Source: Bacteroidota bacterium (GTDB lineage Bacteria; Bacteroidota; Bacteroidia; UBA8524). Taken from it: 64,000 bases of DNA. Where the stretch lies: positions 1-64,000 of the forward strand of contig WBUH01000017.1 in NCBI GenBank assembly GCA_008933805.1, written 5' to 3'. Under the pieces are notes generated by a model. That model did not search any database and had not been told where the DNA came from. It worked only from the letters and a program-made list of their open reading frames with translations. How positions within the stretch are numbered: the first letter of the stretch is position 1; the number at the start of each line of letters is the position of its first letter. Of this stretch, positions 1 to 64,000 are shown piece by piece. Both the position numbers and the translations under genes were made by a program.

Positions 1-49
1 GTATAGCAGACCATCTTAAAGGCCTGAGCAATCTATCAGAGAACAATTT

Positions 50-103
50 TGCCACAAAGACACTAAGACGCAAAGTAAATAGCGCCTTAGTGTCTTTGTG
101 GCA
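50..103. terminator. Long perfect hairpin, probable terminator of an upstream gene
   Basis: An 18-bp perfect inverted repeat (50-67 against 86-103) is followed by a short T-rich stretch. The arms contain the word GTCTTTGTGGC, and related words recur in the hairpins at 1109-1154 and 58798-58830. It most likely ends transcription of a gene left of the window, or belongs to a dispersed palindrome family. Confidence 0.6.
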
Positions 104-151
104 TTTTATAGAAAAGCCAATTGAATTTTTAAAAATTAATTTTCAATAAGT

Positions 152-181
152 TTTGAAAATACAAAAATATACTTACCTTTG
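152..181 (+). promoter_or_regulatory. Bacteroidota-type promoter for the 257-1051 gene pair
   Basis: The -33 element TTTG is at 152-155 and the -7 element TACCTTTG at 174-181, with an 18-nt spacer. This matches the TTTG/TAnnTTTG consensus of the primary sigma factor in Bacteroidota. The predicted leader before the ATG at 257 is about 70 nt and contains a small GGGC/GCCC hairpin near 198-210 followed by six T. Confidence 0.65.
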
Positions 182-256
182 ATGTGTGATTTGAACAGGG
201 CAATTGGCCCTTTTTTAAAGTTATAAATTTTCAAATGTTTTTGAAAGTTAAATAAA

Positions 257-637
257 ATGATTTCACTTAACCTCACCGGATACCTGATTTACCTGCCCAT
301 CACATTTTACATTACGTTTTATGTGGGCGGGGTGCTGTATCGAAGCGGTGAAGCCTTTTTAGCCGACATTTTTGAGGGTAATGCCGCCTTGGGTCATGCT
401 TATAACACATTCCTACTCACGGGCTATTACCTCCTCAACTTAGGCTATGCTACGGTTTCCATCACTTGGTGGAATGCGATTGAAACTACCGGTCAACTGG
501 TTAATGAACTGGCTTTGCGTTTGGGGGTCATTATTATGGTACTAGGCATCATCCACTACTTTAATATGTATGCCTTTTGGCGGTTTGCACCCAAACTAAA
601 AGAATTGTACGAGAACCTTAATAAATCATCAACTTAA
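257..637 (+). CDS. Small integral membrane protein, paralogue of its downstream neighbour
   Basis: I do not recognise the family. The 126-residue protein has about three hydrophobic segments (roughly 8-30, 50-75 and 85-110) and a charged C-terminus with no signal peptide cleavage site. It aligns along its length with the next protein: shared YLP-x-T near residue 12, a V-L-[YF]-x-x-G-x-x-F motif near 27, DIF-x-G near 37, and a YLLN-x-G segment in the middle, so the two arose by tandem duplication. The genes are 12 nt apart and almost certainly cotranscribed from the promoter at 152-181. Function is unknown. Heteromeric membrane partners would be one reading of the pairing. Confidence 0.8.
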   Translation: MISLNLTGYLIYLPITFYITFYVGGVLYRSGEAFLADIFEGNAALGHAYNTFLLTGYYLLNLGYATVSITWWNAIETTGQLVNELALRLGVIIMVLGIIHYFNMYAFWRFAPKLKELYENLNKSST

Positions 638-649
638 TAATTATCAATC

Positions 650-1051
650 ATGGATACTCCATTCATCGTTATCGCCTACAGTGTGTATTTACCCGTAACA
701 ATTATGCTTACGTATTACGTGGCCCGTGTATTGTTTAGCAACGGCAAGGTGTTTATGCTGGACATTTTCAGAGGGCGGGAGGAGATTGCCTTTGCAACCA
801 ACAAACTGTTTCAGGTCGGGTTTTACCTGCTCAATATCGGGTTTGCTTTGCTGATGCTGAAAGCCGAAACAGGAGTGTATAACACACAAGGTTTGTTTGA
901 AATACTGAGTTTGAAAGTTGGACGTTTCTCAATATACTTAGGTTTGATGTTGTTTGCTAATTTGTACTTGTTCTTTAGGGGCAAACGTAAATCAAAAGAA
1001 AACCAGTTGAGGGCTGAAGGTAAATTGGTTGAACCCAAACCCGAAGAATGA
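650..1051 (+). CDS. Small integral membrane protein, second paralogue
   Basis: This 133-residue protein is the tandem paralogue of the gene ending at 637. It has the same three-hydrophobic-segment layout and the same YLP-x-T, VLF-x-x-G-x-x-F, DIF-x-G and YLLN-x-G motifs. It differs by a longer, highly charged C-terminal tail (about residues 110-133, rich in Lys, Glu and Pro) that probably lies in the cytoplasm. It starts 12 nt after the first gene and is followed by an 18-bp hairpin at 1109-1154. No catalytic motif is visible, so I give no function. Confidence 0.8.
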   Translation: MDTPFIVIAYSVYLPVTIMLTYYVARVLFSNGKVFMLDIFRGREEIAFATNKLFQVGFYLLNIGFALLMLKAETGVYNTQGLFEILSLKVGRFSIYLGLMLFANLYLFFRGKRKSKENQLRAEGKLVEPKPEE

Positions 1052-1108
1052 GACAGACCCCGTTACATCTAACCAAAGTATGTTTTAATTGATATAAAGC
1101 CAACCGTT

Positions 1109-1154
1109 ACACAAGCCCAAAGACACAAAAAGTTCCGTGTCTTTGGGCTTGTGT
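1109..1154. terminator. 18-bp hairpin after the small membrane protein pair
   Basis: The arms 1109-1126 and 1137-1154 pair perfectly over 18 bp around a 10-nt loop. There is no strong T-tract after it, so it may act as a 3' mRNA stabiliser or a weak terminator. The arms contain CAAAGACAC/GTGTCTTTG, close to the word in the hairpin at 50-103. Confidence 0.5.
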
Positions 1155-1211
1155 GTTAACGATAAAAACAGCCATTGCTGCAACAAATTGCCTGAGGAAA
1201 CGGTCAATAGT

Positions 1212-1241
1212 GTTGAAAATCAGCAAATCAGGTTAACTTTG
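1212..1241 (+). promoter_or_regulatory. Promoter of the T9SS cargo gene at 1252
   Basis: A perfect -7 element TAACTTTG lies at 1234-1241, with a weaker GTTG at 1212-1215 at the -33 position. The ATG at 1252 begins only 10 nt after the -7 element, so the predicted mRNA leader is about 5 nt. Confidence 0.6.
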
Positions 1242-1251
1242 TTTAAACACT

Positions 1252-2319
1252 ATGAAAAAACTATTTACCTTATTAACAGCCGCATTTAGTGTAAGTGCAT
1301 TGAGTGCTCAGATAACCATCACCAAAAGCGATATGCCTGTTGCGGGAGATAGCTTTCAGTACATGACTGTTCAACCGATTGGAGCAGGTGTAAACGTAAA
1401 CAACACAGGCGCTAACACTATTTGGAATTTTACAAATCTTACCAAAAACGATAGTACAATGGTTAGGTATTATCGTTCAGCACAAACCCCTTATTCGTTT
1501 TACTTTTTAAACACTATGGGGCAAAAAATTGCCGATGATTTGGGCTTCGGTCAGTTTTCGTTTCAAGATGTGTATTCATTTTACAAAGCAACCAACACGG
1601 GTTTTACGGCTGAAGGAATAGGCTTCAAGTTCAGTAGTATTCCCTTGGCAGGTTTTTATACTGAAGAGGATTATATCTATAGGTTTCCGCTTACTTATGG
1701 AAAAACCGACAGCGGAGATTTTAGAGTGGTGGTTCAAATACCCGGCTTGGGCAAATACTCACAGAGCGGAACACGTAAAAACTATGTTGACGGCTGGGGC
1801 AAAATAACGTTACCAAACGGCAATCCGCTGGATTGTATCAGGGTGAAATCAGTACTTACACAAACCGATTCAATATCAGTAACACAACCCTTTCCGGTTT
1901 CGTTTGGGTTTCCATCCAGCCGTGTAGAATATAAATGGCTTACCAAAACCGATAAGGTACCTGTATTAGAATTAAGCGGTACGGAGTTAATGGGCAATTT
2001 TACACCTACATCTGTTCGTTATCGCAGTCAATCAAAAACCGGCGGCGGTGGGGGTAATGTAAGTGTTAGTGAAGTACAAGAAAACAAAGTAAGGGTATAT
2101 CCTAACCCTGCTTCTGACAAGTTGATAATAACACTTCCTGATTACGGAACAACCCATGTGAAGTTGTTTACCATGGAGGCAAAAGAAATCAATGTTCAGT
2201 TTAACCGCAGTGCTGCGGGAATAGAACTGGATGTAACCAACATACCTGTTGGAAGCTATATGGTATTTGCCAATAGCGGCAATGAGATTGTTTGGGAAAA
2301 GTTTACCATAAACCGGTAA
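1252..2319 (+). CDS. Secreted protein with C-terminal T9SS type A sorting domain
   Basis: The 355-residue protein begins with a Sec signal peptide (about residues 1-19, cut after ALSAQ). It ends with a typical type IX secretion sorting domain of about 80 residues: V-x-VYPNPASD near residue 282, then the hydrophobic strands and the PVGSYMV segment near the end. Such domains direct passage through the outer membrane by the T9SS and are removed at the surface. The middle (20-265) shows no catalytic motif that I recognise and is probably beta-rich. A Gly-rich linker of about five Gly separates it from the sorting domain. The gene is single, with its own promoter and a terminator directly after. 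Confidence 0.88.
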   Translation: MKKLFTLLTAAFSVSALSAQITITKSDMPVAGDSFQYMTVQPIGAGVNVNNTGANTIWNFTNLTKNDSTMVRYYRSAQTPYSFYFLNTMGQKIADDLGFGQFSFQDVYSFYKATNTGFTAEGIGFKFSSIPLAGFYTEEDYIYRFPLTYGKTDSGDFRVVVQIPGLGKYSQSGTRKNYVDGWGKITLPNGNPLDCIRVKSVLTQTDSISVTQPFPVSFGFPSSRVEYKWLTKTDKVPVLELSGTELMGNFTPTSVRYRSQSKTGGGGGNVSVSEVQENKVRVYPNPASDKLIITLPDYGTTHVKLFTMEAKEINVQFNRSAAGIELDVTNIPVGSYMVFANSGNEIVWEKFTINR

Positions 2320-2342
2320 TACAGCTTTGACTTTTATAAATG

Positions 2343-2370
2343 AAAAGGAGGGGACTACCCCTCCTTTTTT
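2343..2370. terminator. Bidirectional intrinsic terminator
   Basis: An 11-bp perfect stem (2343-2353 with 2358-2368), a 4-nt loop and a run of T. It lies between convergent genes, and the minus-strand VOC gene ends at 2369 within it, so it can serve both strands. Confidence 0.85.
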
Positions 2371-2743
2371 ATTGTTGGGGGTAGGTAACCACATCAACAT
2401 TTACCCCATTAGGGTCGGTAAGGGTAAAGTGACGCTCACCCCACTCCTCATTGCGAATGTCTAACGTTATAGGAATGTTTAAAGCCTTTATGCGTTCATA
2501 CTCAGCATCCACATTTTCTACTTCCACAATCAGATAAATACCCTGTCCTGTAAAGGGTTTATGAAAGATAGGGTTTTGTGTAGGATGATTGGGTAACAAA
2601 AAGCTGATTTCAGCATTTTTTGCAGGGGTTTCAAGCACAGCATAAAACTCGTTTTCAAAACGAACTTTGCAACCAAATGCAGTGCTATAAAAAGCAATGC
2701 TTTCTTGCATTTTTTCTGTAATAATTCCGGTGTTCAGTATCAT
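2369..2743 (-). CDS. VOC family (glyoxalase/bleomycin-resistance fold) protein
   Basis: The 124-residue protein has the length and beta-alpha-beta-beta-beta arrangement of a single vicinal-oxygen-chelate domain. The start (ILNTGIITEKMQESIAFYST) and the end (ERHFTLTDPNGVNVDVVTY) are diagnostic: the F-x-x-x-DP-x-G-x-x-x-x-[VL] motif closes the fold. VOC proteins dimerise to make a metal or drug-binding site. The substrate cannot be told from sequence. It follows the GyrI-like gene by 20 nt on the same strand, and both may be controlled by the YafY regulator further upstream. Confidence 0.85.
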   Translation of the reverse strand: MILNTGIITEKMQESIAFYSTAFGCKVRFENEFYAVLETPAKNAEISFLLPNHPTQNPIFHKPFTGQGIYLIVEVENVDAEYERIKALNIPITLDIRNEEWGERHFTLTDPNGVNVDVVTYPQQ

Positions 2744-2763
2744 AGTTTTCTTTTTTTTTGGGA

Positions 2764-3219
2764 TTATTCAATTCCTACTTGTATCAGGGTAATCATACTT
2801 TCAGGGGCATCCAAATCAGAGTGGATATAAATCTCTCGGTTTTTGTAGGTAGGCGTTAAACCATTCTGACCCATATAGCCAAACAGTTTACCGTATGTTT
2901 CGGGGATTTTTGTCCACTCGCCTTCGTGTATCGCCCATACGCACTTAAATTCTTCAGTGCTTTTAGTGGCAAATTCGCCCGTGTAATTCTCTGGGAATGC
3001 TTCAACAGGTATTGCAATTTCAAGTGAGAATAATTGAGCTTCATCGCCAGTAAATCCATCATAGAGCCAATAGGGAGGACCTACAATGCGCATATTGTTT
3101 TTAAGCGCATCAGCGTACAAACGATCGGCAATTACCCCAACGTATTGGGCAAGGTCTGTTACCTTAGTTTCAGTGCTGTAATAAAGCAGATTAATAGGGT
3201 TGATTATTTTAGTTTGCAT
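2764..3219 (-). CDS. GyrI-like / effector-binding domain protein
   Basis: This 151-residue protein resembles the stand-alone GyrI-like small-molecule-binding (AraC effector-binding) fold. It has a first strand, a helix, the GPPYWLYDGF loop near 47, a conserved acidic EIAIPV strand near 64, and a final strand E-x-x-I-x-x-x-D-x-x-x-PES. The open frame extends 15 codons further to 3264, but I chose the ATG at 3219. The longer N-terminus is basic and unlike the family, and an inverted-repeat operator candidate lies at 3259-3283. GyrI-like proteins bind drugs or regulate partner proteins. The likely partner is the neighbouring WYL regulator or VOC protein, which is an inference. Confidence 0.75.
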   Translation of the reverse strand: MQTKIINPINLLYYSTETKVTDLAQYVGVIADRLYADALKNNMRIVGPPYWLYDGFTGDEAQLFSLEIAIPVEAFPENYTGEFATKSTEEFKCVWAIHEGEWTKIPETYGKLFGYMGQNGLTPTYKNREIYIHSDLDAPESMITLIQVGIE

Positions 3220-3258
3220 AGTGTTATAGTTTGTAGATGCAAACCAACTACGCCTGTA

Positions 3259-3283
3259 TGACAACCCTATGTCAACAGGGTTG
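3259..3283. promoter_or_regulatory. Nested inverted repeats, candidate operator
   Basis: Two dyads overlap: TGACA-N6-TGTCA (3259-3274) and CAACCCT-N8-AGGGTTG (3262-3268 with 3277-3283). They lie 40-64 nt upstream of the GyrI-like start at 3219, in the spacer downstream of the YafY-family regulator gene. The position and symmetry suit a binding site for a dimeric regulator, most simply the adjacent YafY/WYL protein. Confidence 0.5.
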
Positions 3284-3351
3284 AATGAATATGAAAATAC
3301 ATCTGTATCGGGTTGAAAACCAATACTATTAAATTACACTTCTTAAATAAA

Positions 3352-4329
3352 TTAACCGGCTAAAACGGGTTCGTTAATTTCTGAGTGATAATGGGCATAC
3401 ACCTCTGCTGCCATTTTCTTGGTGAGTTCTTTTAATGAATCAGGATACAACGGGGTAACTTCGTTCCCGAAGCCAAGCAACCAGCTGGCAACGCCTGCGG
3501 ATACCTCACACATAAACGTCATATCAGTGGTGTCTTCTCCGCGTTTCTCATCCACAAAGCCAAAATAGTATTTCTGCTCACCCACAAAACGAAGCATATT
3601 GTTGGTAAACCGTATCACAATCTTCTCAATGTTTTTGGGCTTCATGAATTTTTCAAAATGGTGTTGCAGGCCATCAAAAGCTTCTTTCTCAAAAAACTCG
3701 TCAGTGGTATGCATACTTTTAATGCGGTCGGTACGGAAATCACGGAAATCGTGCCGAAGCCTGCACCAGCCAATTAAGTGCCAGTGGCCGCTGTAAAAAC
3801 ACAAGCCGTGTGGTTCAATTTTCCGTATAGAGGTTTTGTTGTTGTGAAACGAGTAATACTCCACCTCAAGCACCCGCTGGTGGGCAAGTGCATCCTGTAT
3901 GTCGGCTACAAAATGATTGGGAAAACCCTCGGGATGTTTTAATTGTTTGTATACTACAATAGATGAATCCAGTTTTTCAAGATATTCCTTCTCGTTGCCG
4001 CGAAGCACAGCACGTATTTTCTTCATTGCAGCACTGTAGGGCTGTGATATCGAACTGTCAGATAATTTCTCAAGCAGTTTTTCGCCCGTAAGCAAAGCCG
4101 CAGCTTCTTGTTTGCTAAAAATAACAGGCGGCAGATGATAGCCTTCTGCGATAAAATATCCAACACCCGGTTCAGCTCCAATAGGCACGCCTGCCTCTTC
4201 TAAGGCTCTTATATCACGGTACACTGTGCGCACACTTATCTCAAAGCGATTGGCAATCTCTTCGGCTTTCACTATCCGCTTACTTTGCAGATGTATCAAT
4301 GTGGCTACAAGTCGGTCAATGCGGTTCAT
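3352..4329 (-). CDS. YafY-family transcriptional regulator (HTH plus WYL domain)
   Basis: The 325-residue protein has an N-terminal winged helix (about 1-60; RFEISVRTVYRDIRALEEAG is the recognition region) and a middle segment. A WYL domain starts near residue 145, with the ligand-binding residues visible in GHWHLIGWCRLRHDFRDF near 180-200. A C-terminal WCX extension completes the family layout. YafY proteins are DeoR-like regulators that respond to small ligands or nucleic acid. The start codon overlaps the stop of the upstream SDR gene by 4 nt (ATGA), which implies translational coupling. Probable targets are the GyrI-like and VOC genes downstream, judging from the dyad at 3259-3283. Confidence 0.9.
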   Translation of the reverse strand: MNRIDRLVATLIHLQSKRIVKAEEIANRFEISVRTVYRDIRALEEAGVPIGAEPGVGYFIAEGYHLPPVIFSKQEAAALLTGEKLLEKLSDSSISQPYSAAMKKIRAVLRGNEKEYLEKLDSSIVVYKQLKHPEGFPNHFVADIQDALAHQRVLEVEYYSFHNNKTSIRKIEPHGLCFYSGHWHLIGWCRLRHDFRDFRTDRIKSMHTTDEFFEKEAFDGLQHHFEKFMKPKNIEKIVIRFTNNMLRFVGEQKYYFGFVDEKRGEDTTDMTFMCEVSAGVASWLLGFGNEVTPLYPDSLKELTKKMAAEVYAHYHSEINEPVLAG

Positions 4330-4985
4330 AGTTTACCAATAACAAACAACTCATCGTTCTCCACAAATCTAAGCCCTTTTTCATCATCCCCTGCAAGTTG
4401 TATCATAGCTTTTGCAACCGTGGCCGAGGGTATTGCCTTATACCGTTTTAGTTTTCCTACAAACAGCGGGTTAAATAGTGTCATTATCCATTTGCCTATC
4501 AACTCGCCAAACCTTGTTTCTTCCCTTTTGCCCAACAATAATGATGGTCTCACAAAAACAGTTTTATCAATGCCTAAAGCCGCAATGTCTTCTTCCATTT
4601 GCCCTTTGGTGCGTATATAAAAGTTACTGCTGTTTGCGATAGCTCCAACAGAGGATATGGTTACCATGCACGGGATGGCATTACGCTTTGCAATTTTGGC
4701 CAGTGAAACGGGTAATTCATAATCCACTCGTTTAAAAGCTTCTTGCGAACCTGCCTTTCTAATGGTAGTGCCCAAGCAACAAAACAACACATCGCCGCGT
4801 ATTTCATTTTGTATCAGCTCAGGGTCACGCAAAGGGTTTACCAACTCTTTTAACTTTGGGTGTTCCTTTCCTGTACTTGCCCGCACAATTATCTTAACAG
4901 TCCCGTAGTCAGGATGTGCCAGCAAGTAATCCGTGAGCAGGGCACCGGTTTGTCCGGTAGCGCCAAAAACAAGGGCGGTTTTCAT
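4326..4985 (-). CDS. NAD(P)-binding SDR-family oxidoreductase, HTATIP2-like
   Basis: The 219-residue protein has an N-terminal Rossmann nucleotide-binding loop GATGQTG near residue 8, a second-strand KIIVRAS, the LFCCLGTT segment near 85, and SSVGAIANSSNFYIRTKGQ, which resembles an atypical SDR active-site region with Y-x-x-x-K. The family includes HTATIP2/TIP30-like and NAD(P)H-binding epimerase-like proteins. Its substrate is not known. I chose the ATG at 4985 because it begins just before the first strand; an upstream TTG at 4994 lies inside the promoter. It forms a two-gene operon with the YafY-type regulator (4-nt overlap). Confidence 0.85.
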   Translation of the reverse strand: MKTALVFGATGQTGALLTDYLLAHPDYGTVKIIVRASTGKEHPKLKELVNPLRDPELIQNEIRGDVLFCCLGTTIRKAGSQEAFKRVDYELPVSLAKIAKRNAIPCMVTISSVGAIANSSNFYIRTKGQMEEDIAALGIDKTVFVRPSLLLGKREETRFGELIGKWIMTLFNPLFVGKLKRYKAIPSATVAKAMIQLAGDDEKGLRFVENDELFVIGKL

Positions 4986-4991
4986 TACTAA

Positions 4992-5024
4992 CAAATATAA
5001 AAGGTATTATACACCTTACTGAAA
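4992..5024 (-). promoter_or_regulatory. Minus-strand promoter of the SDR-yafY operon
   Basis: On the minus strand the -7 element reads TATATTTG (4999-4992) and a TTTC at 5024-5021 stands at -33 with a 21-nt spacer. The ATG at 4985 is 6 nt past the -7 element, so the transcript would be almost leaderless. Confidence 0.55.
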
Positions 5025-5068
5025 ACTTTTGACGAACGGATACCATTTATAAAATAAAAGCAGTGCAG

Positions 5069-5076
5069 TATTTTTG
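5069..5076 (+). promoter_or_regulatory. -7 element upstream of mnmD
   Basis: TATTTTTG at 5069-5076 matches TAnnTTTG exactly, 12 nt before the ATG at 5089. No good -33 element was found at the normal spacing. Confidence 0.45.
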
Positions 5077-5088
5077 TAAGTGTATATA

Positions 5089-5757
5089 ATGCTTGAAATA
5101 ATAACTACCGCCGATGGTTCGTCAAGTTTGTATCATCCTGATTTGAACGAAACCTATCATTCTCGTAACGGTGCATTGGCCGAGTCGATGCACGTGTACA
5201 TTGATGCTGGTTTTTCCTATTTGTTACAACGGGGAGAAAAAGCTGTGAATATTTTTGAGATGGGTTTTGGTACTGGGTTAAATGCGGCACTTACTTATAA
5301 ACAATGGACACACAATAAAAATGTGCTTGTTAATTATACCACTATCGAAAAGTACCCGGTGCCTATTGAGATTGCTGTGCAGTTGAAATACGACGGAATA
5401 ACCGACGAACCGGAAATATCAAAAGCTTATGCCGAAATGCACCAATCGGCTTGGGGCAGTTGGTTTAATTTAGCAACAGGTTTTGATGTGATAAAAGTTG
5501 AGGGGGATATCACTCAATATCATCACAAGGGACATTATAACCTTGTTTATTTTGATGCTTTTGCGCCCTCAAAACAGGCTGAGGTTTGGCAAACAGAAAT
5601 TCTTGAAAGCCTTGTGGCAGCAATGGATAGGGGAGGGGTGCTGGTTACCTATTGCGCAAAGGGACAGTTTAAAAGAACCCTTAAAGCGCTGGGGTTACAA
5701 GTAGAAGCATTACCCGGACCGGCAGGTAAAAAACAAATTACCCGGGCACACAAGTAA
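5089..5757 (+). CDS. mnmD: tRNA (5-methylaminomethyl-2-thiouridine)-methyltransferase MnmD
   Basis: The 222-residue protein matches the stand-alone MnmD, equal to the MnmC2 half of E. coli MnmC. It methylates nm5(s2)U34 in tRNA anticodons with SAM. Diagnostic features are the start with YHPDLNETYHSRNGALAES, the SAM-binding loop FEMGFGTGLNAAL near 57, and the catalytic-site motif YFDAFAPSKQAEVW near 157, followed by GGVLVTYCAKGQFKRTLKALG and a short C-terminal end. The FAD oxidase half (MnmC1) is absent, as is usual in Bacteroidota. The frame opens at a GTG (5080), but the ATG at 5089 is a better start. Confidence 0.92.
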   Translation: MLEIITTADGSSSLYHPDLNETYHSRNGALAESMHVYIDAGFSYLLQRGEKAVNIFEMGFGTGLNAALTYKQWTHNKNVLVNYTTIEKYPVPIEIAVQLKYDGITDEPEISKAYAEMHQSAWGSWFNLATGFDVIKVEGDITQYHHKGHYNLVYFDAFAPSKQAEVWQTEILESLVAAMDRGGVLVTYCAKGQFKRTLKALGLQVEALPGPAGKKQITRAHK

Positions 5758-5875
5758 CCAAAAAACTATACATCCTTTGGTATAAGTGGGGTAAAAAGTT
5801 TTTTTGCATTTAGATTAAATATATATATTCGACGGTAGAATATTAACTACCGAAAAACTAAACACACACGCAAGC

Positions 5876-6499
5876 ATGAAAGTTCTAAAAGCAGTATTTA
5901 TAATCCTTATTGTTTTAGCAGCCTTACTAGTAATAGTTGGCTTGTTTATGCCTTCAAAATTCAGCACTGAGCGTTCATTAGTAATTAATGCACCCCAGGA
6001 GCAAATTTTTGAGCAAATAAATAATCTTAAGAACTGGAATAATTGGAATGCTTGGAACAAAACAGATCCTAACTGGCAGGTAACATACAGCGAAGCACTT
6101 TCAGGTGTAGGGGCATCATACTCATGGGTAAGCCAAAACGAACAGATTGGCAAGGGTAAGGTTACTATCACCAAATCAGAACCGATGAGTGTTGTGGATG
6201 GTACCATGGAGTTTGAAGGAATGAATCCCGCAAAAATCTATCATAAACTTGAGCCACAAGACGGCGGCATAAAAGTTACCATGGGTATTGAATCAGATTT
6301 GGGAAATAATATACTTATTAAATATATGTTTGGTTTGTGGGGTGATAAAATGGTAGGCGGAAACTACGAGAAGTCGTTGCAAACACTTAACGATTATATT
6401 AAAGCTAATCCTCCTGCACCACAAGCACCGGCAGAACCTGCTGCTAATGATACTGCGCATAACCACGATAGTAGTGCTGCTACCCAACCGGCGCATTAA
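5876..6499 (+). CDS. Membrane-anchored SRPBCC (START-like) family protein
   Basis: The 207-residue protein has one N-terminal membrane segment (about 4-26), then a Bet v1/START-like SRPBCC domain (about 30-172). Typical features are the start of the fold (STERSLVINAPQEQIFEQI), a Trp-rich NNWNAWNKTDP region, and a final helix with YEKSLQTLNDYI. The last 30 residues are a low-complexity Pro/Ala/His tail. Such proteins bind hydrophobic ligands. Similar polyketide-cyclase-like proteins are common in Bacteroidota and mostly uncharacterised. A short CGGTAG...CTACCG palindrome at 5833-5852 lies in its leader. Confidence 0.8.
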   Translation: MKVLKAVFIILIVLAALLVIVGLFMPSKFSTERSLVINAPQEQIFEQINNLKNWNNWNAWNKTDPNWQVTYSEALSGVGASYSWVSQNEQIGKGKVTITKSEPMSVVDGTMEFEGMNPAKIYHKLEPQDGGIKVTMGIESDLGNNILIKYMFGLWGDKMVGGNYEKSLQTLNDYIKANPPAPQAPAEPAANDTAHNHDSSAATQPAH

Positions 6500-6524
6500 T
6501 ACGAAACAAGATTTAACCTATAAT

Positions 6525-6550
6525 AAAAAGCCGCTTATTGCGGCTTTTTT
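6525..6550. terminator. Bidirectional intrinsic terminator
   Basis: A ten-bp stem of AAAAAGCCGC and its complement with a 5-nt loop, then a T-run. It serves the SRPBCC gene, and the convergent EamA gene ends in its loop. Confidence 0.85.
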
Positions 6551-7437
6551 GTTGTATTGATACCGTTGTTTACTAAGTAAACCCCTGCAAGGGTTAATAC
6601 GGTAGATATGGCTATCTTAAAAGTCAGTTGTTCATTAAGAAAGTACCACCCTAAAAATACAGCTACAATGGTATTGATGTGTGAGTACATTGAAACTGTT
6701 GTTGCAGGTAGTTTATTCAGCACATACATAAAGCAGCCGTATGCCACTATTGAGCCAAATATAATAAGGTAGGCAAGTGCCCAAAGTGCATCACTGCTAA
6801 CAACGTTTAGTTTTGAAAATTCACCCGAAAAAAAGGCAAACGGCAGCAAAAACAATCCGGCAGTAACCATTTGCCAACCTGAAAACTGTAAAGAGTGGAG
6901 CGTAATGGTAGCTGTTTTACGGTAAACCGCTCCATAACCCCAGCACACTATTGCAATAAACATAGCCAGCAGGCTCCATCTAAAATCCTCGCTTTTCAGC
7001 AAATCAAGCTTTTCATAAAATATAAATAGCTGCCCTACAAAGCCCAACAGTATACCTGTAATTACCTTAGCATTCGGTTTGCTTTGTCCCAAAGCCCAGC
7101 TAAAAAAGAAAACCGCAAACGGAAAAGTTGCGCTGATAATAGCAGTGAGTCCGCTGCTCACAAATTGCTGTGCCCAAACCAATAATCCGTTTCCAATACC
7201 CAACATAAGCAACGACATTATAATAATGTGCTTAAACTGGTCTTTAGGAGGTAGCGGGTATTTACGGATAAAGAAATAGGTGAGGATTAATGTTCCGGCT
7301 ATCAAATGCCTTAAACTGGCAAACAACATTGGGGGGAAGCTCTTTATGCCCACCCCTATAGCCAAGTAAGTTGTGCCCCAAAAGAAGGCTACGCATGCAA
7401 AAGCACCCCATGCTTTTGCACTATCATTAACTGCCAT
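6535..7437 (-). CDS. EamA/DMT-family transporter
   Basis: The 300-residue membrane protein has ten predicted transmembrane segments in two halves of five, the hallmark of the drug/metabolite transporter superfamily. Recognisable signatures are FFWGTTYLAIGVGIKSFPP near residue 20 (first EamA repeat), the conserved Pro-rich loop, and the second repeat starting near 155 with CWGYGAVYRK. Family members export amino acids, nucleotides or other metabolites. The substrate is not predictable. It has its own minus-strand promoter at 7454-7484, divergent from the ribosomal operon. Confidence 0.88.
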   Translation of the reverse strand: MAVNDSAKAWGAFACVAFFWGTTYLAIGVGIKSFPPMLFASLRHLIAGTLILTYFFIRKYPLPPKDQFKHIIIMSLLMLGIGNGLLVWAQQFVSSGLTAIISATFPFAVFFFSWALGQSKPNAKVITGILLGFVGQLFIFYEKLDLLKSEDFRWSLLAMFIAIVCWGYGAVYRKTATITLHSLQFSGWQMVTAGLFLLPFAFFSGEFSKLNVVSSDALWALAYLIIFGSIVAYGCFMYVLNKLPATTVSMYSHINTIVAVFLGWYFLNEQLTFKIAISTVLTLAGVYLVNNGINTTKKPQ

Positions 7438-7453
7438 TAGTTTATTAAAGGCT

Positions 7454-7484
7454 CAAAAGTAAATTTAATTTACCGTCCCTCAAA
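7454..7484 (-). promoter_or_regulatory. Minus-strand promoter of the EamA transporter gene
   Basis: On the minus strand TTTG (7484-7481), a 19-nt spacer and TACTTTTG (7461-7454) form an almost ideal Bacteroidota promoter, 16 nt before the start codon. Confidence 0.75.
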
Positions 7485-7608
7485 AAAACACACCAATTAT
7501 AATACCTGTTTGCACTACCTTTGTTAGCTTTTTTACAATGCACAGCAAGTTCTATTTAGCTAAACAGTTAAATATGCGTAAAGAAAATTTAAAAATTTTA
7601 TGTAGTGT

Positions 7609-7640
7609 GTTGTATTTGGGCAAAATAAGGCATACCTTTG
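7609..7640 (+). promoter_or_regulatory. Promoter of the rpsL-rpsG-fusA-S10-spc operon
   Basis: GTTG at 7609-7612, a 20-nt spacer and a perfect TACCTTTG at 7633-7640. The leader to rpsL is about 30 nt. A second TACCTTTG lies at 7516-7523 without a good -33 element and could be an additional weak start. Confidence 0.7.
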
Positions 7641-7675
7641 CCGTCCTTTTAAAATAGAATAATTGTAGATAAAAT

Positions 7676-8086
7676 ATGCCAACTATACAGCAGCTGGTAA
7701 GAAAAGGCAGAAAAACCATAGAGTTTAAGAGTAAATCTCCTGCCCTAGATTCTTGCCCCCAACGCAGGGGTGTTTGTACCCGTGTTTATACCACAACTCC
7801 TAAAAAACCAAACTCGGCAATGCGTAAAGTTGCCCGTGTAAGGTTATCACACGGTAAAGAGGTGAACGCGTACATACCCGGCGAAGGACACAATTTGCAA
7901 GAGCACTCGATAGTATTGGTACGTGGCGGTAGGGTAAAAGATCTTCCCGGTGTACGTTACCACATCGTGCGTGGCGCATTGGATACAGCCGGTGTTGAAG
8001 GCCGTAACCAACGTCGTAGTAAATACGGAACTAAGAAACCAAAACCCGGACAAGCTCCCGCAGCTAAAGGTAAAGGCAAAAAATAA
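7676..8086 (+). CDS. rpsL: 30S ribosomal protein S12 (uS12)
   Basis: Component of the decoding centre of the small subunit. The 136 residues include the universal core ([11 protein letters not shown] at the start, then [20 protein letters not shown] around residue 43) and the NLQEHS loop. Lys is present in TPKKPNS, the position where substitutions give streptomycin resistance in other bacteria. A basic Pro/Lys tail of about 12 residues follows the usual end. First gene of the translation operon; rpsG begins 15 nt later. Confidence 0.98.
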
Positions 8087-8101
8087 TAGCACTTTAAGGC
8101 A

Positions 8102-8569
8102 ATGAGAAAAACCAAAGCGAAGAAAAGAATATTGGCGCCAGACCCCCAGTATAACGATATATTGGTGACCCGCTTTATAAACAACATGATGTATGATGGC
8201 AAAAAACAACTTGCCTTTGCATTGTTTTATAAAGCTTTAGAAATCGTTGAAGGCAAAATTCAAGAGAGGGGTATCGACGTATGGAAGAAAGCCCTAAACA
8301 ACGTAATGCCATCAGTAGAAGTTAAAGCCCGCAGGGTGGGTGGTGCTACATTCCAAATTCCTATTGAAGTGCCCGCAGAAAGGAAAATAGTGCAAGGCAT
8401 GAAGTGGATGATTGAGTACTCACGCAAACGCAACGAGAAATCATATCCCGAAAAACTAGCTGCTGAAATTATTGCCGCTTCAAAAGGTGAAGGTGCTTCA
8501 GTGAAGAAAAGGGACGACACACACCGTATGGCTGAAGCAAACAAAGCTTTCTCACATTTCAGGGTGTAA
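8102..8569 (+). CDS. rpsG: 30S ribosomal protein S7 (uS7)
   Basis: Primary 16S rRNA-binding protein that organises the 3' major domain (head) of the small subunit. The 155 residues carry the family start MRKTKAKKRI and the RVGGATFQIPIEVPAERK beta-hairpin near residue 78 that reaches the E site. Length matches the family. It lies between rpsL and fusA in the standard str order. In other bacteria S7 is the translational repressor of this operon; no such site was identified here. Confidence 0.98.
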   Translation: MRKTKAKKRILAPDPQYNDILVTRFINNMMYDGKKQLAFALFYKALEIVEGKIQERGIDVWKKALNNVMPSVEVKARRVGGATFQIPIEVPAERKIVQGMKWMIEYSRKRNEKSYPEKLAAEIIAASKGEGASVKKRDDTHRMAEANKAFSHFRV

Positions 8570-8613
8570 GATATTTAGTAACAAAAAAAATTAAAATACA
8601 ACAATAAAAATTT

Positions 8614-10722
8614 ATGTCACGCGACTTAAAATACGTTAGGAACATCGGTATCGCTGCTCACATTGATGCCGGTAAAACAACTACTACAGAACGTATTTTG
8701 TATTATGCCGGTGTAAACCACAAGATTGGTGAAGTACACGATGGCGCAGCCACTATGGACTGGATGGTACAAGAACAAGAAAGAGGTATCACCATTACTT
8801 CGGCTGCTACTACTGTATTTTGGAACTACCTTGACAACAAATACCAAATTAACATTATCGATACTCCCGGTCACGTGGATTTTACCGTTGAGGTAAACCG
8901 CTCACTTAGGGTATTGGATGGTTTGGTGTTTTTGTTTAGCGCAGTTGATGGTGTTGAGCCTCAATCTGAAACTAACTGGCGTTTGGCTAACAACTATAAC
9001 GTTGCCCGTATCGGTTTCGTTAACAAAATGGATCGTGCCGGTGCTGACTTTTTAGCTGTTGTTAAACAAGTTCGTGATATGTTGGGTAGCAATGCAATTC
9101 CTTTGCAATTACCCATCGGTGCTGAAGATGAGTTTACAGGTGTTGTTGATTTGATCAACTTCCGTGGTATGGTGTGGAACGAACACGACAAAGGTATGAC
9201 CTATGAAGTAGTTCCTATCCCTGCTGATATGGTAGATGAAGCTACTGAATGGCGCGAAAAATTATTGGAAGCCGTATCTGAATACGACGACCGTTTGATG
9301 GAGAAATTCTTTGATGATCCTACATCAATCACCGAGCGTGAAATTTTGGATGCTCTTCGCAAAGCTACTCTAGATATGAAAATCGTTCCTATGGTGTGCG
9401 GTTCATCATTCAAAAACAAAGGTGTGCAAACAATGCTTGACCTTGTTATGGAATTGATGCCTAGCCCACTTGATAGGGACAACGTTAAAGGTACTGACCC
9501 TGATACCGGTGCTGAAATTTCGTTTAAGCCTAGCGAAAGCGAACCATTTTCTGCTCTAGCGTTCAAAATTGCCACTGACCCTTATGTAGGCCGTTTGTGC
9601 TTCATTCGTGTGTACTCTGGTGTTTTGACTGCCGGGTCATACGTTTACAATACTCGTTCAGGTAACAAAGAGCGTATCTCACGTATATTCCAAATGCACG
9701 CCAACAAACAAAATCCAATCGATAAATTGGGTGCTGGTGATATTGGTGCTGCTGTTGGTTTTAAAGATATCAAAACAGGTGATACTCTTTGCGACGAAAG
9801 CCGCAAAATTGTATTGGAAGCAATGGATTTCCCAGAGCCTGTTATCGGGTTGGCAATTGAGCCTAAAACTCAGGCCGACGTTGATAAACTAGGTGTAGCT
9901 TTGGCTAAACTAACTGAAGAAGATCCTACTTTCCGTGCACAAACCGATCAAGATACAGGTCAAACCATCGTATCAGGTATGGGTGAATTGCACTTGGAAA
10001 TTATCCTTGACCGCTTGAAACGTGAATTCAAAGTAGAGTGTAACCAAGGTGCTCCTCAGGTAGCATACAAAGAAGCTATCACCGGTAACTATACTCACCG
10101 CGAGGTTTACAAAAAACAATCAGGTGGTCGTGGTAAATTCGCTGATATCATGTTCGAAGTGATGCCTGCTGATGCTGATCACAAAGGTGGTTTGCAATTT
10201 GTAAACGAAATCGTTGGTGGTTCTATCCCCAAAGAATTTATACCCGCAGTACAAAAAGGTTTTGCTGCAGCAATGTCAAATGGTGTATTAGCAGGTTACC
10301 CTGTAGATAGCCTTAAAGTTCGCTTGTTTGACGGTTCATTCCACGCAGTTGACTCGGATTCGTTGTCATTTGAATTGGCAGCTAAAATGGGTTACAAAGA
10401 CGCGTGTGCAAAAGCAAGGCCAGTACTACTAGAACCTATTATGAAATTGGAGGTAATTACTCCTGAAGAGTACATGGGTGATGTAATGGGTGATTTGAAC
10501 AAACGCCGCGGACAAATGGAAGGTGTTGATACTCGTGCCGGTGCACAGGTTATCAAAGCTAAAGTTCCCCTTTCAGAAATGTTTGGTTATGTAACAACTT
10601 TGCGTACCATCACTTCAGGTCGTGCTACCTCAACTATGGAGTTCTCTCATTACGAAGAAGCTCCTCGTAACGTAACTGAGGAAGTATTGGCAAAAGTTAA
10701 AGGAAAATCAGTAAACGCTTAA
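8614..10722 (+). CDS. fusA: Elongation factor G
   Basis: Translocation GTPase of 702 residues. The G domain shows P-loop [14 protein letters not shown] near 15, the switch I region [12 protein letters not shown] near 60, DTPGHVDF near 88 and NKMDRAGAD near 142. Domains II-V follow, with the domain IV region [13 protein letters not shown] near 500 and the conserved C-terminal domain V. Length fits canonical EF-G. It sits between rpsG and rpsJ without a tuf gene after it, which is the usual Bacteroidota arrangement. Confidence 0.98.
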
Positions 10723-10738
10723 TAAGCTTAGTATAACA

Positions 10739-11047
10739 ATGGTAAGCCAAAAGATAAGAATAAAGTTAAAATCATACGACTACAACCTGGTGGATAAGTC
10801 GGCTGAAAAAATCGTGAAGACGGTTAAGAGCACAGGCGCTGTAGTTAGCGGGCCAATACCCCTTCCTACCGAAAAGAAAATATTTACTGTGCTACGCTCT
10901 CCCCACGTAAACAAAAAAGCGCGCGAACAATTTCAAGTATGCTCTTACAAAAGATTGCTTGATATTTACAGCTCAACCGCAAAAACTGTAGATGCCCTGA
11001 TGAAGTTAGAACTTCCCAGCGGTGTAGATGTGGAAATTAAAGTTTGA
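10739..11047 (+). CDS. rpsJ: 30S ribosomal protein S10 (uS10)
   Basis: Small-subunit head protein, also the NusE component of transcription antitermination complexes. The 102 residues match the family end to end: [18 protein letters not shown] at the start, then [29 protein letters not shown] in the middle, a loop that inserts into the head. It opens the S10 part of the operon, 16 nt after fusA. rplC begins 7 nt after its stop. Confidence 0.97.
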
Positions 11048-11054
11048 TAGCACA

Positions 11055-11684
11055 ATGTTAGGACTAATAGGAAAAAAAGTAGGAATGACCAGCATTTTTA
11101 CCGAAGATGGTAAGAATGTAGCCTGTACAGTAATTGAGGCTGGCCCTTGCGTAGTAACTCAGGTGAAAAGCAAAGAAACCGACGGTTACAACGCAGTACA
11201 AATGGCTTATGGCGAGAAAAACGAAAAGCACACTACCAAGGCTATGCAAGGCCACTTTAAAAAAGCAGGTACTACGCCAAAAGCAAAACTTGCTGAATTT
11301 AAAGGTATTGACAAAGACCTTGAGCATGATATGAAACCCGGTGAAGTACTTACTGTTGATATTTTTCACGAAGGTGAATTTGTTGACGTAATCGGTACCT
11401 CTAAAGGTAAAGGTTTCCAAGGTGTTGTTAAACGCCACGGATTTAGCGGGGTTGGTATGGCTACTCACGGTCAGCACAACAGGTTGCGTGCTCCCGGTTC
11501 ATTGGGTGCATCATCGTTCCCTTCAAAAGTATTCAAGGGTATGCGCATGGCAGGCCGCACAGGTGGCAGCAGGGTATTGAGCATTAACCTTGTGGTAGTG
11601 AAAGTAATTAAAGAACATAACCTATTGGTACTTAAGGGTACAGTGCCCGGTGCCAAAGGTTCATACGTAATAGTAGAGAGATAA
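11055..11684 (+). CDS. rplC: 50S ribosomal protein L3 (uL3)
   Basis: Early assembly protein near the peptidyl-transferase centre. The 209 residues begin [15 protein letters not shown] and include the [15 protein letters not shown] loop near 125. The frame is open 9 codons further upstream (ATG 11028, inside rpsJ), but the family start is the ATG at 11055. At the GQNQ motif whose Gln is methylated by PrmB in E. coli, the sequence reads GASS, so that modification is not expected. Stop and rplD start are 1 nt apart. Confidence 0.97.
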
Positions 11685-11685
11685 A

Positions 11686-12318
11686 ATGGAACTTAGTGTA
11701 TTAAACATACAAGGTGCAGATACCGGAAGAAAAGTTGTACTAAGCGACGCTATTTTCGGTATAGAGCCAAACGATCACGCTATATACTTAGACGTGAAGC
11801 AGTTTTTGGCTAACCAACGCCAAGGAACACACAAAACCAAAGAGCGTTGGGAAATTAACCGCACTACCAAAAAGCTTAAAAGGCAAAAAGGTACAGGCGG
11901 AGCCCGTGCGGGTAGTATGAAATCTCCATTGTTTCGTGGTGGTGGACGTATTTTCGGTCCTAAACCTCGCGACTACGGTTTCAAACTAAACAAAAAAGTT
12001 AAACAATTGGCTCGTAAGTCAGCATTAGCTCACAAAGCTAAGTTGAATGAGATTGTAGTAGTTGAAGATTTCAACCTACAAAACCCAAAGACTAAAGACT
12101 TTGTAAACATTCTTGCAAATCTTAAGCTAGCCGATAAAAAAGCTGTTTTTGTTCTACCTGAGGTAAACAATAATGTAGTTCTTTCAAGCCGTAACATACC
12201 CAACTCAAAAGTGGTATTAGCTTCTGATTTGAACACATACAGCATATTGGACAACCAAAGCCTTGTGCTGGCTGAAAACTCAGTAAAAGTTTTGGAAAAT
12301 ATACTTAGCAGTAAATAA
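11686..12318 (+). CDS. rplD: 50S ribosomal protein L4 (uL4)
   Basis: Exit-tunnel protein; in E. coli it also regulates the S10 operon. The 210 residues show the tunnel-loop region rich in basic residues ([19 protein letters not shown] near 65) and the conserved [12 protein letters not shown] segment just after. The C-terminal half has the Rossmann-like alpha/beta fold, ending in the strand/helix pattern of the family. The order rplC-rplD-rplW is standard. Confidence 0.97.
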
Positions 12319-12332
12319 TTGGAGGAAAGAAC

Positions 12333-12626
12333 ATGAGCAGTATATTAAAAAAGCCCCTGATTACAGAAAAAAGCCAGGTTGCTACCGATAAGCTTAAGAA
12401 ATATGGTTTTGTAGTTGAAAAACAAGCTACTAAAGACCAAATCAAAGCTGAAATTGAAAAATTGTACAGTGTTGAGGTTGAAGCCGTAAACACTATGATA
12501 TATGCAGGCAAAGCAAAAGCCAAATACACCAAAAAAGGTGTTTTTGCCGGGCGCACTCCTGCCTTTAAAAAAGCATTTGTTACACTTAAAGAGGGTCAAC
12601 ATATCGACTTCTTTGAAAACGTATAA
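12333..12626 (+). CDS. rplW: 50S ribosomal protein L23 (uL23)
   Basis: Tunnel-exit protein that docks trigger factor and SRP. The 97 residues include the family motif [11 protein letters not shown] at the start and an R-x-P-A-F-K-K-A-x-V-T-L end. Its start is preceded by GGAGG (12321-12325) with a 7-nt spacing, an unusually good Shine-Dalgarno site for a Bacteroidota gene. Confidence 0.96.
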
Positions 12627-12631
12627 GTAAG

Positions 12632-13459
12632 ATGGCAGTAAAGAGATTAAGCCCCGTAACCCCCGGTACCCGTTTTAGGGTAGCTAACGCTTTCAGCGAG
12701 CTTACTACAGGAAACAATCCTGAGAAAAGCCTGATTGCTCCCAAAAAATCATCGGGCGGTCGTAACAATCAAGGTAAGATGACCATGCGCTATATGGGTG
12801 GCGGTCACAAACAAAAGTATAGGATAATTGATTTTAAACGCGATAAACAAAACATTGCTGCTGAAGTAATGACGGTTGAGTATGATCCAAACCGTACTTG
12901 TTTTATCTCTCTAGTTCAATATGCCGATGGCGAAAAACGTTACATCATTGCCCCTAAAGGTATTGTTGTAGGCCAAAAAGTAAATGCTGGCCGTGGCGTA
13001 TCACCTGATACCGGTAACACCCTATATATCGAAGAAATTCCTCTTGGTAGCACAATTCACAACATTGAGTTGCGCCCAGGCCAAGGAGCTAAAATATGCC
13101 GCAGCGCAGGCTCATCAGCCCAACTATTGGCACGTGATGGTAAATATGCTACTATCAAATTACCTTCAGGCGAAACCCGCATGATATTGGTAGCTTGTAT
13201 GGCAACCATTGGTTCAGTATCAAACCCCGACCACAACCAAGTGGTATTAGGTAAAGCTGGTCGCAAACGTTGGTTAGGCCGTCGTCCTCGTAACCGAGGC
13301 GTATCTATGAACCCTGTTGATCACCCAATGGGTGGTGGTGAAGGTAGGGCTTCAGGTGGTCATCCACGTTCACGCAAAGGCTTGTTAGCTAAGGGTTATA
13401 AGACACGTCATCCCAAAAAGGCGTCAAGTAAATACATTTTAGAAAGAAGAAAGAAATAA
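12632..13459 (+). CDS. rplB: 50S ribosomal protein L2 (uL2)
   Basis: Large-subunit protein needed for subunit joining and peptidyl-transfer. The 275 residues follow the family throughout: [19 protein letters not shown] near 45, the RNA-binding core, and the conserved C-terminal [19 protein letters not shown] near 223, which carries the catalytically important His. A basic tail with [11 protein letters not shown] closes the protein. It starts 5 nt after rplW. Confidence 0.98.
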
Positions 13460-13470
13460 GGTAATATACT

Positions 13471-13731
13471 ATGGCACGTTCACTTAAAAAAGGACCTTTT
13501 GTAGACTGGAAATTGGAGCGCAAAGTGTTTCAAATGACAGAAGGCAAAAAGAAATCAGTAATCAAAACATGGTCTCGCCGCAGCATGATTACACCTGATT
13601 TCGTAGGCCACACTTTTGCCGTTCATAATGGCAATAAGTTTATCCCCGTATATGTTACCGAAAACATGGTAGGCCACAAGTTGGGTGAATTTGCACCCAC
13701 CCGTACATTTAAGACTCACCCTGTTAAGTAA
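13471..13731 (+). CDS. rpsS: 30S ribosomal protein S19 (uS19)
   Basis: Head protein that contacts the A-site tRNA region and forms inter-subunit bridges. The 86 residues begin [15 protein letters not shown] and contain [24 protein letters not shown], the conserved centre, then [14 protein letters not shown]. Length matches the family. It lies 11 nt after rplB and 19 nt before rplV. Confidence 0.97.
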
Positions 13732-13750
13732 TAAATAGCAAGAGAAACCA

Positions 13751-14101
13751 ATGGAAGCAGTAGCAAAATTGAATAATTGCCCAGTATCACCCCGTAAAAT
13801 GAGGTTGCTTGCCAACCAAATCAGGGGGATGCAGGTTGAGAAGGCGCTAAACACCTTGAAATTCAACCAAAGGCGCCAATATGCCATCAGGCTAGAAAAG
13901 TTGCTTTTATCTGCAATAAACAACTGGGAAAAGAAAAACGACCGCGTTGTAGATAGCAGCCTTTTCATCAAAACCGTTTTTGTTGACGGTGGTCCGATGA
14001 TGAAACGCATAAGCCCAGCTCCTCAAGGAAGGGCATACAGGATTAGAAAGAGATCTAATCACGTAACATTAATTGTTGACTCTAAAGAAGATAAGAACTA
14101 A
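13751..14101 (+). CDS. rplV: 50S ribosomal protein L22 (uL22)
   Basis: Exit-tunnel protein whose beta-hairpin lines the constriction. The 116 residues start with the [14 protein letters not shown] helix and end with the hairpin region [26 protein letters not shown], where macrolide-resistance changes occur in other bacteria. The sequence there looks normal. rpsC starts 1 nt after its stop codon. Confidence 0.97.
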
Positions 14102-14102
14102 T

Positions 14103-14939
14103 ATGGGACAGAAAGTAAATCCGATAGGTTTTAGGTTAGGTATAATCAAAGGTTGGGATTCTAACTGGTATGGTGGAAAAACAGCCGCTGATAAACTATT
14201 TGAGGATGATAAAATCCGCCGCTACCTAAATGCCCGTATTACAAAAGGTGGTATAGCTAAGATAGTTATCGAGCGCACTCTTAAGAGAATCATCATTACT
14301 ATTCACACTTCAAGGCCCGGTATCGTTATCGGTAAAGGTGGCAGCGAGGTTGATAAGATTAAAGAAGAAATCAAGAAACTTACCAAAAAGGATGTTCAAA
14401 TCAACATTCTTGAAATCAAACGTCCAGAACTGGATGCTGCTTTGGTAGGTGAAAATATTGCCGGACAAATTGAAGCCCGTGTTTCATACAAACGTGCAAT
14501 TAAAACTGCTATCGCATCAACTATGCGTATGGGCGGTGCCGGTATCAAAATTATGATATCAGGTCGTTTGAACGGAGCTGAGATGGCACGTACAGAAGTT
14601 TACAAAGAAGGTCGTACTCCTTTGCACACACTTCGCTCTGATATTGATTATGCTTTAAGCGAGGCACTTACCGTATACGGTAAAATTGGTATCAAAGTAT
14701 GGATTTGCCGTGGCGAAGTTTACGGTAAACGTGACCTTTCTCCCAACTTTGTTAGCAACCAAGATCGTGCACCTAAAGGTGATCGTGGTGGCGACCGTCG
14801 CGATAATCGCGGAGGCGACCGTCGTGACAACCGTGGTGGAGATCGCCGCGATAACCGTGGCGGTGGTGATCGCCGTGGCGGTGGCCAAGGTGGAAACAAC
14901 CGTGGTGGTGGAAACAACCGTGGAGGCGGAAGGCGATAG
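14103..14939 (+). CDS. rpsC: 30S ribosomal protein S3 (uS3) with an RGG-rich C-terminal tail
   Basis: Small-subunit mRNA entry-channel protein with helicase-like role. The 278 residues begin [20 protein letters not shown]. The KH domain ([19 protein letters not shown] near 65) and the C-terminal S3 domain ([19 protein letters not shown] near 140) are intact up to about residue 215. From about 222 on the protein is a 57-residue tail of repeated RGGDRRDN units and GGNNRGGG units, unlike E. coli S3. I chose the ATG at 14103; the open frame begins at 14073 inside rplV. Confidence 0.97.
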
Positions 14940-14969
14940 TTAGCAAAAGGATTTTAAAAGACTAAAGAA

Positions 14970-15392
14970 ATGTTACAGCCAAAACGTACAAAATTCAGAA
15001 AACAACAAAAAGGCAGGGTAAAAGGTATAGCCCAACGCGGACATACCATTGCTTTTGGCACATTTGCCCTTAAAACAATGGAGCCTTCTTGGATAACTGC
15101 ACGCCAAATTGAGGCTGCCCGTATTGCCCTTACACGTTTTATGAAACGTGAAGGTAAAGTTTGGATACGCATATTCCCCGATAAACCCGTAACTAAGAAA
15201 CCTGCTGAGGTTCGTATGGGTAAAGGTAAGGGTGCTCCAGAATATTGGGTAGCAATTGTTAAACCGGGTACCATTATATTTGAAGCCGAAGGTGTACCAG
15301 TAGATGTAGCTCAAGAAGCTATGCGTCTTGCCGGACAGAAACTGCCTGTGGCTACTAAATTTGTGGTTAAACACGATTATACCGCTGAATAA
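14970..15392 (+). CDS. rplP: 50S ribosomal protein L16 (uL16)
   Basis: Protein near the A-site and the peptidyl-transferase centre. The 140 residues have the family start [16 protein letters not shown], the [22 protein letters not shown] block near 33, and the [18 protein letters not shown] loop near 83. Length is normal. It is separated from rpsC by 30 nt and from rpmC by 2 nt. Confidence 0.97.
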
Positions 15393-15394
15393 TT

Positions 15395-15598
15395 ATGAAA
15401 AATACAGAGATAAGGCAGCTTTCAACCGTTGACTTGGTTGAAAAACTTAGGGAAGAGAGGGCATTGTTGCAAAAGATGCAATTTAGCCATGCGGTATCGC
15501 CCGTAGAAAACCCTATGAAATTAAAAGCTTCTCGCAAACTTATTGCCCGCTATCTTACAGAGCTTAGCAAAAGGAATAAGGAGCAGCAGGCACAATAA
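15395..15598 (+). CDS. rpmC: 50S ribosomal protein L29 (uL29)
   Basis: Small two-helix protein at the tunnel exit next to L23. The 67 residues show the expected long helical hairpin: MKNTEIRQLSTVDLVEKLREE at the N-terminus and ASRKLIARYLTEL toward the end. It starts 2 nt after the rplP stop and ends 3 nt before rpsQ, so it is surely cotranslated with its neighbours. Confidence 0.95.
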   Translation: MKNTEIRQLSTVDLVEKLREERALLQKMQFSHAVSPVENPMKLKASRKLIARYLTELSKRNKEQQAQ

Positions 15599-15601
15599 TT
15601 T

Positions 15602-15883
15602 ATGGAACAGAACATGGAAAACAATACCATAGAGCGCAATATGCGCAAAGAGATTGTGGGTAAAGTAGCCAGCAGCAAGATGGATAAATCTATCGTGGTT
15701 ACCGTAGAGCGTAGGATGAAACACAAAAAATACCACAAGTTTGTGAAGAAAACCTTTAAGTTTTATGCCCATGATGAGAAAAACGAATGTCAAGTTAATG
15801 ACATCGTTCGCCTGATGGAAACCAGGCCGTTGAGCAAAACCAAACGCTGGCGTTTGGTTGAAATTGTAGAAAAAGCTAAGTAA
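15602..15883 (+). CDS. rpsQ: 30S ribosomal protein S17 (uS17)
   Basis: Early 16S-binding protein of the OB fold. The 93 residues include [22 protein letters not shown] near the start and the conserved [19 protein letters not shown] end. The first 13 residues before RKEIVGKV are longer than in E. coli. Internal ATGs at residues 5 and 14 could also be used, so the exact start is uncertain. Confidence 0.95.
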
Positions 15884-15892
15884 TTAATTAAA

Positions 15893-16261
15893 ATGATACA
15901 GCAGGAATCAAGACTTAAAGTGGCTGATAACAGCGGAGCGAAAGAAGTGCTGTGCATCAGGGTATTGGGCGGAACTAAGAAACGTTATGCCAGTGTTGGC
16001 GATAAAATCGTAGTTTCGGTTAAAGACGCAATGCCCTCTGGCGGTGTTAAAAAAGGTGCCGTTTCTCGCGCAGTTGTTGTTCGTACACGCAAAGAAGTTC
16101 GCAGGCCAGATGGTTCATACATCAGGTTTGATGATAACTCATGTGTGTTGCTAAACTCGCAGGATGAGCCACGCGCTACACGTATATTTGGACCCGTTGC
16201 TCGTGAGCTAAGGGACAAACAATTTATGAAAATAGTATCGTTAGCACCGGAGGTATTATAA
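15893..16261 (+). CDS. rplN: 50S ribosomal protein L14 (uL14)
   Basis: Subunit-interface protein forming bridge B8. The 122 residues match the family end to end: [19 protein letters not shown], the [16 protein letters not shown] strand region near 38, and [23 protein letters not shown] at the C-terminus. Length is the standard 122. It ends 1 nt before rplX. Confidence 0.98.
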
Positions 16262-16262
16262 T

Positions 16263-16610
16263 ATGGAACGTAAATCAAACAAACAGCAAAAGCTGCACGT
16301 AAAAAAAGGCGATACTGTAAAAGTACTTGCCGGTGATGAAAAAGGTAAAAAAGGCCGCGTTATTCGCGTATTGCCTGCTACCCAACGTGCCGTAGTAGAA
16401 GGTGTTAACATTGTTACTAAACACCAAAAATCAAGGGCTGCTAACCAACCCGGTACTATTTTGAAGGAGGAAGCTCCGATCCACATCAGCAATTTAATGA
16501 TTGTTGATGAGAAAGGAAATGCTACCCGTGTTGGCAGACGCGCCGGTGAAGACGGAAAACTGGTAAGGTTTTCTAAAAAATCAGGCGAAGAAATTAAAGA
16601 CAATAATTAA
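16263..16610 (+). CDS. rplX: 50S ribosomal protein L24 (uL24)
   Basis: Assembly-initiating protein with a KOW motif, visible as [20 protein letters not shown] near residue 12. The 115 residues also include the conserved [12 protein letters not shown] stretch near 44 and the HISNLM motif near 80. Position between rplN and rplE is standard for the spc operon. Confidence 0.97.
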
Positions 16611-16624
16611 TAAGAGCGAACGAT

Positions 16625-17176
16625 ATGTATAACCCACGTTTAAAAGAGCATTACGATAGCAAAGTAAGGCCTGCCCTAACTGAGAAGTTTGGGTACAAAA
16701 ACGTAATGGAAGTTCCCAAACTGCTTAAGATTTGTATTAATCAGGGTGTGGGTGCTGCCGTTGCTGATAAAAAGCTGGTTGATTCAGCCGTTGCTGAAAT
16801 GACTTTGATAGCCGGCCAAAAAGCCGTTCCTACAAAATCAAAGAAAGCGATTTCTAACTTCAAACTTCGTGAGAATATGCCTATTGGTGCAAGGGTAACC
16901 CTACGCCGTGAGCAGATGTACGAATTTTTGGATAGGTTGATTTCTACTGCATTACCTCGTGTACGTGATTTCGGCGGTCTAGCTGTTAAAGGCTTCGACG
17001 GTCGTGGTAACTATACTTTGGGTATCACCGAACAAATTATCTTCCCTGAGATAAATATTGACAAAACCAACCGTATTAATGGTATGGACATTACTTTTGT
17101 AACAAATGCAAAAACTGATGTTGAATGCCTTGAACTGTTGAAACAATTCGGTTTTCCATTTAAAAACGCTGAGTAA
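16625..17176 (+). CDS. rplE: 50S ribosomal protein L5 (uL5)
   Basis: 5S rRNA-binding protein of the central protuberance. The 183 residues contain [15 protein letters not shown] near residue 37, the [28 protein letters not shown] block near 78 and the [20 protein letters not shown] loop near 113. Length is close to the usual 179-185. It lies 14 nt after rplX and 9 nt before rpsN. Confidence 0.98.
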
Positions 17177-17185
17177 TAAAATACA

Positions 17186-17455
17186 ATGGCTAAAGAATCA
17201 ATAAAAGCAAGACAACGCAAACGCGAACGTTTGGTAGCTACTTACGCCGATAAGCGTAAAGCACTTAAAGAAGCCGGAGATTACGAAGGTCTTCAAAAAT
17301 TACCCCGTAACTCTGCTCCGGTTCGTTTGCGCAACCGTTGCAATATCACTGGCAAGCCCCGTGGTTATGTAAGGATGTTCGGCATTTGCCGTAACCAATT
17401 CCGCGAAATGGCCCTTAAGGGCATGATTCCGGGTGTTACCAAAGCAAGTTGGTAA
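17186..17455 (+). CDS. rpsN: 30S ribosomal protein S14 (uS14), zinc-free form
   Basis: Small-subunit head protein. At 89 residues it is the long form without the CxxC zinc ribbon: only two Cys remain ([21 protein letters not shown] near residues 51-70). That makes it the zinc-independent type. It begins [17 protein letters not shown] and ends with the conserved [12 protein letters not shown] 50-nt spacer without any visible signal separates it from rpsH. Confidence 0.97.
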
Positions 17456-17505
17456 TACTCAGGATATCGGTTTTATGTTTAACATATTTTAAGAGATAGA
17501 ATAAA

Positions 17506-17901
17506 ATGACTGATCCAATTTCAGATTACCTCACCAGGTTGAGGAATGCGATAAAAGCAAACCATCGCATTGTAGAGATACCCTCTTCAAAACTAAAAAA
17601 AGAGATTACAAGGGTACTTTACGAAAAAGGTTACATCTTAAACTACAAGTTTGAAGATGGCCAAATTCCAGGCGTTATCAAAATCGCCCTAAAATACAAC
17701 CCAGTATCTAAAGCTCCGGCTATCCGCTCTTTGCGCAGGATTAGCAAACCCGGTTTAAGGCAGTATGCAAAATCAGATGCTTTGCCAAGGGTTATCAATG
17801 GCTTGGGTATAGCTATAATTTCAACTTCTAAAGGTGTAATGACCGATAAAGAAGCACGCCTTAACAATGTGGGCGGCGAGGTAATTTGTTATGTGTACTA
17901 A
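17506..17901 (+). CDS. rpsH: 30S ribosomal protein S8 (uS8)
   Basis: Central-domain assembly protein; in E. coli it represses the spc operon. The 131 residues start [19 protein letters not shown], include [13 protein letters not shown] near 75, and end with the family signature [31 protein letters not shown]. Length is normal. rplF follows after 21 nt. Confidence 0.98.
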
Positions 17902-17922
17902 TTTTAAAGGAGAAAAAGAGAA

Positions 17923-18480
17923 ATGTCACGTATAGGAAAATCACCCGTCAAACTTCCACAAGGTGTTGAAGTTAAAGTTAGCGACAAAAACGAAATTTCT
18001 GTAAAAGGTCCTATGGGTACTCTAACCCAAAAAGTTGACCCAGATATAACTGTTAGTGTAGAAGATGGTCAGGTAGTTCTTACCCGCCCCACCGAACAAA
18101 AACGCCACAAAGCAATGCACGGTTTGTACCGTTCTTTGATTAATAACATGGTGATTGGTGTGAGCAAAGGCTACGAAACAAAACAAGAACTAGTGGGTGT
18201 GGGTTACAAAGCCTCTAACGAAGGCCAAATACTTTCACTATCACTTGGATATTCGCACGAGATTTACTTGCAAATACCCGATGAGGTGAAAATAGCCACA
18301 GAAACTGTAAAAGGTAAAAACCCAACAGTTACTTTAAAATCTGCCGATAAGCAACTTATCGGGCATATTGCTGCCAAAATCCGCAGCTTGCGTAAACCAG
18401 AACCATACAAAGGTAAAGGTATCAAGTTTGAAGGTGAAGTTTTGAGGCGTAAAGCTGGTAAGTCGGCAGGTAAAAAATAA
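17923..18480 (+). CDS. rplF: 50S ribosomal protein L6 (uL6)
   Basis: Protein near the sarcin-ricin loop, important for translation-factor binding. The 185 residues contain two similar alpha/beta domains. The start is MSRIGKSPVKLPQGVEV, and the C-terminal signature RKPEPYKGKGIKFEGE-x-x-x-RKAGKSAGKK is intact. An AAGGAG stretch lies about 10 nt before the ATG. Confidence 0.97.
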   Translation: MSRIGKSPVKLPQGVEVKVSDKNEISVKGPMGTLTQKVDPDITVSVEDGQVVLTRPTEQKRHKAMHGLYRSLINNMVIGVSKGYETKQELVGVGYKASNEGQILSLSLGYSHEIYLQIPDEVKIATETVKGKNPTVTLKSADKQLIGHIAAKIRSLRKPEPYKGKGIKFEGEVLRRKAGKSAGKK

Positions 18481-18508
18481 CCATTAACAGCAAAAAGAGA
18501 GTAAAAAA

Positions 18509-18865
18509 ATGGCAACTAATAAACAAGCGCGCCGCTTAAAAATAAAAACAAGCATACGCAGCAGGGTTGAGGGAACCGCTGAACGCCCAAGGCTTTCAGT
18601 ATTCCGTAGCAACAGCCAGATATATGCACAGTTGATAAACGATGTTGAAGGTAACACGATTGTTGCAGCTTCATCTCGTATTGATGCGGTAAACAACGCA
18701 AAAATAACAAAGGTTGAAAAAGCCTTTATGGTAGGCAAAGAGTTGGCTGATAAAGCTAAACAAGCCGGAATAACTAAAGTAGTATTTGACAGGAACGGAT
18801 ACCTGTATCACGGCCGCGTGAAGAGCTTGGCTGATGGTGCTAGGGAAGGGGGGCTTGAATTTTAA
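18509..18865 (+). CDS. rplR: 50S ribosomal protein L18 (uL18)
   Basis: 5S rRNA-binding protein of the central protuberance. The 118 residues have the basic N-terminus [31 protein letters not shown] and the conserved C-terminal [24 protein letters not shown]. Length and order between rplF and rpsE are standard. Confidence 0.97.
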
Positions 18866-18877
18866 TAAATTACGAAG

Positions 18878-19396
18878 ATGGTAAAAGCAACAGTAAAAAA
18901 AGTACGTCAAAGCGACCTTGAACTTAAAGAAAAGGTTGTAGCTATAAACCGTGTAGCGAAAGTTACCAAAGGTGGCCGCACCTTTAGCTTCTCAGCCATT
19001 GTGGTTGTGGGCGACGGACAAGGCATAGTTGGATTTGGCCTTGGTAAAGCTGGCGAGGTAACCGATGCTATCAGCAAAGGTGTTGAAGACGCTAAGAAAA
19101 ACCTTATTAAAGTGCCTATTATTAATGGTACTGTGCCTCACGAGCAATATGGTAAGTTTGGTGGCGGCCTAGTATTTTTGAAACCTGCTTCACATGGTAC
19201 TGGTGTAATAGCCGGTGGTGCGATGCGTGCTGTTTTGGAAAGTGCCGGTATTACTGACGTTTTGGCAAAATCAAAACGTTCATCAAACCCCCACAACGTT
19301 GTGAAGGCAACTATTGACGCACTTGTGAAAATGCGCGACCCTTTTACCGTGGCGCAACACAGGGGACTTGGTTTGAAACGTGTGTTTAACGGTTAA
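18878..19396 (+). CDS. rpsE: 30S ribosomal protein S5 (uS5)
   Basis: Small-subunit fidelity protein at the mRNA entry. The 172 residues include the double-stranded RNA-binding-like N-terminal domain ([19 protein letters not shown] near 20, [17 protein letters not shown] near 46) and the C-terminal domain with [35 protein letters not shown] near 107. Both match the family. rpmD follows after 18 nt. Confidence 0.98.
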
Positions 19397-19414
19397 TCAT
19401 CAGGAGGAAAAATC

Positions 19415-19594
19415 ATGTCAAAAATTAAAATCACACAAGTAAAATCAATCATCGATAGGTCAGAAAGGCAGAAAAAGACTATGCAGGCATTAGGTTTGCG
19501 TAAGATGAACCAGACCGTTGAGCACGATGATACCCCAGCCATATTAGGTATGGTTGAGAAAGTGAAACATTTGGTAAAAGTAGAAACAGTTTAA
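19415..19594 (+). CDS. rpmD: 50S ribosomal protein L30 (uL30)
   Basis: A short gene of 59 codons between rpsE and rplO, found by reading the spacer. Its product begins MSKIKITQVKSIIDR, has the family motif TMQALGLRKMNQTVEHDDTP and ends VEKVKHLVKVETV. Length (about 60) is right for L30. It is preceded by AGGAGG at 19402-19407, 7 nt from the ATG, a strong Shine-Dalgarno site that is rare in this phylum. The stop is 4 nt before rplO. Confidence 0.95.
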   Translation: MSKIKITQVKSIIDRSERQKKTMQALGLRKMNQTVEHDDTPAILGMVEKVKHLVKVETV

Positions 19595-19598
19595 AACA

Positions 19599-20072
19599 AT
19601 GAGATTACATACACTAAAACCTGCTGAAGGTTCTATAAAAAGAGAAAAGCGTATTGGTCGTGGTACTGGCTCAGGCCGTGGTGGCACATCAACACGTGGT
19701 CACAAAGGTGCCCAGTCTCGTAGCGGTAACAGCCGTAAAAAAGGTTTCGAAGGTGGTCAGATGCCTTTGCAACGTCGTATGCCTAAGTTTGGCTTCAAAA
19801 ACCCATTCAGGGTTGAGTACAAGGTGTTTAACCTAAGCCAACTTCAAGAAATTGCTGATAAGCACAACCTTAAGTCTATTGATTTTGACACGCTTAAAAA
19901 GCACCGTTTGGTTCAAAAAACTGATTTGGTGAAAGTTTTGGGACGTGGCGAATTGAAAGCTGCTCTTGAGGTAAAAGCACATGCTTTTTCTGATACTGCT
20001 AAAAAGGCTATCGAATCTGCCGGAGGAACCGCGCATGAGGTTAAACCTAATGCCGAGAAAAAGGATATTTAA
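19599..20072 (+). CDS. rplO: 50S ribosomal protein L15 (uL15)
   Basis: Late-assembly large-subunit protein. The 157 residues begin MRLHTLKPAEGS and have the long Gly/Arg-rich N-terminal extension (GRGTGSGRGGTSTRGHKGAQ near 22-42), then GGQMPLQRRMPKFGF near 52 and a compact C-terminal domain. The last stretch, KKAIESAGGTAHEV, is repeated imperfectly downstream, with a stop codon falling inside the second copy (20058-20093). The present C-terminus may therefore be the product of a small tandem duplication. Confidence 0.97.
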   Translation: MRLHTLKPAEGSIKREKRIGRGTGSGRGGTSTRGHKGAQSRSGNSRKKGFEGGQMPLQRRMPKFGFKNPFRVEYKVFNLSQLQEIADKHNLKSIDFDTLKKHRLVQKTDLVKVLGRGELKAALEVKAHAFSDTAKKAIESAGGTAHEVKPNAEKKDI

Positions 20073-20105
20073 TCTGCTGGAGGAACCGAGCATACTGCAT
20101 AATCG

Positions 20106-21443
20106 ATGAAAAAAATTATAACCAAGCTAAAACAAATCTGGAGCATAGACGACCTGAGGATTCGTATCATAAACACCCTTGGTCTGTTGCTTATATACCG
20201 TATAGGTTCATTTATCACCCTACCCGGTATCGACCCTAATGAGTTGGGAAACCTTGCTGAACAAGGGGCAGGCGGTCTTTTTGGCCTATTGAACATGTTC
20301 GCAGGTGGCGCGTTTTCACGTGCATCAATATTTGCATTGGGTATTATGCCATATATATCTGCATCTATTATAGTGCAGTTATTAACTGTGGCAGTACCAT
20401 ACTTCCAACGTATGCAAAAAGAGGGCGAAGATGGACGTAATAAAATGAATCAGATAACTCGTTATCTAACCATTATTGTTACAGCCTTGCAATCAATAGC
20501 TTACCTAACAAACCTGCAAAGCGAAGTTGGTACAGCTATCTACAATCCCGGTGTTTGGTTTAGTATCACTTCAGTGGTTATAATGATAGCCGGTACCATG
20601 TTTGTAATGTGGCTTGGTGAGCGTATTACTGATAAAGGTTTGGGTAATGGTATTTCACTTATCATCATGGTAGGTATTATATCACGCTTCCCCGGTTCTT
20701 TGTTCTCAGAAATAGGCTTCAAGTTTGATGGTAAAGGCGGCGGTTTGGTGATTTTCTTGGTAGAGATGTTTGCGCTGATATCTGTGATAGCAATTGTTAT
20801 CATGTTGGTACAAGGCACACGTAAAATACCTGTAAACTACGCTAAACGTGTACAAGGTAACAGGCAATTCGGCGGTATGCGTCAATACCTTCCAATGAAG
20901 GTAAATGCTACCGGTGTAATGCCTATCATCTTCGCACAAGCTCTTATGTTCATCCCTATTACAGTAGCACAATTCCTATCGGATTCTGATGTTGGATATT
21001 TCCTACGTGTATTCTCAGACAATACCTCGTTGGCTTATAACTTAACTTTTGCCTTATTGATTATCGTGTTCACTTACTTCTACACAGCTATCACGGTTAA
21101 CCCCACACAGATTGCTGATGATTTGAAAAAGAACAACGGTTTCATACCCGGTATCAAGCCCGGCAAAAACACATCAGAATACATTGATAACGTAATGTCT
21201 CGCATCACACTACCCGGTTCATTATTCTTAGCCTTGGTAGCCATATTCCCTTCAATAGCCATCATTTTGGGTGTAAACAACCAGTTTGCAGACTTCTTTG
21301 GAGGTACATCACTACTAATTATGGTAGGTGTTGTTTTGGATACCTTGCAACAAATAGAGAGCCATTTGTTGATGCGTCACTACGACGGATTTGTTAAATC
21401 AGGCATTAAAGGCCGTTCGGTTCCACAAACTCCAACAATGTAA
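20106..21443 (+). CDS. secY: Protein translocase subunit SecY
   Basis: Core channel of the Sec translocon in the inner membrane. The 445 residues form ten hydrophobic segments, with the family signature GLLNMFAGGAFSRASIFALGIMPYISASIIVQLL near residues 58-95 and the cytoplasmic loop RKIPVNYAKR near 238. The C-terminal end matches the family. It is the last gene of the first transcription block; adk and map, which sit here in many bacteria, are absent, and infA follows behind its own promoter. Confidence 0.98.
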   Translation: MKKIITKLKQIWSIDDLRIRIINTLGLLLIYRIGSFITLPGIDPNELGNLAEQGAGGLFGLLNMFAGGAFSRASIFALGIMPYISASIIVQLLTVAVPYFQRMQKEGEDGRNKMNQITRYLTIIVTALQSIAYLTNLQSEVGTAIYNPGVWFSITSVVIMIAGTMFVMWLGERITDKGLGNGISLIIMVGIISRFPGSLFSEIGFKFDGKGGGLVIFLVEMFALISVIAIVIMLVQGTRKIPVNYAKRVQGNRQFGGMRQYLPMKVNATGVMPIIFAQALMFIPITVAQFLSDSDVGYFLRVFSDNTSLAYNLTFALLIIVFTYFYTAITVNPTQIADDLKKNNGFIPGIKPGKNTSEYIDNVMSRITLPGSLFLALVAIFPSIAIILGVNNQFADFFGGTSLLIMVGVVLDTLQQIESHLLMRHYDGFVKSGIKGRSVPQTPTM

Positions 21444-21453
21444 TTATTTAATA

Positions 21454-21485
21454 TTTGTTAATATAAAGTAAAAAATATATTTTTG
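21454..21485 (+). promoter_or_regulatory. Strong internal promoter before infA
   Basis: TTTG (21454-21457), a 20-nt spacer and TATTTTTG (21478-21485) form a full consensus promoter in the 67-nt spacer after secY. It gives infA, rpmJ, rpsM, rpsK, rpsD, rpoA and rplQ transcription separate from the S10/spc block. Confidence 0.8.
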
Positions 21486-21510
21486 CAGCCCATTTTAAAA
21501 ACGCTTTAAG

Positions 21511-21729
21511 TTGGCAAAACAACCTTCAATAAAACAAGACGGTGTAATAACCGAAGCACTTTCGAACGCTATGTTCAGGGTGCAATTAGAGAACGGACAC
21601 GAGATTATTGCCACTATTTCAGGCAAAATGAGGATGCACTATATAAAAATATTACCCGGTGACAAAGTGCAGGTGGAAATGTCGCCCTACGATTTATCGA
21701 GGGGCAGGATATGTTACCGTTATAAATAA
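21511..21729 (+). CDS. infA: Translation initiation factor IF-1 with TTG start
   Basis: The 72-residue OB-fold protein matches IF-1 along its full length ([17 protein letters not shown], then the family end [12 protein letters not shown]). It binds the A site of the 30S subunit during initiation. The only start that gives the family N-terminus is TTG at 21511; there is no in-frame ATG before residue 21. A rare start codon on an initiation factor may limit its synthesis, as with IF-3 in other bacteria; that link is an inference. Confidence 0.96.
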
Positions 21730-21746
21730 GAAGTAACTTTACTAAA

Positions 21747-21863
21747 ATGAAAGTAAGACCCTCAATAAAAAAACGCAGCAGCGATTGCAAGATTGTACGT
21801 CGCAAGGGTAAGCTGTTTGTAATTAACAAAAAGAACCCCAAATACAAACAAAGACAAGGATAA
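21747..21863 (+). CDS. rpmJ: 50S ribosomal protein L36 (bL36), zinc-free form
   Basis: A 38-codon gene between infA and rpsM. The product starts [22 protein letters not shown] and ends [10 protein letters not shown], clearly L36. Of the four zinc ligands of the C+ form only Cys14 remains: the others are Ser11, Asn27 and Tyr33. It is therefore the zinc-independent type, consistent with the zinc-free S14 in the same operon. It lies 17 nt after infA and 6 nt before rpsM. Confidence 0.95.
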
Positions 21864-21869
21864 TTATTT

Positions 21870-22247
21870 ATGGCAAGGATAGCAGGTATAGATTTACCAA
21901 AAAACAAACGCGGTGAAATAGGTTTAACCTATGTATATGGTATAGGCCGCACCAATGCCCGCCGTATTTTAGAGGCCGGTAATATTGATTTGGGGAAAAA
22001 AGTATCAGATTGGAACGACGAAGACTTGAACCACATCCGTACTTTTATTACAGACAATATTAAAGTGGAGGGCGAGCTTCGCTCAGAAGTGCAACTTAAC
22101 ATCAAACGTTTGATGGATATAGCTTGCTACCGCGGTTTGAGGCACAGGAAAGGACTTCCGTTGCGTGGTCAACGTACACGTACTAACTCACGTACCCGTA
22201 AAGGTAAGCGTAAGACTGTAGCCGGTAAGAAAAAGGCTACCAAGTAA
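21870..22247 (+). CDS. rpsM: 30S ribosomal protein S13 (uS13)
   Basis: Head protein that contacts the P-site tRNA and forms bridges to L5. The 125 residues begin [26 protein letters not shown] and end with the basic tail after [25 protein letters not shown]. Length matches the family. It is the first protein of the alpha part of the operon, with rpsK 28 nt downstream. Confidence 0.98.
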
Positions 22248-22275
22248 TAAATAAATAGTTGAAAGAAAGTAACTA

Positions 22276-22665
22276 ATGGCAACTAATAAAAAAACGGCAA
22301 AGAAAAGGGTAGTGCAAGTTGAGTCTCACGGACAGGCTCACATACAAGCTACCTTTAACAATATTATCATATCACTTACCAACCAAACCGGTCAGGTAGT
22401 ATCATGGGCTTCAGCCGGCAAAATGGGTTTCAAAGGTTCTAAAAAGAACACCCCATACGCTGCACAAACTGCTGCACAAGATTGCGGTAAAGTAGCTTAT
22501 GATTTAGGTATGCGTAAAGTTGATGTGTTTGTTAAAGGTCCCGGTTCAGGTCGCGAGTCGGCTATCCGTACCCTTCAAACTGTAGGTATCGAAGTAATCT
22601 CTATCAAAGATATTACTCCAATCCCTCACAACGGATGTCGCCCTCCAAAACGCCGCAGGATATAA
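22276..22665 (+). CDS. rpsK: 30S ribosomal protein S11 (uS11)
   Basis: Platform protein lining the mRNA exit. The 129 residues contain [15 protein letters not shown] near 22, [21 protein letters not shown] near 43 and end with the family signature [18 protein letters not shown]. The N-terminus is Lys-rich. Normal length and order. Confidence 0.98.
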
Positions 22666-22691
22666 TTTTTTAACCCGTAGAATAAGAGACA

Positions 22692-23300
22692 ATGGCAAGA
22701 TATATTGGACCTAAAAGCAAAATAGCAAGGAAATTTGGCGAAGCCATCTTTGGCCCAGACAAGGTTCTTGATAAACGCAACTACCCACCGGGACAACACG
22801 GACAATCACGCCGTAAGCCTAAAAAATCTGAATACGCTATCCAGCTTATTGAGAAACAAAAGGCTAAATATACCTATGGTATCCTTGAACGTCAATTCCG
22901 TGGTATATTCCACAGAGCAAACGTTAAAGACGGTATCACCGGTGAAAACCTGTTGAAATTTTTGGAAGCAAGGCTGGATAACACTGTTTTCCGTCTAGGC
23001 TTAGCTGCCAGCCGCAGCGGTGCACGCCAGTTGGTTGGTCATAAACACATTACAGTTAACGGTCATATCGTTAACATACCTTCATACCAATTGAAGCCCG
23101 GTGATGTAATCAGCGTTCGCGAGAAATCAAAATCTCTAGAATCTATTACAGATGCTCTTTCATCAGGACGCAGCCGCAAATACAATTGGTTGGAGTGGGA
23201 TAACAATAGCATGACAGGTAAGTTTATGGCTTTCCCTGAGCGTGATCAAATCCCTGAAAATATTAAAGAGCAACTAATAGTGGAGTTGTACTCTAAGTAA
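22692..23300 (+). CDS. rpsD: 30S ribosomal protein S4 (uS4)
   Basis: Assembly-initiating 16S-binding protein. The 202 residues show the N-terminal segment [17 protein letters not shown], the helical domain, and the S4 RNA-binding domain ([42 protein letters not shown] near 90-130). There is no N-terminal zinc Cys cluster. In E. coli S4 regulates the alpha operon; whether it does here cannot be seen. Confidence 0.98.
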
Positions 23301-23323
23301 TCACTAAACCCCTTTTAAGCCCC

Positions 23324-24316
23324 ATGGCAATACTTGCTTTTCAAAAACCTGATAAAGTTATAATGCACAAAGAAACTGACTTTTACGGTCAGTTTGAATT
23401 CCGCCCCCTTGAAAAAGGTTACGGGGTTACGATAGGAAACGCCCTTCGCAGAATTCTTCTTTCTTCGCTTGAAGGGTATGCTATCACCACTGTGAAAATC
23501 CCCAGTGTTGACCACGAGTTTTCAAGCATCAAAGGTGTAGTTGAAGATGTTACTGAAATTGTGCTTAACCTGAAGCAGGTGAGGTTTAAAAAAGTTTCAG
23601 ATGCCGGTGACAACGAAAAGATTTTTGTTTCACTTAAAGGCAAAGAGCAATTTGTAGCCGGTGATATTAGCCGTTACACAAATGCTTTTGAAATTTTGAA
23701 CCCTGATTTGGTGATTTGCAACATGGAGCCTTTTGTGAACCTTGAGGTTGAACTTACGGTGAACAAAGGTCGTGGATACGTTCCTGCCGAAGAAAACAAA
23801 CCCAAAGAGCACGTTATAGGTTTAATTCCTATCGACTCGATATACACTCCAATCAAAAACGTGAAATACCACGTTGATGATTTTAGGGTAGAGCAACGTA
23901 CTGACTACGAAAAACTGATGATTGAGATTCAGACAGATGGTAGTGTACGCCCTGAAGAAGCTTTGAAAGAATCGGCCAAGATATTGATACAACACTTTAT
24001 GTTGTTCTCTGATGAGAATATCACTATTGACAGCCAAATTAAAGCTGCCCCTGTTGAAGTGGATGAAAACTTGTTGCATATGCGCAAGTTGCTTAAAACC
24101 CCATTGGCTGATCTTGACCTTTCAGTACGTGCATACAACTGCTTGAAAGCTGCTGAGATTAAAACTCTAGGTGATTTAGTAAGCTACGATATTGCTGATT
24201 TGTTGAAATTCCGCAACTTTGGTAAAAAATCACTTACTGAATTGGAAGAACTGGTAAGGGAAAAGAACCTTACTTTTGGGATGGACGTTGCAAAATATAA
24301 ACTGAACGAAGATTAA
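23324..24316 (+). CDS. rpoA: DNA-directed RNA polymerase subunit alpha
   Basis: Scaffold subunit of RNA polymerase. The 330 residues have the N-terminal assembly domain ([30 protein letters not shown] near 28-57), a linker around 232-250, and the C-terminal domain with helix-hairpin-helix elements ([17 protein letters not shown] near the end) that contacts upstream DNA and activators. Length is normal. It follows rpsD by 23 nt. Confidence 0.98.
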
Positions 24317-24393
24317 AATTTAGTTACCGGTTATCAGTTATGAGGTTATCACAATAACTGACTAACTTAAATAACCCAATAACAAATAAAGAA

Positions 24394-24948
24394 ATGAGAC
24401 ACGGAAAAAAAGATAATCACTTGGGTCGTACCAAAGAGCACCGTAAGGCAATGTTGAATAACATGGCCAGCTCACTGATATTGCACAAGCGCATCAGTAC
24501 AACCTTAGCCAAGGCAAAAGAACTTCGCAAGGTTGTTGAGCCTTTGATTACAAAAGCAAAAGACAATACAACACACTCACGCCGCGTAGTGTTTGGATAC
24601 TTGCACGACAAGTATGCTGTGAAAGAACTTTTTGGCGAAGTTGCCGGTAAAATTGGCGACAGGCCCGGTGGTTATACCCGCATTTTGAAAACCGGTAACC
24701 GTTTGGGTGATAACGCTGAAACTGCAATTATCGAACTAGTTGACTACAACGAATACATGTTGGCAGCTAAAGCTGATAAAGCAGGCAAAGGTAAAACTCG
24801 CCGTAGCCGTAGAGGCACTGGTGCTACTGCTAAAACTGAAACTGCTGTTAAGGCTGAAACTAAGCCTGTAGTAGAAGAGGTTAAAGAAGAAACTCCTGCT
24901 GTTGATAACACTGCTGAAACCAGCACTGAAGGAGAAACCAAAGAGTAA
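24394..24948 (+). CDS. rplQ: 50S ribosomal protein L17 (bL17) with extended acidic tail
   Basis: Tunnel-exit-side protein. The core (about 1-125) has the family start [21 protein letters not shown] and [21 protein letters not shown] near 35. A 55-residue tail after [12 protein letters not shown] is first basic, then rich in Thr, Glu, Val and Ala; it is absent from E. coli L17 (127 residues). Last gene of the operon, after a 77-nt spacer with imperfect repeats of GGTTAT/ATAACC words, and closed by the terminator at 24970. Confidence 0.97.
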
Positions 24949-24969
24949 GTATACATTACTTATACATAT

Positions 24970-25002
24970 AAAAACCCCGCCGCAAGCGGGGTTTTCTTTT
25001 TT
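24970..25002. terminator. Intrinsic terminator of the ribosomal/rpoA operon
   Basis: A perfect 10-bp stem (24971-24980 with 24986-24995), 5-nt loop and a T-rich tail. It also faces the convergent gene ending at 25009. Confidence 0.9.
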
Positions 25003-25008
25003 ATACCG

Positions 25009-25833
25009 TTATGGTCTTGCATTGTTTAGCAAAAAAGCCTTCTCTTCAAATGTTAAACTATCTAAAGTATCCGCTATTTCGATACCTGTTTTCAGTAAGC
25101 CCTTTGGTTTTAATATTCTATCTGCCATTTTACGTGATAGGGCCATGTGGCGGAAATAATACTCGGCAAACTTCTTGGGATTCTCAGCAGCCTTCTTAGC
25201 CTCATTCCAAACCCTGTTACGCTCCATGCGTAGCCCTTTTGCGGCCTGTTTTGATAGTTTACGTATGGATTGTCGTTTCCACTTCTTATCAGCCTTTAAA
25301 TGCGGCATAATGTTCTCAAAGTAATCGGCTACAATTTTCTCGTGTATTTTGGCTACCAGTTTATAGTCTTTTTTGTTTGCCTTGGTAGGAGGGTGGGTTT
25401 TAAAAACATCGGTAAGTGCAAAGAACAAATCGTGGGTTATGTGGGCACTCATATTCATAATCAGTGATGTTGCATAATGATTGGTATGTTGCTGAGTGTC
25501 TAATGCCTGCTTCCAACAGTAATTGTTTACCCCTCCGGTATTTAGCGAATCAAAATTTTTAAGAAAGTAATATCCAAACCGTCCCTCAAGTTTTGATATG
25601 AAGGCTGTATCGCGCAGTTTACCTGCTTTTGCAAGAGTTGAAACCCCAATGGATACCCTTTGGTATAAACGGGCAAAATGGTAATAGCAGCTTTGTTGTT
25701 GTTGTTTGTTATTAACCAAGCTGTCAAGTTTATGCCTAAACGTAGTGTAGTCATAAGTTTCTTGCGCTTTTATAGAGAAGGGAAGAGAAGAAATGAGAAG
25801 AAACAGTGATAAGAAGGCTTTGTTGATTTGCAT
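25009..25833 (-). CDS. Secreted DUF5995-like protein
   Basis: The 274-residue protein starts with a signal peptide (about 1-22, cut after FSIKA). The mature part is helical, with the AHITHDLFFALTDVFKT segment near 130 resembling the HI-x-x-DL motif of DUF5995 proteins; that assignment is by memory of the motif, not a search. The adjacent upstream gene is a diverged paralogue with the same motif (AHINHDLYFILLNYF). The paralogues also share a WxxAL (WKQALD/WMAALD) stretch before it. The function of the family is unknown. Conserved His and Asp residues may bind a metal, which is an inference. Confidence 0.75.
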   Translation of the reverse strand: MQINKAFLSLFLLISSLPFSIKAQETYDYTTFRHKLDSLVNNKQQQQSCYYHFARLYQRVSIGVSTLAKAGKLRDTAFISKLEGRFGYYFLKNFDSLNTGGVNNYCWKQALDTQQHTNHYATSLIMNMSAHITHDLFFALTDVFKTHPPTKANKKDYKLVAKIHEKIVADYFENIMPHLKADKKWKRQSIRKLSKQAAKGLRMERNRVWNEAKKAAENPKKFAEYYFRHMALSRKMADRILKPKGLLKTGIEIADTLDSLTFEEKAFLLNNARP

Positions 25834-25872
25834 ACAGCCATAAAAATACCAAAAATGAGCAAAGTGTGGGGC

Positions 25873-26715
25873 TTATTTTTTTGGTACAGGGGCCAGCATA
25901 CTTAGTTTTGTTGCAAAAGGTAAGCTGTCGAGCGATTTCATCATTTTAAAGCCGGTTTTAATTGGAAACTTAGGGTGCATAAACTGTTGCGCATTTTGCC
26001 TGGCAAAAGCCATTTGCTTTTGAGTGATGGCATTTTGCCTTTCAGGATGTTTGTGAGCCTCTAGCGCATTATTCCACGTAACTCTAAGGTATTTTTTCAT
26101 CTGAAGTTTCACTCCCTTTTTTCCGCTATTAATCAAAACACCCTCTAACCAACTAATGTGAGGGTCGGTTTTGATAAACACCTTCACAATACGGTCTGTT
26201 TCTCTTGCCGATATTGTAAAAAACTCTTTTTGTGCCTTTTTAGCATTGTGGTTTGCTGTACCAAATTGGTTAAAATAATTTAACAGGATAAAATACAAAT
26301 CGTGATTGATGTGTGCGTTGGTGCCTAGTGCTAACCATTGCACATAGCTACAGTTTTTGCAATAGTTTGTATCTAATGCCGCCATCCAGGCATACGGCAC
26401 ACTATCATTGTTGTTATAAGCTGTAAGAGTATTTAGGTAATAAGAGGTAAAGTTCTTTTGGATATAATCTATCAGTACACTATCCGTAAAGTGTCCGGTA
26501 GAGTTAGCCGATTGTATCTCTATAAGCATAGTATTATACAATGCTGCAAAGTAGGTTACCGTACTTTGGGTGGTTTTACCTTGCTGTACCACGCTATCAA
26601 TTTTCTCTACCACTAATTTTCGTGTGGCGAGTTTTGTAGTCTGCTCAGCAATAGTTTGCGCTGTAATCGTACATGATACAAGCAAAGGAAGTATTATATA
26701 TACAATAAGTTTCAC
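25873..26715 (-). CDS. Secreted DUF5995-like protein, paralogue
   Basis: Paralogue of the gene ending at 25009, separated by 39 nt. The 280-residue product has a signal peptide or lipoprotein-like leader (KLIVYIILPLLVSCTITAQ) and the shared AHINHDLYFILLNYF motif. I prefer the GTG at 26715, which puts the basic residue right before the hydrophobic stretch. A TTG at 26748 would add 11 residues. Both proteins share a closing DSL-x-F segment. Function unknown; the pair is probably cotranscribed. Confidence 0.7.
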   Translation of the reverse strand: MKLIVYIILPLLVSCTITAQTIAEQTTKLATRKLVVEKIDSVVQQGKTTQSTVTYFAALYNTMLIEIQSANSTGHFTDSVLIDYIQKNFTSYYLNTLTAYNNNDSVPYAWMAALDTNYCKNCSYVQWLALGTNAHINHDLYFILLNYFNQFGTANHNAKKAQKEFFTISARETDRIVKVFIKTDPHISWLEGVLINSGKKGVKLQMKKYLRVTWNNALEAHKHPERQNAITQKQMAFARQNAQQFMHPKFPIKTGFKMMKSLDSLPFATKLSMLAPVPKK

Positions 26716-26776
26716 AGGATAAACTAAGCGGTTTATATACTTAGTCAACTATTTAAACCCAAAACGTTGCATTTGG

Positions 26777-26809
26777 TTTCATTTTATCGTGTAAAAAAAT
26801 GTAATTTTG
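26777..26809 (+). promoter_or_regulatory. Promoter of carA
   Basis: TTTC (26777-26780), a 21-nt spacer and TAATTTTG (26802-26809). The -7 element overlaps the upstream TTG (26807) that would otherwise extend carA, which supports the ATG at 26846 as the real start. Confidence 0.6.
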
Positions 26810-26845
26810 CCCCCCAAAAAAGTAACATTGAGTACTATAAATAAA

Positions 26846-27925
26846 ATGCCATCCATCTTACTTCTTGAAGATGGAACTGTATTCCACGGCACATCTATTG
26901 GCAAAGTAGGCACTACCACAGGCGAAATTTGTTTTAACACCGGAATGACCGGATATCAGGAGGTGTTTACAGACCCTTCATATTACGGTCAGATTTTGGT
27001 AATGACAAGTGACCACATTGGTAACTACGGCGCAGCAGTAGAAGATGTGGAAAGTGATGAAATTATGATTGCAGGTTTGGTGGTGAAAAATTTCTCATAC
27101 ACCTTTTCTCGCAAGCAAGCTAAATATTCATTGCATGAGTATTTTACTGAGCATAACCTAACCGGTATAGCGGATGTAGATACCCGCCAGTTGGTACGTC
27201 ACATTCGCCAAAAAGGAGCAATGAACGCCATCATATCTTCTGAAATATTGGATATTGATGAGCTAAAAGACAAATTGGCTCAGGTGCCCAACATGGCAGG
27301 TTTAGAGTTGTCATCTAAAGTTACTACTCAACAACCCTACTTTTATGGCGATGAAAACGCAGCCCTTAAAGTGGCAGTGTTGGATTTGGGTGTGAAGAAA
27401 AACATTCTACGCTGCCTTGCTGAGCGTGGTTGCTACCTGAAAGTATTCCCGGCACAAACTCCTTATCAGGAAATGAAAGCATGGAATCCTGATGGGTTTA
27501 TGATTAGCAACGGCCCCGGCGACCCCGCCGCTATGCCCTATGCAGTTGAAACTTTAAAACAAATACTGGACGCAAACGAAAAAACCTTTGGTATTTGCTT
27601 GGGTAATCAAGTTATGGGATTGGCCTGCGGACTTAAAACCTTTAAAATGCACAATGGGCACCGGGGATTGAACCATCCGGTGAAAAACCTTCAAACGGGT
27701 CGTGCCGAAATAACCAGCCAAAACCACGGTTTTGCAATTGAAGGGGATAACGTAAGTGACAGCCCGGTGGAGGTAACTCACGTACACTTGAACGATAACA
27801 CAGTGGCCGGTATACGCGTAAAAGGTAAAAATGCTTTTGCCGTGCAATACCACCCTGAAAGTAGCCCCGGTCCGCACGATAGCCGCTACTTGTTTGATGA
27901 CTTTATTGCAATGATGGCTAAATAA
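26846..27925 (+). CDS. carA: Carbamoyl-phosphate synthase small (glutaminase) subunit
   Basis: Hydrolyses glutamine and channels ammonia to CarB for arginine and pyrimidine synthesis. The 359 residues have the N-terminal CPSase_sm domain (LLLEDGTVFHGTSIG, then TGEICFNTGMTGYQEVFTDPSY) and a class I glutamine amidotransferase domain. The nucleophile is Cys251 in GICLGNQ, which has Asn where many homologues have His. The His-Glu pair is in the AVQYHPESSPGPHDS segment near 332. carB is not in the window, so the two subunits are not adjacent here. Confidence 0.96.
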   Translation: MPSILLLEDGTVFHGTSIGKVGTTTGEICFNTGMTGYQEVFTDPSYYGQILVMTSDHIGNYGAAVEDVESDEIMIAGLVVKNFSYTFSRKQAKYSLHEYFTEHNLTGIADVDTRQLVRHIRQKGAMNAIISSEILDIDELKDKLAQVPNMAGLELSSKVTTQQPYFYGDENAALKVAVLDLGVKKNILRCLAERGCYLKVFPAQTPYQEMKAWNPDGFMISNGPGDPAAMPYAVETLKQILDANEKTFGICLGNQVMGLACGLKTFKMHNGHRGLNHPVKNLQTGRAEITSQNHGFAIEGDNVSDSPVEVTHVHLNDNTVAGIRVKGKNAFAVQYHPESSPGPHDSRYLFDDFIAMMAK

Positions 27926-28016
27926 AAAGCAATTAGCTTTTGGCTGTCAGCCTTTAGCAGGTTTTAAGCATTTAACCGCTAAAAGCCAAGTGCTAACAGC
28001 TGTTCTAATAACTTAA

Positions 28017-29327
<1,311 letters not shown>

Positions 29328-29364
29328 TGCTGTAAATTTAACTCGTAGATTATTGAAATTATAG

Positions 29365-29393
29365 GCCCCTTGCATGTTTGCAAGGGGCTTTTT
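29365..29393 (+). terminator. Intrinsic terminator of eno
   Basis: A perfect 10-bp stem (29365-29374 with 29379-29388), tetraloop and a T-run. Confidence 0.92.
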
Positions 29394-29494
29394 TGTTTTT
29401 TGTAGGTGTTTGTAAATAAAAGTTTTACAGGTTATATGTTGCGTTTGGTAACAATTTGTTAATATTGTTATATCAAACTAATCTATTGCATTTT

Positions 29495-32080
29495 ATGAAA
29501 AAAACTATCAACCAATTAGCTAATTGGCATTTTGTGCCGCTAAAACTCGTAGGAACACTACTCTTAATCACAATTTTTTCGTCTGTTTTTGGCCAAATTA
29601 ATGACCCGCCGGGGTTTGACGCTACAAAGGAGCGGCAAGAGGGTTTAAGAAACGGAGTACATCAAGAGGAAATTGAGAGTTATGTTGAAAAAATGCGCCG
29701 TTACTATCAGCATCAAGAGGATATCAGAAAGTTCGGAGGTACCACACGAACTACTCCAACCAGAACCTTTGAACGTAAATCAGGGGGGATTGATTGTTTT
29801 GGAGACTTTGAAAATGGAACCGTTCCCTCTTGGACAGGTTACACAGCTTCAAATACAGGGTTAAACAATTTTATAAATAATACTGTAACATTTACTACGG
29901 GAGTTGTAAGTGGCCGTCATACAATTATGACCACTGGAAATGATCCAGTTGTTAATGCCGTGAACAAAGTTCATTTAGGCAATTATTCACTTCGTTTGGG
30001 AAATAATAGCTCTAATGCGGAGGCAGAGCGAGTGGCTAAAACAATTACTGTAACGGGTACTTGTTTGTCGTTTTGGTATGCGTTGATTTTTGAAGATCCT
30101 AGTCATCCAAGCGGACAACAGCCGTTTTTTATGTTCAGAATTTTAGATAACAACGGTAATGTTATACATAGCTACATTAGAGAAGCATCTACCGACCCGT
30201 TTTTTACAGCATTAGGAGGAGGTTCAACCGTTGTATATAGAGATTGGACAAAGTATGAGGTAAACTTGGGCTGTCAATACATTGGTAAGGATGTTACCAT
30301 TGAGTTTACAAATGCTGATTGCTATCAAGGAGCTCATTATGGATATACATACATTGATGATGTGTGTATGGAGAATTGTTGTAATTCATGTGAAAAACTG
30401 TTTAACAACGTAGGTGTAATGCTCAATTACAATGTTATATCGTATAAGGGAAGCACCGATTCTTCATGTTGTTACAAATTCAATTGGATTTTTGATCCCG
30501 ATATTTTCAAGTGTTCACCATTTGGAGTAAGGATATATAACGATAGCAATCCATCCGAAGTATACACTGATTATTTGGATACATTAGGTTTGGTATGGTC
30601 TTGCAGAGGGTCAGTCTTTGATGCAAGTGTACTTGATTTTTGTGTCAATAGATCAAACTTCACAAAAAGCAAAAAATTGCGAATAGAGTTTTTAGATCAC
30701 AATGGAGATGTTATATGTGATACCCTAACTAAAATAATTGAACCTTGTCACTCATCATCATCTGGTTGTAATTGTAACAGCCTGTTTGACAATCAGAACT
30801 TTGCAAATACGTCTATCATTAAAAAAGACACTGCTGCATCCGATGAATACGATTGCTGTTTTACTATTGAGCCTTTTAGGGATAGTTCAATCATCAAATG
30901 TCCCTATTATGGAATGCGGGTGTATAAAGATACTGTTGGCGGAATAGGCTATGCATATTTAGATAGCTTTAAAACAGGAACTCCTATTGGAGGACCCGGT
31001 GCTGATATGGGGGATACAAATAAGATGAAGTTCTGTATAGGGGCATATGTGTTTTCAAACAATGGTCCTCAGAAGCTTCGGATAGAATATCTGGATTCAA
31101 CGGGAAAAGTTATTTGCTCAAAAACAGAGACCGTAAACTGTGAACAATCTTGCTGTGAGAATGTAAATGTGTTTGTGCGAAAAGATACCACAGAAACTGA
31201 TCCGTTTAAATGTTGTTACCGCATAGAAGTGTGGGCATTTGCGTGCAATAAAACCTTTACAGCCGAGTTGATGGTAGAAACTGATAGCGGTTGGGTAAAT
31301 ACAGGCAATGATACCTTTAGTATTACCCGCCCTATATTTTTTGATGTGTGTGCTAATAACAGTGATACCACAAGGTATATGGTGTTTATTAAAGACAGTT
31401 CTGGCAAGGTGCTTTGTAATAAAGAAGTTATTCAAACCTGCCCAAACTGCTGTGATGTTGTGGCATATACTGCTACCTATGTTCCACCACCACCACACTC
31501 AGTTATTGATCGTTGTTGCTGGGATATAAATGTGTACCCTGCTGCTTCTGAAGATTGTAATGTAGGATATTGGGGCGTTTATGATAGTTTACATAAAGTG
31601 CCTTCATCGTATTCTCCAATCTTTTCGCCCCCAAGTTCTATTTATCAGGGCAGGCATTGTACGCCTATAATACAAGCACCTAATCCTGCGCCCGGGACAT
31701 CAATTACTGTGAAATATTGTATTAAACGGTATTTGGCCGTATATGATATTACAGGCAAATTGCTTTGTATTAAGCCGTTTGAATTATGCTGTTATCGTAC
31801 CTATACTAATAACAACGGAAACCCTCAAGGGCCTTTGAGCATTGGTGTAATACCTAATCCGTTTAACGATGAATTTACTATGAGTATGGATTTGCCACAA
31901 GCAATGCCGGTGGCTGTTAATGTTGTTAACTCATCAGGAACTGTTGTGTTTGAGCATAATTACGGACAACAACCTGCGGGTGAGTTTACTACTGAAATTA
32001 ATTTGGCAGGATTACCTCCGGGCAACTACACCTTGTCTGTAAACAACGGACAAGCCACTGCCCAAATAGTAAAACAATAA
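29495..32080 (+). CDS. T9SS type A cargo protein with four Cys-rich repeats
   Basis: The 861-residue protein starts with a leader (1-34, ending SSVFGQ). Residues about 95-295 form a jelly-roll-like module: NYSLRLGN, FWYALIFEDP and TYIDDVC segments typical of Bacteroidota surface lectin-like domains. Then come four modules of about 100-120 residues (near 292-410, 424-542, 552-643 and 651-760). Each opens with CC or CNC pairs, has CC[YFW]-x-[IF] about 25-30 residues later, and closes with a strand ending in G-x-[VL]-[IL]-C. A type A sorting domain begins near 780 (IGVIPNPFNDEF). The frame opens 13 codons earlier; the ATG at 29495 suits the signal peptide. No enzyme motif was seen, so adhesion or structural use is likely. 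Confidence 0.88.
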   Translation: MKKTINQLANWHFVPLKLVGTLLLITIFSSVFGQINDPPGFDATKERQEGLRNGVHQEEIESYVEKMRRYYQHQEDIRKFGGTTRTTPTRTFERKSGGIDCFGDFENGTVPSWTGYTASNTGLNNFINNTVTFTTGVVSGRHTIMTTGNDPVVNAVNKVHLGNYSLRLGNNSSNAEAERVAKTITVTGTCLSFWYALIFEDPSHPSGQQPFFMFRILDNNGNVIHSYIREASTDPFFTALGGGSTVVYRDWTKYEVNLGCQYIGKDVTIEFTNADCYQGAHYGYTYIDDVCMENCCNSCEKLFNNVGVMLNYNVISYKGSTDSSCCYKFNWIFDPDIFKCSPFGVRIYNDSNPSEVYTDYLDTLGLVWSCRGSVFDASVLDFCVNRSNFTKSKKLRIEFLDHNGDVICDTLTKIIEPCHSSSSGCNCNSLFDNQNFANTSIIKKDTAASDEYDCCFTIEPFRDSSIIKCPYYGMRVYKDTVGGIGYAYLDSFKTGTPIGGPGADMGDTNKMKFCIGAYVFSNNGPQKLRIEYLDSTGKVICSKTETVNCEQSCCENVNVFVRKDTTETDPFKCCYRIEVWAFACNKTFTAELMVETDSGWVNTGNDTFSITRPIFFDVCANNSDTTRYMVFIKDSSGKVLCNKEVIQTCPNCCDVVAYTATYVPPPPHSVIDRCCWDINVYPAASEDCNVGYWGVYDSLHKVPSSYSPIFSPPSSIYQGRHCTPIIQAPNPAPGTSITVKYCIKRYLAVYDITGKLLCIKPFELCCYRTYTNNNGNPQGPLSIGVIPNPFNDEFTMSMDLPQAMPVAVNVVNSSGTVVFEHNYGQQPAGEFTTEINLAGLPPGNYTLSVNNGQATAQIVKQ

Positions 32081-32114
32081 CTATTTAAATTTTCATAACT
32101 ACCTACCTTAATCA

Positions 32115-32147
32115 ATCCCCTGCTGCTTGCGGCAGGGGATTTTTTTG
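32115..32147 (+). terminator. Intrinsic terminator of the Cys-rich cargo gene
   Basis: A 9-bp stem (32115-32123 with 32132-32140) followed by seven T. Confidence 0.88.
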
Positions 32148-32273
32148 TTAAATTTTTTTAGCCCTTAGTAGTAGGCTGTTGTGCTTTTGTATCACAATAA
32201 CGCGCAGCCGTATAATACACAAGGTTTGTAGGTTTTTTACAGGCAGCGTAGGGATAAGTTGCAAGGGTCTTTC

Positions 32274-32306
32274 ATGAAAAAGCCATGAAAAAGCCATGAA
32301 AAAGAG
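32274..32306 (+). repeat. Three tandem 11-bp repeats, each with an ATG, at a lipoprotein start
   Basis: The unit CATGAAAAAGC occurs three times in a row, the last copy ending AAGAG. The ATGs are at 32274, 32285 and 32296. As 11 is not a multiple of three, only the last opens the lipoprotein frame; each of the first two codes for MKKP and stops. Confidence 0.85.
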
Positions 32307-32778
32307 CCAATTAAAAACCATGTTTATTTTATTGCTGATACAGCTGTTTGTTGTATCCGCTTGCAGTAAAAAAGAAGAAAGTCCTGAGCCAACAGTTAAA
32401 GAAACACCCGGGCAAGGCAATAATGGAAACAATAACGGGGGTAATAACCCACCTCCGGCAGCAGATACCACCAAGATGTTTACCGATATGGGTTGGTTTA
32501 TTAAAAAGCTATCCAAAGATGGGGTAGAACAAACCGGTCACTTCTTAATCGGGGCATCGTATAAATTTAATTTACCCAATACCTACTTCTTTTCAATACC
32601 AGGTTTTCCATCAGCCGACGGTACTTGGGTGTTTGAGCCTACTACTAAGAAAAGTATCAAGGTAACTAACCAAAACGGAACCAGTACATGGAAAGTACTT
32701 TCTATCTCAACAACTAAACTGGTGGTTGAAGAAAATCAGGGTAGCAGCGGGGTATGGATAACAGAGTTCTCACATTAA
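32296..32778 (+). CDS. Small lipoprotein with lipocalin-like C-terminal domain
   Basis: The 160-residue protein has a lipoprotein signal peptide (residues 1-22, lipobox VVSA-C with Cys23). A low-complexity Asn/Gly/Pro linker (about 38-56) follows. The beta-rich domain contains DGVEQTGHFLIGASYKF, GTWVFEP and a final W-x-T-E-F-S-H. The next gene codes for a paralogue with the same segments (DGAEQQGHFLLGSIYQF, GTWKFEN, KYEFSH). The Lys/Glu-rich residues after the Cys suggest surface export, by analogy with known Bacteroidota lipoprotein export signals. Upstream are two out-of-frame decoy ATGs in an 11-bp triplicate. Confidence 0.82.
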   Translation: MKKSQLKTMFILLLIQLFVVSACSKKEESPEPTVKETPGQGNNGNNNGGNNPPPAADTTKMFTDMGWFIKKLSKDGVEQTGHFLIGASYKFNLPNTYFFSIPGFPSADGTWVFEPTTKKSIKVTNQNGTSTWKVLSISTTKLVVEENQGSSGVWITEFSH

Positions 32779-32806
32779 TACAAACCATAAATTAAACTTA
32801 AACATC

Positions 32807-33238
32807 ATGAAGAAAAACGTATCAAAATCATTAACAATGTTAGTAGTGCTACTGTTAGCGTTTGCATCTTGTAAAAAAGATGAAGGAACCACTACACCCG
32901 CCAACAATACCCCCACTGTAAACAATGAGCCTGCGCTAATTGCAGATAAGTGGATTACCCAAAAAGTATTTATTGACGGTGCAGAACAACAAGGACACTT
33001 TTTGTTAGGTTCTATTTATCAGTTTTCGGATGACGATAAGTACACGTTTCTTATTCCCAACTTTGGTAATGCGGGCGGTACATGGAAGTTTGAAAACGCA
33101 CAACAAACGATTCTTAAACTAAATGCCCCACAAGGTCCGGGACAAACATGGAACATTAAAACACTAAATGCAACCGCATTAGTTGTTGAAATGAATTCTG
33201 ACGGCAAACTGTGGAAGTACGAGTTTTCTCACCCGTAA
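32807..33238 (+). CDS. Small lipoprotein with lipocalin-like domain, paralogue
   Basis: The 143-residue protein has a lipoprotein signal peptide (lipobox AFAS-C, Cys22) and then KKDEG, an acidic/basic stretch like the surface-export signals of Bacteroidota lipoproteins. The C-terminal domain (about 45-143) repeats the pattern of the previous gene, including H-F-L-[IL]-G and the closing EFSH. It starts 28 nt after that gene, in the same operon, and the terminator at 33270 closes it. The precise ligand or partner is unknown. Confidence 0.82.
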   Translation: MKKNVSKSLTMLVVLLLAFASCKKDEGTTTPANNTPTVNNEPALIADKWITQKVFIDGAEQQGHFLLGSIYQFSDDDKYTFLIPNFGNAGGTWKFENAQQTILKLNAPQGPGQTWNIKTLNATALVVEMNSDGKLWKYEFSHP

Positions 33239-33269
33239 TCAATTAAAGCAGAGATAAACATAATCAGAG

Positions 33270-33300
33270 GCTGCGGGCAGTATTGTCCGCAGCTTTTTTA
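33270..33300 (+). terminator. Intrinsic terminator of the lipoprotein pair
   Basis: An 8-bp stem with one G-T pair (33270-33277 with 33286-33293) and six T after it. Confidence 0.8.
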
Positions 33301-33350
33301 TTATATGGTAAAACGTTTTATTTCGTTAGTATAAAACTAACCATTTACTG

Positions 33351-34655
33351 ATGCGAATAATTGTTGCCTGCCTAATGATTTTCTTTACAGGGATAACACA
33401 AGCCCAAGATGCTGCCATTGCTCTGCCGAATATGAATGTGCTATATATTGGAATTGAAAACGAAGTAGAAATTGCTGTAAATGGGTATAGCCCAAAAGAA
33501 CTGGTAAAAGAGCTTACCAACGGACAGGTTATTGAGCGTGACGGAAAAACTTTTTTGGTTGTAGGTGTTAGAGGGATTACTACTTTAAAAGTGGGTGTGA
33601 AAAAAAAGAAAAATATTAAGTGGCTGAAAGAACAGGAGTTTAGAGTTCGGAAAATTCCCGAACCGCAACCTATGCTGGGAGTGCTACAACATGGGGAAAC
33701 GCATAGTATTCAGCTAATTATTGCCAATGCACAAAGAATTTACATAGGATTGGGCGATGGGTTTGCAGCATCATCAGTAAAATCAATAGTTAACAAGTAT
33801 TCTATTACGCTGATAGATTCGTTTAACTATGAAACTTTTAAAGTAGAAGGCTCTTTAGTTTCTGCTGCGGTGCAGTCAAAAATCAGAAGACTTGCGGCTG
33901 GAGGTAAAATTGTTATTTCAGATGTTTACTACGATGTGTATCACGATGGGAAACCCATTGTAACGAATGAACGGTGTGAACGCATGGGAAATGTAGTGAT
34001 AACAGTGAGGCCTGATATAGGTGCCAGTAGTTTTGACGGTGGCTTTTACGATACTGCTGCCAAAGTGTATTACAGCAGTTTTAGAACAAACGATGCCGCA
34101 TTTACCGATTTTGTAGGGAAGATGAAACACGGGTATTGGAACTATTATACGGGGTACTGCCCACAAAGAATGTGGGGACAGGAGTATTACGACAGTGGCC
34201 GGTTGAAAACTCTGAAAGTATGGGATAGTAGCGGTCGGCTTGTGTTAGATGTTAGTAACGCCTTAAATACCGATACAATGTTTTGGGTAGAATATTTTCC
34301 AAATCGAACCATTAAGCGTGAAGGGGTTGTTTTAACCAACAATGCCGGATATGCCTATGAGGGTGAATTAGCAGAGTTTAAAGATAAAGTATCAGGAAAT
34401 CCAGCCCTTAAAAGCTATTCTGCAATGAACTTTACCCCCATAGGAAAATGGGTTGAATACTATTCAAACGGAGCTGTACGTCAACTGGCATACTTTACTG
34501 TAGTTGATGGTAAATACCTCGACAAATATTATTATGTTGAAGATGAAAGCAGTTTTCCCAAAGCAGTAGTTGCAGATGGGGTTTGGACAACGTATGATGA
34601 AAACGGTAACTTAATTGCCGAGTTCAAATACAACAAAGGGTTTTATATGAAATAG
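33351..34655 (+). CDS. GldM C-terminal-like domains fused to YwqK/MORN-type repeats
   Basis: The 434-residue protein begins with a signal peptide (about 1-18, TQAQ). Residues 20-105 resemble the third periplasmic domain of the gliding/T9SS motor protein GldM: MNVLYIGIENEVEIAVNGYSP and the strand FRVRKIPEPQPMLGVLQHGE. Residues 105-225 resemble the last GldM domain (GGKIVISDVYYD near 183). From about 250 on it has repeats of the MORN/YwqK type: GYWNYYTG, QEYYDSGRLK, GKWVEYYSNGAVRQLAYF and GVWTTYDENGNLIAEFKY. There is no GldM transmembrane helix, so it is a secreted relative and not the motor itself. An IR (GTTAGT-N5-ACTAAC, 33325-33341) precedes it. Confidence 0.7.
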   Translation: MRIIVACLMIFFTGITQAQDAAIALPNMNVLYIGIENEVEIAVNGYSPKELVKELTNGQVIERDGKTFLVVGVRGITTLKVGVKKKKNIKWLKEQEFRVRKIPEPQPMLGVLQHGETHSIQLIIANAQRIYIGLGDGFAASSVKSIVNKYSITLIDSFNYETFKVEGSLVSAAVQSKIRRLAAGGKIVISDVYYDVYHDGKPIVTNERCERMGNVVITVRPDIGASSFDGGFYDTAAKVYYSSFRTNDAAFTDFVGKMKHGYWNYYTGYCPQRMWGQEYYDSGRLKTLKVWDSSGRLVLDVSNALNTDTMFWVEYFPNRTIKREGVVLTNNAGYAYEGELAEFKDKVSGNPALKSYSAMNFTPIGKWVEYYSNGAVRQLAYFTVVDGKYLDKYYYVEDESSFPKAVVADGVWTTYDENGNLIAEFKYNKGFYMK

Positions 34656-34656
34656 G

Positions 34657-35847
34657 TTATTTCAACAGCCACTGCTTTTTCTCACCGTCAAACACATACT
34701 CACCCACATTGGTGCTGTGTTTCTCAAACAACTCGTGGCTATCGTCCCTAAACAATTGTAGCTGTTTTAACGCTTGCTTATCCAACGTAATGCTATCGTT
34801 TTCGTATTGTGATACGGGGTAAATGGCATAGCTGTTTTTGCCGTTCACTTCCTTTTTATCCACCCACGTTAAAAAGTAGCCACACTCTTTTAGCGTAGTG
34901 GCTTTTTCTTTTTTCTGCAACACCAATTTAAACATAGCCCCGCCGTCTTTATAGCGTTCGCGTTGGTTGCTTACAAAGTTACCAAGCGAGTACACTACAA
35001 TGCTTTCGCGCTTTAGTGTGCTGTCGTATTTGCGGTGCATGGGCTGCAGCACGTGCGGGTGCGACCCGATTACATAATCAGCACCGTAACGAAGGCATAT
35101 ATCCGCATAGTTTTTTTGGTATGCATTGGGCAAAGGTTGGTACTCATCGCCCCAATGGGTAACAATGATAATCTTGTCAGGGTTCAACCTTTTGGCAGCT
35201 TTTATATCCTCTTTTATCACCAATGAGTCAAGCAAATTCACAATGGTGGGTTCGGGTACAGGTATTCCGTTGGTGCCGTAGGTATAGTTAAGCACCGCTA
35301 CTTTTATACCGTTTTTCTCCAGCCACAAAATATTGTGTTTTTTACGGTCGGCTTCATCTTTAAATGTACCCGTACGCGGTATGCCCAAACTGTCTAACAC
35401 TTGCACGGTGCGTATAATGCCGTTTTTACCGCGGTCGCAACTGTGGTTGTTAGCAGTAACCAAATACCGTATTCCCGAGTTTTGCATGGCATTTGCCAAA
35501 GCATCAGGAGCACTGAACTGCGGATAACCGCTATACGGTTCACCTGCCAGCGTAAGCTCAAGATTGGCGATACTGAAATCAACCGACGATGCAATGGGGG
35601 CAATGGGAGCAAAGCAAGAAGAGTAATCGTACACTTTGGTGGAGTCGTTATAAGCTGCCCTTATTTGCGGGCCGTGTTGCATTACATCGCCCATAAACAA
35701 CAACGAGATTTCGGTGGCACTATCAGCCGCTTGTTGCTGTGGAGTTTCAATTGTTTTGCTATGGGTTTGTTTACAAGAGCAACCAATAGAAACAGTGGTG
35801 GCAATGGCTGCAACGGCAAGATATTTTACTAATAAGGGGGCTTTCAT
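34657..35847 (-). CDS. CapA-family (poly-gamma-glutamate synthesis-like) lipoprotein
   Basis: The 396-residue protein has a lipoprotein-like signal peptide (VSIGCSC near residue 20). The CapA/PgsA metallophosphatase-like fold follows: LLFMGDVMQHGPQ near 53 with the metal-binding GD, the ANLELTLAG strand, ANNHSCDRGKNG near 135, IIVTHWGDEYQP near 234 and VIGSHPHVLQPM near 264. Relatives are needed for poly-gamma-glutamate capsule anchoring or act as secreted phosphatases of unknown target. No pgs genes are nearby, so the second role is as likely. I chose the ATG at 35847; the frame runs open upstream across the promoter. Confidence 0.88.
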   Translation of the reverse strand: MKAPLLVKYLAVAAIATTVSIGCSCKQTHSKTIETPQQQAADSATEISLLFMGDVMQHGPQIRAAYNDSTKVYDYSSCFAPIAPIASSVDFSIANLELTLAGEPYSGYPQFSAPDALANAMQNSGIRYLVTANNHSCDRGKNGIIRTVQVLDSLGIPRTGTFKDEADRKKHNILWLEKNGIKVAVLNYTYGTNGIPVPEPTIVNLLDSLVIKEDIKAAKRLNPDKIIIVTHWGDEYQPLPNAYQKNYADICLRYGADYVIGSHPHVLQPMHRKYDSTLKRESIVVYSLGNFVSNQRERYKDGGAMFKLVLQKKEKATTLKECGYFLTWVDKKEVNGKNSYAIYPVSQYENDSITLDKQALKQLQLFRDDSHELFEKHSTNVGEYVFDGEKKQWLLK

Positions 35848-35864
35848 GTATTTACGGTAAAGGG

Positions 35865-35894
35865 CAAAAATAATATATAAACGGCGGTTGCAAA
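35865..35894 (-). promoter_or_regulatory. Minus-strand promoter of the CapA-like gene
   Basis: TTTG (35894-35891), an 18-nt spacer and TATTTTTG (35872-35865) on the minus strand, 17 nt before the ATG. Confidence 0.7.
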
Positions 35895-35923
35895 GCAAGT
35901 TAAACACTCTGTGTACAGCAATC

Positions 35924-35954
35924 TTTTCAAGTACCCCGAAAAGTAATATTTTTG
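35924..35954 (+). promoter_or_regulatory. Promoter of the DUF350-DUF4178-spermidine synthase operon
   Basis: TATTTTTG at 35947-35954 is a perfect -7 element; the -33 position holds TTTT (35924-35927). It precedes the ATG at 35974 by 19 nt and is the only clear promoter in the five-gene operon. Confidence 0.6.
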
Positions 35955-35973
35955 ATGCAAGTAACCTTAACTA

Positions 35974-36255
35974 ATGAAAAAACTCATCTTACTGTTTGTA
36001 TTTGCGTTAACCAGTTTTCCGATGTGGGCCGATGTGGCCGAAAGGCCTTTTTACGAAAAAGGAATACCCGGAACACTTATCTACTCAGCAGTCGGAATTT
36101 TAATTGCCTTGTTGGCGTTTAAGGTAATTGACTGGATTACACCCGGTAAATTATCGAAACAAATTACAGAAGAAAAAAACGTAGCGTTAGCAATAGTTAC
36201 GGGAGCCCTTATTTTGGGCATTTGCATTATTGTAGCCGCAGCCATTTCAGGTTAA
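35974..36255 (+). CDS. DUF350 family small membrane protein
   Basis: The 93-residue protein has an N-terminal hydrophobic segment (2-19) and two further helices (about 34-55 and 70-92). The middle TLIYSAVGILIALLAFKVIDWITPGKLSKQITEEKNVALAIV matches the repeat of the DUF350/YjfL family: hydrophobic helix, charged loop with K-x-[IL]-x-x-[ED]-x-N-x-A, hydrophobic helix. YjfL-type proteins occur beside PspA-like proteins and ATP-grasp or polyamine enzymes in other genomes. That points to a membrane-related modification or stress system. It is the first gene of five closely packed genes. Confidence 0.85.
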   Translation: MKKLILLFVFALTSFPMWADVAERPFYEKGIPGTLIYSAVGILIALLAFKVIDWITPGKLSKQITEEKNVALAIVTGALILGICIIVAAAISG

Positions 36256-36260
36256 TTTTT

Positions 36261-36698
36261 ATGCTGGGGATACTTATCGGCAGCGAAATCCAAATTAAGA
36301 AAGTTTCGTATAAGGTAACTGCATACGTTTTGTATTGCAGCGAAGGCGAGTATTGGGCTGAGTGGCAGTTGACCAACAGTGTGAAACGGGTGTTTTGGCT
36401 GGCACAAGACAGCAGCGGCTTGACATTGTATGAAGAAATGCCCGAAAAGCCTACGATAGATATATATGAGGCTAAAGTGGCTAATGTAGTAAAGGTAAAC
36501 GGGGCGGATGTATGGCCTATAGCCAATTATAAAGCTACTGTTATTGAAACAAGCGGGGATGCCGGATTACGTGAAAACGATGTTGAAGAAGTAGCCGAAT
36601 TAGTAAATGATAGCGGAAGATTTGCAGTGGTTGCGCACCACCATGAGTTGAAATTATATAAGAGTGAACTACTCACCAACAAAGACGTTAAAATTTGA
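36261..36698 (+). CDS. DUF4178-like domain protein
   Basis: The 145-residue soluble protein is all-beta in appearance. Its YKVTAYVLYCSEGEYWAEWQL segment, a Trp-rich strand and the later VFWLAQDSSGLTLYEE resemble DUF4178, which also occurs in the next protein. The open frame begins at 36222 inside the DUF350 gene; the ATG at 36261, 5 nt after that stop, is the likely start. The last codon overlaps the TTG start of the next gene. DUF4178 proteins are typical neighbours of DUF350 and of spermidine-synthase-like genes; their biochemical role is unknown. Confidence 0.7.
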   Translation: MLGILIGSEIQIKKVSYKVTAYVLYCSEGEYWAEWQLTNSVKRVFWLAQDSSGLTLYEEMPEKPTIDIYEAKVANVVKVNGADVWPIANYKATVIETSGDAGLRENDVEEVAELVNDSGRFAVVAHHHELKLYKSELLTNKDVKI

Positions 36699-38083
36699 GT
36701 ACCACCCATAATTGCCCCGATTGTTCAGCTCCGTTTACGGTGCATAGCCAGCTTAGTCATTACTATGTGTGTACTAAGTGTAAATCGCTATTGCACAAAA
36801 ACAAGGGTAGTTGGGCAAAAGATGTTGCTGCAAATGGCGTTTACATCGAAAAAATTGCCAGTGCGCTTTGGATAGGGGATAATATAAAGATAAAGGGTGC
36901 AGACTATACTGTAATATCATTGGCGGGCTACAAAGGGAACTACTTTGAATGGGACGAAGACGACGGAAAGTATTTGGGTGCAGATAATTACAGGTTTATT
37001 GAGGTAGGCTTGCAAGATGCTAAGGGCTTTTTTGTTACCATGATTGAAGATGTGGATGGGTTTACCATTTCGCAGCGGGTAATACCGCCACGAAGTTGTA
37101 TTCCTGAAGAAACATCAAAAGGGGATATTGCTTTTTTTGAGCTGAAAGGCAGCGGTAGAAAGCTTGAGCAAGGAAACTACAAACCCACATCGTTTGTGGG
37201 TGAGTTTAGCTACAAACCCGATGTTGAAGAAACGACTTACTATGCGGATATCAGAACTAATGAGCCTAATAGAAAAGGCATAATATCTGTTGAGTGGCAG
37301 TTTAACAATCGTGTACCGCATTCTGTTGAGTTTTTTGAAGATACCCCCCAAGAGTTCGGAGGGTTGGGAGCAGTAATAAAGGACGAGGTAATGCTTGAGC
37401 GGGCAAAGCCCCTTGTTTGGGCAAAGAACTCGGTATTCTTATTTTTTGCTCTCGCGATGGCCTTTTTAGTAATGGCCGCGATAATGAAGGTTTCAAGCGA
37501 GAATTTAATTTTTAAAGAAACGTTTTCATACGGTTTTTACGAAGGTTTTCGGAAAGATTCTGTAGTGACTCAAGAATTTGAGCTTGGGGACGTGGGTGCA
37601 ATGTACGAGTTAAAACTAAAGAATGCACCCGGTTCATCTGCCGACCAAACCTTAGATGTAGTGATTGATGTTGTTGACGCCAATAATAAAATAGTAAATA
37701 GTTTTGACACCGATTTTTTTATTGAAACAGGGTATGATGATGAAGGCGCTTGGACAGAAAGTGAAAAGGAGGCGACCCTGCTGTTAAGGCTTGACCAAGG
37801 GGGAGTATACCGTCTTTTGATAACTTACGCAAATACCTCCATTGCCAATAATAGCATTTCGGGTAATTTAAATGTACAACTAAACAAAACCCATGTGCTA
37901 CGTTACTACATATTTGGGTTTGGAATATGTTTGCTGCTTGGGTTTATTTGTATGCAGTTAGAGGCTTGGTACATGTACAAGTACTTTAAAAAATCAGTAG
38001 GCTTTTTTTCAACCGAACATGCTCAGGTTTTTTGGGGCGTAGTGGGGGTTATTATTATAATTTTACTTTTCAGTTACTTATAA
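36695..38083 (+). CDS. Zinc-ribbon, DUF4178 and transmembrane protein (TTG start)
   Basis: The 462-residue protein starts at a TTG that overlaps the previous stop (TTGA). A zinc ribbon (Cys7, Cys10, Cys26, Cys29) is followed by a DUF4178-like domain (about 45-115: IKIKGADYTVISLAGYKGNYFEW) and a second, similar beta region (about 150-230). A transmembrane helix is near 248-268. Then a beta-sandwich-like extracytoplasmic domain (275-400) lies between it and two C-terminal helices (405-425, 443-462). The protein thus links a cytoplasmic DUF4178 module to the envelope. No alternative ATG precedes the zinc ribbon. Confidence 0.78.
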   Translation: MSTTHNCPDCSAPFTVHSQLSHYYVCTKCKSLLHKNKGSWAKDVAANGVYIEKIASALWIGDNIKIKGADYTVISLAGYKGNYFEWDEDDGKYLGADNYRFIEVGLQDAKGFFVTMIEDVDGFTISQRVIPPRSCIPEETSKGDIAFFELKGSGRKLEQGNYKPTSFVGEFSYKPDVEETTYYADIRTNEPNRKGIISVEWQFNNRVPHSVEFFEDTPQEFGGLGAVIKDEVMLERAKPLVWAKNSVFLFFALAMAFLVMAAIMKVSSENLIFKETFSYGFYEGFRKDSVVTQEFELGDVGAMYELKLKNAPGSSADQTLDVVIDVVDANNKIVNSFDTDFFIETGYDDEGAWTESEKEATLLLRLDQGGVYRLLITYANTSIANNSISGNLNVQLNKTHVLRYYIFGFGICLLLGFICMQLEAWYMYKYFKKSVGFFSTEHAQVFWGVVGVIIIILLFSYL

Positions 38084-38325
38084 TGTTAAAGTATTCAAAA
38101 TACATACTTGCCTTCTTTGGTGTGGTAATATTCTCAACTGTTTTTTGGGCATCAAGCAGGGGTTGGGGCATACCAACAGTTACTAACAAAAGCGTAATAA
38201 AAGAAGCTCAAAACTGTCCGCCTGAGCAACGCGATGCATGGGGTAATTGCCCTACAAGAACAACTCGGTCAAGCATACGGTCACGTTATTTTTCGGGAGA
38301 CGGTAATGGAAGTGGCGGAAAATAA
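38083..38325 (+). CDS. Small membrane protein with Cys pair and basic tail
   Basis: The 80-residue product has one hydrophobic helix (about 8-26), then a segment with C-P-P-E-Q-R-D-A-W-G-N-C-P (Cys pair 11 residues apart) and an Arg/Ser/Gly-rich C-terminus. The ATG at 38083 overlaps the previous stop codon (TAATG), and the last 20 nt overlap the start of the spermidine-synthase-like gene. The overlaps and fixed position show it belongs to the operon. I do not recognise the family. Confidence 0.68.
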   Translation: MLKYSKYILAFFGVVIFSTVFWASSRGWGIPTVTNKSVIKEAQNCPPEQRDAWGNCPTRTTRSSIRSRYFSGDGNGSGGK

Positions 38326-39898
38326 AAACACTATAAGTGATAAGCACGTACCCGTACTGTTGGCATCCATACTGGTAATATCCGCCTGTGCCATCTTGTA
38401 TGAATTGCTGATAAGCACCCTTTCCAGCTACTTTTGGGGCAGCAGCATCCTGCAGTTTTCAATTACCATCGGTGTATTTCTTTCCTCAATGGGTTTGGGG
38501 GCATACCTGTCAAGGTTTATCACTACCCGCTTGTTAGAGCGTTTCATAGTTATAGAAATTTGGCTGGCGTTGCTGGGCGGTTTATCCGCACTCATACTCA
38601 ATGCAGCCTACACTCTCACTCAAAATTATTACCTCATAGCCATTGGTCTTATCATACTTTTAGGTACGCTTATAGGGTTAGAAATCCCGCTACTCACCCG
38701 CATACTTCGCAGTTACAAAAACCTGCGCAATACCATTGCCAATGTGCTCTCGTTCGATTATTTGGGTGCTTTGCTGGCATCGTTGGTATTTCCGTTTTTG
38801 TTACTGCCTTATTTGGGTGTAATGAAAACCTCTTTTGTAGTGGGCTTATTAAACTTAGCCGTTGCAGCGTATTCATTATTTATTTTCAGGCGTGAAGTAC
38901 AAAAATGGGGGCGAAAAATTATGGCAACTGTAGCTGTGTTTATTGCCCTGTTGGGTGGTTTTGCAGCCGCGGTAAACATCACCGGATTTTTTGAAAAATT
39001 TGTGTACCAAGATGAGATTATCTACACTTCACAATCACCTTATCAAAAGATAGTACTTACCCGCTGGAAGGACGATATACGGTTGTTCCTTAACGGTAAC
39101 TTGCAATTTTCATCGGTTGATGAATACCGATACCACGAGCCTTTGGTGCACATACCCATGCTATTGGCAGGAGAAGGGACTAAAAACGTGTTATTGCTGG
39201 GTGCCGGCGATGGGCTGGCCGCCCGCGATTTATTACAACATTACAGCGGATGTAAAATTACTATTGTAGATTTAGACAAGGCTGTAACCGATATATGCGC
39301 AAGCCATCCGCTAATTACAGGCATTAATCAAAATGCACTTAAAAATCCTGCTGTAACCATCGTAAACGATGATGCGTTTAACTTTATTAAGAACAGTAAT
39401 ACAAGGTACGATGTGGTGCTGATTGACTTACCCGACCCGCACGACCCGGGTCTTAGTAAGTTATATTCAAGGGAGTTTTATGAATTGGTACGTCAATCGT
39501 TAGCAGTGGGAGGGGTGGTAGTTACACAAGCCACCTCGCCGTTTTTTGCCACCAAGCCTTTTTGGTGCATACACAACACAATGGGGCAGGTGTTTAAACA
39601 AGTAGTGGCTTATCATACCCAAGTTCCCTCGTTTGGTATGTGGGGTTTTCAAATGGCATATAACCTGCCTCAGCAAATGGAAACTGTTGTACCAAGCGAT
39701 AGTATTGCAAAACACATTGCTCAAAAATTTTCGACAAAAAAATGGAGTAAGCCACTACAGTATTTAAATGCTGCTACCATACCCTCAATGTTTGTTTTTG
39801 AAAACGATGTTGACCGTATTAAAACCGAAGTAAACACATTGGATAACCATGCACTGCTGCACTATTATGAAGATAGCTGGAAACGGTTTAACCCTTAA
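38306..39898 (+). CDS. Membrane-embedded spermidine-synthase-like protein
   Basis: The 530-residue protein has an N-terminal membrane domain with about seven helices (15-230) and a C-terminal aminopropyltransferase (spermidine synthase) fold. In the latter the order YQKIVLTRW near 257, LFLNGNLQFSSVDEYRYHEPLVH near 270-292, LLLGAGDGLAARDLL near 307, VDLD near 329 and LIDLPDPHDPGLSKLYSREFY near 373 is clear. The Asp in DLPDP is the expected catalytic base. Related fusions accept polyamine or unknown substrates. No S-adenosylmethionine decarboxylase gene is in the operon. I chose the ATG at 38306; the open frame extends upstream into the previous gene. Confidence 0.88.
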   Translation: MEVAENKNTISDKHVPVLLASILVISACAILYELLISTLSSYFWGSSILQFSITIGVFLSSMGLGAYLSRFITTRLLERFIVIEIWLALLGGLSALILNAAYTLTQNYYLIAIGLIILLGTLIGLEIPLLTRILRSYKNLRNTIANVLSFDYLGALLASLVFPFLLLPYLGVMKTSFVVGLLNLAVAAYSLFIFRREVQKWGRKIMATVAVFIALLGGFAAAVNITGFFEKFVYQDEIIYTSQSPYQKIVLTRWKDDIRLFLNGNLQFSSVDEYRYHEPLVHIPMLLAGEGTKNVLLLGAGDGLAARDLLQHYSGCKITIVDLDKAVTDICASHPLITGINQNALKNPAVTIVNDDAFNFIKNSNTRYDVVLIDLPDPHDPGLSKLYSREFYELVRQSLAVGGVVVTQATSPFFATKPFWCIHNTMGQVFKQVVAYHTQVPSFGMWGFQMAYNLPQQMETVVPSDSIAKHIAQKFSTKKWSKPLQYLNAATIPSMFVFENDVDRIKTEVNTLDNHALLHYYEDSWKRFNP

Positions 39899-40003
39899 TT
39901 TGTTGGAGTCTTGAAATGTAAAACTACATTAATTTTATACAAAAGCCCTTCGTGTGGCAACGGTTTTCCTATAAATTGCGTTTAGTATAGTAAACAACCT
40001 TTT

Positions 40004-43000
40004 TTGACCCTTAAATCTTATATATTATTTGTTTTTTGTTTATTTACAGTAGTACCGCTACAGTTACATGCACAATGCAGTATTAACGCCCTCTCTAACG
40101 GTTGTTTGGATGATTTAATAAGTTTTAAAGTAAGCTCAGGGCAAACCATCACCGCCACCCAATGGGATTTTGGCGATGGTAATACCTCCACCCAATCGGC
40201 ACCCGGTTACAAATACAATGTGGCAAAAGCATACACAGTAACGGCTATTGTTACACTTCAAAACGGAACCAAGTGCACCGCTACACACAACATCATTATC
40301 CATCCCAAGCCCATCAGTAATTTTTCGGTAAACGGTAACAGTTCATTTTGTTTCTCTAAAAACAATGTCTGTATTACTGATAACTCAACACCGGGGGCTA
40401 CGGGTAATCCTATTGCTCAGCGGGTGTTTTTGTGGGACGACGGGGCAGGAGATAATTCAACAAACCCCTCGGCTCAAAAGGTATTGTGTCACACATATCT
40501 TCAAACAGGCACTTATACCCTTATTATGGAAACTACCGACGATAAGGGATGTATTGCCAAGAGTTCACAAAAAATTACGGTGCAGCCCGATTACGATGCC
40601 GACATGGCGTATGATTTAACCGTAAACCCTTCAGATTGTAAGTTTACCGTGTGTTTTACCAATAAAACCAAGCCAAAGGATACTGCAAACGTAAGCAGTT
40701 ATATGTGGGATTTTGGCGACGGTAATACCAACAACAATATGGTAAATTATGATTCGGTTTGCCATGTGTATCCCAATAGCGGTAATTACACCGCCAAACT
40801 GATAGTAAAACATAAAAGCGGTTGTTCTGATACTGCCTTCACCACCATAAACATCACCAAGCCCAAAATTAACTTTAAGCTCAAAATACCTGATTCGGTA
40901 TGTTTGGGTACCATGGGCCAGTTTTTAAATGATACCACCAATAACGGGGCCTTGTACCGTTGGTTCATTAAAGATTCGGCTACCAATATAGAGCGCCCGA
41001 TGACGGGTTTAAACAACCCCATTGATGTTAGCTTCACAACTCCCGGTAAGTTTTATATTAAACTGAATATACTGGTAGATAACTGCCAGCAAAACGGTTA
41101 TGATTCAGTAGTTGTGCGTTGCCCCAGTGCAGGATTACTTCCCTTAAACAATCGTTTGTGCGATGCAGGTGATACTACTTATTTCTGCAATAGCAGTTGT
41201 TATTATCAATCATACAACTATAAACAGATATGGGATTACGGACATGGTGAGGCGTGCACAACGGATACGAAAAACGGAATAAATACCAACCGTAACTGCC
41301 GTTTTTCAGTGGATAATAACGGTAAGCACTTGTATGGCTTTACGGATACAAGTAAATCGTATGCGTGTTTTACGCCATCATTATATATTGTTGACACAGT
41401 AACGGGGTGTGAAAGTACAGGTTCTAATCTGGTAATGTTGGGTATGCCCCCGTTGGACAGCTTGAAAGTGGTTGAGCAGGTTTCGGAATACTGTACCGAT
41501 ATTGGTGGGATAAACAGCGAACGGGTAGTGAGTTTTTTAATTTCGGGGTTGAGTTGTAACCAAGCCTGGAATATGTATCTCAATTTCGACTCAGCAAGAG
41601 GCAAAGACTTGTTTTCAAAAGTAACGCCTAATCCCCCCCCACAATTCAGGTACACTTACACGGGCAATCCTACTGGTGATGTTACCATTGGTTTTGTGGT
41701 GCAAAACGGAAACCCTACAGTATCAAAATCGTGCTTTGATACGCTGACGATTAAAGGAAAAACTTGTGAAGACACAGTATGGTACCACCATAAATTTAAT
41801 ATGGCGGCAATACCTAACCCCAAGGTAGGATATTATGACGATAGAGGGTGTTCACCTTTTAATTTTACGGTTAGACCCGAAGATACCGTGCAGTATGGGG
41901 TGCATAAAATGAAATGGGAGTGGGGGGATAGTACTGCCGATAGTTTGGTACTAAATCCGGGCGACTCAATAATTCCTGTGAGATACCATACTTACCGTAA
42001 GAATGGCTTGTACACTGTAATACTCACCATGACAAATAGCAAAGGTTGTTCGGAGCTTGAGTATATGTTGATTGGGCTGGGGTATGACAATTTTGTGGAT
42101 TACGACAGTATTGTATGTGCAGGAGACTCTGTGGAACTGAAAGAATACGTTTCTTATTTTGACAATGCCCATCCGTTTTGGAAAGACAGTTCACGGTTGG
42201 CTCAGCCAAATAAAGAAAAACTGTTTTGGGATTTTGACGACGGTAAAGGCTTTGTTACCAAAAAGCCTGAAACAAAAGTGGTGTTTGCCAATGAAGGTAC
42301 TTACCGTGTGCGAATGGCTACTGAAGACAGTACCGCTTGCCGTGATACTTTTACATTTTATATACGGGCTGTAAAAGCCGATGCATACATACGCAGTATG
42401 CGGGATACTTTTTATTGCAACGATAATATCATACGGTTTTACGATTCCTCATTCGGTAGTCCGCAAATACCCGGTGATGTGGTGGTGGGCTGGCATTGGG
42501 AGTTTGGCGATTTTAAAACCCCCAGCTACCTGAAAGACCCTTACCATTTTTACAGTTCGTACGGACAAAAAGTTGTTTCTGTAGCGGTAAAATCTGCGGC
42601 AGGATGTAGGGACACTGCCTATAAAACCATTTATATCGATGGGCCGGTTCCGTATTTTGAGATTATTTCCGATTCGGTGGGTTGCGACCCGTTGAAGATA
42701 GAATTAGACAATACTTCAAAGCGGGTAAAAACTTGGATTTGGAGCATGGGTGACCCTGCCAACACAACTATAAATACTGATAAGGATTCAAACATTAAGT
42801 TTACCTATACCCCGCCCGGCACTTATTACATTAAGCTGTTCGGTGCGGATAGCATTTATAATCCTAATACGGGTAATACTTATTTCTGCTCGGCTACCTA
42901 CCCCGATACTCCTTTGGTGAAAAAGGTGGTGGTGATACCCAATTATCCCGTGGGGATGGATATACCCGATACCATTTGTCAAAACAATCCTGCAATCATA

Positions 43001-43762
43001 AAAAGCGTATCAGCATCGCGGTACGATGATTTCCGTTGGTGGATGGGCAATGGGGATAGCGTATTTACCGATACGGAAACGTTTGTGTACATCTATCCCG
43101 ATGCAGGTAATTTCAGGATTGACTTTAAACCAACGTATGCCCCTAATCAGTGGGAACGTTTGTGTATTGCTGATACGTTTAAAGACATTACGGTAATACC
43201 CATTGAAGCTGATTTTGACATTAATCCCAACTCAAAAGAGCCGGTATTTCATTTCACCAATAAATCAACCAATGCAGTGCGGTACGAGTGGGACTTCGGA
43301 CATCCGGCTTCTGGTAATGATAATAAATCAACGCTTAAAGACCCCTCTCACAATTACAAAACCAGTTTGGGCACGTTTACTGTGTGTTTGCGAGCTTATA
43401 ATAAAGAAGAGTGCGTAGATACCGTATGCAAGCAAGTAAGCAATAATTACCTGCCCAGATTGTTTATTCCCAATGCTTTTTCGCCGCAGGGAAATGATAC
43501 CACCAACTTACGTTTTGATATTGATATTTACTTAGCGGGCTATTATCACCTAAACATCTTTAACCGTTGGGGCGAGAAGGTGTTTGAAGGTTTTGAAGAC
43601 GGTGAAGGAAACTTAGACGGCCTTAACTGGGATGGTAAACACTTTATAACAGGCAGTCTGTGCCCATCAGGGGTGTATTTTGTAGTGTTTGAATACGAGA
43701 TTGTAGGGCTGGAAGGCAAAAACACCTACAAAGGCACGCTAAATCTTTTTAGGGAAGAGTAA
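40004..43762 (+). CDS. Large secreted PKD-repeat protein with CHU_C (T9SS type B) sorting domain
   Basis: The 1252-residue protein begins at a TTG (40004) with a signal peptide (about 1-24, cut after LQLHAQ). There is no upstream ATG and none downstream before the mature part, so the TTG is needed. About ten PKD-like modules follow, shown by WDFGDGN (near 48 and 224), WDDGAGD, WEWGDSTAD, WDFDDG, WEFGDF, WSMGDPAN, WWMGNGD and WDFGHP motifs, each with a later Y-x-V/F strand and often a paired Cys. The C-terminus (1147-1252) has the gliding-motility-associated CHU_C layout: LFIPNAFSPQGNDTTN, then NIFNRWGEKVFEGFEDG and NWDGK, and PSGVYFVVFEYE. It is probably a surface adhesin or carbohydrate-binding protein. 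Confidence 0.88.
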   Translation: MTLKSYILFVFCLFTVVPLQLHAQCSINALSNGCLDDLISFKVSSGQTITATQWDFGDGNTSTQSAPGYKYNVAKAYTVTAIVTLQNGTKCTATHNIIIHPKPISNFSVNGNSSFCFSKNNVCITDNSTPGATGNPIAQRVFLWDDGAGDNSTNPSAQKVLCHTYLQTGTYTLIMETTDDKGCIAKSSQKITVQPDYDADMAYDLTVNPSDCKFTVCFTNKTKPKDTANVSSYMWDFGDGNTNNNMVNYDSVCHVYPNSGNYTAKLIVKHKSGCSDTAFTTINITKPKINFKLKIPDSVCLGTMGQFLNDTTNNGALYRWFIKDSATNIERPMTGLNNPIDVSFTTPGKFYIKLNILVDNCQQNGYDSVVVRCPSAGLLPLNNRLCDAGDTTYFCNSSCYYQSYNYKQIWDYGHGEACTTDTKNGINTNRNCRFSVDNNGKHLYGFTDTSKSYACFTPSLYIVDTVTGCESTGSNLVMLGMPPLDSLKVVEQVSEYCTDIGGINSERVVSFLISGLSCNQAWNMYLNFDSARGKDLFSKVTPNPPPQFRYTYTGNPTGDVTIGFVVQNGNPTVSKSCFDTLTIKGKTCEDTVWYHHKFNMAAIPNPKVGYYDDRGCSPFNFTVRPEDTVQYGVHKMKWEWGDSTADSLVLNPGDSIIPVRYHTYRKNGLYTVILTMTNSKGCSELEYMLIGLGYDNFVDYDSIVCAGDSVELKEYVSYFDNAHPFWKDSSRLAQPNKEKLFWDFDDGKGFVTKKPETKVVFANEGTYRVRMATEDSTACRDTFTFYIRAVKADAYIRSMRDTFYCNDNIIRFYDSSFGSPQIPGDVVVGWHWEFGDFKTPSYLKDPYHFYSSYGQKVVSVAVKSAAGCRDTAYKTIYIDGPVPYFEIISDSVGCDPLKIELDNTSKRVKTWIWSMGDPANTTINTDKDSNIKFTYTPPGTYYIKLFGADSIYNPNTGNTYFCSATYPDTPLVKKVVVIPNYPVGMDIPDTICQNNPAIIKSVSASRYDDFRWWMGNGDSVFTDTETFVYIYPDAGNFRIDFKPTYAPNQWERLCIADTFKDITVIPIEADFDINPNSKEPVFHFTNKSTNAVRYEWDFGHPASGNDNKSTLKDPSHNYKTSLGTFTVCLRAYNKEECVDTVCKQVSNNYLPRLFIPNAFSPQGNDTTNLRFDIDIYLAGYYHLNIFNRWGEKVFEGFEDGEGNLDGLNWDGKHFITGSLCPSGVYFVVFEYEIVGLEGKNTYKGTLNLFREE

Positions 43763-43766
43763 GGAA

Positions 43767-44057
43767 CTATTTGTCCTCTTTAATAATCACAAACACGTCT
43801 TCGTTGTCTTTTTTCATCAAGTACTTTTCACGTGCAAATTTTTCAAGACTATCGGGGTGGGTAAATAGTGCGTTGTACTCGCTGCGGGCAATATCAGCCT
43901 GCTCGCGGTAGTAATCACGCTCTTCAATAGCTTCGTTGTAGGTGCGTTGCAAACGCCAAACATCCCACCAGTTGTTTTTGTCAAAAAAACTCATCCACAC
44001 CACAAAAGTGCCTACTACTACCAAATAGCGGTATTTATAAAGAAACCGTACTATCAC
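43767..44057 (-). CDS. FtsB/DivIC-like septum-formation initiator protein
   Basis: The 96-residue protein has one N-terminal transmembrane helix (about 9-25), then a coiled coil (about 30-65: RLQRTYNEAIEERDYYREQADIARSEYNAL), and the motif HPDSLEKFAREKYLMKKDNEDVFVI. This is the layout of the FtsB/DivIC family, which joins the division complex with FtsL and FtsQ. It starts at a GTG. The next gene upstream is more than 150 nt away, so it is probably transcribed alone. The spacer carries a G-quadruplex motif. Confidence 0.86.
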   Translation of the reverse strand: MIVRFLYKYRYLVVVGTFVVWMSFFDKNNWWDVWRLQRTYNEAIEERDYYREQADIARSEYNALFTHPDSLEKFAREKYLMKKDNEDVFVIIKEDK

Positions 44058-44215
44058 ACCACAAAGTTAGAGTATTAATAATGCTTGGGTAAAAAACTTA
44101 CTGTGGATTTGTGGATTAGTAAAAAATTGGTGCTTGATGATTAGTGGTTGAGGGATTAGGGATTAGGGAGGGTATCAACATTGTAAAAAAAATAAATGTT
44201 GAATGAAAAATACAC

Positions 44216-45382
44216 CTACTCTACCCACAGCAGCAGCCCCTTCAGGTATTCTCCTTCGGGATGGAAGATGTTTACAGGGTGATCGGGCGGTTGGGTAAGG
44301 TGTTTCAAAATGCGCACATTACGACGGGCATCAGCCGCAGCCCCGAACACGATTTTTTGAAACAAGGTTTTATCAATGTTTTGTGAGCACGAGAAAGTAA
44401 AAATCAACCCACCGGGTTTTATTTTCTTCATCGCTACCATGTTCAACTCTTTGTAACCCCTTGTAGCATTAGGCACTGAACGTGCGTTTTTGGCAAACGC
44501 AGGCGGGTCAAGCACCATTATATCATATTCTTCGCGAGTTTGTTTTAAGTAATCAAAACAATCTTGTGCAATGGCTTGGTGGCGGCTTTCGTAACCATTC
44601 AGTAGTACGTTTTCTTCGCACTGTGCAATCGCATCTTTCGAAATATCTACCGAGTGTACCTGTGTAGCTCCACCGGCCAACGCATATACGCTAAAGCCTC
44701 CTGTGTAGCTAAAAGTGTTCAGTATGCTTTTACCCTGCGAAAGCGTTTTTAGTAGTTGGCGGTTATCGCGTTGGTCGATAAAGAAACCTGTTTTTTGTCC
44801 GGTTTCTACATTCACCTTAAACTTTTGTCCGTTTTCAATAACGTCTAAGGGCATTTCAATAGATTCGCCCAACCAGTCTTGCGCCCCAATCCCTTCAAGC
44901 ACTTGCGAGCTGTTTTTGGTTTTCAGGTAAATATGCTTAAACCCTAAACGGCGGAACTCAGCCTCAATAACAGGTATTAGCTTTTCGGTACCCTTTATCA
45001 GTATTTGAGCCACCACTACATTACCATACACATCGGCAATAATACCGGGAAAGAAGTCGCCTTCGGCGTGCAGTAAGCGGTAGCAGTTGGTGTTGCTAAA
45101 ATCAACAATGCTTTGGCGCATTTGGTAAGCCCGTTCAATTTTGGCTTGCCAATACGCCTCGTCAATCTCAACGGGGTTTTGCGTAAATTCAAAAATACGG
45201 CAGCATATCTGGCTGTTAGGGTTAAAAAAACCATAGCCAAGCAAGCTGTTATCGTTGCTGCGTATTTCAATAATTTCTCCGTTTTCGGCAGCAGGAGTAT
45301 GCTGCACAGCCCCTGTAAACAGCCAAGGGTGGCGGTTGATTACCGCACGCTCTTTTTTGGGTTTAAGTACAAGGGCTTTCAT
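44216..45382 (-). CDS. RlmI-like class I SAM-dependent rRNA methyltransferase
   Basis: The 388-residue protein has an N-terminal PUA-type RNA-binding domain (1-75; RAVINRHPWLFTGAV and LGYGFFNPNSQICCRIF), a linker domain, and a Rossmann methyltransferase domain. In the latter, INTFSYTGGFSVYALAGGA (near 220), VDISKDAI, DPPAFAKN (near 294) and FTFSCSQNI (near 330) are typical of the RlmI/RlmK family, which makes m5C or related marks in 23S rRNA. The exact position modified (E. coli RlmI acts at C1962) is assumed by homology. Normal length. Confidence 0.9.
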   Translation of the reverse strand: MKALVLKPKKERAVINRHPWLFTGAVQHTPAAENGEIIEIRSNDNSLLGYGFFNPNSQICCRIFEFTQNPVEIDEAYWQAKIERAYQMRQSIVDFSNTNCYRLLHAEGDFFPGIIADVYGNVVVAQILIKGTEKLIPVIEAEFRRLGFKHIYLKTKNSSQVLEGIGAQDWLGESIEMPLDVIENGQKFKVNVETGQKTGFFIDQRDNRQLLKTLSQGKSILNTFSYTGGFSVYALAGGATQVHSVDISKDAIAQCEENVLLNGYESRHQAIAQDCFDYLKQTREEYDIMVLDPPAFAKNARSVPNATRGYKELNMVAMKKIKPGGLIFTFSCSQNIDKTLFQKIVFGAAADARRNVRILKHLTQPPDHPVNIFHPEGEYLKGLLLWVE

Positions 45383-45385
45383 TAA

Positions 45386-45682
45386 TTATTGGGCCTCCGC
45401 TTTAAAAATTTTCGCATCGGCATAAAACGTTCCGAAAGGAAATATCGAAGCCAATAATGTAATGATAACCTTTCTGGCGTTCCAGCTATAATCAATACTT
45501 ACTTGTATTGCTGCCAATACATACAGAATAAATAAAATACCGTGTGCCATACCAACTACTTCTACTGCTTGCGGCATACCCATTGCATATTTCAGCGGCA
45601 TTGCAACAAACATTAATAGTATTAGCGATATACCTTCGGCAAATCCTATTAATCTCAATCGTCCTAACGAGGTTTTCAGCAT
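45386..45682 (-). CDS. DUF3817 small integral membrane protein
   Basis: The 98-residue protein has three hydrophobic segments. The RLRLIGFAEGISLILLMFVAMPLKYAMG start, the GMAHGILFILYV centre and the ASIFPFGTFYADAKIF end match DUF3817. The family is widespread in Bacteroidota and Actinobacteria, of unknown function. The open frame runs further upstream into the yidC 3' end; the ATG at 45682, 7 nt after the yidC stop, is the correct start. It is probably cotranscribed with yidC. Confidence 0.85.
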   Translation of the reverse strand: MLKTSLGRLRLIGFAEGISLILLMFVAMPLKYAMGMPQAVEVVGMAHGILFILYVLAAIQVSIDYSWNARKVIITLLASIFPFGTFYADAKIFKAEAQ

Positions 45683-45689
45683 TGTACTA

Positions 45690-47561
45690 TTATTTGTTAG
45701 GGTTAATACCACGTTTTTTAGCCATGTCTTCCAAACGTTGCTGGAAGGCTGATTTCTTAACAGGTTTCTTTTTATTCTCCTGAATTTTGCGGTGAAGAGC
45801 ATCTTCATCTACAAAACGACGGATAATAAACTGCTGTGCAATAGAAACCATGTTGGTTAAGAAGTAATAGTAAGTTAAGCCTGCTGCGTAGTTGTTAAAG
45901 AACCCAAGGAAGAAAATAGGCATAATATAACCGATGTACTTCATTTGCCCTGTAACACCTGTAAGCTGGTTATTCAGCATGGTGTAGATAAGGGTAGAAA
46001 CCGTCATCAGCAGGGTAAACAAGCTCACGTGGTCGCCGTAAATGTCATATATCAAAGGAATCTTACCAAAATCCAAAATGCTATCGTAAGTACTCAAGTC
46101 AAACGCCCACAAGAAGCTTTGTTGCCTTAGCTCGATAGAATTAGGGAAGAACTGGAACATGGCAATAAGGAAAGGCATTTGTAACAGCAACGGTAAGCAA
46201 CCGCCCAAAGGAGATACGCCTGCACGTTTAAACAATGCCATTTGCTCTTGTTGTATCTTTTGCAAGTTGTCGCCGTGTTTGGCTTTCAGTTCGTCAATCT
46301 CAGGCTTCAAAATACGCATCTTAGCCGATGAGATATAAGAGCGGTACACCAAACCAAACAACAGGGCTTTGATAATCAAGGTCATTAACAAAATAATGAT
46401 ACCGTAATTACCCGTTACCTTGTTCAGGTACTTGAATATCGGCAAAATCATGCCCTTGTTTATCCAACCGAAAATACCCCAGCCCAACTGTACCAACTTA
46501 TCCATTCCAAGGTCAAGTTTCTTCAACTCCTCATATTTGTTAGGACCGAAGTAGAACTTCATGTTCACCGCTTGATTCTCTTCGGTAACATTAGCAAGTA
46601 TGGTGCTGGCCTTCAATGTTTTCACATAGTAAGGGTTGGCTATGTCTTCGCTTTCAATAGTAGCACCGCTGAAACCTTCGGGAGAAAGTGATATAAGCGT
46701 AGTATTAAAGAACTTTTGCTTGAATGAAACCCACTCTAAACCACCCGCAGGTTTTTGCTGCTCATACTTGGTTTCAGAAATGTAATCCACCTCTTTATCC
46801 AAGCCCCTGTAATAAACAGTTGAGGCTTCTTTTTCAGCTTTTAAAGCGTGCTCTTGCAAAGGCATACTAACCTGCCAATCCATTTGCATAAAACGCTGTG
46901 TATTTGATAGGTAGTTTTTAATCCCTACCATCTTCACAGTATAAAACAACTCGTAGCTATTGGGTTTCAACCAATATACCTGTTCAAGGTATTGAGTTTC
47001 AGAAAAGGCTATTTTTAGTGAAAGGATGCTCGAATCGCCTTTTACGGTTACGTTTTTAGCCGATGGGGTAAAATACAACCTCGAAGTCGAATCGCTAAAT
47101 CCGTCAGCCGAAACAAAACGGATGTTAAACTTAGCATCGTTGTTTTCGAACAGAATTAACGGCTCTTGGGTTTCAACACCTTCGTGTTTTGCGCGCTTAT
47201 AGTTTTTTAACTCTACTGATTGAGGGTGACCGCCTTTGGTAGAAAGCTGTACTTTAATCAGTTCGTTTTCAATGGTTACAAGTTCTTTGGTGCCCTCGGC
47301 AAAACGGCCAAAAGTACCTACGGGACCTTGTTTAACAACTGATGCAGTATCAGTGCTGTCGTTACGTTGAACGGTATCAGCGGCAACAGCAGTGGCAGCG
47401 GTTGCTTTTGCAGTAGAATCAGCAACACGTTGTATTTGTGCAATGCTGTCTTGTTTTTTGCGGGCGGCTTCAATTTCGCCAACATTATCGCGGGTAAGGA
47501 AAAAATACCCTACCATAATTACCATTATCAGCGATAAACCTATTATCGAATTTCTATCCAT
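45690..47561 (-). CDS. yidC: Membrane protein insertase YidC
   Basis: Inner-membrane insertase of 623 residues working with or without SecYEG. It has an N-terminal helix (7-24), a large periplasmic beta-supersandwich domain (about 95-355), and the conserved 5-helix insertase core (about 370-580). Core landmarks are YGIIILLMTLIIKALLFGLVY, the cytoplasmic hairpin with SAKMRILKPEIDELKAKHGDNLQKIQQE, and the GVSPLGGCLPLLLQMPFLIAMFQFFP segment near 450. The C-terminal tail is Lys-rich, ending at about residue 623, as in other Bacteroidota YidC proteins. Confidence 0.97.
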   Translation of the reverse strand: MDRNSIIGLSLIMVIMVGYFFLTRDNVGEIEAARKKQDSIAQIQRVADSTAKATAATAVAADTVQRNDSTDTASVVKQGPVGTFGRFAEGTKELVTIENELIKVQLSTKGGHPQSVELKNYKRAKHEGVETQEPLILFENNDAKFNIRFVSADGFSDSTSRLYFTPSAKNVTVKGDSSILSLKIAFSETQYLEQVYWLKPNSYELFYTVKMVGIKNYLSNTQRFMQMDWQVSMPLQEHALKAEKEASTVYYRGLDKEVDYISETKYEQQKPAGGLEWVSFKQKFFNTTLISLSPEGFSGATIESEDIANPYYVKTLKASTILANVTEENQAVNMKFYFGPNKYEELKKLDLGMDKLVQLGWGIFGWINKGMILPIFKYLNKVTGNYGIIILLMTLIIKALLFGLVYRSYISSAKMRILKPEIDELKAKHGDNLQKIQQEQMALFKRAGVSPLGGCLPLLLQMPFLIAMFQFFPNSIELRQQSFLWAFDLSTYDSILDFGKIPLIYDIYGDHVSLFTLLMTVSTLIYTMLNNQLTGVTGQMKYIGYIMPIFFLGFFNNYAAGLTYYYFLTNMVSIAQQFIIRRFVDEDALHRKIQENKKKPVKKSAFQQRLEDMAKKRGINPNK

Positions 47562-47708
47562 TGGTCTTTTCTAATCGAGGCGCAAAGGTAGGATTTGGGG
47601 GGGAATGTACAAGGGGTAAAAATCTCTTTCGGTAAGCGGGGCAAAACCTTCTATCAAATAAAGGTTGTTATCAGTTAATGAAGAGTTTAATCCTTTGCTT
47701 TTCATAAG

Positions 47709-47802
47709 CGGCAGGTTTTATACCTGCCGTCCGACGGGCATAAAGCCCGCCTTTAGTAAAATGTATCGTTCCGAATGGTTTTAAACCATTCGGAACGATA
47801 CA
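47709..47802. repeat. Three-hairpin palindrome block (REP-like) in a 372-nt gene-free spacer
   Basis: The spacer 47562-47933 holds three consecutive hairpins: an 8-bp one (47709-47716 with 47722-47729), a 5-bp one (47735-47739 with 47745-47749) and a 20-bp perfect palindrome with one central base (47762-47781 with 47783-47802). There is no T-tract. The composition and nested form suggest a REP/BIME-like mobile palindrome. I see no gene in the rest of the spacer. Confidence 0.7.
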
Positions 47803-47921
47803 CTCAAAAGGTCTTAATTTTATATTCAGACTTGATGATCTTATGATAAAATTAAAGCGCGGACAGATATTGTTAGGTAATTTCCTTTGTTTTAAAATAA
47901 GCAAACTGTTTCTTGAAAACA

Positions 47922-47929
47922 TAACTTTG
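47922..47929 (+). promoter_or_regulatory. -7 element directly before the nif3-like gene
   Basis: TAACTTTG at 47922-47929 is a perfect TAnnTTTG. The GTG start at 47934 is only 4 nt past it, so the mRNA would start at or near the start codon. No TTTG was seen at the normal -33 spacing. Confidence 0.5.
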
Positions 47930-47933
47930 CCTT

Positions 47934-49031
47934 GTGCAGATAAAAGACATTACACAATACCTTGAAACAATAGCTCCGCTGGCTTTGCAAGAAAGCTACG
48001 ATAACAGCGGCTTGATAGTAGGGGATAGGCAAACACCCGTAAAAGGCATTTTAATAAGCCTTGATTGTACCGAAGAAGTGGTGCAGGAGGCTATAGAAAA
48101 AGGCTGCAATTTGATTGTTTCTCACCACCCCATTGTTTTTAGCGGGTTAAAAAAGATTACCGGCGCCAATTACATTGAGCGGGTGGTAATAAAAGCGATA
48201 CAAAACAACATAGCCTTATATGCTATACACACCAATCTTGATAATGTGCTGAAAAGTGGTGTGAACGGAAAAATTGCTGAGAAATTGGGATTGAAGAATA
48301 CCCGCATACTATCACCCAAAGGTGAAATACTTTGTAAATTGGTAACGTATTGTCCCACTGCACAAGCCGATGCGTTGAGACAGGCAATATTTGAAGCAGG
48401 TGCAGGAGTGATTGGCAACTACGACCAATGCAGTTTTAACAGTGATGGAATAGGTACGTTTAGGGGGAATGATGGCGCAGACCCATTTGTGGGCAAGGTG
48501 GGCGAGCTGCACAAAGAAAACGAAGTGCGGATAGAGACTGTTTTTCCTGCATGGGCACAAAATAGTGTGGTAGCGGCTTTATTGGCGGCACACCCTTATG
48601 AAGAAGTGGCGTACGACGTGTATGCACTTAAAAACAAACATCCGCAAACGGGAGCGGGCATTATAGGCTCATTGTCCGATGAGATGGATGCCAACGTTTT
48701 TTTAGAACATCTGAAAAACACAATGAAAGCCGACGGAATACGTTATACATCGTATGCAAAAAAAATAAAAACAGTGGCAGTGTGTGGCGGGTCGGGTAGT
48801 TTTTTGTTACGCGATGCAATGGCACAAAAGGCCGATGTATTAGTTACTGCCGACTTTAAATACCACCAGTTTTTTGATGCTGAAGGCCGCATTATGATTG
48901 CCGATATAGGCCATTATGAAAGCGAGCAATACACAATTGAACTTTTAGGCGAGATTTTAAATAAAAAATTCACTACTTTTGCGGTTCTTTTTACGCAAGT
49001 AAATACAAACCCAGTAAACTATTATAAATAG
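47934..49031 (+). CDS. Nif3-like dinuclear metal centre (DUF34/YbgI) protein, GTG start
   Basis: The 365-residue protein belongs to the Nif3/DUF34 family of toroidal hexamers that carry a dinuclear metal site. Visible ligand motifs are SHHPIVFSGLKK near 63, HTNLDNVLKSGVNG near 100, and the C-terminal ADIGHYESEQYTIELL near 325. The central insert (about 130-235, PII-like) is normal in bacterial members. The start is the GTG at 47934 (MQIKDITQYLE), which fits the family N-terminus; no other start exists. It forms an operon with the zinc-ribbon gene that begins right after its stop. Suggested roles in cofactor or damage-repair chemistry are not proven. Confidence 0.92.
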   Translation: MQIKDITQYLETIAPLALQESYDNSGLIVGDRQTPVKGILISLDCTEEVVQEAIEKGCNLIVSHHPIVFSGLKKITGANYIERVVIKAIQNNIALYAIHTNLDNVLKSGVNGKIAEKLGLKNTRILSPKGEILCKLVTYCPTAQADALRQAIFEAGAGVIGNYDQCSFNSDGIGTFRGNDGADPFVGKVGELHKENEVRIETVFPAWAQNSVVAALLAAHPYEEVAYDVYALKNKHPQTGAGIIGSLSDEMDANVFLEHLKNTMKADGIRYTSYAKKIKTVAVCGGSGSFLLRDAMAQKADVLVTADFKYHQFFDAEGRIMIADIGHYESEQYTIELLGEILNKKFTTFAVLFTQVNTNPVNYYK

Positions 49032-49790
49032 ATGGAAGCTACCATTGAAGAAAAACTGAAGGCTCTGCACACATTGCAGCAAATTGATTCGCAGATTGAT
49101 AAAATTAAATCAGTTCGCGGGGAGTTGCCAATGGAAGTTGCTGACCTTGAGGACGATATTACCGGCCTTGAAACTCGTATTCAGAAATTTAATGCTGAGA
49201 TAGAAGAGTTTGAAGAGAACATTCAGGCCAACAAAAACAAAATTAAAGATGCCCAAACCTTCATTAAGAAATACGAAGGGCAGCTTACCAATGTGAAAAA
49301 CAACCGTGAGTTTGACGCATTGAACAAAGAAATTGAAATCCAAGGTCTTGAAATCCAAGCGGCTGAAAAGCGTATCAACGAAGCGAAGCGTTCGATAGAT
49401 CTTAAAAAGGAGATAATTGCTTCTTCTACTACTGAGTTGGAAGGTCGTCGTATTGACCTTGAAAACAAAAAGAAAGAGTTGAACAACATTGTGGGCGAGA
49501 CTGAGAAAGAAGAGCAAGAGTTGATGAAAACCCGCAACAAAGCTGAAAAAGATATCGAAGAGCGTTTGCTGTTTGCTTACAACCGTATCCGCGGATCTGT
49601 AAAGAACGGTATTGCCGTAGCTACAGTTATCCGTAACTCTTGCAGCGGTTGCTTCGGTACTATTCCTTTGCAAATGCAGTCTGACATCCGCCAGCACAAA
49701 CGCATTATCATTTGCGAACACTGCGGACGTATTTTGGTTGATTCGCACAAAGAAGAAGAGGAAGAAATGGTAGAGCGTTTTATGGCCTAA
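49032..49790 (+). CDS. Coiled-coil protein with C-terminal C4 zinc ribbon
   Basis: The 252-residue protein has a long antiparallel coiled coil (about 10-170, rich in Glu/Lys, with a typical V-K-N-N-R-E-F-D-A-L-N-K-E turn motif near 90). A C4 zinc ribbon (CSGC near 204 and CEHC near 228) follows, ending in an acidic tail. This is the DUF164/zf-RING_7 family found next to Nif3-like genes in many bacteria. A member from Chlamydia/Helicobacter links to secretion or flagellar assembly, but the general role is open. Start ATG follows the nif3 stop with no spacer. Confidence 0.9.
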   Translation: MEATIEEKLKALHTLQQIDSQIDKIKSVRGELPMEVADLEDDITGLETRIQKFNAEIEEFEENIQANKNKIKDAQTFIKKYEGQLTNVKNNREFDALNKEIEIQGLEIQAAEKRINEAKRSIDLKKEIIASSTTELEGRRIDLENKKKELNNIVGETEKEEQELMKTRNKAEKDIEERLLFAYNRIRGSVKNGIAVATVIRNSCSGCFGTIPLQMQSDIRQHKRIIICEHCGRILVDSHKEEEEEMVERFMA

Positions 49791-49796
49791 AACCAT

Positions 49797-51332
49797 ATGA
49801 CAGCGATACACAACAACATACACAAAAGGCTTTTGGCAACTGCTGCCAAAAGCCTTTTTGTTTTTATAGCTTTACTCATAACCACCAGCCGTGGTTTGTA
49901 TGCCGGTTTTGACTATAGCGCTAACTATCAGGCGGCAATGAAAGAAATTCTGTCGCTGAAATTGGAAAGCGGTAGTGCAATACTTGCCAAAGAAAAGGCA
50001 GCGAATCCTAATAACACGTTAGTGATTTTGGGCGAAGACTATGTTGACTTTTTTAAGATACTGATTAACGAAAACAAAGCCGAATATGATAAACTGGTGC
50101 CCAACTTCTCAGCACGTTTAACGGCTTTAGAGAAGGGGGATAAAAACTCACCTTGGTACAATTACAGTCGCGCCGAAGTTTATGTACATTGGGCAACACA
50201 CCGTTTACGTTTTGGTGAGTATTTTAAAGCCGCTACAGAAATACGTGAGGCATATAAAATACTTGAGGAGAATATTAAAAAGTACCCTGATTTTTTGCCC
50301 AACAAAAAAACAATGGGCATGCTTGAAACCATTGTGGGAACTATCCCTGAAAACTATCAATGGATGGCAAACATCGTGGGGCTTGATGGGGATATAAGCA
50401 GTGGAATTGCAAAAATTGAGACCATCATAAAAAGTACCGCCAAACTGGATTATTTGCCTTTGCAAAAGCAGGAAGCACTGTTTATTTATGTGTACCTTCA
50501 AATGTTTGTGTTAAAGAAACCGCAAGAGGCATGGGTATTGGTTGAGAAAAACACCAACGACTATCAAACCAACCTGTTGAATTGCTATTTGCGGGCAAAC
50601 ATTGCGCTTAAATGCAAGAAGACGGATGTGGCTATTGAAACCTTAAAGAAACGCCCTACAGGAAAAGAATACCACAAGTTTTATTATTTGGACTATCTGA
50701 TGGGGCAGGCAAAGCTGTACAGAAACGATGCCGATGCGGATAAATACTTCAAAATGTATGTTTCGTTCCATCCCGGCCAGAATTATATTAAAAGTGCTTA
50801 CATCCGCCTTTCGTGGTTTTACTTTTTAAAGAAAGAAACGGCCACTTACGAGCGTTACCGTTCAATGGCTTCACGCTATGGAGCCGAGGAGATTGAGGAG
50901 GACAAACGGGCACAAAAAGAGGCAAAAGCCGGTGTAGCAACCGATGAAGTTTTGCTGAAAGGTATGTTGTTTTTTGATGGCGGATATAATGATAAGGCAC
51001 TGGCTACGCTAAATAGCGTTACCGAATCGAGATATTCAACTGCTGAACAAAAACTGGAGTATAACTACAGAAAAGCAAGGGTGTATCACGAGATGGGTAA
51101 AACCGATCTTGCTATTGAGTTGTACAAAAAAGTAATGACCGATGGTAAAGATTTAACGGTGTATTATGCGGCCAATAGTTGTTTGTTATTGGGCAATATA
51201 CACGAAGACAAAGGTGAATACGGAAACGCTTGCAATCGCTACAAGCAATGCGCAGACTATAAAAACAAAGAGTATCGAAACAGTATTTTGCAAAAAGCCA
51301 AAGCCGGTATGAAGCGGCTAGGGTGCAAATAA
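49797..51332 (+). CDS. TPR-containing secreted or periplasmic protein
   Basis: The 511-residue protein has an N-terminal signal peptide (about 18-37, ending GLYAG) and a helical mature part with TPR-like repeats, clearest at 440-500 (YYAANSCLLLGNIHEDKGEYGNACNRYKQCADYKNK). A 15-bp terminator-like hairpin lies inside the first codons (49824-49858). A TTG at 49833 (codon 13) is an alternative start that lies inside the hairpin. The protein resembles uncharacterised Bacteroidota outer-membrane-associated TPR proteins. Function is unknown, probably in a protein complex. Confidence 0.82.
   Translation: MTAIHNNIHKRLLATAAKSLFVFIALLITTSRGLYAGFDYSANYQAAMKEILSLKLESGSAILAKEKAANPNNTLVILGEDYVDFFKILINENKAEYDKLVPNFSARLTALEKGDKNSPWYNYSRAEVYVHWATHRLRFGEYFKAATEIREAYKILEENIKKYPDFLPNKKTMGMLETIVGTIPENYQWMANIVGLDGDISSGIAKIETIIKSTAKLDYLPLQKQEALFIYVYLQMFVLKKPQEAWVLVEKNTNDYQTNLLNCYLRANIALKCKKTDVAIETLKKRPTGKEYHKFYYLDYLMGQAKLYRNDADADKYFKMYVSFHPGQNYIKSAYIRLSWFYFLKKETATYERYRSMASRYGAEEIEEDKRAQKEAKAGVATDEVLLKGMLFFDGGYNDKALATLNSVTESRYSTAEQKLEYNYRKARVYHEMGKTDLAIELYKKVMTDGKDLTVYYAANSCLLLGNIHEDKGEYGNACNRYKQCADYKNKEYRNSILQKAKAGMKRLGCK
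49824..49863 (+). terminator. Strong intrinsic terminator inside the TPR gene start
   Basis: A perfect 15-bp stem (49824-49838 with 49844-49858), 5-nt loop and T-rich tail GTTTTTAT. It would end the nif3/zinc-ribbon transcript, but it encodes codons 10-21 of the TPR gene, so TPR expression must pass or avoid it. Confidence 0.75.
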
Positions 51333-51335
51333 TTC

Positions 51336-51875
51336 TTACCAAAAAATTATCTGGTAAATCTTAGTGTGTGATTTTCTCCATTGTTTAGCACCTTTATATT
51401 CTACCGCTTTTCCTTTCGTATAAACAATAAAGCTCACCTCGTTTGATTGGAAGTAGTCGGCAAGTCTGTCGCCGGGCATATCAATACTTTGGCGGGTAAA
51501 CTTGTGTCTCTTAAAGTTTTCGTTAAACAGGTGTTTAATACTATTATCAGTAAAGGTAATACCGTTGCTATACACCACAGTTACAGAGTCGGCCACAGAA
51601 AATGGAGGCTCTCCGTAAATGCTTAGGTTAATCACAACATCTTTTTTTACAGTATCGCCCTTTATGTAAGTATAGTCAGCAGTTAGTTTATCTCCATCGA
51701 CAGTTTTGAAATCAATAGGCTTGATATAAAAAAGCATTTTGCCCTCGCCCTTAAAGTACGATTCTGCATACTCTGTTATCTTTCCACCATTTCCGGTTAC
51801 TCGCAATCCTCCGCACGAATACCAAAAACAAGCAGCCATACTGAGGTATAACAGTATTTTATTTCTTCTTCTCAT
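51336..51875 (-). CDS. Small lipoprotein of unknown function
   Basis: The 179-residue protein has a short N-terminus MRRRNKILLYLSMAACFWYS-C that suits a lipoprotein signal peptide (Cys21). The mature part is beta-rich with a V-x-N-L-S-I-Y-G-E-P motif near 87. There is no recognised domain. An alternative GTG start at 51881 exists. The start lies inside the 3' end of the upstream lipoprotein gene (17-nt overlap), so the two are probably translated together. Confidence 0.65.
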   Translation of the reverse strand: MRRRNKILLYLSMAACFWYSCGGLRVTGNGGKITEYAESYFKGEGKMLFYIKPIDFKTVDGDKLTADYTYIKGDTVKKDVVINLSIYGEPPFSVADSVTVVYSNGITFTDNSIKHLFNENFKRHKFTRQSIDMPGDRLADYFQSNEVSFIVYTKGKAVEYKGAKQWRKSHTKIYQIIFW

Positions 51876-52383
51876 CTTCACAAATCATTTGTTTAAAAAA
51901 GGCGTCAACATTATTATAGAACTCATCGCGGGTTTCAACTTTATCAAACACCGCATCTACTAATACCGAGTTTGTTAAATTCTTCTGCTTGAAATGTATT
52001 TTAACAAGGTTTTGTCCGTTGGTTTTTAGGATGTTATAGCAGTGGTATTGCGTGCTATCCATTTCTTTCACTTGTTGATTAACAATAGTTATTGAGCTGT
52101 CAGCCTTTATTTTCTCAGCTATTTTATCCGGCAAATCACCCAATACAAAACTGAAATAGCGTTTGCCCTCATCAGTAACCGTCAGTTTATTAATATAGCA
52201 TTGCACATCCTTCACCCGCAATACGCTGTCATAAAGCTTCAAGGCCTCTTTGCTTACACCGGTTTCTTTTTCATCGCTATCAAGCACGTAGCAGCCAATC
52301 ATTCCGTAATTCATCTTGGTTTTGGTTTTGCAAGAAGCAAAAGCTACAATGGCAAAAAGGGCTATCAGTTTTAGTAGTTTCAT
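51859..52383 (-). CDS. Small lipoprotein of unknown function
   Basis: The 174-residue protein has a typical lipoprotein signal peptide (FAIVAFAS-C, Cys18, followed by KTKTK). The mature part contains YFSFVLGDLPDKIAEKI and ends with a highly charged tail. I do not recognise the family. The open frame goes 7 codons further to a TTG, but the ATG at 52383 precedes the signal peptide. The gene overlaps the next lipoprotein gene by 17 nt. Confidence 0.7.
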   Translation of the reverse strand: MKLLKLIALFAIVAFASCKTKTKMNYGMIGCYVLDSDEKETGVSKEALKLYDSVLRVKDVQCYINKLTVTDEGKRYFSFVLGDLPDKIAEKIKADSSITIVNQQVKEMDSTQYHCYNILKTNGQNLVKIHFKQKNLTNSVLVDAVFDKVETRDEFYNNVDAFFKQMICEDEKKK

Positions 52384-52410
52384 CAATATTTGTTTTATGG
52401 GCAAAATAAA

Positions 52411-52440
52411 AAAAGAGTAACAATGCTGTTACTCTTTTTT
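52411..52440. terminator. Bidirectional terminator between lipoprotein and TRL-like genes
   Basis: A perfect 12-bp stem (52411-52422 with 52427-52438), tetraloop, A-run on one side and T-run on the other. On the minus strand it ends the TRL-like gene. Confidence 0.85.
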
Positions 52441-52464
52441 AGTATTTGTAATAACTGGGAATAA

Positions 52465-52746
52465 TTATTCACCGGTTACGATACATTCGTACTTGATGTA
52501 AAGGTTAAGAATGTTAAAGGTTTTGAAGTCAACAGTAGATATTTTAGAAATACCACCGTCTTTAGCTGCTGACATAATGCTGGCGTCAGCGTCAAAACAC
52601 AATACTCCAAGGTAACAAGCACCTGAAGCGCGACCAACTTTTGAACCTACTTCGTTGCTAGTAGCAGCAACAGGAACAGTTAGTGAACAAGAAGCAATGC
52701 TTAAAGCAGCAAACAAAACTAGTGTTGATTTGATTAACTTTTTCAT
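52465..52746 (-). CDS. TRL-like family lipoprotein
   Basis: The 93-residue protein has a lipoprotein signal peptide (ALSIAS-C, Cys20) and a short conserved domain. The mature part runs VGSKVGRASGACYLGVLCFDADASIMSAAKDGGISKISTVDFKTFN and ends ECIVTGE, the signature of the TRL family, first seen next to tRNA gene clusters in other bacteria. The family function is not known. The frame is open for 59 further codons upstream, but these lack any signal peptide and overlap the divergent MATE gene, so the ATG at 52746 is the start. Confidence 0.85.
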   Translation of the reverse strand: MKKLIKSTLVLFAALSIASCSLTVPVAATSNEVGSKVGRASGACYLGVLCFDADASIMSAAKDGGISKISTVDFKTFNILNLYIKYECIVTGE

Positions 52747-52881
52747 AGACAATATTTTTAAGTGTAAAGCAATAATAACCATTTTTAGCGGTTTTCCAAA
52801 TCTTGCCCGTATGAAAAATTTATAACCTGCTATTTTCCACCAAAAAAAGTAACTTCGCCGCCCTTTCAGCAAAGGCAGGTC

Positions 52882-54285
52882 ATGCAGAACTTTTGGCAAC
52901 AATACCGCAGCGATATCAGGCAAACTTTTTTGCTCAGTCTGCCTATTATTATAGGTCAGCTGGGTAATATTTTAATGGGGTTGTTTGATAATGCAATGGT
53001 AGGAGCAATGACATCCACAGCATTCGATCCTAATGAGCCTGAAAGATACGGTGCAATGGCAGTAGCGGCAGCAGGTGTAAGCAATGCTATTTATTTTTTG
53101 TTTACAGTGCTTGGCGTGGGTATTATGATGGCTGTTTCAACATTAGTTTCCATTAGTAAAGCAAAGGATGACACAGCCGCTTGCGGAGGGTATTTAAAGT
53201 ATAGCATTGTAGCTTCGTTTCTTATAACCGTTTTGCTTACAGTTGTTTTGTTATTGATGATTGATAACATAGAGTTGTTTGTAAAGGGGGAATTGATACA
53301 GAAAATGGGGCGTGAGTATTTGTTTATTATAACACTGGGCACATTTCCTATGTTGGCGGGGTTGGCGGTTAAAAACTTTACCGACGGACTTTCTTACACC
53401 AAACCCGCTATGGTAATTACCTTAATAGGGGTGGTAATGAATATATTTCTGAACTGGCTATTTATTTATGGAAACTGGGGCTTCCCTGCATGGGAATTAA
53501 ACGGAGCAGGTTACGCCACCGTCATATCTCGTGTTTTCATATTTGTAGCGCTATTGGTGTACGTTTTCCGTTCTAAACTATTGGCTGCATACAGGGTAAT
53601 GCCTAAAGGAATTAACCTTGCATCACCACAATTAAAACAAATATTCAAAATTGGCTTGCCATCAGGCTTGCAATACTTTTTTGAGGTAGGAGCCTTTGCC
53701 GCCGCCAATGTAATGACTACCTGGATAGGCCCCTACCAGTCAGCAGCCCATCAGGTAGCCTTGTACTTAGCCGCTGTATCCTACATGATTTCAGTCGGGC
53801 TTTCATCAGGAGGGGCGATACGTGTTGGAACTGCATTTAGCGACAGAAATTTAGGAGCCATTAAACGCGCAGGCTATTCGGCACTTATATGGGTTACCTT
53901 CTCAATGGCAATAACGGCCTCAATATTTTTGATATTTAACCAAACCTTGCCTGGCTTGTTCAACAAGCAAGCCGATGTAATGGCCTACGCATCATCGTTA
54001 CTACTTATAGCGGCTTTGTTCCAGTTTTCTGACGGGGCACAAGCCGTTGCATTGGGCATATTGCGCGGTGTTACCGATGTGCGTTACCCAACCGTAGTTA
54101 CACTATTTGCTTACTGGGCGGTAGGTTTGCCTTTGGCCTATGTATTTGCCTTTAACTTTGATTTGGGAGTAGAGGGTATTTGGTATGGCCTCACCATAGG
54201 ACTTACAATCTCAGCGGTATTGCTTACCCGTCGTTTTTGGGTACTTACAACGAAGAAGAGCCCCTTTTCACCGAAATTTGATTAG
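52882..54285 (+). CDS. MATE family efflux transporter
   Basis: The 467-residue inner-membrane protein has twelve predicted helices in two halves. Typical segments are the N-terminal FLLSLPIIIGQLGNILMGLFDNAMVG, the AAGVSNAIYFLFTVLGVGIMMAVSTLVS segment, the conserved FKIGLPSGLQYFFEVGAFAAANVMTTWIG (start of the second half, near 250) and GGAIRVGTAFSDRN near 315. MATE proteins export drugs or cationic dyes with Na+ or H+; the substrate is unknown. TAACTTCG at 52850-52857 is a one-mismatch -7 element before it. It is closest to NorM-type members. Confidence 0.93.
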   Translation: MQNFWQQYRSDIRQTFLLSLPIIIGQLGNILMGLFDNAMVGAMTSTAFDPNEPERYGAMAVAAAGVSNAIYFLFTVLGVGIMMAVSTLVSISKAKDDTAACGGYLKYSIVASFLITVLLTVVLLLMIDNIELFVKGELIQKMGREYLFIITLGTFPMLAGLAVKNFTDGLSYTKPAMVITLIGVVMNIFLNWLFIYGNWGFPAWELNGAGYATVISRVFIFVALLVYVFRSKLLAAYRVMPKGINLASPQLKQIFKIGLPSGLQYFFEVGAFAAANVMTTWIGPYQSAAHQVALYLAAVSYMISVGLSSGGAIRVGTAFSDRNLGAIKRAGYSALIWVTFSMAITASIFLIFNQTLPGLFNKQADVMAYASSLLLIAALFQFSDGAQAVALGILRGVTDVRYPTVVTLFAYWAVGLPLAYVFAFNFDLGVEGIWYGLTIGLTISAVLLTRRFWVLTTKKSPFSPKFD

Positions 54286-54289
54286 CTTT

Positions 54290-54320
54290 TTTGAGGCTAA
54301 CCATACATACTGTATTTTTG
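54290..54320 (+). promoter_or_regulatory. Promoter of the S46 peptidase gene
   Basis: TTTG (54290-54293), a 19-nt spacer and TATTTTTG (54313-54320). Spacing and both elements are ideal. The leader to the ATG at 54344 is about 18 nt. Confidence 0.8.
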
Positions 54321-54343
54321 TCGCCCATTAACTTATTATTACC

Positions 54344-56533
54344 ATGATAAAAAAAGTAGTACTATCCTTATTCCTAGCCTTTAGCATGCTTGCTGCTAAT
54401 GCCTCGTTCGAACCGTCTGACGAGGGAATGTGGCTGCCCATTTTGCTAAAAAAATACAATTACGACCAAATGAAAAAGCTGGGCTTGAAACTTAAGCCAG
54501 AGCAGATTTATGACGTAAATAAAGCCAGCCTGAAAGATGCCATCCTTTGGTTTGGCGGAGGTTGTACAGGTGAAATAGTATCGGGTACAGGGTTGGTACT
54601 TACTAACCACCACTGCGGATACGGAGCCATACAATCACACAGTACAGTTCAAGATAACATCTTAGACAATGGCTTTTGGGCTAAAACACTAGCCGAAGAA
54701 AAACAAAACGCCGGTCTTAGCGTATCACTATTGGTGCGTATGGAAGATGTATCATCGCAAATAATGCCTGCTTTGATGGGCTTAAACGATGAGCAAAAAG
54801 CCGGAAAAATTAAAGAACTAAGCGATACAATTGCTAAAAGGGCTACCAATGGTACTCACTACGAAGCATTTGTAAAAGACATCTTTAAAAACAACCAATA
54901 CATACTATATGTAATGGAGCGCTTTACCGATATTCGTTTAGTAGGAACTCCCCCTCAAAACATTGGTAAATTTGGTGGTGATACTGATAACTGGATGTGG
55001 CCGCGTCACACCGGTGATTACTCAATGTTCCGTATCTACGCCAACAAAGAGAATAAACCTGCTGATTACTCAACCGAGAACGTACCCTACAAACCCAAAT
55101 ACTCACTTTCAATTTCATTGGATGGTGTTAAAGAAGGCGATTACGCTATGATTATGGGTTTCCCCGGTCGCACCAACCGTTACGAAACCGCAATGGGTAT
55201 CCAGATGGCAATTGATAAAGTAAACCCTGCCATTGTGAAATTGCGTGAAAAAAGGCTAGAATTGATGAAGCAACAAATGAGCAAAGACGTTGCTGTTCGT
55301 ATTCAACTATCATCACGTTATGCTCAAATTGCTAACTACTGGAAATACTTCATCGGCCAAACCGAGCAAATCAAACGTCTTAAAGTAGTTGACCAAAAGA
55401 AAGCCGACGAAGCCAAGTTTAAAACATGGGCAGAAGGTAAAGCCGAATACGCTAACCTCTTCAATAACATTGATAAAGCCTACGCTGAGTACTTGCCTAT
55501 TTGTACACACCGCACCTATTTGAGTGAAGGTATCTTGGGTTCAATCATTCTTAACCAAGCATCAGGTTTTGCAAGTTTGGATAAAGCCCTTGCCGAAGGT
55601 AAAGAAGATGCAAAAACTAAAGCCGTTGATGGTTTGAAAAAACGCACAGAAGCTATCTTTAAACTATACAACCCAACTGTTGAAGAAAACATATTGGCTG
55701 CAATGTTGGGCTACTTCTACTCTGATATTCCTAAAGACCAACACCCTGCTATTTTGGGTGAGATTTTGGCTCAATACCCCGGTGTTAGCGCTGATGAAGC
55801 CTTTACTAAATATGCCGCCAGCGTTATGGCAAACAGTATGATGGTATCGCAAGATAAAATCAACGCGTACTTAGCCAACCCAACGTTGGAAGCTTTGAAT
55901 GCCGACCCTGCTTACAAGCTGGTAAAAGCATTTAACGATAACTACGATAAAAACTACAAAGCCCGTGTTGATGCATTTAATGCCGCTACAGCTAAAGAAG
56001 GTGAATTGTACATTAAAGGTTTGATGGCAATGGACCCGACCAGAAACTTTTATCCTGATGCTAACAGCACTTTCCGCCTAACCTATGGTTCGGTAAAAGG
56101 ATATACCGCAAAAGATGCGGTAGTGTATAAGCACTTTACTACTCTTGACGGTGTTGAAGAGAAATATGTACCCGGTGATGACGAGTTTGATGTACCTGCA
56201 AAATTGTTGGAACTAAACCGTAACAACGACTTTGGTGCCTATGCTGATAAAGCCACCGGAGAATTGATTACCTGCTTTATTACTGATAACGATATTACCG
56301 GCGGTAATAGCGGTAGCCCTGTAATGAACGGTAAAGGTGAATTGATTGGTTTGGCATTTGACGGTAACTGGGAAGCAATGAGCGGTGATATTGTATTTGA
56401 TACCCGCTACAAACGTACTATTAGCGTAGATATACGCTATGTATTGTTTACCATTGATAAACTGGCCGGTGCAACCAACATCATCAAAGAACTTAATCTT
56501 GTAAAAGGTGGTAAAAAAGTAACCATCTACTAA
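54344..56533 (+). CDS. S46 family dipeptidyl-peptidase, DPP7-like
   Basis: Secreted serine exopeptidase that releases dipeptides from polypeptide N-termini. The 729 residues start with a signal peptide (1-20, SMLAANA) and the family N-terminus DEGMWLPILLKK. The chymotrypsin-like catalytic parts are TNHHCGYGAIQ (His89/90), the Asp region near DNWMWPRHTGDYSMFRIY (about 215-235) and the nucleophile Ser656 in GGNSGSP. Gly674 in FDGNWEAMSGD lies 18 residues after the Ser, the place where DPP7-type enzymes have Gly and DPP11-type have Arg, so a preference for hydrophobic P1 is likely. It probably acts in the periplasm for peptide nutrition. Confidence 0.93.
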   Translation: MIKKVVLSLFLAFSMLAANASFEPSDEGMWLPILLKKYNYDQMKKLGLKLKPEQIYDVNKASLKDAILWFGGGCTGEIVSGTGLVLTNHHCGYGAIQSHSTVQDNILDNGFWAKTLAEEKQNAGLSVSLLVRMEDVSSQIMPALMGLNDEQKAGKIKELSDTIAKRATNGTHYEAFVKDIFKNNQYILYVMERFTDIRLVGTPPQNIGKFGGDTDNWMWPRHTGDYSMFRIYANKENKPADYSTENVPYKPKYSLSISLDGVKEGDYAMIMGFPGRTNRYETAMGIQMAIDKVNPAIVKLREKRLELMKQQMSKDVAVRIQLSSRYAQIANYWKYFIGQTEQIKRLKVVDQKKADEAKFKTWAEGKAEYANLFNNIDKAYAEYLPICTHRTYLSEGILGSIILNQASGFASLDKALAEGKEDAKTKAVDGLKKRTEAIFKLYNPTVEENILAAMLGYFYSDIPKDQHPAILGEILAQYPGVSADEAFTKYAASVMANSMMVSQDKINAYLANPTLEALNADPAYKLVKAFNDNYDKNYKARVDAFNAATAKEGELYIKGLMAMDPTRNFYPDANSTFRLTYGSVKGYTAKDAVVYKHFTTLDGVEEKYVPGDDEFDVPAKLLELNRNNDFGAYADKATGELITCFITDNDITGGNSGSPVMNGKGELIGLAFDGNWEAMSGDIVFDTRYKRTISVDIRYVLFTIDKLAGATNIIKELNLVKGGKKVTIY

Positions 56534-56570
56534 AATAGTTAACCAAAAATGGCGTGGAGGTACTATCTTG

Positions 56571-56578
56571 TACCTTTG
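56571..56578 (+). promoter_or_regulatory. -7 element of the DUF4920 gene
   Basis: TACCTTTG at 56571-56578, exact match, 23 nt before the ATG at 56602. The -33 position has no TTTG. Confidence 0.5.
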
Positions 56579-56601
56579 CGCCATTTAATTTTTTAACCCA
56601 T

Positions 56602-57057
56602 ATGAAAAAGATATTGATATTGTTTGCTGCACTTGCTGCATTTACCGCTTGCGAAAAGAAACTACCCAGTACAGGTACTTTTGGCGACCAAAGCGTTACT
56701 GCCGATGCTGCTACCCCTATTGCTGAGTTTATGGCTACAGCAACAGAAGCTGAGAAAACAGGAAAAGTAACAGGTACTATTACTAAAGTGTGCCAAAGTA
56801 AAGGCTGCTGGTTTAACCTTGATTTGGGAAGCGATAAATATGTACGCATTATTACCAAAGACCACTCTTTTTCTATTCCTAAAGATGCCAGCGGTAAAAC
56901 TGCCATTGCACAAGGTGTTTTAAGAACCAAAACAACCGATGTGGAGCGTTTGAAACACCTTGCGGAAGACGAAGGCAAAAGCAAAGAAGATATAGCTAAA
57001 ATTACCGAGCCCAAAGTTGAATATGAGTTTGAGGCTACAGGGGTGATAATAAAGTAA
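56602..57057 (+). CDS. DUF4920 family lipoprotein
   Basis: The 151-residue protein has a lipoprotein signal peptide (AAFTA-C, Cys17). The conserved core is GTITKVCQSKGCWFNLDLGSD, then KDHSFSIPKDASGKTAIAQGVL, typical of DUF4920, where the Cys-x-x-x-Gly-Cys-Trp motif may bind a metal. The role is unknown. The frame opens 16 codons upstream (56554); the ATG at 56602 precedes the signal peptide. A strong terminator follows at 57108. Confidence 0.85.
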   Translation: MKKILILFAALAAFTACEKKLPSTGTFGDQSVTADAATPIAEFMATATEAEKTGKVTGTITKVCQSKGCWFNLDLGSDKYVRIITKDHSFSIPKDASGKTAIAQGVLRTKTTDVERLKHLAEDEGKSKEDIAKITEPKVEYEFEATGVIIK

Positions 57058-57107
57058 TAATATGGTTAGATGGGTTTTAACTCGAAATAAACCTGTCTTT
57101 ACTAACC

Positions 57108-57137
57108 AAAAAGCAGGCTAAACAGCCTGCTTTTTTT
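57108..57137 (+). terminator. Intrinsic terminator of the DUF4920 gene
   Basis: A perfect 12-bp stem (57108-57119 with 57124-57135), tetraloop and T-run. Confidence 0.88.
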
Positions 57138-57141
57138 GTTA

Positions 57142-57172
57142 TTGGTTTTAGTAGTTGCACACATTATTTTTG
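57142..57172 (+). promoter_or_regulatory. Promoter of the lipoprotein gene pair at 57180
   Basis: TATTTTTG at 57165-57172 is a perfect -7 element; TTGG (57142-57145) is at the -33 place with a 19-nt spacer. The ATG at 57180 is 7 nt after it. Confidence 0.6.
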
Positions 57173-57179
57173 AACCTTT

Positions 57180-57914
57180 ATGCTTAGGAATATCCTTATA
57201 CTGGCTAGTTGTATTTTATTGGCCTTTGGTTGTAAACAAGGCAATAAATCAACCGCAAAACAATTTAATGGGTATGCAGTTTGGGAAGAGGGTTTTACCA
57301 CTTTTACCGATTGTAATACTGGAAAAGAATATTGGCTGAAGGATGCCACAGGCGAGTTGGCCAAACAATTAAATGGAGTTACCAAAGAGGCTTACCAGCC
57401 AGTTTTTGTTACCCTTGAAGGAGATTTATTACCCCCGTCTACGGTAGGGGTGGAGGCATCGTATGATAACGTGATGAACGTGAAAAAGGTAGTAGCTGTT
57501 CTTACCGAGGCCCCTAAAGAAGCTTGCAAAGTAAAAACCGGTAATGCTGTGTTTGATTGCAACGGCGAAAACTGGGAGTTGACCTTTGGACAAGACATAA
57601 AGTTTACCGCTAAAATGCCCAACGATACGTTGGTGTTCTTTTCATTAGCGCAGCCCGAAGCTCGCGACTCGGCAGGAATTGGCCGTATATTTTATACCCG
57701 TGCCGTCAACGAAAATTTCCAAGATATTCAAATAATAATTACTGAAAAACCTTGTAAGAACCCTACAGGCAAAATAAGCCGATTTAACGCCAAGGTGCTA
57801 TTTGGCGGAGTAACATTTGAGGGTTGCGCAAAACTAAAAACATCCAAAATCCCTGATGAACAAAATTCAACTACTGGCTACAATGGTAGCACTGGCCGTG
57901 ATGGCCGCCTGTGA
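57180..57914 (+). CDS. Lipoprotein with NlpE-like N-terminal part
   Basis: The 244-residue protein has a lipoprotein signal peptide (LLAFG-C, Cys18). The first half (FTTFTDCNTGKEYWLKD and QPVFVTLEGDLLP) resembles the copper-resistance NlpE/CutF-type beta domain found in Bacteroidota. The second half (120-225) is a separate beta domain with Cys pairs (VFDCNGENWELTFG and VTFEGCAKL). The domain appears to finish at GCAKL; the last 20 residues (KTSKIPDEQNSTTG...) run into the next gene and look like read-through after loss of an earlier stop. Function uncertain. Confidence 0.75.
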   Translation: MLRNILILASCILLAFGCKQGNKSTAKQFNGYAVWEEGFTTFTDCNTGKEYWLKDATGELAKQLNGVTKEAYQPVFVTLEGDLLPPSTVGVEASYDNVMNVKKVVAVLTEAPKEACKVKTGNAVFDCNGENWELTFGQDIKFTAKMPNDTLVFFSLAQPEARDSAGIGRIFYTRAVNENFQDIQIIITEKPCKNPTGKISRFNAKVLFGGVTFEGCAKLKTSKIPDEQNSTTGYNGSTGRDGRL

Positions 57915-58773
57915 GACTAAAGGACACGAGGGAGGGCTTACGCATGGTGATAATGCCGAAAAAATCCCTGATTCAACCATGCATGATTTGATGCCTTCGG
58001 ATACACTATTTTACTTGGTGCAAGGGTTTGATAAAACCATTAACGGTTGTGTTAGCGATACGGCTGATTGTGCCAGTTTTAAATCAAGCTTTCCTGTAAT
58101 TGAGGCTCGTTTACACGGACAAGTATCCGACTCGGTAAACAATTTTATCCGTCAGAAATTATACAGCCCGTTGATTGGTGACAGGCCTGCAAACGGCATC
58201 AACGACTTGTTGGCTCCATATTATGAAGCCTACGAACAGGCCAAGCGTGAGGGTGCAAACCGTGGCGAAACTTATACTCCGGCATGGTACTACAGTCGTT
58301 TCTTTACTGTAAATGAAAACACCCCGCGAATGTTTACGTTGGCTCACCACGAGCAAAGTTTTGCCGGTGGTGCACACCCTAATCAGTTTGTAAACTATTA
58401 TCACTTTAACCCAAGCACAGGGGCACGTATGACTGCTGCCGATGTATTTAAACCCGGTTATCAGGCAGCCATTACTAAAATGGCCGAAAAGAAGTTTTTA
58501 CGAAAAATGCAGCTACTCGCAGGGAGTAATCTTGAGGAGCAAGGCTTTTGGTTTAAAGACAATAAGTTCACCTTACCGTCTAACTTTTACATCACTGAAA
58601 ATGGCATCAAATTCTTTTTCAACCCGTATGAAGTGGCAGCTTATGCTGTAGGTAAAATTGAAATGTCGTTTACCTATGCCGAGGTGGAAAGCTGGCTGCG
58701 TGATGAGTTTAATCCTAAAAAGATTGAAGAGAAGAAACAACACGAAGCCGCAGAGTCGGTAAAAGCGAAATAA
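57856..58773 (+). CDS. Lipoprotein with DUF3298 (RsiV-like) domain
   Basis: The 305-residue protein has a lipoprotein signal peptide (AVMAA-C, Cys19). The mature part has the DUF4163 and DUF3298 layout of RsiV-like proteins: FPVIEARL near 80, YSRFFTVNENTPRMFTLAHHEQSFAGGAHPNQFVNYYHFN (near 145-185), the GARMTAADVFKPGY strand, and the YITENGIKFFFNPYEVAAYAVG end near 255. RsiV itself binds lysozyme; this protein lacks a membrane anchor and an anti-sigma domain. Its start overlaps the previous gene by 59 nt in another frame, so the ATG at 57856 is supported by the signal peptide only. Confidence 0.85.
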   Translation: MNKIQLLATMVALAVMAACETKGHEGGLTHGDNAEKIPDSTMHDLMPSDTLFYLVQGFDKTINGCVSDTADCASFKSSFPVIEARLHGQVSDSVNNFIRQKLYSPLIGDRPANGINDLLAPYYEAYEQAKREGANRGETYTPAWYYSRFFTVNENTPRMFTLAHHEQSFAGGAHPNQFVNYYHFNPSTGARMTAADVFKPGYQAAITKMAEKKFLRKMQLLAGSNLEEQGFWFKDNKFTLPSNFYITENGIKFFFNPYEVAAYAVGKIEMSFTYAEVESWLRDEFNPKKIEEKKQHEAAESVKAK

Positions 58774-58797
58774 AACTTCATTAAATATTTAAAGTAT

Positions 58798-58830
58798 AAA
58801 GGCGCGAAACGTTTAACGTTTCGCGTCTTT
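58798..58830. terminator. Terminator between the DUF3298 and T9SS cargo genes
   Basis: A 15-bp stem with one G-T pair (58798-58812 with 58816-58830) and T-rich flank containing GTCTTTGTG. It lies between convergent genes and can serve both. Confidence 0.75.
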
Positions 58831-58855
58831 GTGCTTTATAGGTAAGGAGTAGGCT

Positions 58856-59797
58856 TTACTCTGCCGAGTGTTGAAGCACGATTTTCTTCACCAGCGACTT
58901 ATCGCCGTTTTTAATTTTCAGCAAGTAGAAACCCCCTGCTTGGTTGCTCAAATCCAATTGGCGGGTTTGCAGTCCTGTACCCTCGTTCACAAATTCCTCT
59001 TTATATATTTCTTTGCCTTGCAAGTCGGTAACCAACAGTTGCGTTTTACCTTTTTCAGCCAGTTCAAAATCCAACGCAAACTTGCCGTTACTTGGGTTGG
59101 GGTACACGTTCAGTTGGTTCACGGTCAGTTGTTTTTCATTCGCAGCCTTTTTAATCTCGGCGTTATTGTTCTTTTTCAACTCCTCTTTTGTAGGCTCTTC
59201 AAGGTTGATGAATGCAATAATTTTAACCATACGTACCTCAGCACCTTTAGGTAGGTTTTTCAACTCACTTTCAAGCATTTTACTGTCAATGCCCTCTGGC
59301 AGCAACTGCAATACATCGTGCAGGCTGTCAGTGTGCATACGCTTAATAATTACATTGTGTTGAATAGAAGTGTCATCACCGATAATTGTTACGTTATGTT
59401 CTTCAGATGTTTCGCCCTCAATTTTAATAGTAAAAGGCTCGTTGCCCATTTCACCCGGAAAAGCTCGTTTAATCATTATTTCCTTTCCTTGGGTGGTATC
59501 ACCGTGCATAATCAAAATGTCTTTACCGTTTTCGGTGTCATCCAGTTTAAAGGTAAATTTTTCGGGCAATTTTCCTTCTTCCGATAGTTGTTTGATGTGT
59601 TGGTCGTGAAACTTGTGCAAATCCTCTTTGCTGTAAAAAACTGTATCAATACTAAAGGTTTTACCGTCCTCAACCTTCATAATTTTAATACGGTATTCTT
59701 CTTTTTTCTCAGCGGGTGTTTGTGCAACAACCGTGGTAGCGCAATGGCCCAACAGCAACATGGGCAGCAATGCCTTTACTAATGTGTTTGTTTTCAT
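58856..59797 (-). CDS. Secreted protein with T9SS type A sorting domain
   Basis: The 313-residue protein has a signal peptide (about 1-26, TTVVAQ), then a highly charged middle part with repeated short beta motifs (EYRIKIMKVEDG, FTIKIEGETSEEHNVTIIGDDTS, HNVIIKRMHTDSLHD). A type A sorting domain ends it: LNVYPNPSNGKFALDF near 231 and a final K-S-L-V-K-K-I-V-L. It has no catalytic motif that I recognise. It diverges from the histidine kinase gene, with a minus-strand promoter at 59830-59857, so the kinase/regulator pair may control it. That is an inference from position. Confidence 0.82.
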   Translation of the reverse strand: MKTNTLVKALLPMLLLGHCATTVVAQTPAEKKEEYRIKIMKVEDGKTFSIDTVFYSKEDLHKFHDQHIKQLSEEGKLPEKFTFKLDDTENGKDILIMHGDTTQGKEIMIKRAFPGEMGNEPFTIKIEGETSEEHNVTIIGDDTSIQHNVIIKRMHTDSLHDVLQLLPEGIDSKMLESELKNLPKGAEVRMVKIIAFINLEEPTKEELKKNNNAEIKKAANEKQLTVNQLNVYPNPSNGKFALDFELAEKGKTQLLVTDLQGKEIYKEEFVNEGTGLQTRQLDLSNQAGGFYLLKIKNGDKSLVKKIVLQHSAE

Positions 59798-59829
59798 TTT
59801 ATGTAACAGTTTAGTGTGTTTTACAAGTT

Positions 59830-59857
59830 CAAAACTACCAAGCCCGGCAGAGCCAAA
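59830..59857 (-). promoter_or_regulatory. Minus-strand promoter of the T9SS cargo gene
   Basis: TAGTTTTG (59837-59830) is a perfect -7 element on the minus strand; TTTG (59857-59854) is at a 16-nt spacing, somewhat short. The leader to the start at 59797 is about 28 nt. Confidence 0.55.
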
Positions 59858-59893
59858 GAGTTAACAAAACCTGTTAATGAAAAGTTAAAGTGC

Positions 59894-61384
59894 ATGGCAA
59901 AGGCAAACCTGCATACTAATTTTGCCTTATTGAAACAACGTACTATAAATATTATTATCACTCTTAGCCTTTTGTGTGTGTTGGCGGTGCTGTTTTCACA
60001 AGGTATTTGGATAAGAAATTCATTAGCCATTGGTGAATCGAATTTTGACTATGCTGTTAACGAAGCGCTCAAACAAGTAGTGGCTAAGATGGAAAAGCAG
60101 AAGGTGTACCGAGTATTTAACCACCATACATCCAACGAGGGCTTTAAGGTGGATACGGCAAAAATGAACGTTATTAAAAGCGACTCTATTATTGAGATTA
60201 GAAGTATTAGCAGGGATACAGGCTATAATAAGCTTACCCACAAAACCCAAATCGTGTATTTAGATACCCTAAGCAAGGTAAGAAGTTGGGAACAGCGCAT
60301 TGATAGTATTGTAGGGGATATTTTGGTAGATTTAAGCGTTGATTCACTGCATACGGCTGTGAGCTTGAAGCAACAAAACATTGATTCAACCATAAAAGAA
60401 GCATTGGAACAAAATGGTATCAATACAGGATTTGAGTGTGCCGTAAAAAATCATAGCGGAGAACTACTGCTTCATTCAGAAAATTTTGACAAGAATGCCC
60501 CTAATATTTATAAAACTGTTATGTCTCCCAACAGCCTTGCCCTGCACCGCAACGAACTGTTGGTACAAATACCGCAGGCTGATAAAAACCGTAAAATGTG
60601 GTCGTCGTCGTTGCGGGTGCTTATCCACTCAGCAGTTTTTGTGTTGTTTATTATGGTAACCTTTTGGCTAACCATTCGCACCATACTAAAGCAAAAGAAA
60701 ATCAGCACGATAAAAAACGACTTTATCAATAACATGACCCACGAGTTCAAAACCCCCATTGCAACCATCGGGCTTGCCGCCGATGCGCTTAAAGAAACCG
60801 GAAGCGAACAAGTGGTGCATTTTGCTTCAATAATTAAGCAGGAAAGCCTGAACATGAATCAAAAGGTAGAAACCATATTGCAAATGGCGCTTTTGGAGCA
60901 ACAGCAAGTGAAATTGGCATTGCGGGTACTAAACGTTCATACATTGTTAGAGCAGGCGCAGGCACATTTTGAACTGCAACTGAAAGCCAAGCAGGCTATT
61001 GTTAAAACAGACTTTGCGGCTACTATTCCCAATGTATTGGCCGATGCGTTGCACCTTACCAATGTATTTGCCAATGTAATAGATAATGCGCTGAAATACT
61101 CAGAAGGGCAACCTGTGCTGCACATAGTCACAAAAAACCAAGACGGGCAGGTTGTAATAAGCATAAGCGATGAAGGCATAGGCATGAGCAAAGAGGAGCA
61201 AAAACGTGTGTTTGATAAGTTTTATCGTGCCCAAAGCGGCAACATACACAACACCAAAGGGTTTGGGTTGGGGCTAAGTTATGCCTTGCAAATAGTGCAG
61301 TTGCATAAAGGCACTATCAGCCTTGAAAGCACAAAAAATAAAGGAACTGTAGTAACCATCAGCTTGCCTGTAATACATGAATAA
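59894..61384 (+). CDS. Membrane sensor histidine kinase
   Basis: The 496-residue kinase has two transmembrane helices (about 17-37 and 248-266) around a 210-residue extracytoplasmic sensor domain rich in Ser, Asp and Val, without a known fold. In the cytoplasm there is a HisKA domain with His283 in NNMTHEFKTPIATIGLAADAL, then a HATPase domain with N box VIDNALKYSE near 397, ISDEGIGMSKEE and GFGLGLSYALQIVQLHKG. The frame is open upstream to 59816; the ATG at 59894 precedes the first helix by 16 residues. It overlaps the response regulator gene by 8 nt. Confidence 0.9.
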   Translation: MAKANLHTNFALLKQRTINIIITLSLLCVLAVLFSQGIWIRNSLAIGESNFDYAVNEALKQVVAKMEKQKVYRVFNHHTSNEGFKVDTAKMNVIKSDSIIEIRSISRDTGYNKLTHKTQIVYLDTLSKVRSWEQRIDSIVGDILVDLSVDSLHTAVSLKQQNIDSTIKEALEQNGINTGFECAVKNHSGELLLHSENFDKNAPNIYKTVMSPNSLALHRNELLVQIPQADKNRKMWSSSLRVLIHSAVFVLFIMVTFWLTIRTILKQKKISTIKNDFINNMTHEFKTPIATIGLAADALKETGSEQVVHFASIIKQESLNMNQKVETILQMALLEQQQVKLALRVLNVHTLLEQAQAHFELQLKAKQAIVKTDFAATIPNVLADALHLTNVFANVIDNALKYSEGQPVLHIVTKNQDGQVVISISDEGIGMSKEEQKRVFDKFYRAQSGNIHNTKGFGLGLSYALQIVQLHKGTISLESTKNKGTVVTISLPVIHE

Positions 61385-62075
61385 TAGCCCCCACATATTG
61401 TTGGTTGAAGACGATGTGAACTTCGGTTCGGTGCTGAAATCGTTTTTAGAGATGCACCAATACAACGTTACCCTGTGTGATAACGGCGAAAAGGGGTATT
61501 CTGCGTTTAGGGCAGGCAGTTTTGATATTTGCTTGGTAGATGTGATGATGCCCTACAAAGACGGTTTTACGTTGGTGCAGGAAATACGGAGGTTTGACAG
61601 CGTGGTTCCCGTAGTTTTTATTACAGCCAAAAGCATGAAACCGGATGTATTAAACGGATTTGAAGTGGGAGCGGATGATTACATTACCAAGCCGTTTGAC
61701 AGTGAGATTTTATTACAGAAAATTAAAGCCTTATTACGCAGGAGTACTCGTAAAGCCTCAGAAGACATACAGGTTAGCGGAGAAATAGCCATAGGTGGTT
61801 TTGTGTTTAATACCCAAACCCGCGAGTTGCAGGGCTTTGGAAACATTGTTAATCTATCGCCGAAAGAAGCCGAACTATTAACCTTGCTTTGCAACGAGGG
61901 ACAAACGTTGCTCGAAAGGCATAAGGCCCTTGTGAAGTTGTGGGGAGAAGACAGCTACTTTACTGCCCGCAGTATGGACGTGTACATCACCCGCTTGCGC
62001 GGTTACTTTAAACCCGATGCTTCTATCAGCATTATAAATGTCCAACGTAAGGGGTTCAGACTGGTCGTTAGTTAA
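61377..62075 (+). CDS. OmpR/PhoB-family response regulator
   Basis: The 232-residue protein has a receiver domain with Glu11/Asp12, the phosphorylated Asp55 (VDVMMP), Thr83 and Lys105 (ADDYITKPFD), then a winged-helix DNA-binding domain (about 130-230) of the OmpR type: LSPKEAELLTLLCNEG and the DVYITRLRGYFK recognition helix region. It overlaps the sensor kinase gene, so the two form one two-component system. The divergent T9SS cargo gene is a plausible target. Confidence 0.95.
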   Translation: MNNSPHILLVEDDVNFGSVLKSFLEMHQYNVTLCDNGEKGYSAFRAGSFDICLVDVMMPYKDGFTLVQEIRRFDSVVPVVFITAKSMKPDVLNGFEVGADDYITKPFDSEILLQKIKALLRRSTRKASEDIQVSGEIAIGGFVFNTQTRELQGFGNIVNLSPKEAELLTLLCNEGQTLLERHKALVKLWGEDSYFTARSMDVYITRLRGYFKPDASISIINVQRKGFRLVVS

Positions 62076-62101
62076 GATTCCCAATCCCCAGTATCCAATC
62101 C

Positions 62102-63370
62102 CTAATACCCGTATTTCTCCTTCCACCTGTCTTTCAAAAACTTGCGGAGTTCGTTTTCGCGGGCATTGTTGCCGGGGTCGTATAGTTTAGTGCCGTTAAT
62201 GGCTTCAGGCAAAAAGTCCATTTCAATAAAACTGTTGTCAAAGTCGTGGGCATATTTGTACTCTTTTCCATAGCCAATATTCTTCATCAGCTTGGTAACA
62301 GCATTGCGTAAATGAAGCGGTACGGGTAAATCGCCCGTTTTACGCACCAATTCAGCCGCTGCCCCAATAGCCACATACGAAGCATTGCTTTTAACCGAAC
62401 TGGCCAAATACACCGCCGTTTGCGAGAGGATAATACGTCCCTCAGGCATACCAATCTGCGTAACTGCTTGGAAAGTGCTGCTTGCCAGCAGCAAGGCATT
62501 GGGGTTTGCATTGCCCACATCTTCGCTGGCAAAAATTACCATACGGCGGGCAATAAACTTAGGGTCTTCGCCACCTTCCAGCATACGTGCCAGCCAATAC
62601 ACAGCCCCGTTCGGGTCGCTGCCCCGCATCGATTTTATAAACGCCGAAATAATATCGTAGTGCTGCTCCCCGCTTTTATCGTACATCGCCATTTTGTTTT
62701 GCGCCGCCGCCATTACCGCTTGGTTATTCAACACTCGCTTGTTACCCGTTTGTTGGTTAATGGTAAGCTCCAGCAGATTCAACAGCTTGCGTCCGTCGCC
62801 ACCGCTCAGATGAAACAAAGCATCCGTTTCCTGCACCTCAATCTCCAGTGTCTTTAGCACTTCATCGGTAGCAATGGCTCGGTTTAATATCTCGCCCAAT
62901 TCTTTATCGCCCAACGATTTCAGAATATACACCTGACATCTTGATAGTAACGCCGAAATCACCTCAAACGATGGGTTTTCAGTGGTAGCCCCCATCAGTA
63001 TTATTTTACCCCGTTCTACCGCCGCCAGCAAAGCATCCTGTTGGGCTTTGTTAAAGCGGTGTATCTCGTCAATAAATAAAATGCTTTTACCCACCGTATC
63101 GGCTTGGTCAAATACAGCGCGCACTTCCTTCACCCCCGATTGGATGGCACTAAGGGCAAAAAACGGCAACTCCATATAATTGGCAATCAGTTGTGCCAAC
63201 GTGGTTTTACCCACCCCCGGAGGTCCCCAAAAAATCAGTGAGGGTACAGTTCCGTTTTCAATGGCTTTGCGCAATACAGCACCTTCGCCTACAAGGTGTT
63301 CCTGTCCGGTATATTCATCCAGCGTTTGCGGGCGCAACCGCTCTGCCAAAGGAGGTAATTGGGTATTCAT
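62102..63370 (-). CDS. rarA: Replication-associated recombination protein RarA
   Basis: The 422-residue AAA+ ATPase (MgsA/Mgs1 homologue) acts at stalled replication forks. It has Walker A GPPGVGKTT near 50, Walker B LFIDEIHRFNKAQQD near 100, sensor 1 in GATTENPSFEVISALLSRC near 127, and the C-terminal tetramerisation part with DIISAFIKSMRGSDPNGAVYWLARMLEGGEDPKFIARRM near 250. The N-terminal PLAERLRPQTLDEYTGQEHLVG is typical. Length is normal. It is convergent with the response regulator gene, 26 nt away. Confidence 0.96.
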   Translation of the reverse strand: MNTQLPPLAERLRPQTLDEYTGQEHLVGEGAVLRKAIENGTVPSLIFWGPPGVGKTTLAQLIANYMELPFFALSAIQSGVKEVRAVFDQADTVGKSILFIDEIHRFNKAQQDALLAAVERGKIILMGATTENPSFEVISALLSRCQVYILKSLGDKELGEILNRAIATDEVLKTLEIEVQETDALFHLSGGDGRKLLNLLELTINQQTGNKRVLNNQAVMAAAQNKMAMYDKSGEQHYDIISAFIKSMRGSDPNGAVYWLARMLEGGEDPKFIARRMVIFASEDVGNANPNALLLASSTFQAVTQIGMPEGRIILSQTAVYLASSVKSNASYVAIGAAAELVRKTGDLPVPLHLRNAVTKLMKNIGYGKEYKYAHDFDNSFIEMDFLPEAINGTKLYDPGNNARENELRKFLKDRWKEKYGY

Positions 63371-63560
63371 AATTCAGTTGACATTTAACAGTAAACAAAG
63401 CGGGTTTGTTTAAAAATTAAACAATATTGCGCGTGAAATTTAGTGAAGTTATCTGAATGAATTTGGTTTTAGAACCTAATAATTCTATGTGTACACTTAT
63501 GAGGGATGTCTGTTATTAGTTGATATTCGTTGTATTGTAATAAAGAATGAATACCTTATA

Positions 63561-64000
63561 ATGCAATTAAAAAAGACAAGGATTAAATTGAAAAGTTTTT
63601 TAAGTATTGTAAATACGGCAGCTATTTTGTTTGTTTTATCATCTTCATGTAATAAAGAAGAAAAGAATTGTGGTTGCACAGATGTTGAGGCGTACAATTA
63701 TAACAGTAAAGCTAATTGTGATGACAGCTCATGCACCTATAAAGGCAAAGCGACTTTTTGGATATATGATCAAACTTGGGGAATGACTTCTAGAGTTGTT
63801 GTGAAATTAGAAGGTGTTTCAGAATCACAAATGATAACAATGTCTTATATTCCCATAACAGCCCCATATTACTGCAATGCAAACGGATGTGCAAATTTTA
63901 CTTTACCTGTTGGGAAGTATAAGTATGAAGCTAAACTATTAACAGGCAGTATAAGACCTGATACGACGTTTAATGGTACAATAAATGTTGAAAAGAATAG
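63561..64000 (+). CDS. Lipoprotein gene cut off at the window end
   Basis: From the ATG at 63561 the frame is open to the window edge (146 codons). It codes for a lipoprotein signal peptide (lipobox near LSSS-C, residue 30) followed by NKEEKN and the motif CGCTDVEAYNYNSKANCDD-x-SC-x-Y. That motif is the Cys-rich D-x-x-A-x-NY-x-x-x-A-x-x-DD-x-SC-x-Y signature frequent in Bacteroidota surface proteins. The rest, about 80 residues, is beta-rich. The C-terminus is missing, so the full product is unknown. The 190-nt spacer before it (63371-63560) shows no clear promoter. Confidence 0.75.
   Translation, partial: MQLKKTRIKLKSFLSIVNTAAILFVLSSSCNKEEKNCGCTDVEAYNYNSKANCDDSSCTYKGKATFWIYDQTWGMTSRVVVKLEGVSESQMITMSYIPITAPYYCNANGCANFTLPVGKYKYEAKLLTGSIRPDTTFNGTINVEKN

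Follow-up and report, generated by a model that had tools for sequence, protein, structure and literature searches.

The window, by which we mean the whole 64,000-nucleotide stretch of DNA that was analysed, comes from a Bacteroidota genome of 4.29 Mb (97.7% complete) and carries five closely packed genes on its plus strand. The first (35974..36255) encodes a short-form DUF350 membrane protein of 93 aa (PF03994, 4.4e-15), which is the sole DUF350 copy in the genome, and the second (36261..36698) a DUF4178 protein of 145 aa (PF13785, 1.6e-7), the only DUF4178 match above the cut-off in the genome. The third gene (36695..38083), which starts with TTG, specifies a protein of 462 aa combining a zinc ribbon, a DUF4178 domain, a second beta-rich domain and C-terminal transmembrane (TM) helices. 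It is followed by the gene (38083..38325) for a small single-TM protein of 80 aa, our candidate acceptor, whose Ser/Arg/Gly-rich tail ends in GDGNGSGGK, and by the gene (38306..39898) for a membrane aminopropyltransferase of 530 aa, hereafter the synthase, with an N-terminal helical membrane domain and a SpeE domain. The DUF350 and DUF4178 genes are separated by 5 nt, and the following junctions are overlaps of 4 nt (TTGA), 1 nt (TAATG) and 20 nt. A sequence-only reading of this DNA had proposed such a tightly joined operon, and all five open reading frames were found where it had placed them. Its assumption of one promoter fared less well: a possible Bacteroidota -7 box, TATTTTTG (TAnnTTTG, 35947..35954, plus strand), does lie upstream of the DUF350 gene, but the pattern match is weak and such boxes are not above chance frequency in a count over the whole window. 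Further upstream, a divergent gene (34657-35907) appears, from its sequence by eye, to encode a CapA-type (PGA_cap) metallophosphatase-like protein.

The 462-aa protein had also been read as a DUF4178 protein. This second DUF4178 domain falls below the Pfam cut-off (E = 0.0039), and the assignment was confirmed through homologues. In an alignment of 21-22 of these, the zinc-ribbon residues C7, C10, C26 and C29 are invariant. The predicted structure (pLDDT 79.9) would consist mostly of strands, with long helices at 231-267, 402-432 and 441-461, and a fold search with this model returned beta-rich matches at chance level only.

Linkage and distribution of the operon genes

Among 80 relatives from the same class, nine genomes contain a full-length synthase. 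DUF4178 was detected in eight of these nine and in one of the 71 others, always near the synthase on the same contig, and in the ninth synthase genome it was found with a profile built during the analysis. The check for linkage in other genomes that the earlier reading called for was also run on 80 named loci from many phyla, and the genes are linked across them, in the recurring order SpeD, DUF4178, zinc-ribbon-DUF4178, small gene, DUF350 and synthase, with variations. In the window operon this order is rearranged, and DUF350 comes first. Two of its genes had been taken for additions peculiar to this locus; the zinc-ribbon-DUF4178 gene is in fact a customary member of the module, and the 80-aa protein belongs to a group that occurs in many phyla and always ends in lysine. 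The other four genomes of the window's family lack both a full-length synthase and DUF4178, and the distribution is therefore patchy. In one genome of the set (G051; C11:900-1310 and C12:5525-6007), DUF4178 is present together with a 187-aa frame that retains both ends of the synthase, its catalytic middle seemingly deleted.

A C-terminal lysine in the linked small protein

The 80-aa protein matches no Pfam or NCBIfam family and is not a lipoprotein, and no Pfam family covers any of ten representatives of such small proteins. Its homologues can be aligned within groups only, and all end in GK. The sequence-only reading had singled out the cysteines of this protein; the idea that they are conserved was ruled out, since no more than 5 of the 14 homologues that could be aligned have Cys; what is conserved is the GK at the C-terminus. 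In the window, the final Gly-Gly-Lys codons lie at 38314..38322 on the plus strand and would include the proposed modification site, Lys80; a [GH]K end was present in all homologues tested.

We collected all short ORFs that have a TM-like stretch and lie in the gap adjacent to DUF350 or to the synthase, a lysine end not being required. At each of the 47 loci with such an ORF, one ends in lysine (36 GK, 11 HK), and at the loci with exactly one candidate, which represent 12 groups at 50% synthase identity, the score is 38/38. By comparison, lysine ends 10.2% of the ORFs of at least 150 aa at the same loci and none of 26 antisense ORFs. The small ORFs are genes, because dN lies far under dS in close pairs (for example 0.077 versus 2.8, 0.07 versus 0.82 and 0.008 versus 0.15), which indicates purifying selection, and one homologue is annotated in a plasmid record as a hypothetical protein of 48 aa. 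All HK tails in the synthase tree fall within one clade, which spans several phyla. The mean net charge of the tail (+4.0) exceeds that of the N-terminal flank (+1.4), so that, by the positive-inside rule, proteins of the small kind would have their tail on the cytoplasmic side, together with the SpeE domain.

The same kind of S/R/G-rich tail ending in GK or HK is also found on other carriers. It is borne by a DUF4178-TM protein at seven loci devoid of the small gene (L031, L037, L041, L042, L055, L056 and L118), by the zinc-ribbon protein at one (L017), and by lipoprotein-like and other proteins elsewhere (L049, L054, L057, L061, L070, L078 and L120-L122). In Alteromonas (L125, 9204-10736), a hypothetical protein of 510 aa beside DUF350 ends in GPSSGK, and the cluster includes a toxic-anion-resistance (TelA-like) gene. 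These alternative carriers usually adjoin DUF350; as they were picked by their GK/HK ending, they illustrate the tail as a module and do not test it. The ten best-covered loci without a tail are synthases with no DUF350 or DUF4178 alongside. One locus (L144, 4157-6811) has SpeD, zinc-ribbon-DUF4178, a 53-aa GK protein and DUF350 but no synthase; the synthase of this genome (L028) stands alone on another contig. A wider actinobacterial check for DUF4247 tails gave no matches in the 61 genomes drawn.

The membrane synthase has an intact active site

The synthase matches NF002956/PRK03612, named polyamine aminopropyltransferase at NCBI, over residues 6-527 with 592 bits (cut-off 472). Against the speE equivalog TIGR00417 it reaches 142.6 bits, far under the cut-off of 249.55. 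In the AlphaFold2 model (pLDDT 91.8), helices are predicted at 12-233, followed by a SpeE fold; 1uir, 6bq2 and 7xif are among the top PDB matches, and the best ones are all aminopropyltransferases. Both sequence and model are thus in agreement with the membrane location and the enzyme identity first suggested. Compared with canonical spermidine/thermospermine synthases (SpeE; 1uir, 6bq2, 1inl), the catalytic domain shares fold and residues, but the window enzyme has the added membrane domain, and in its hallmark DLPDP a proline is invariant where the soluble references have S or T.

A search for lost substrate residues, proposed with the original reading, was carried out on an alignment of 90 synthases. 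Q267, D272, E273, Y276, H277, E278, GxGDG at 299-303 (G299, D302), D322, D324, D356, D374, D377 and Q408 are invariant, and the window enzyme has all the residues by which spermidine synthase binds decarboxylated AdoMet (dcAdoMet) and the amine (GxGDG, Q..DE..YHE, D..D, Q). No catalytic column differs in the synthases from SpeD-less genomes, which excludes an altered active site in these enzymes. Orphan synthases, with no tail gene nearby, retain identical catalytic residues, and the active site alone cannot therefore separate protein from small-molecule acceptors. Residues 414, 379 and 521 are among those that separate HK-tail from GK-tail enzymes, a difference that is confounded with phylogeny and is a hint only.

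In the membrane domain, E84, E126 and D151 are invariant or near-invariant, and E33 is near-invariant. Such polar positions in a large membrane domain, and the membrane setting itself, would suit an enzyme that aminopropylates a lipid or an envelope polymer amine, for example phosphatidylethanolamine, with the tail protein as a scaffold. We regard this as very improbable, as no lipid gene is consistently linked to the operon and the terminal lysine would remain unexplained.

Absence of SpeD from the window genome

The sequence-only reading had pointed out that the operon lacks SpeD, and this extends to the entire genome. Neither class-1 (PF02675) nor class-2 (PF01536) AdoMet decarboxylase was detected in it, and a profile made from 16 operon SpeDs found nothing at E<=1, whereas the same profile gave 1.2e-37 in a control genome (G043). 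A SpeD overlooked by Pfam is ruled out by the class-2 family and the tailored profile. For carboxyspermidine decarboxylase, the window genome gave one weak match only, below the cut-off.

Among the 80 class relatives, SpeD is present in seven of the nine genomes with a full-length synthase and in 4/71 of the others. Of 50 named genomes with a synthase, 38 have SpeD and 12 are without class-1 SpeD; in one Desulfobulbaceae genome (L023; G102 C100:7200-8012), a eukaryote-type class-2 enzyme replaces class 1. Altogether, with G000 and G046 counted in, 13 synthase-bearing genomes have no detectable SpeD, namely the window's and 12 others. On the synthase tree the SpeD-less genomes cluster near the window (8/14 in the window clade), and at least seven changes are needed, which rules out loss in a single event. 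Incompleteness of metagenome-assembled genomes may account for single absences, but not for the whole pattern. Four genomes (G030, G075, G035 and G011) have 6 to 11 weaker membrane-synthase matches each and no SpeD; these are probably of the MFS-SpdSyn type. At another locus (L115, genome G060), SpeD is cut to 91 aa and DUF4178 is in fragments, through frameshift decay or sequencing error.

These data bear on whether the synthase is an ordinary polyamine enzyme tethered to the membrane, which would stabilise the membrane through a local supply of spermidine or of another free polyamine akin to it. Such a role is in keeping with the conservation of all canonical catalytic residues, with the NCBI family name and with the presence of SpeD in 38 of the 50 named genomes. 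We nevertheless find it improbable, given the score far under the equivalog cut-off, the window genome devoid of SpeD and the lysine tail, which would be left without a reason. Moreover, Li in 2019 reportedly found that SpeD-linked fusions of a membrane domain to spermidine synthase (SpdSyn) fail to complement a SpeE mutant, and is said to have proposed an acceptor other than putrescine. The window synthase differs from those enzymes in that no SpeD accompanies it.

The tail ends follow the chemistry of the neighbouring enzyme

DUF350 also occurs in operons with an ATP-grasp ligase. In E. coli, the DUF350 gene yjfL adjoins yjfM (DUF1190) and yjfC, annotated as peptide-spermidine ligase, and ygiB-ygiC is similar; both YgiB and YjfM have S/R/G-rich tails with a GG end. 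YgiC and YjfC are reported to be peptide-spermidine ligases (Pederick et al. 2023, Biochemistry 62:899). We compared nine annotated neighbours of ATP-grasp ligases, two from E. coli and the others from Vibrio, Rhizobium, Sulfitobacter, Pseudomonas, Acinetobacter, Deinococcus and Sphingomonas. Eight of the nine have an RGGFG-type tail with a GG end, and none ends in K. The exception is the Sphingomonas protein, which has another ending after its RGGFGSS tail, and a tenth neighbour, from Azospirillum, is an unrelated long protein. The DUF350/DUF1190/ATP-grasp operons (yjfJKLMC, ygiBC) are like the window operon in that DUF350 stands beside a small S/R/G-tailed envelope protein and a polyamine-type enzyme. 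However, they pair a ligase with a GG tail, whereas here an aminopropyltransferase is paired with a Gly-Lys end, and the GSP_synth ATP-grasp enzyme (PF03738) is absent from the window's genome.

A ligase of this type requires a C-terminal carboxylate and an aminopropyltransferase an amine, and the tail ends fit the adjacent enzyme's chemistry. This fit is among the evidence for our proposal, a reading towards which we lean, that the terminal lysine receives an aminopropyl group from the synthase in the way that the C-terminal carboxylate receives spermidine from the ligase. The lysine-ended partner suggests that the enzyme decorates a protein tail instead of making free polyamines, and the choice of 'lipid, peptide or polyamine' acceptors initially offered can be narrowed to one candidate, the lysine with which the 80-aa protein ends.

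A possible mode of action

For the acceptor and donor of the system, its product and its function, we infer the following. The operon would constitute an inner-membrane protein-modification system in which the 80-aa protein acts as acceptor, its place being taken in other subtypes by a similarly tailed lipoprotein or DUF4178 protein. The lysine side chain would offer its -(CH2)4-NH2 end, as putrescine does to ordinary spermidine synthase. The product, a protein anchored in the membrane and bearing a cationic tail like a polyamine, would resemble the spermidine-on-C-terminal-glycine product expected of the ATP-grasp ligases in the sister DUF350 operons. In SpeD-less genomes, either an unrecognised source could supply dcAdoMet as the donor, or AdoMet could serve directly. 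In the more specific form, membrane SpeEs would convert the strictly C-terminal Lys of their partner into N6-(3-aminopropyl)lysine, AdoMet as a donor in SpeD-less genomes perhaps giving amino-carboxypropyl lysine instead; to this form we assign about even chances. The DUF350 and DUF4178 proteins are presumed to be assembly or sensing partners, and a function in envelope stress may be expected from the literature on related operons (PMC11237479).

Conservation of the terminal residue could also stem from a role in binding or regulation, with no modification involved. The tail protein would then be an unmodified regulator whose C-terminal lysine mimics the amine in the SpeE active site, or occupies a polyamine or lipid site, and which inhibits, anchors or senses, while the aminopropylated product of the enzyme is a different one. 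A pseudosubstrate too would require a strictly terminal lysine, and the strongly cationic tail suits binding to lipids or acidic surfaces. But the tail moves between unrelated carriers and its last residue varies with the neighbouring enzyme, GG standing by the ligase, a pattern more to be expected of a reaction site than of a charge anchor; we consider such a regulator unlikely. A cytoplasmic tail is less easily reconciled with the lipoprotein carriers: where carriers are predicted lipoproteins, the tails should lie outside the cytoplasm, away from AdoMet-type donors, and modification of their lysine would need to come before export. That 13 genomes with the enzyme, the window's included, have no detectable SpeD also weighs against the proposal.

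Relation to known systems

A survey of the PSP system (Ravi et al. 2024, PMC11237479) describes operons of the 7TM-SpeE/DUF350/DUF4178 kind and, citing Li et al. 2019 (Biochem J 476:2579), also gives the view that the fusion transfers aminopropyl groups to something besides polyamines. The likeness to the operons in that text concerns the synthase architecture, DUF350, DUF4178 and 7TM-SpeE in one operon, and both sources share with our proposal the idea of an acceptor that is no normal polyamine. The second group of operons in the survey has a PspA-CesT/Tir dyad, which is absent from our five genes; the best PspA match in the window genome (24.2 bits, cut-off 33.9) lies on another contig. The passages of it that were consulted name a lipoprotein, Ctha_1186, but neither a small TM protein nor a C-terminal lysine rule. 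In open-licence papers we found no mention of the lysine tail or of lysine aminopropylation. Operons of this type, and the suggestion that the acceptor is not a polyamine, are thus already in print; what is new here is the C-terminal-lysine group.

Deoxyhypusine on eIF5A is an aminobutyl-lysine formed at an internal lysine. If our prediction holds, the modification would likewise extend a lysine side chain by a polyamine-type group, but with another enzyme and donor, at a C-terminal lysine and with an aminopropyl group.

Membrane SpeE fusions are widespread, and the question of their acceptor has stood since the reports that they produce no spermidine. The conserved C-terminal lysine of a linked protein offers a single cheap test of it, as the proposal makes the acceptor directly testable through a predicted +57.06 Da on the last residue. 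If true, it would define a new bacterial protein modification, account for polyamine-type enzymes inside DUF350 envelope-stress operons, and bring the SpeE and ATP-grasp versions together as two chemistries that each yield a polyamine-like tail at the C-terminus. Short unannotated genes of such operons would best be annotated by their last residue, not by sequence similarity.

At the Novosphingobium locus (L124, 6442-8432), a gene for a FAD-dependent oxidoreductase lies between the synthase gene and speD, with an SPFH protein encoded upstream; this oxidoreductase could be an oxidase able to reverse or mature the modification.
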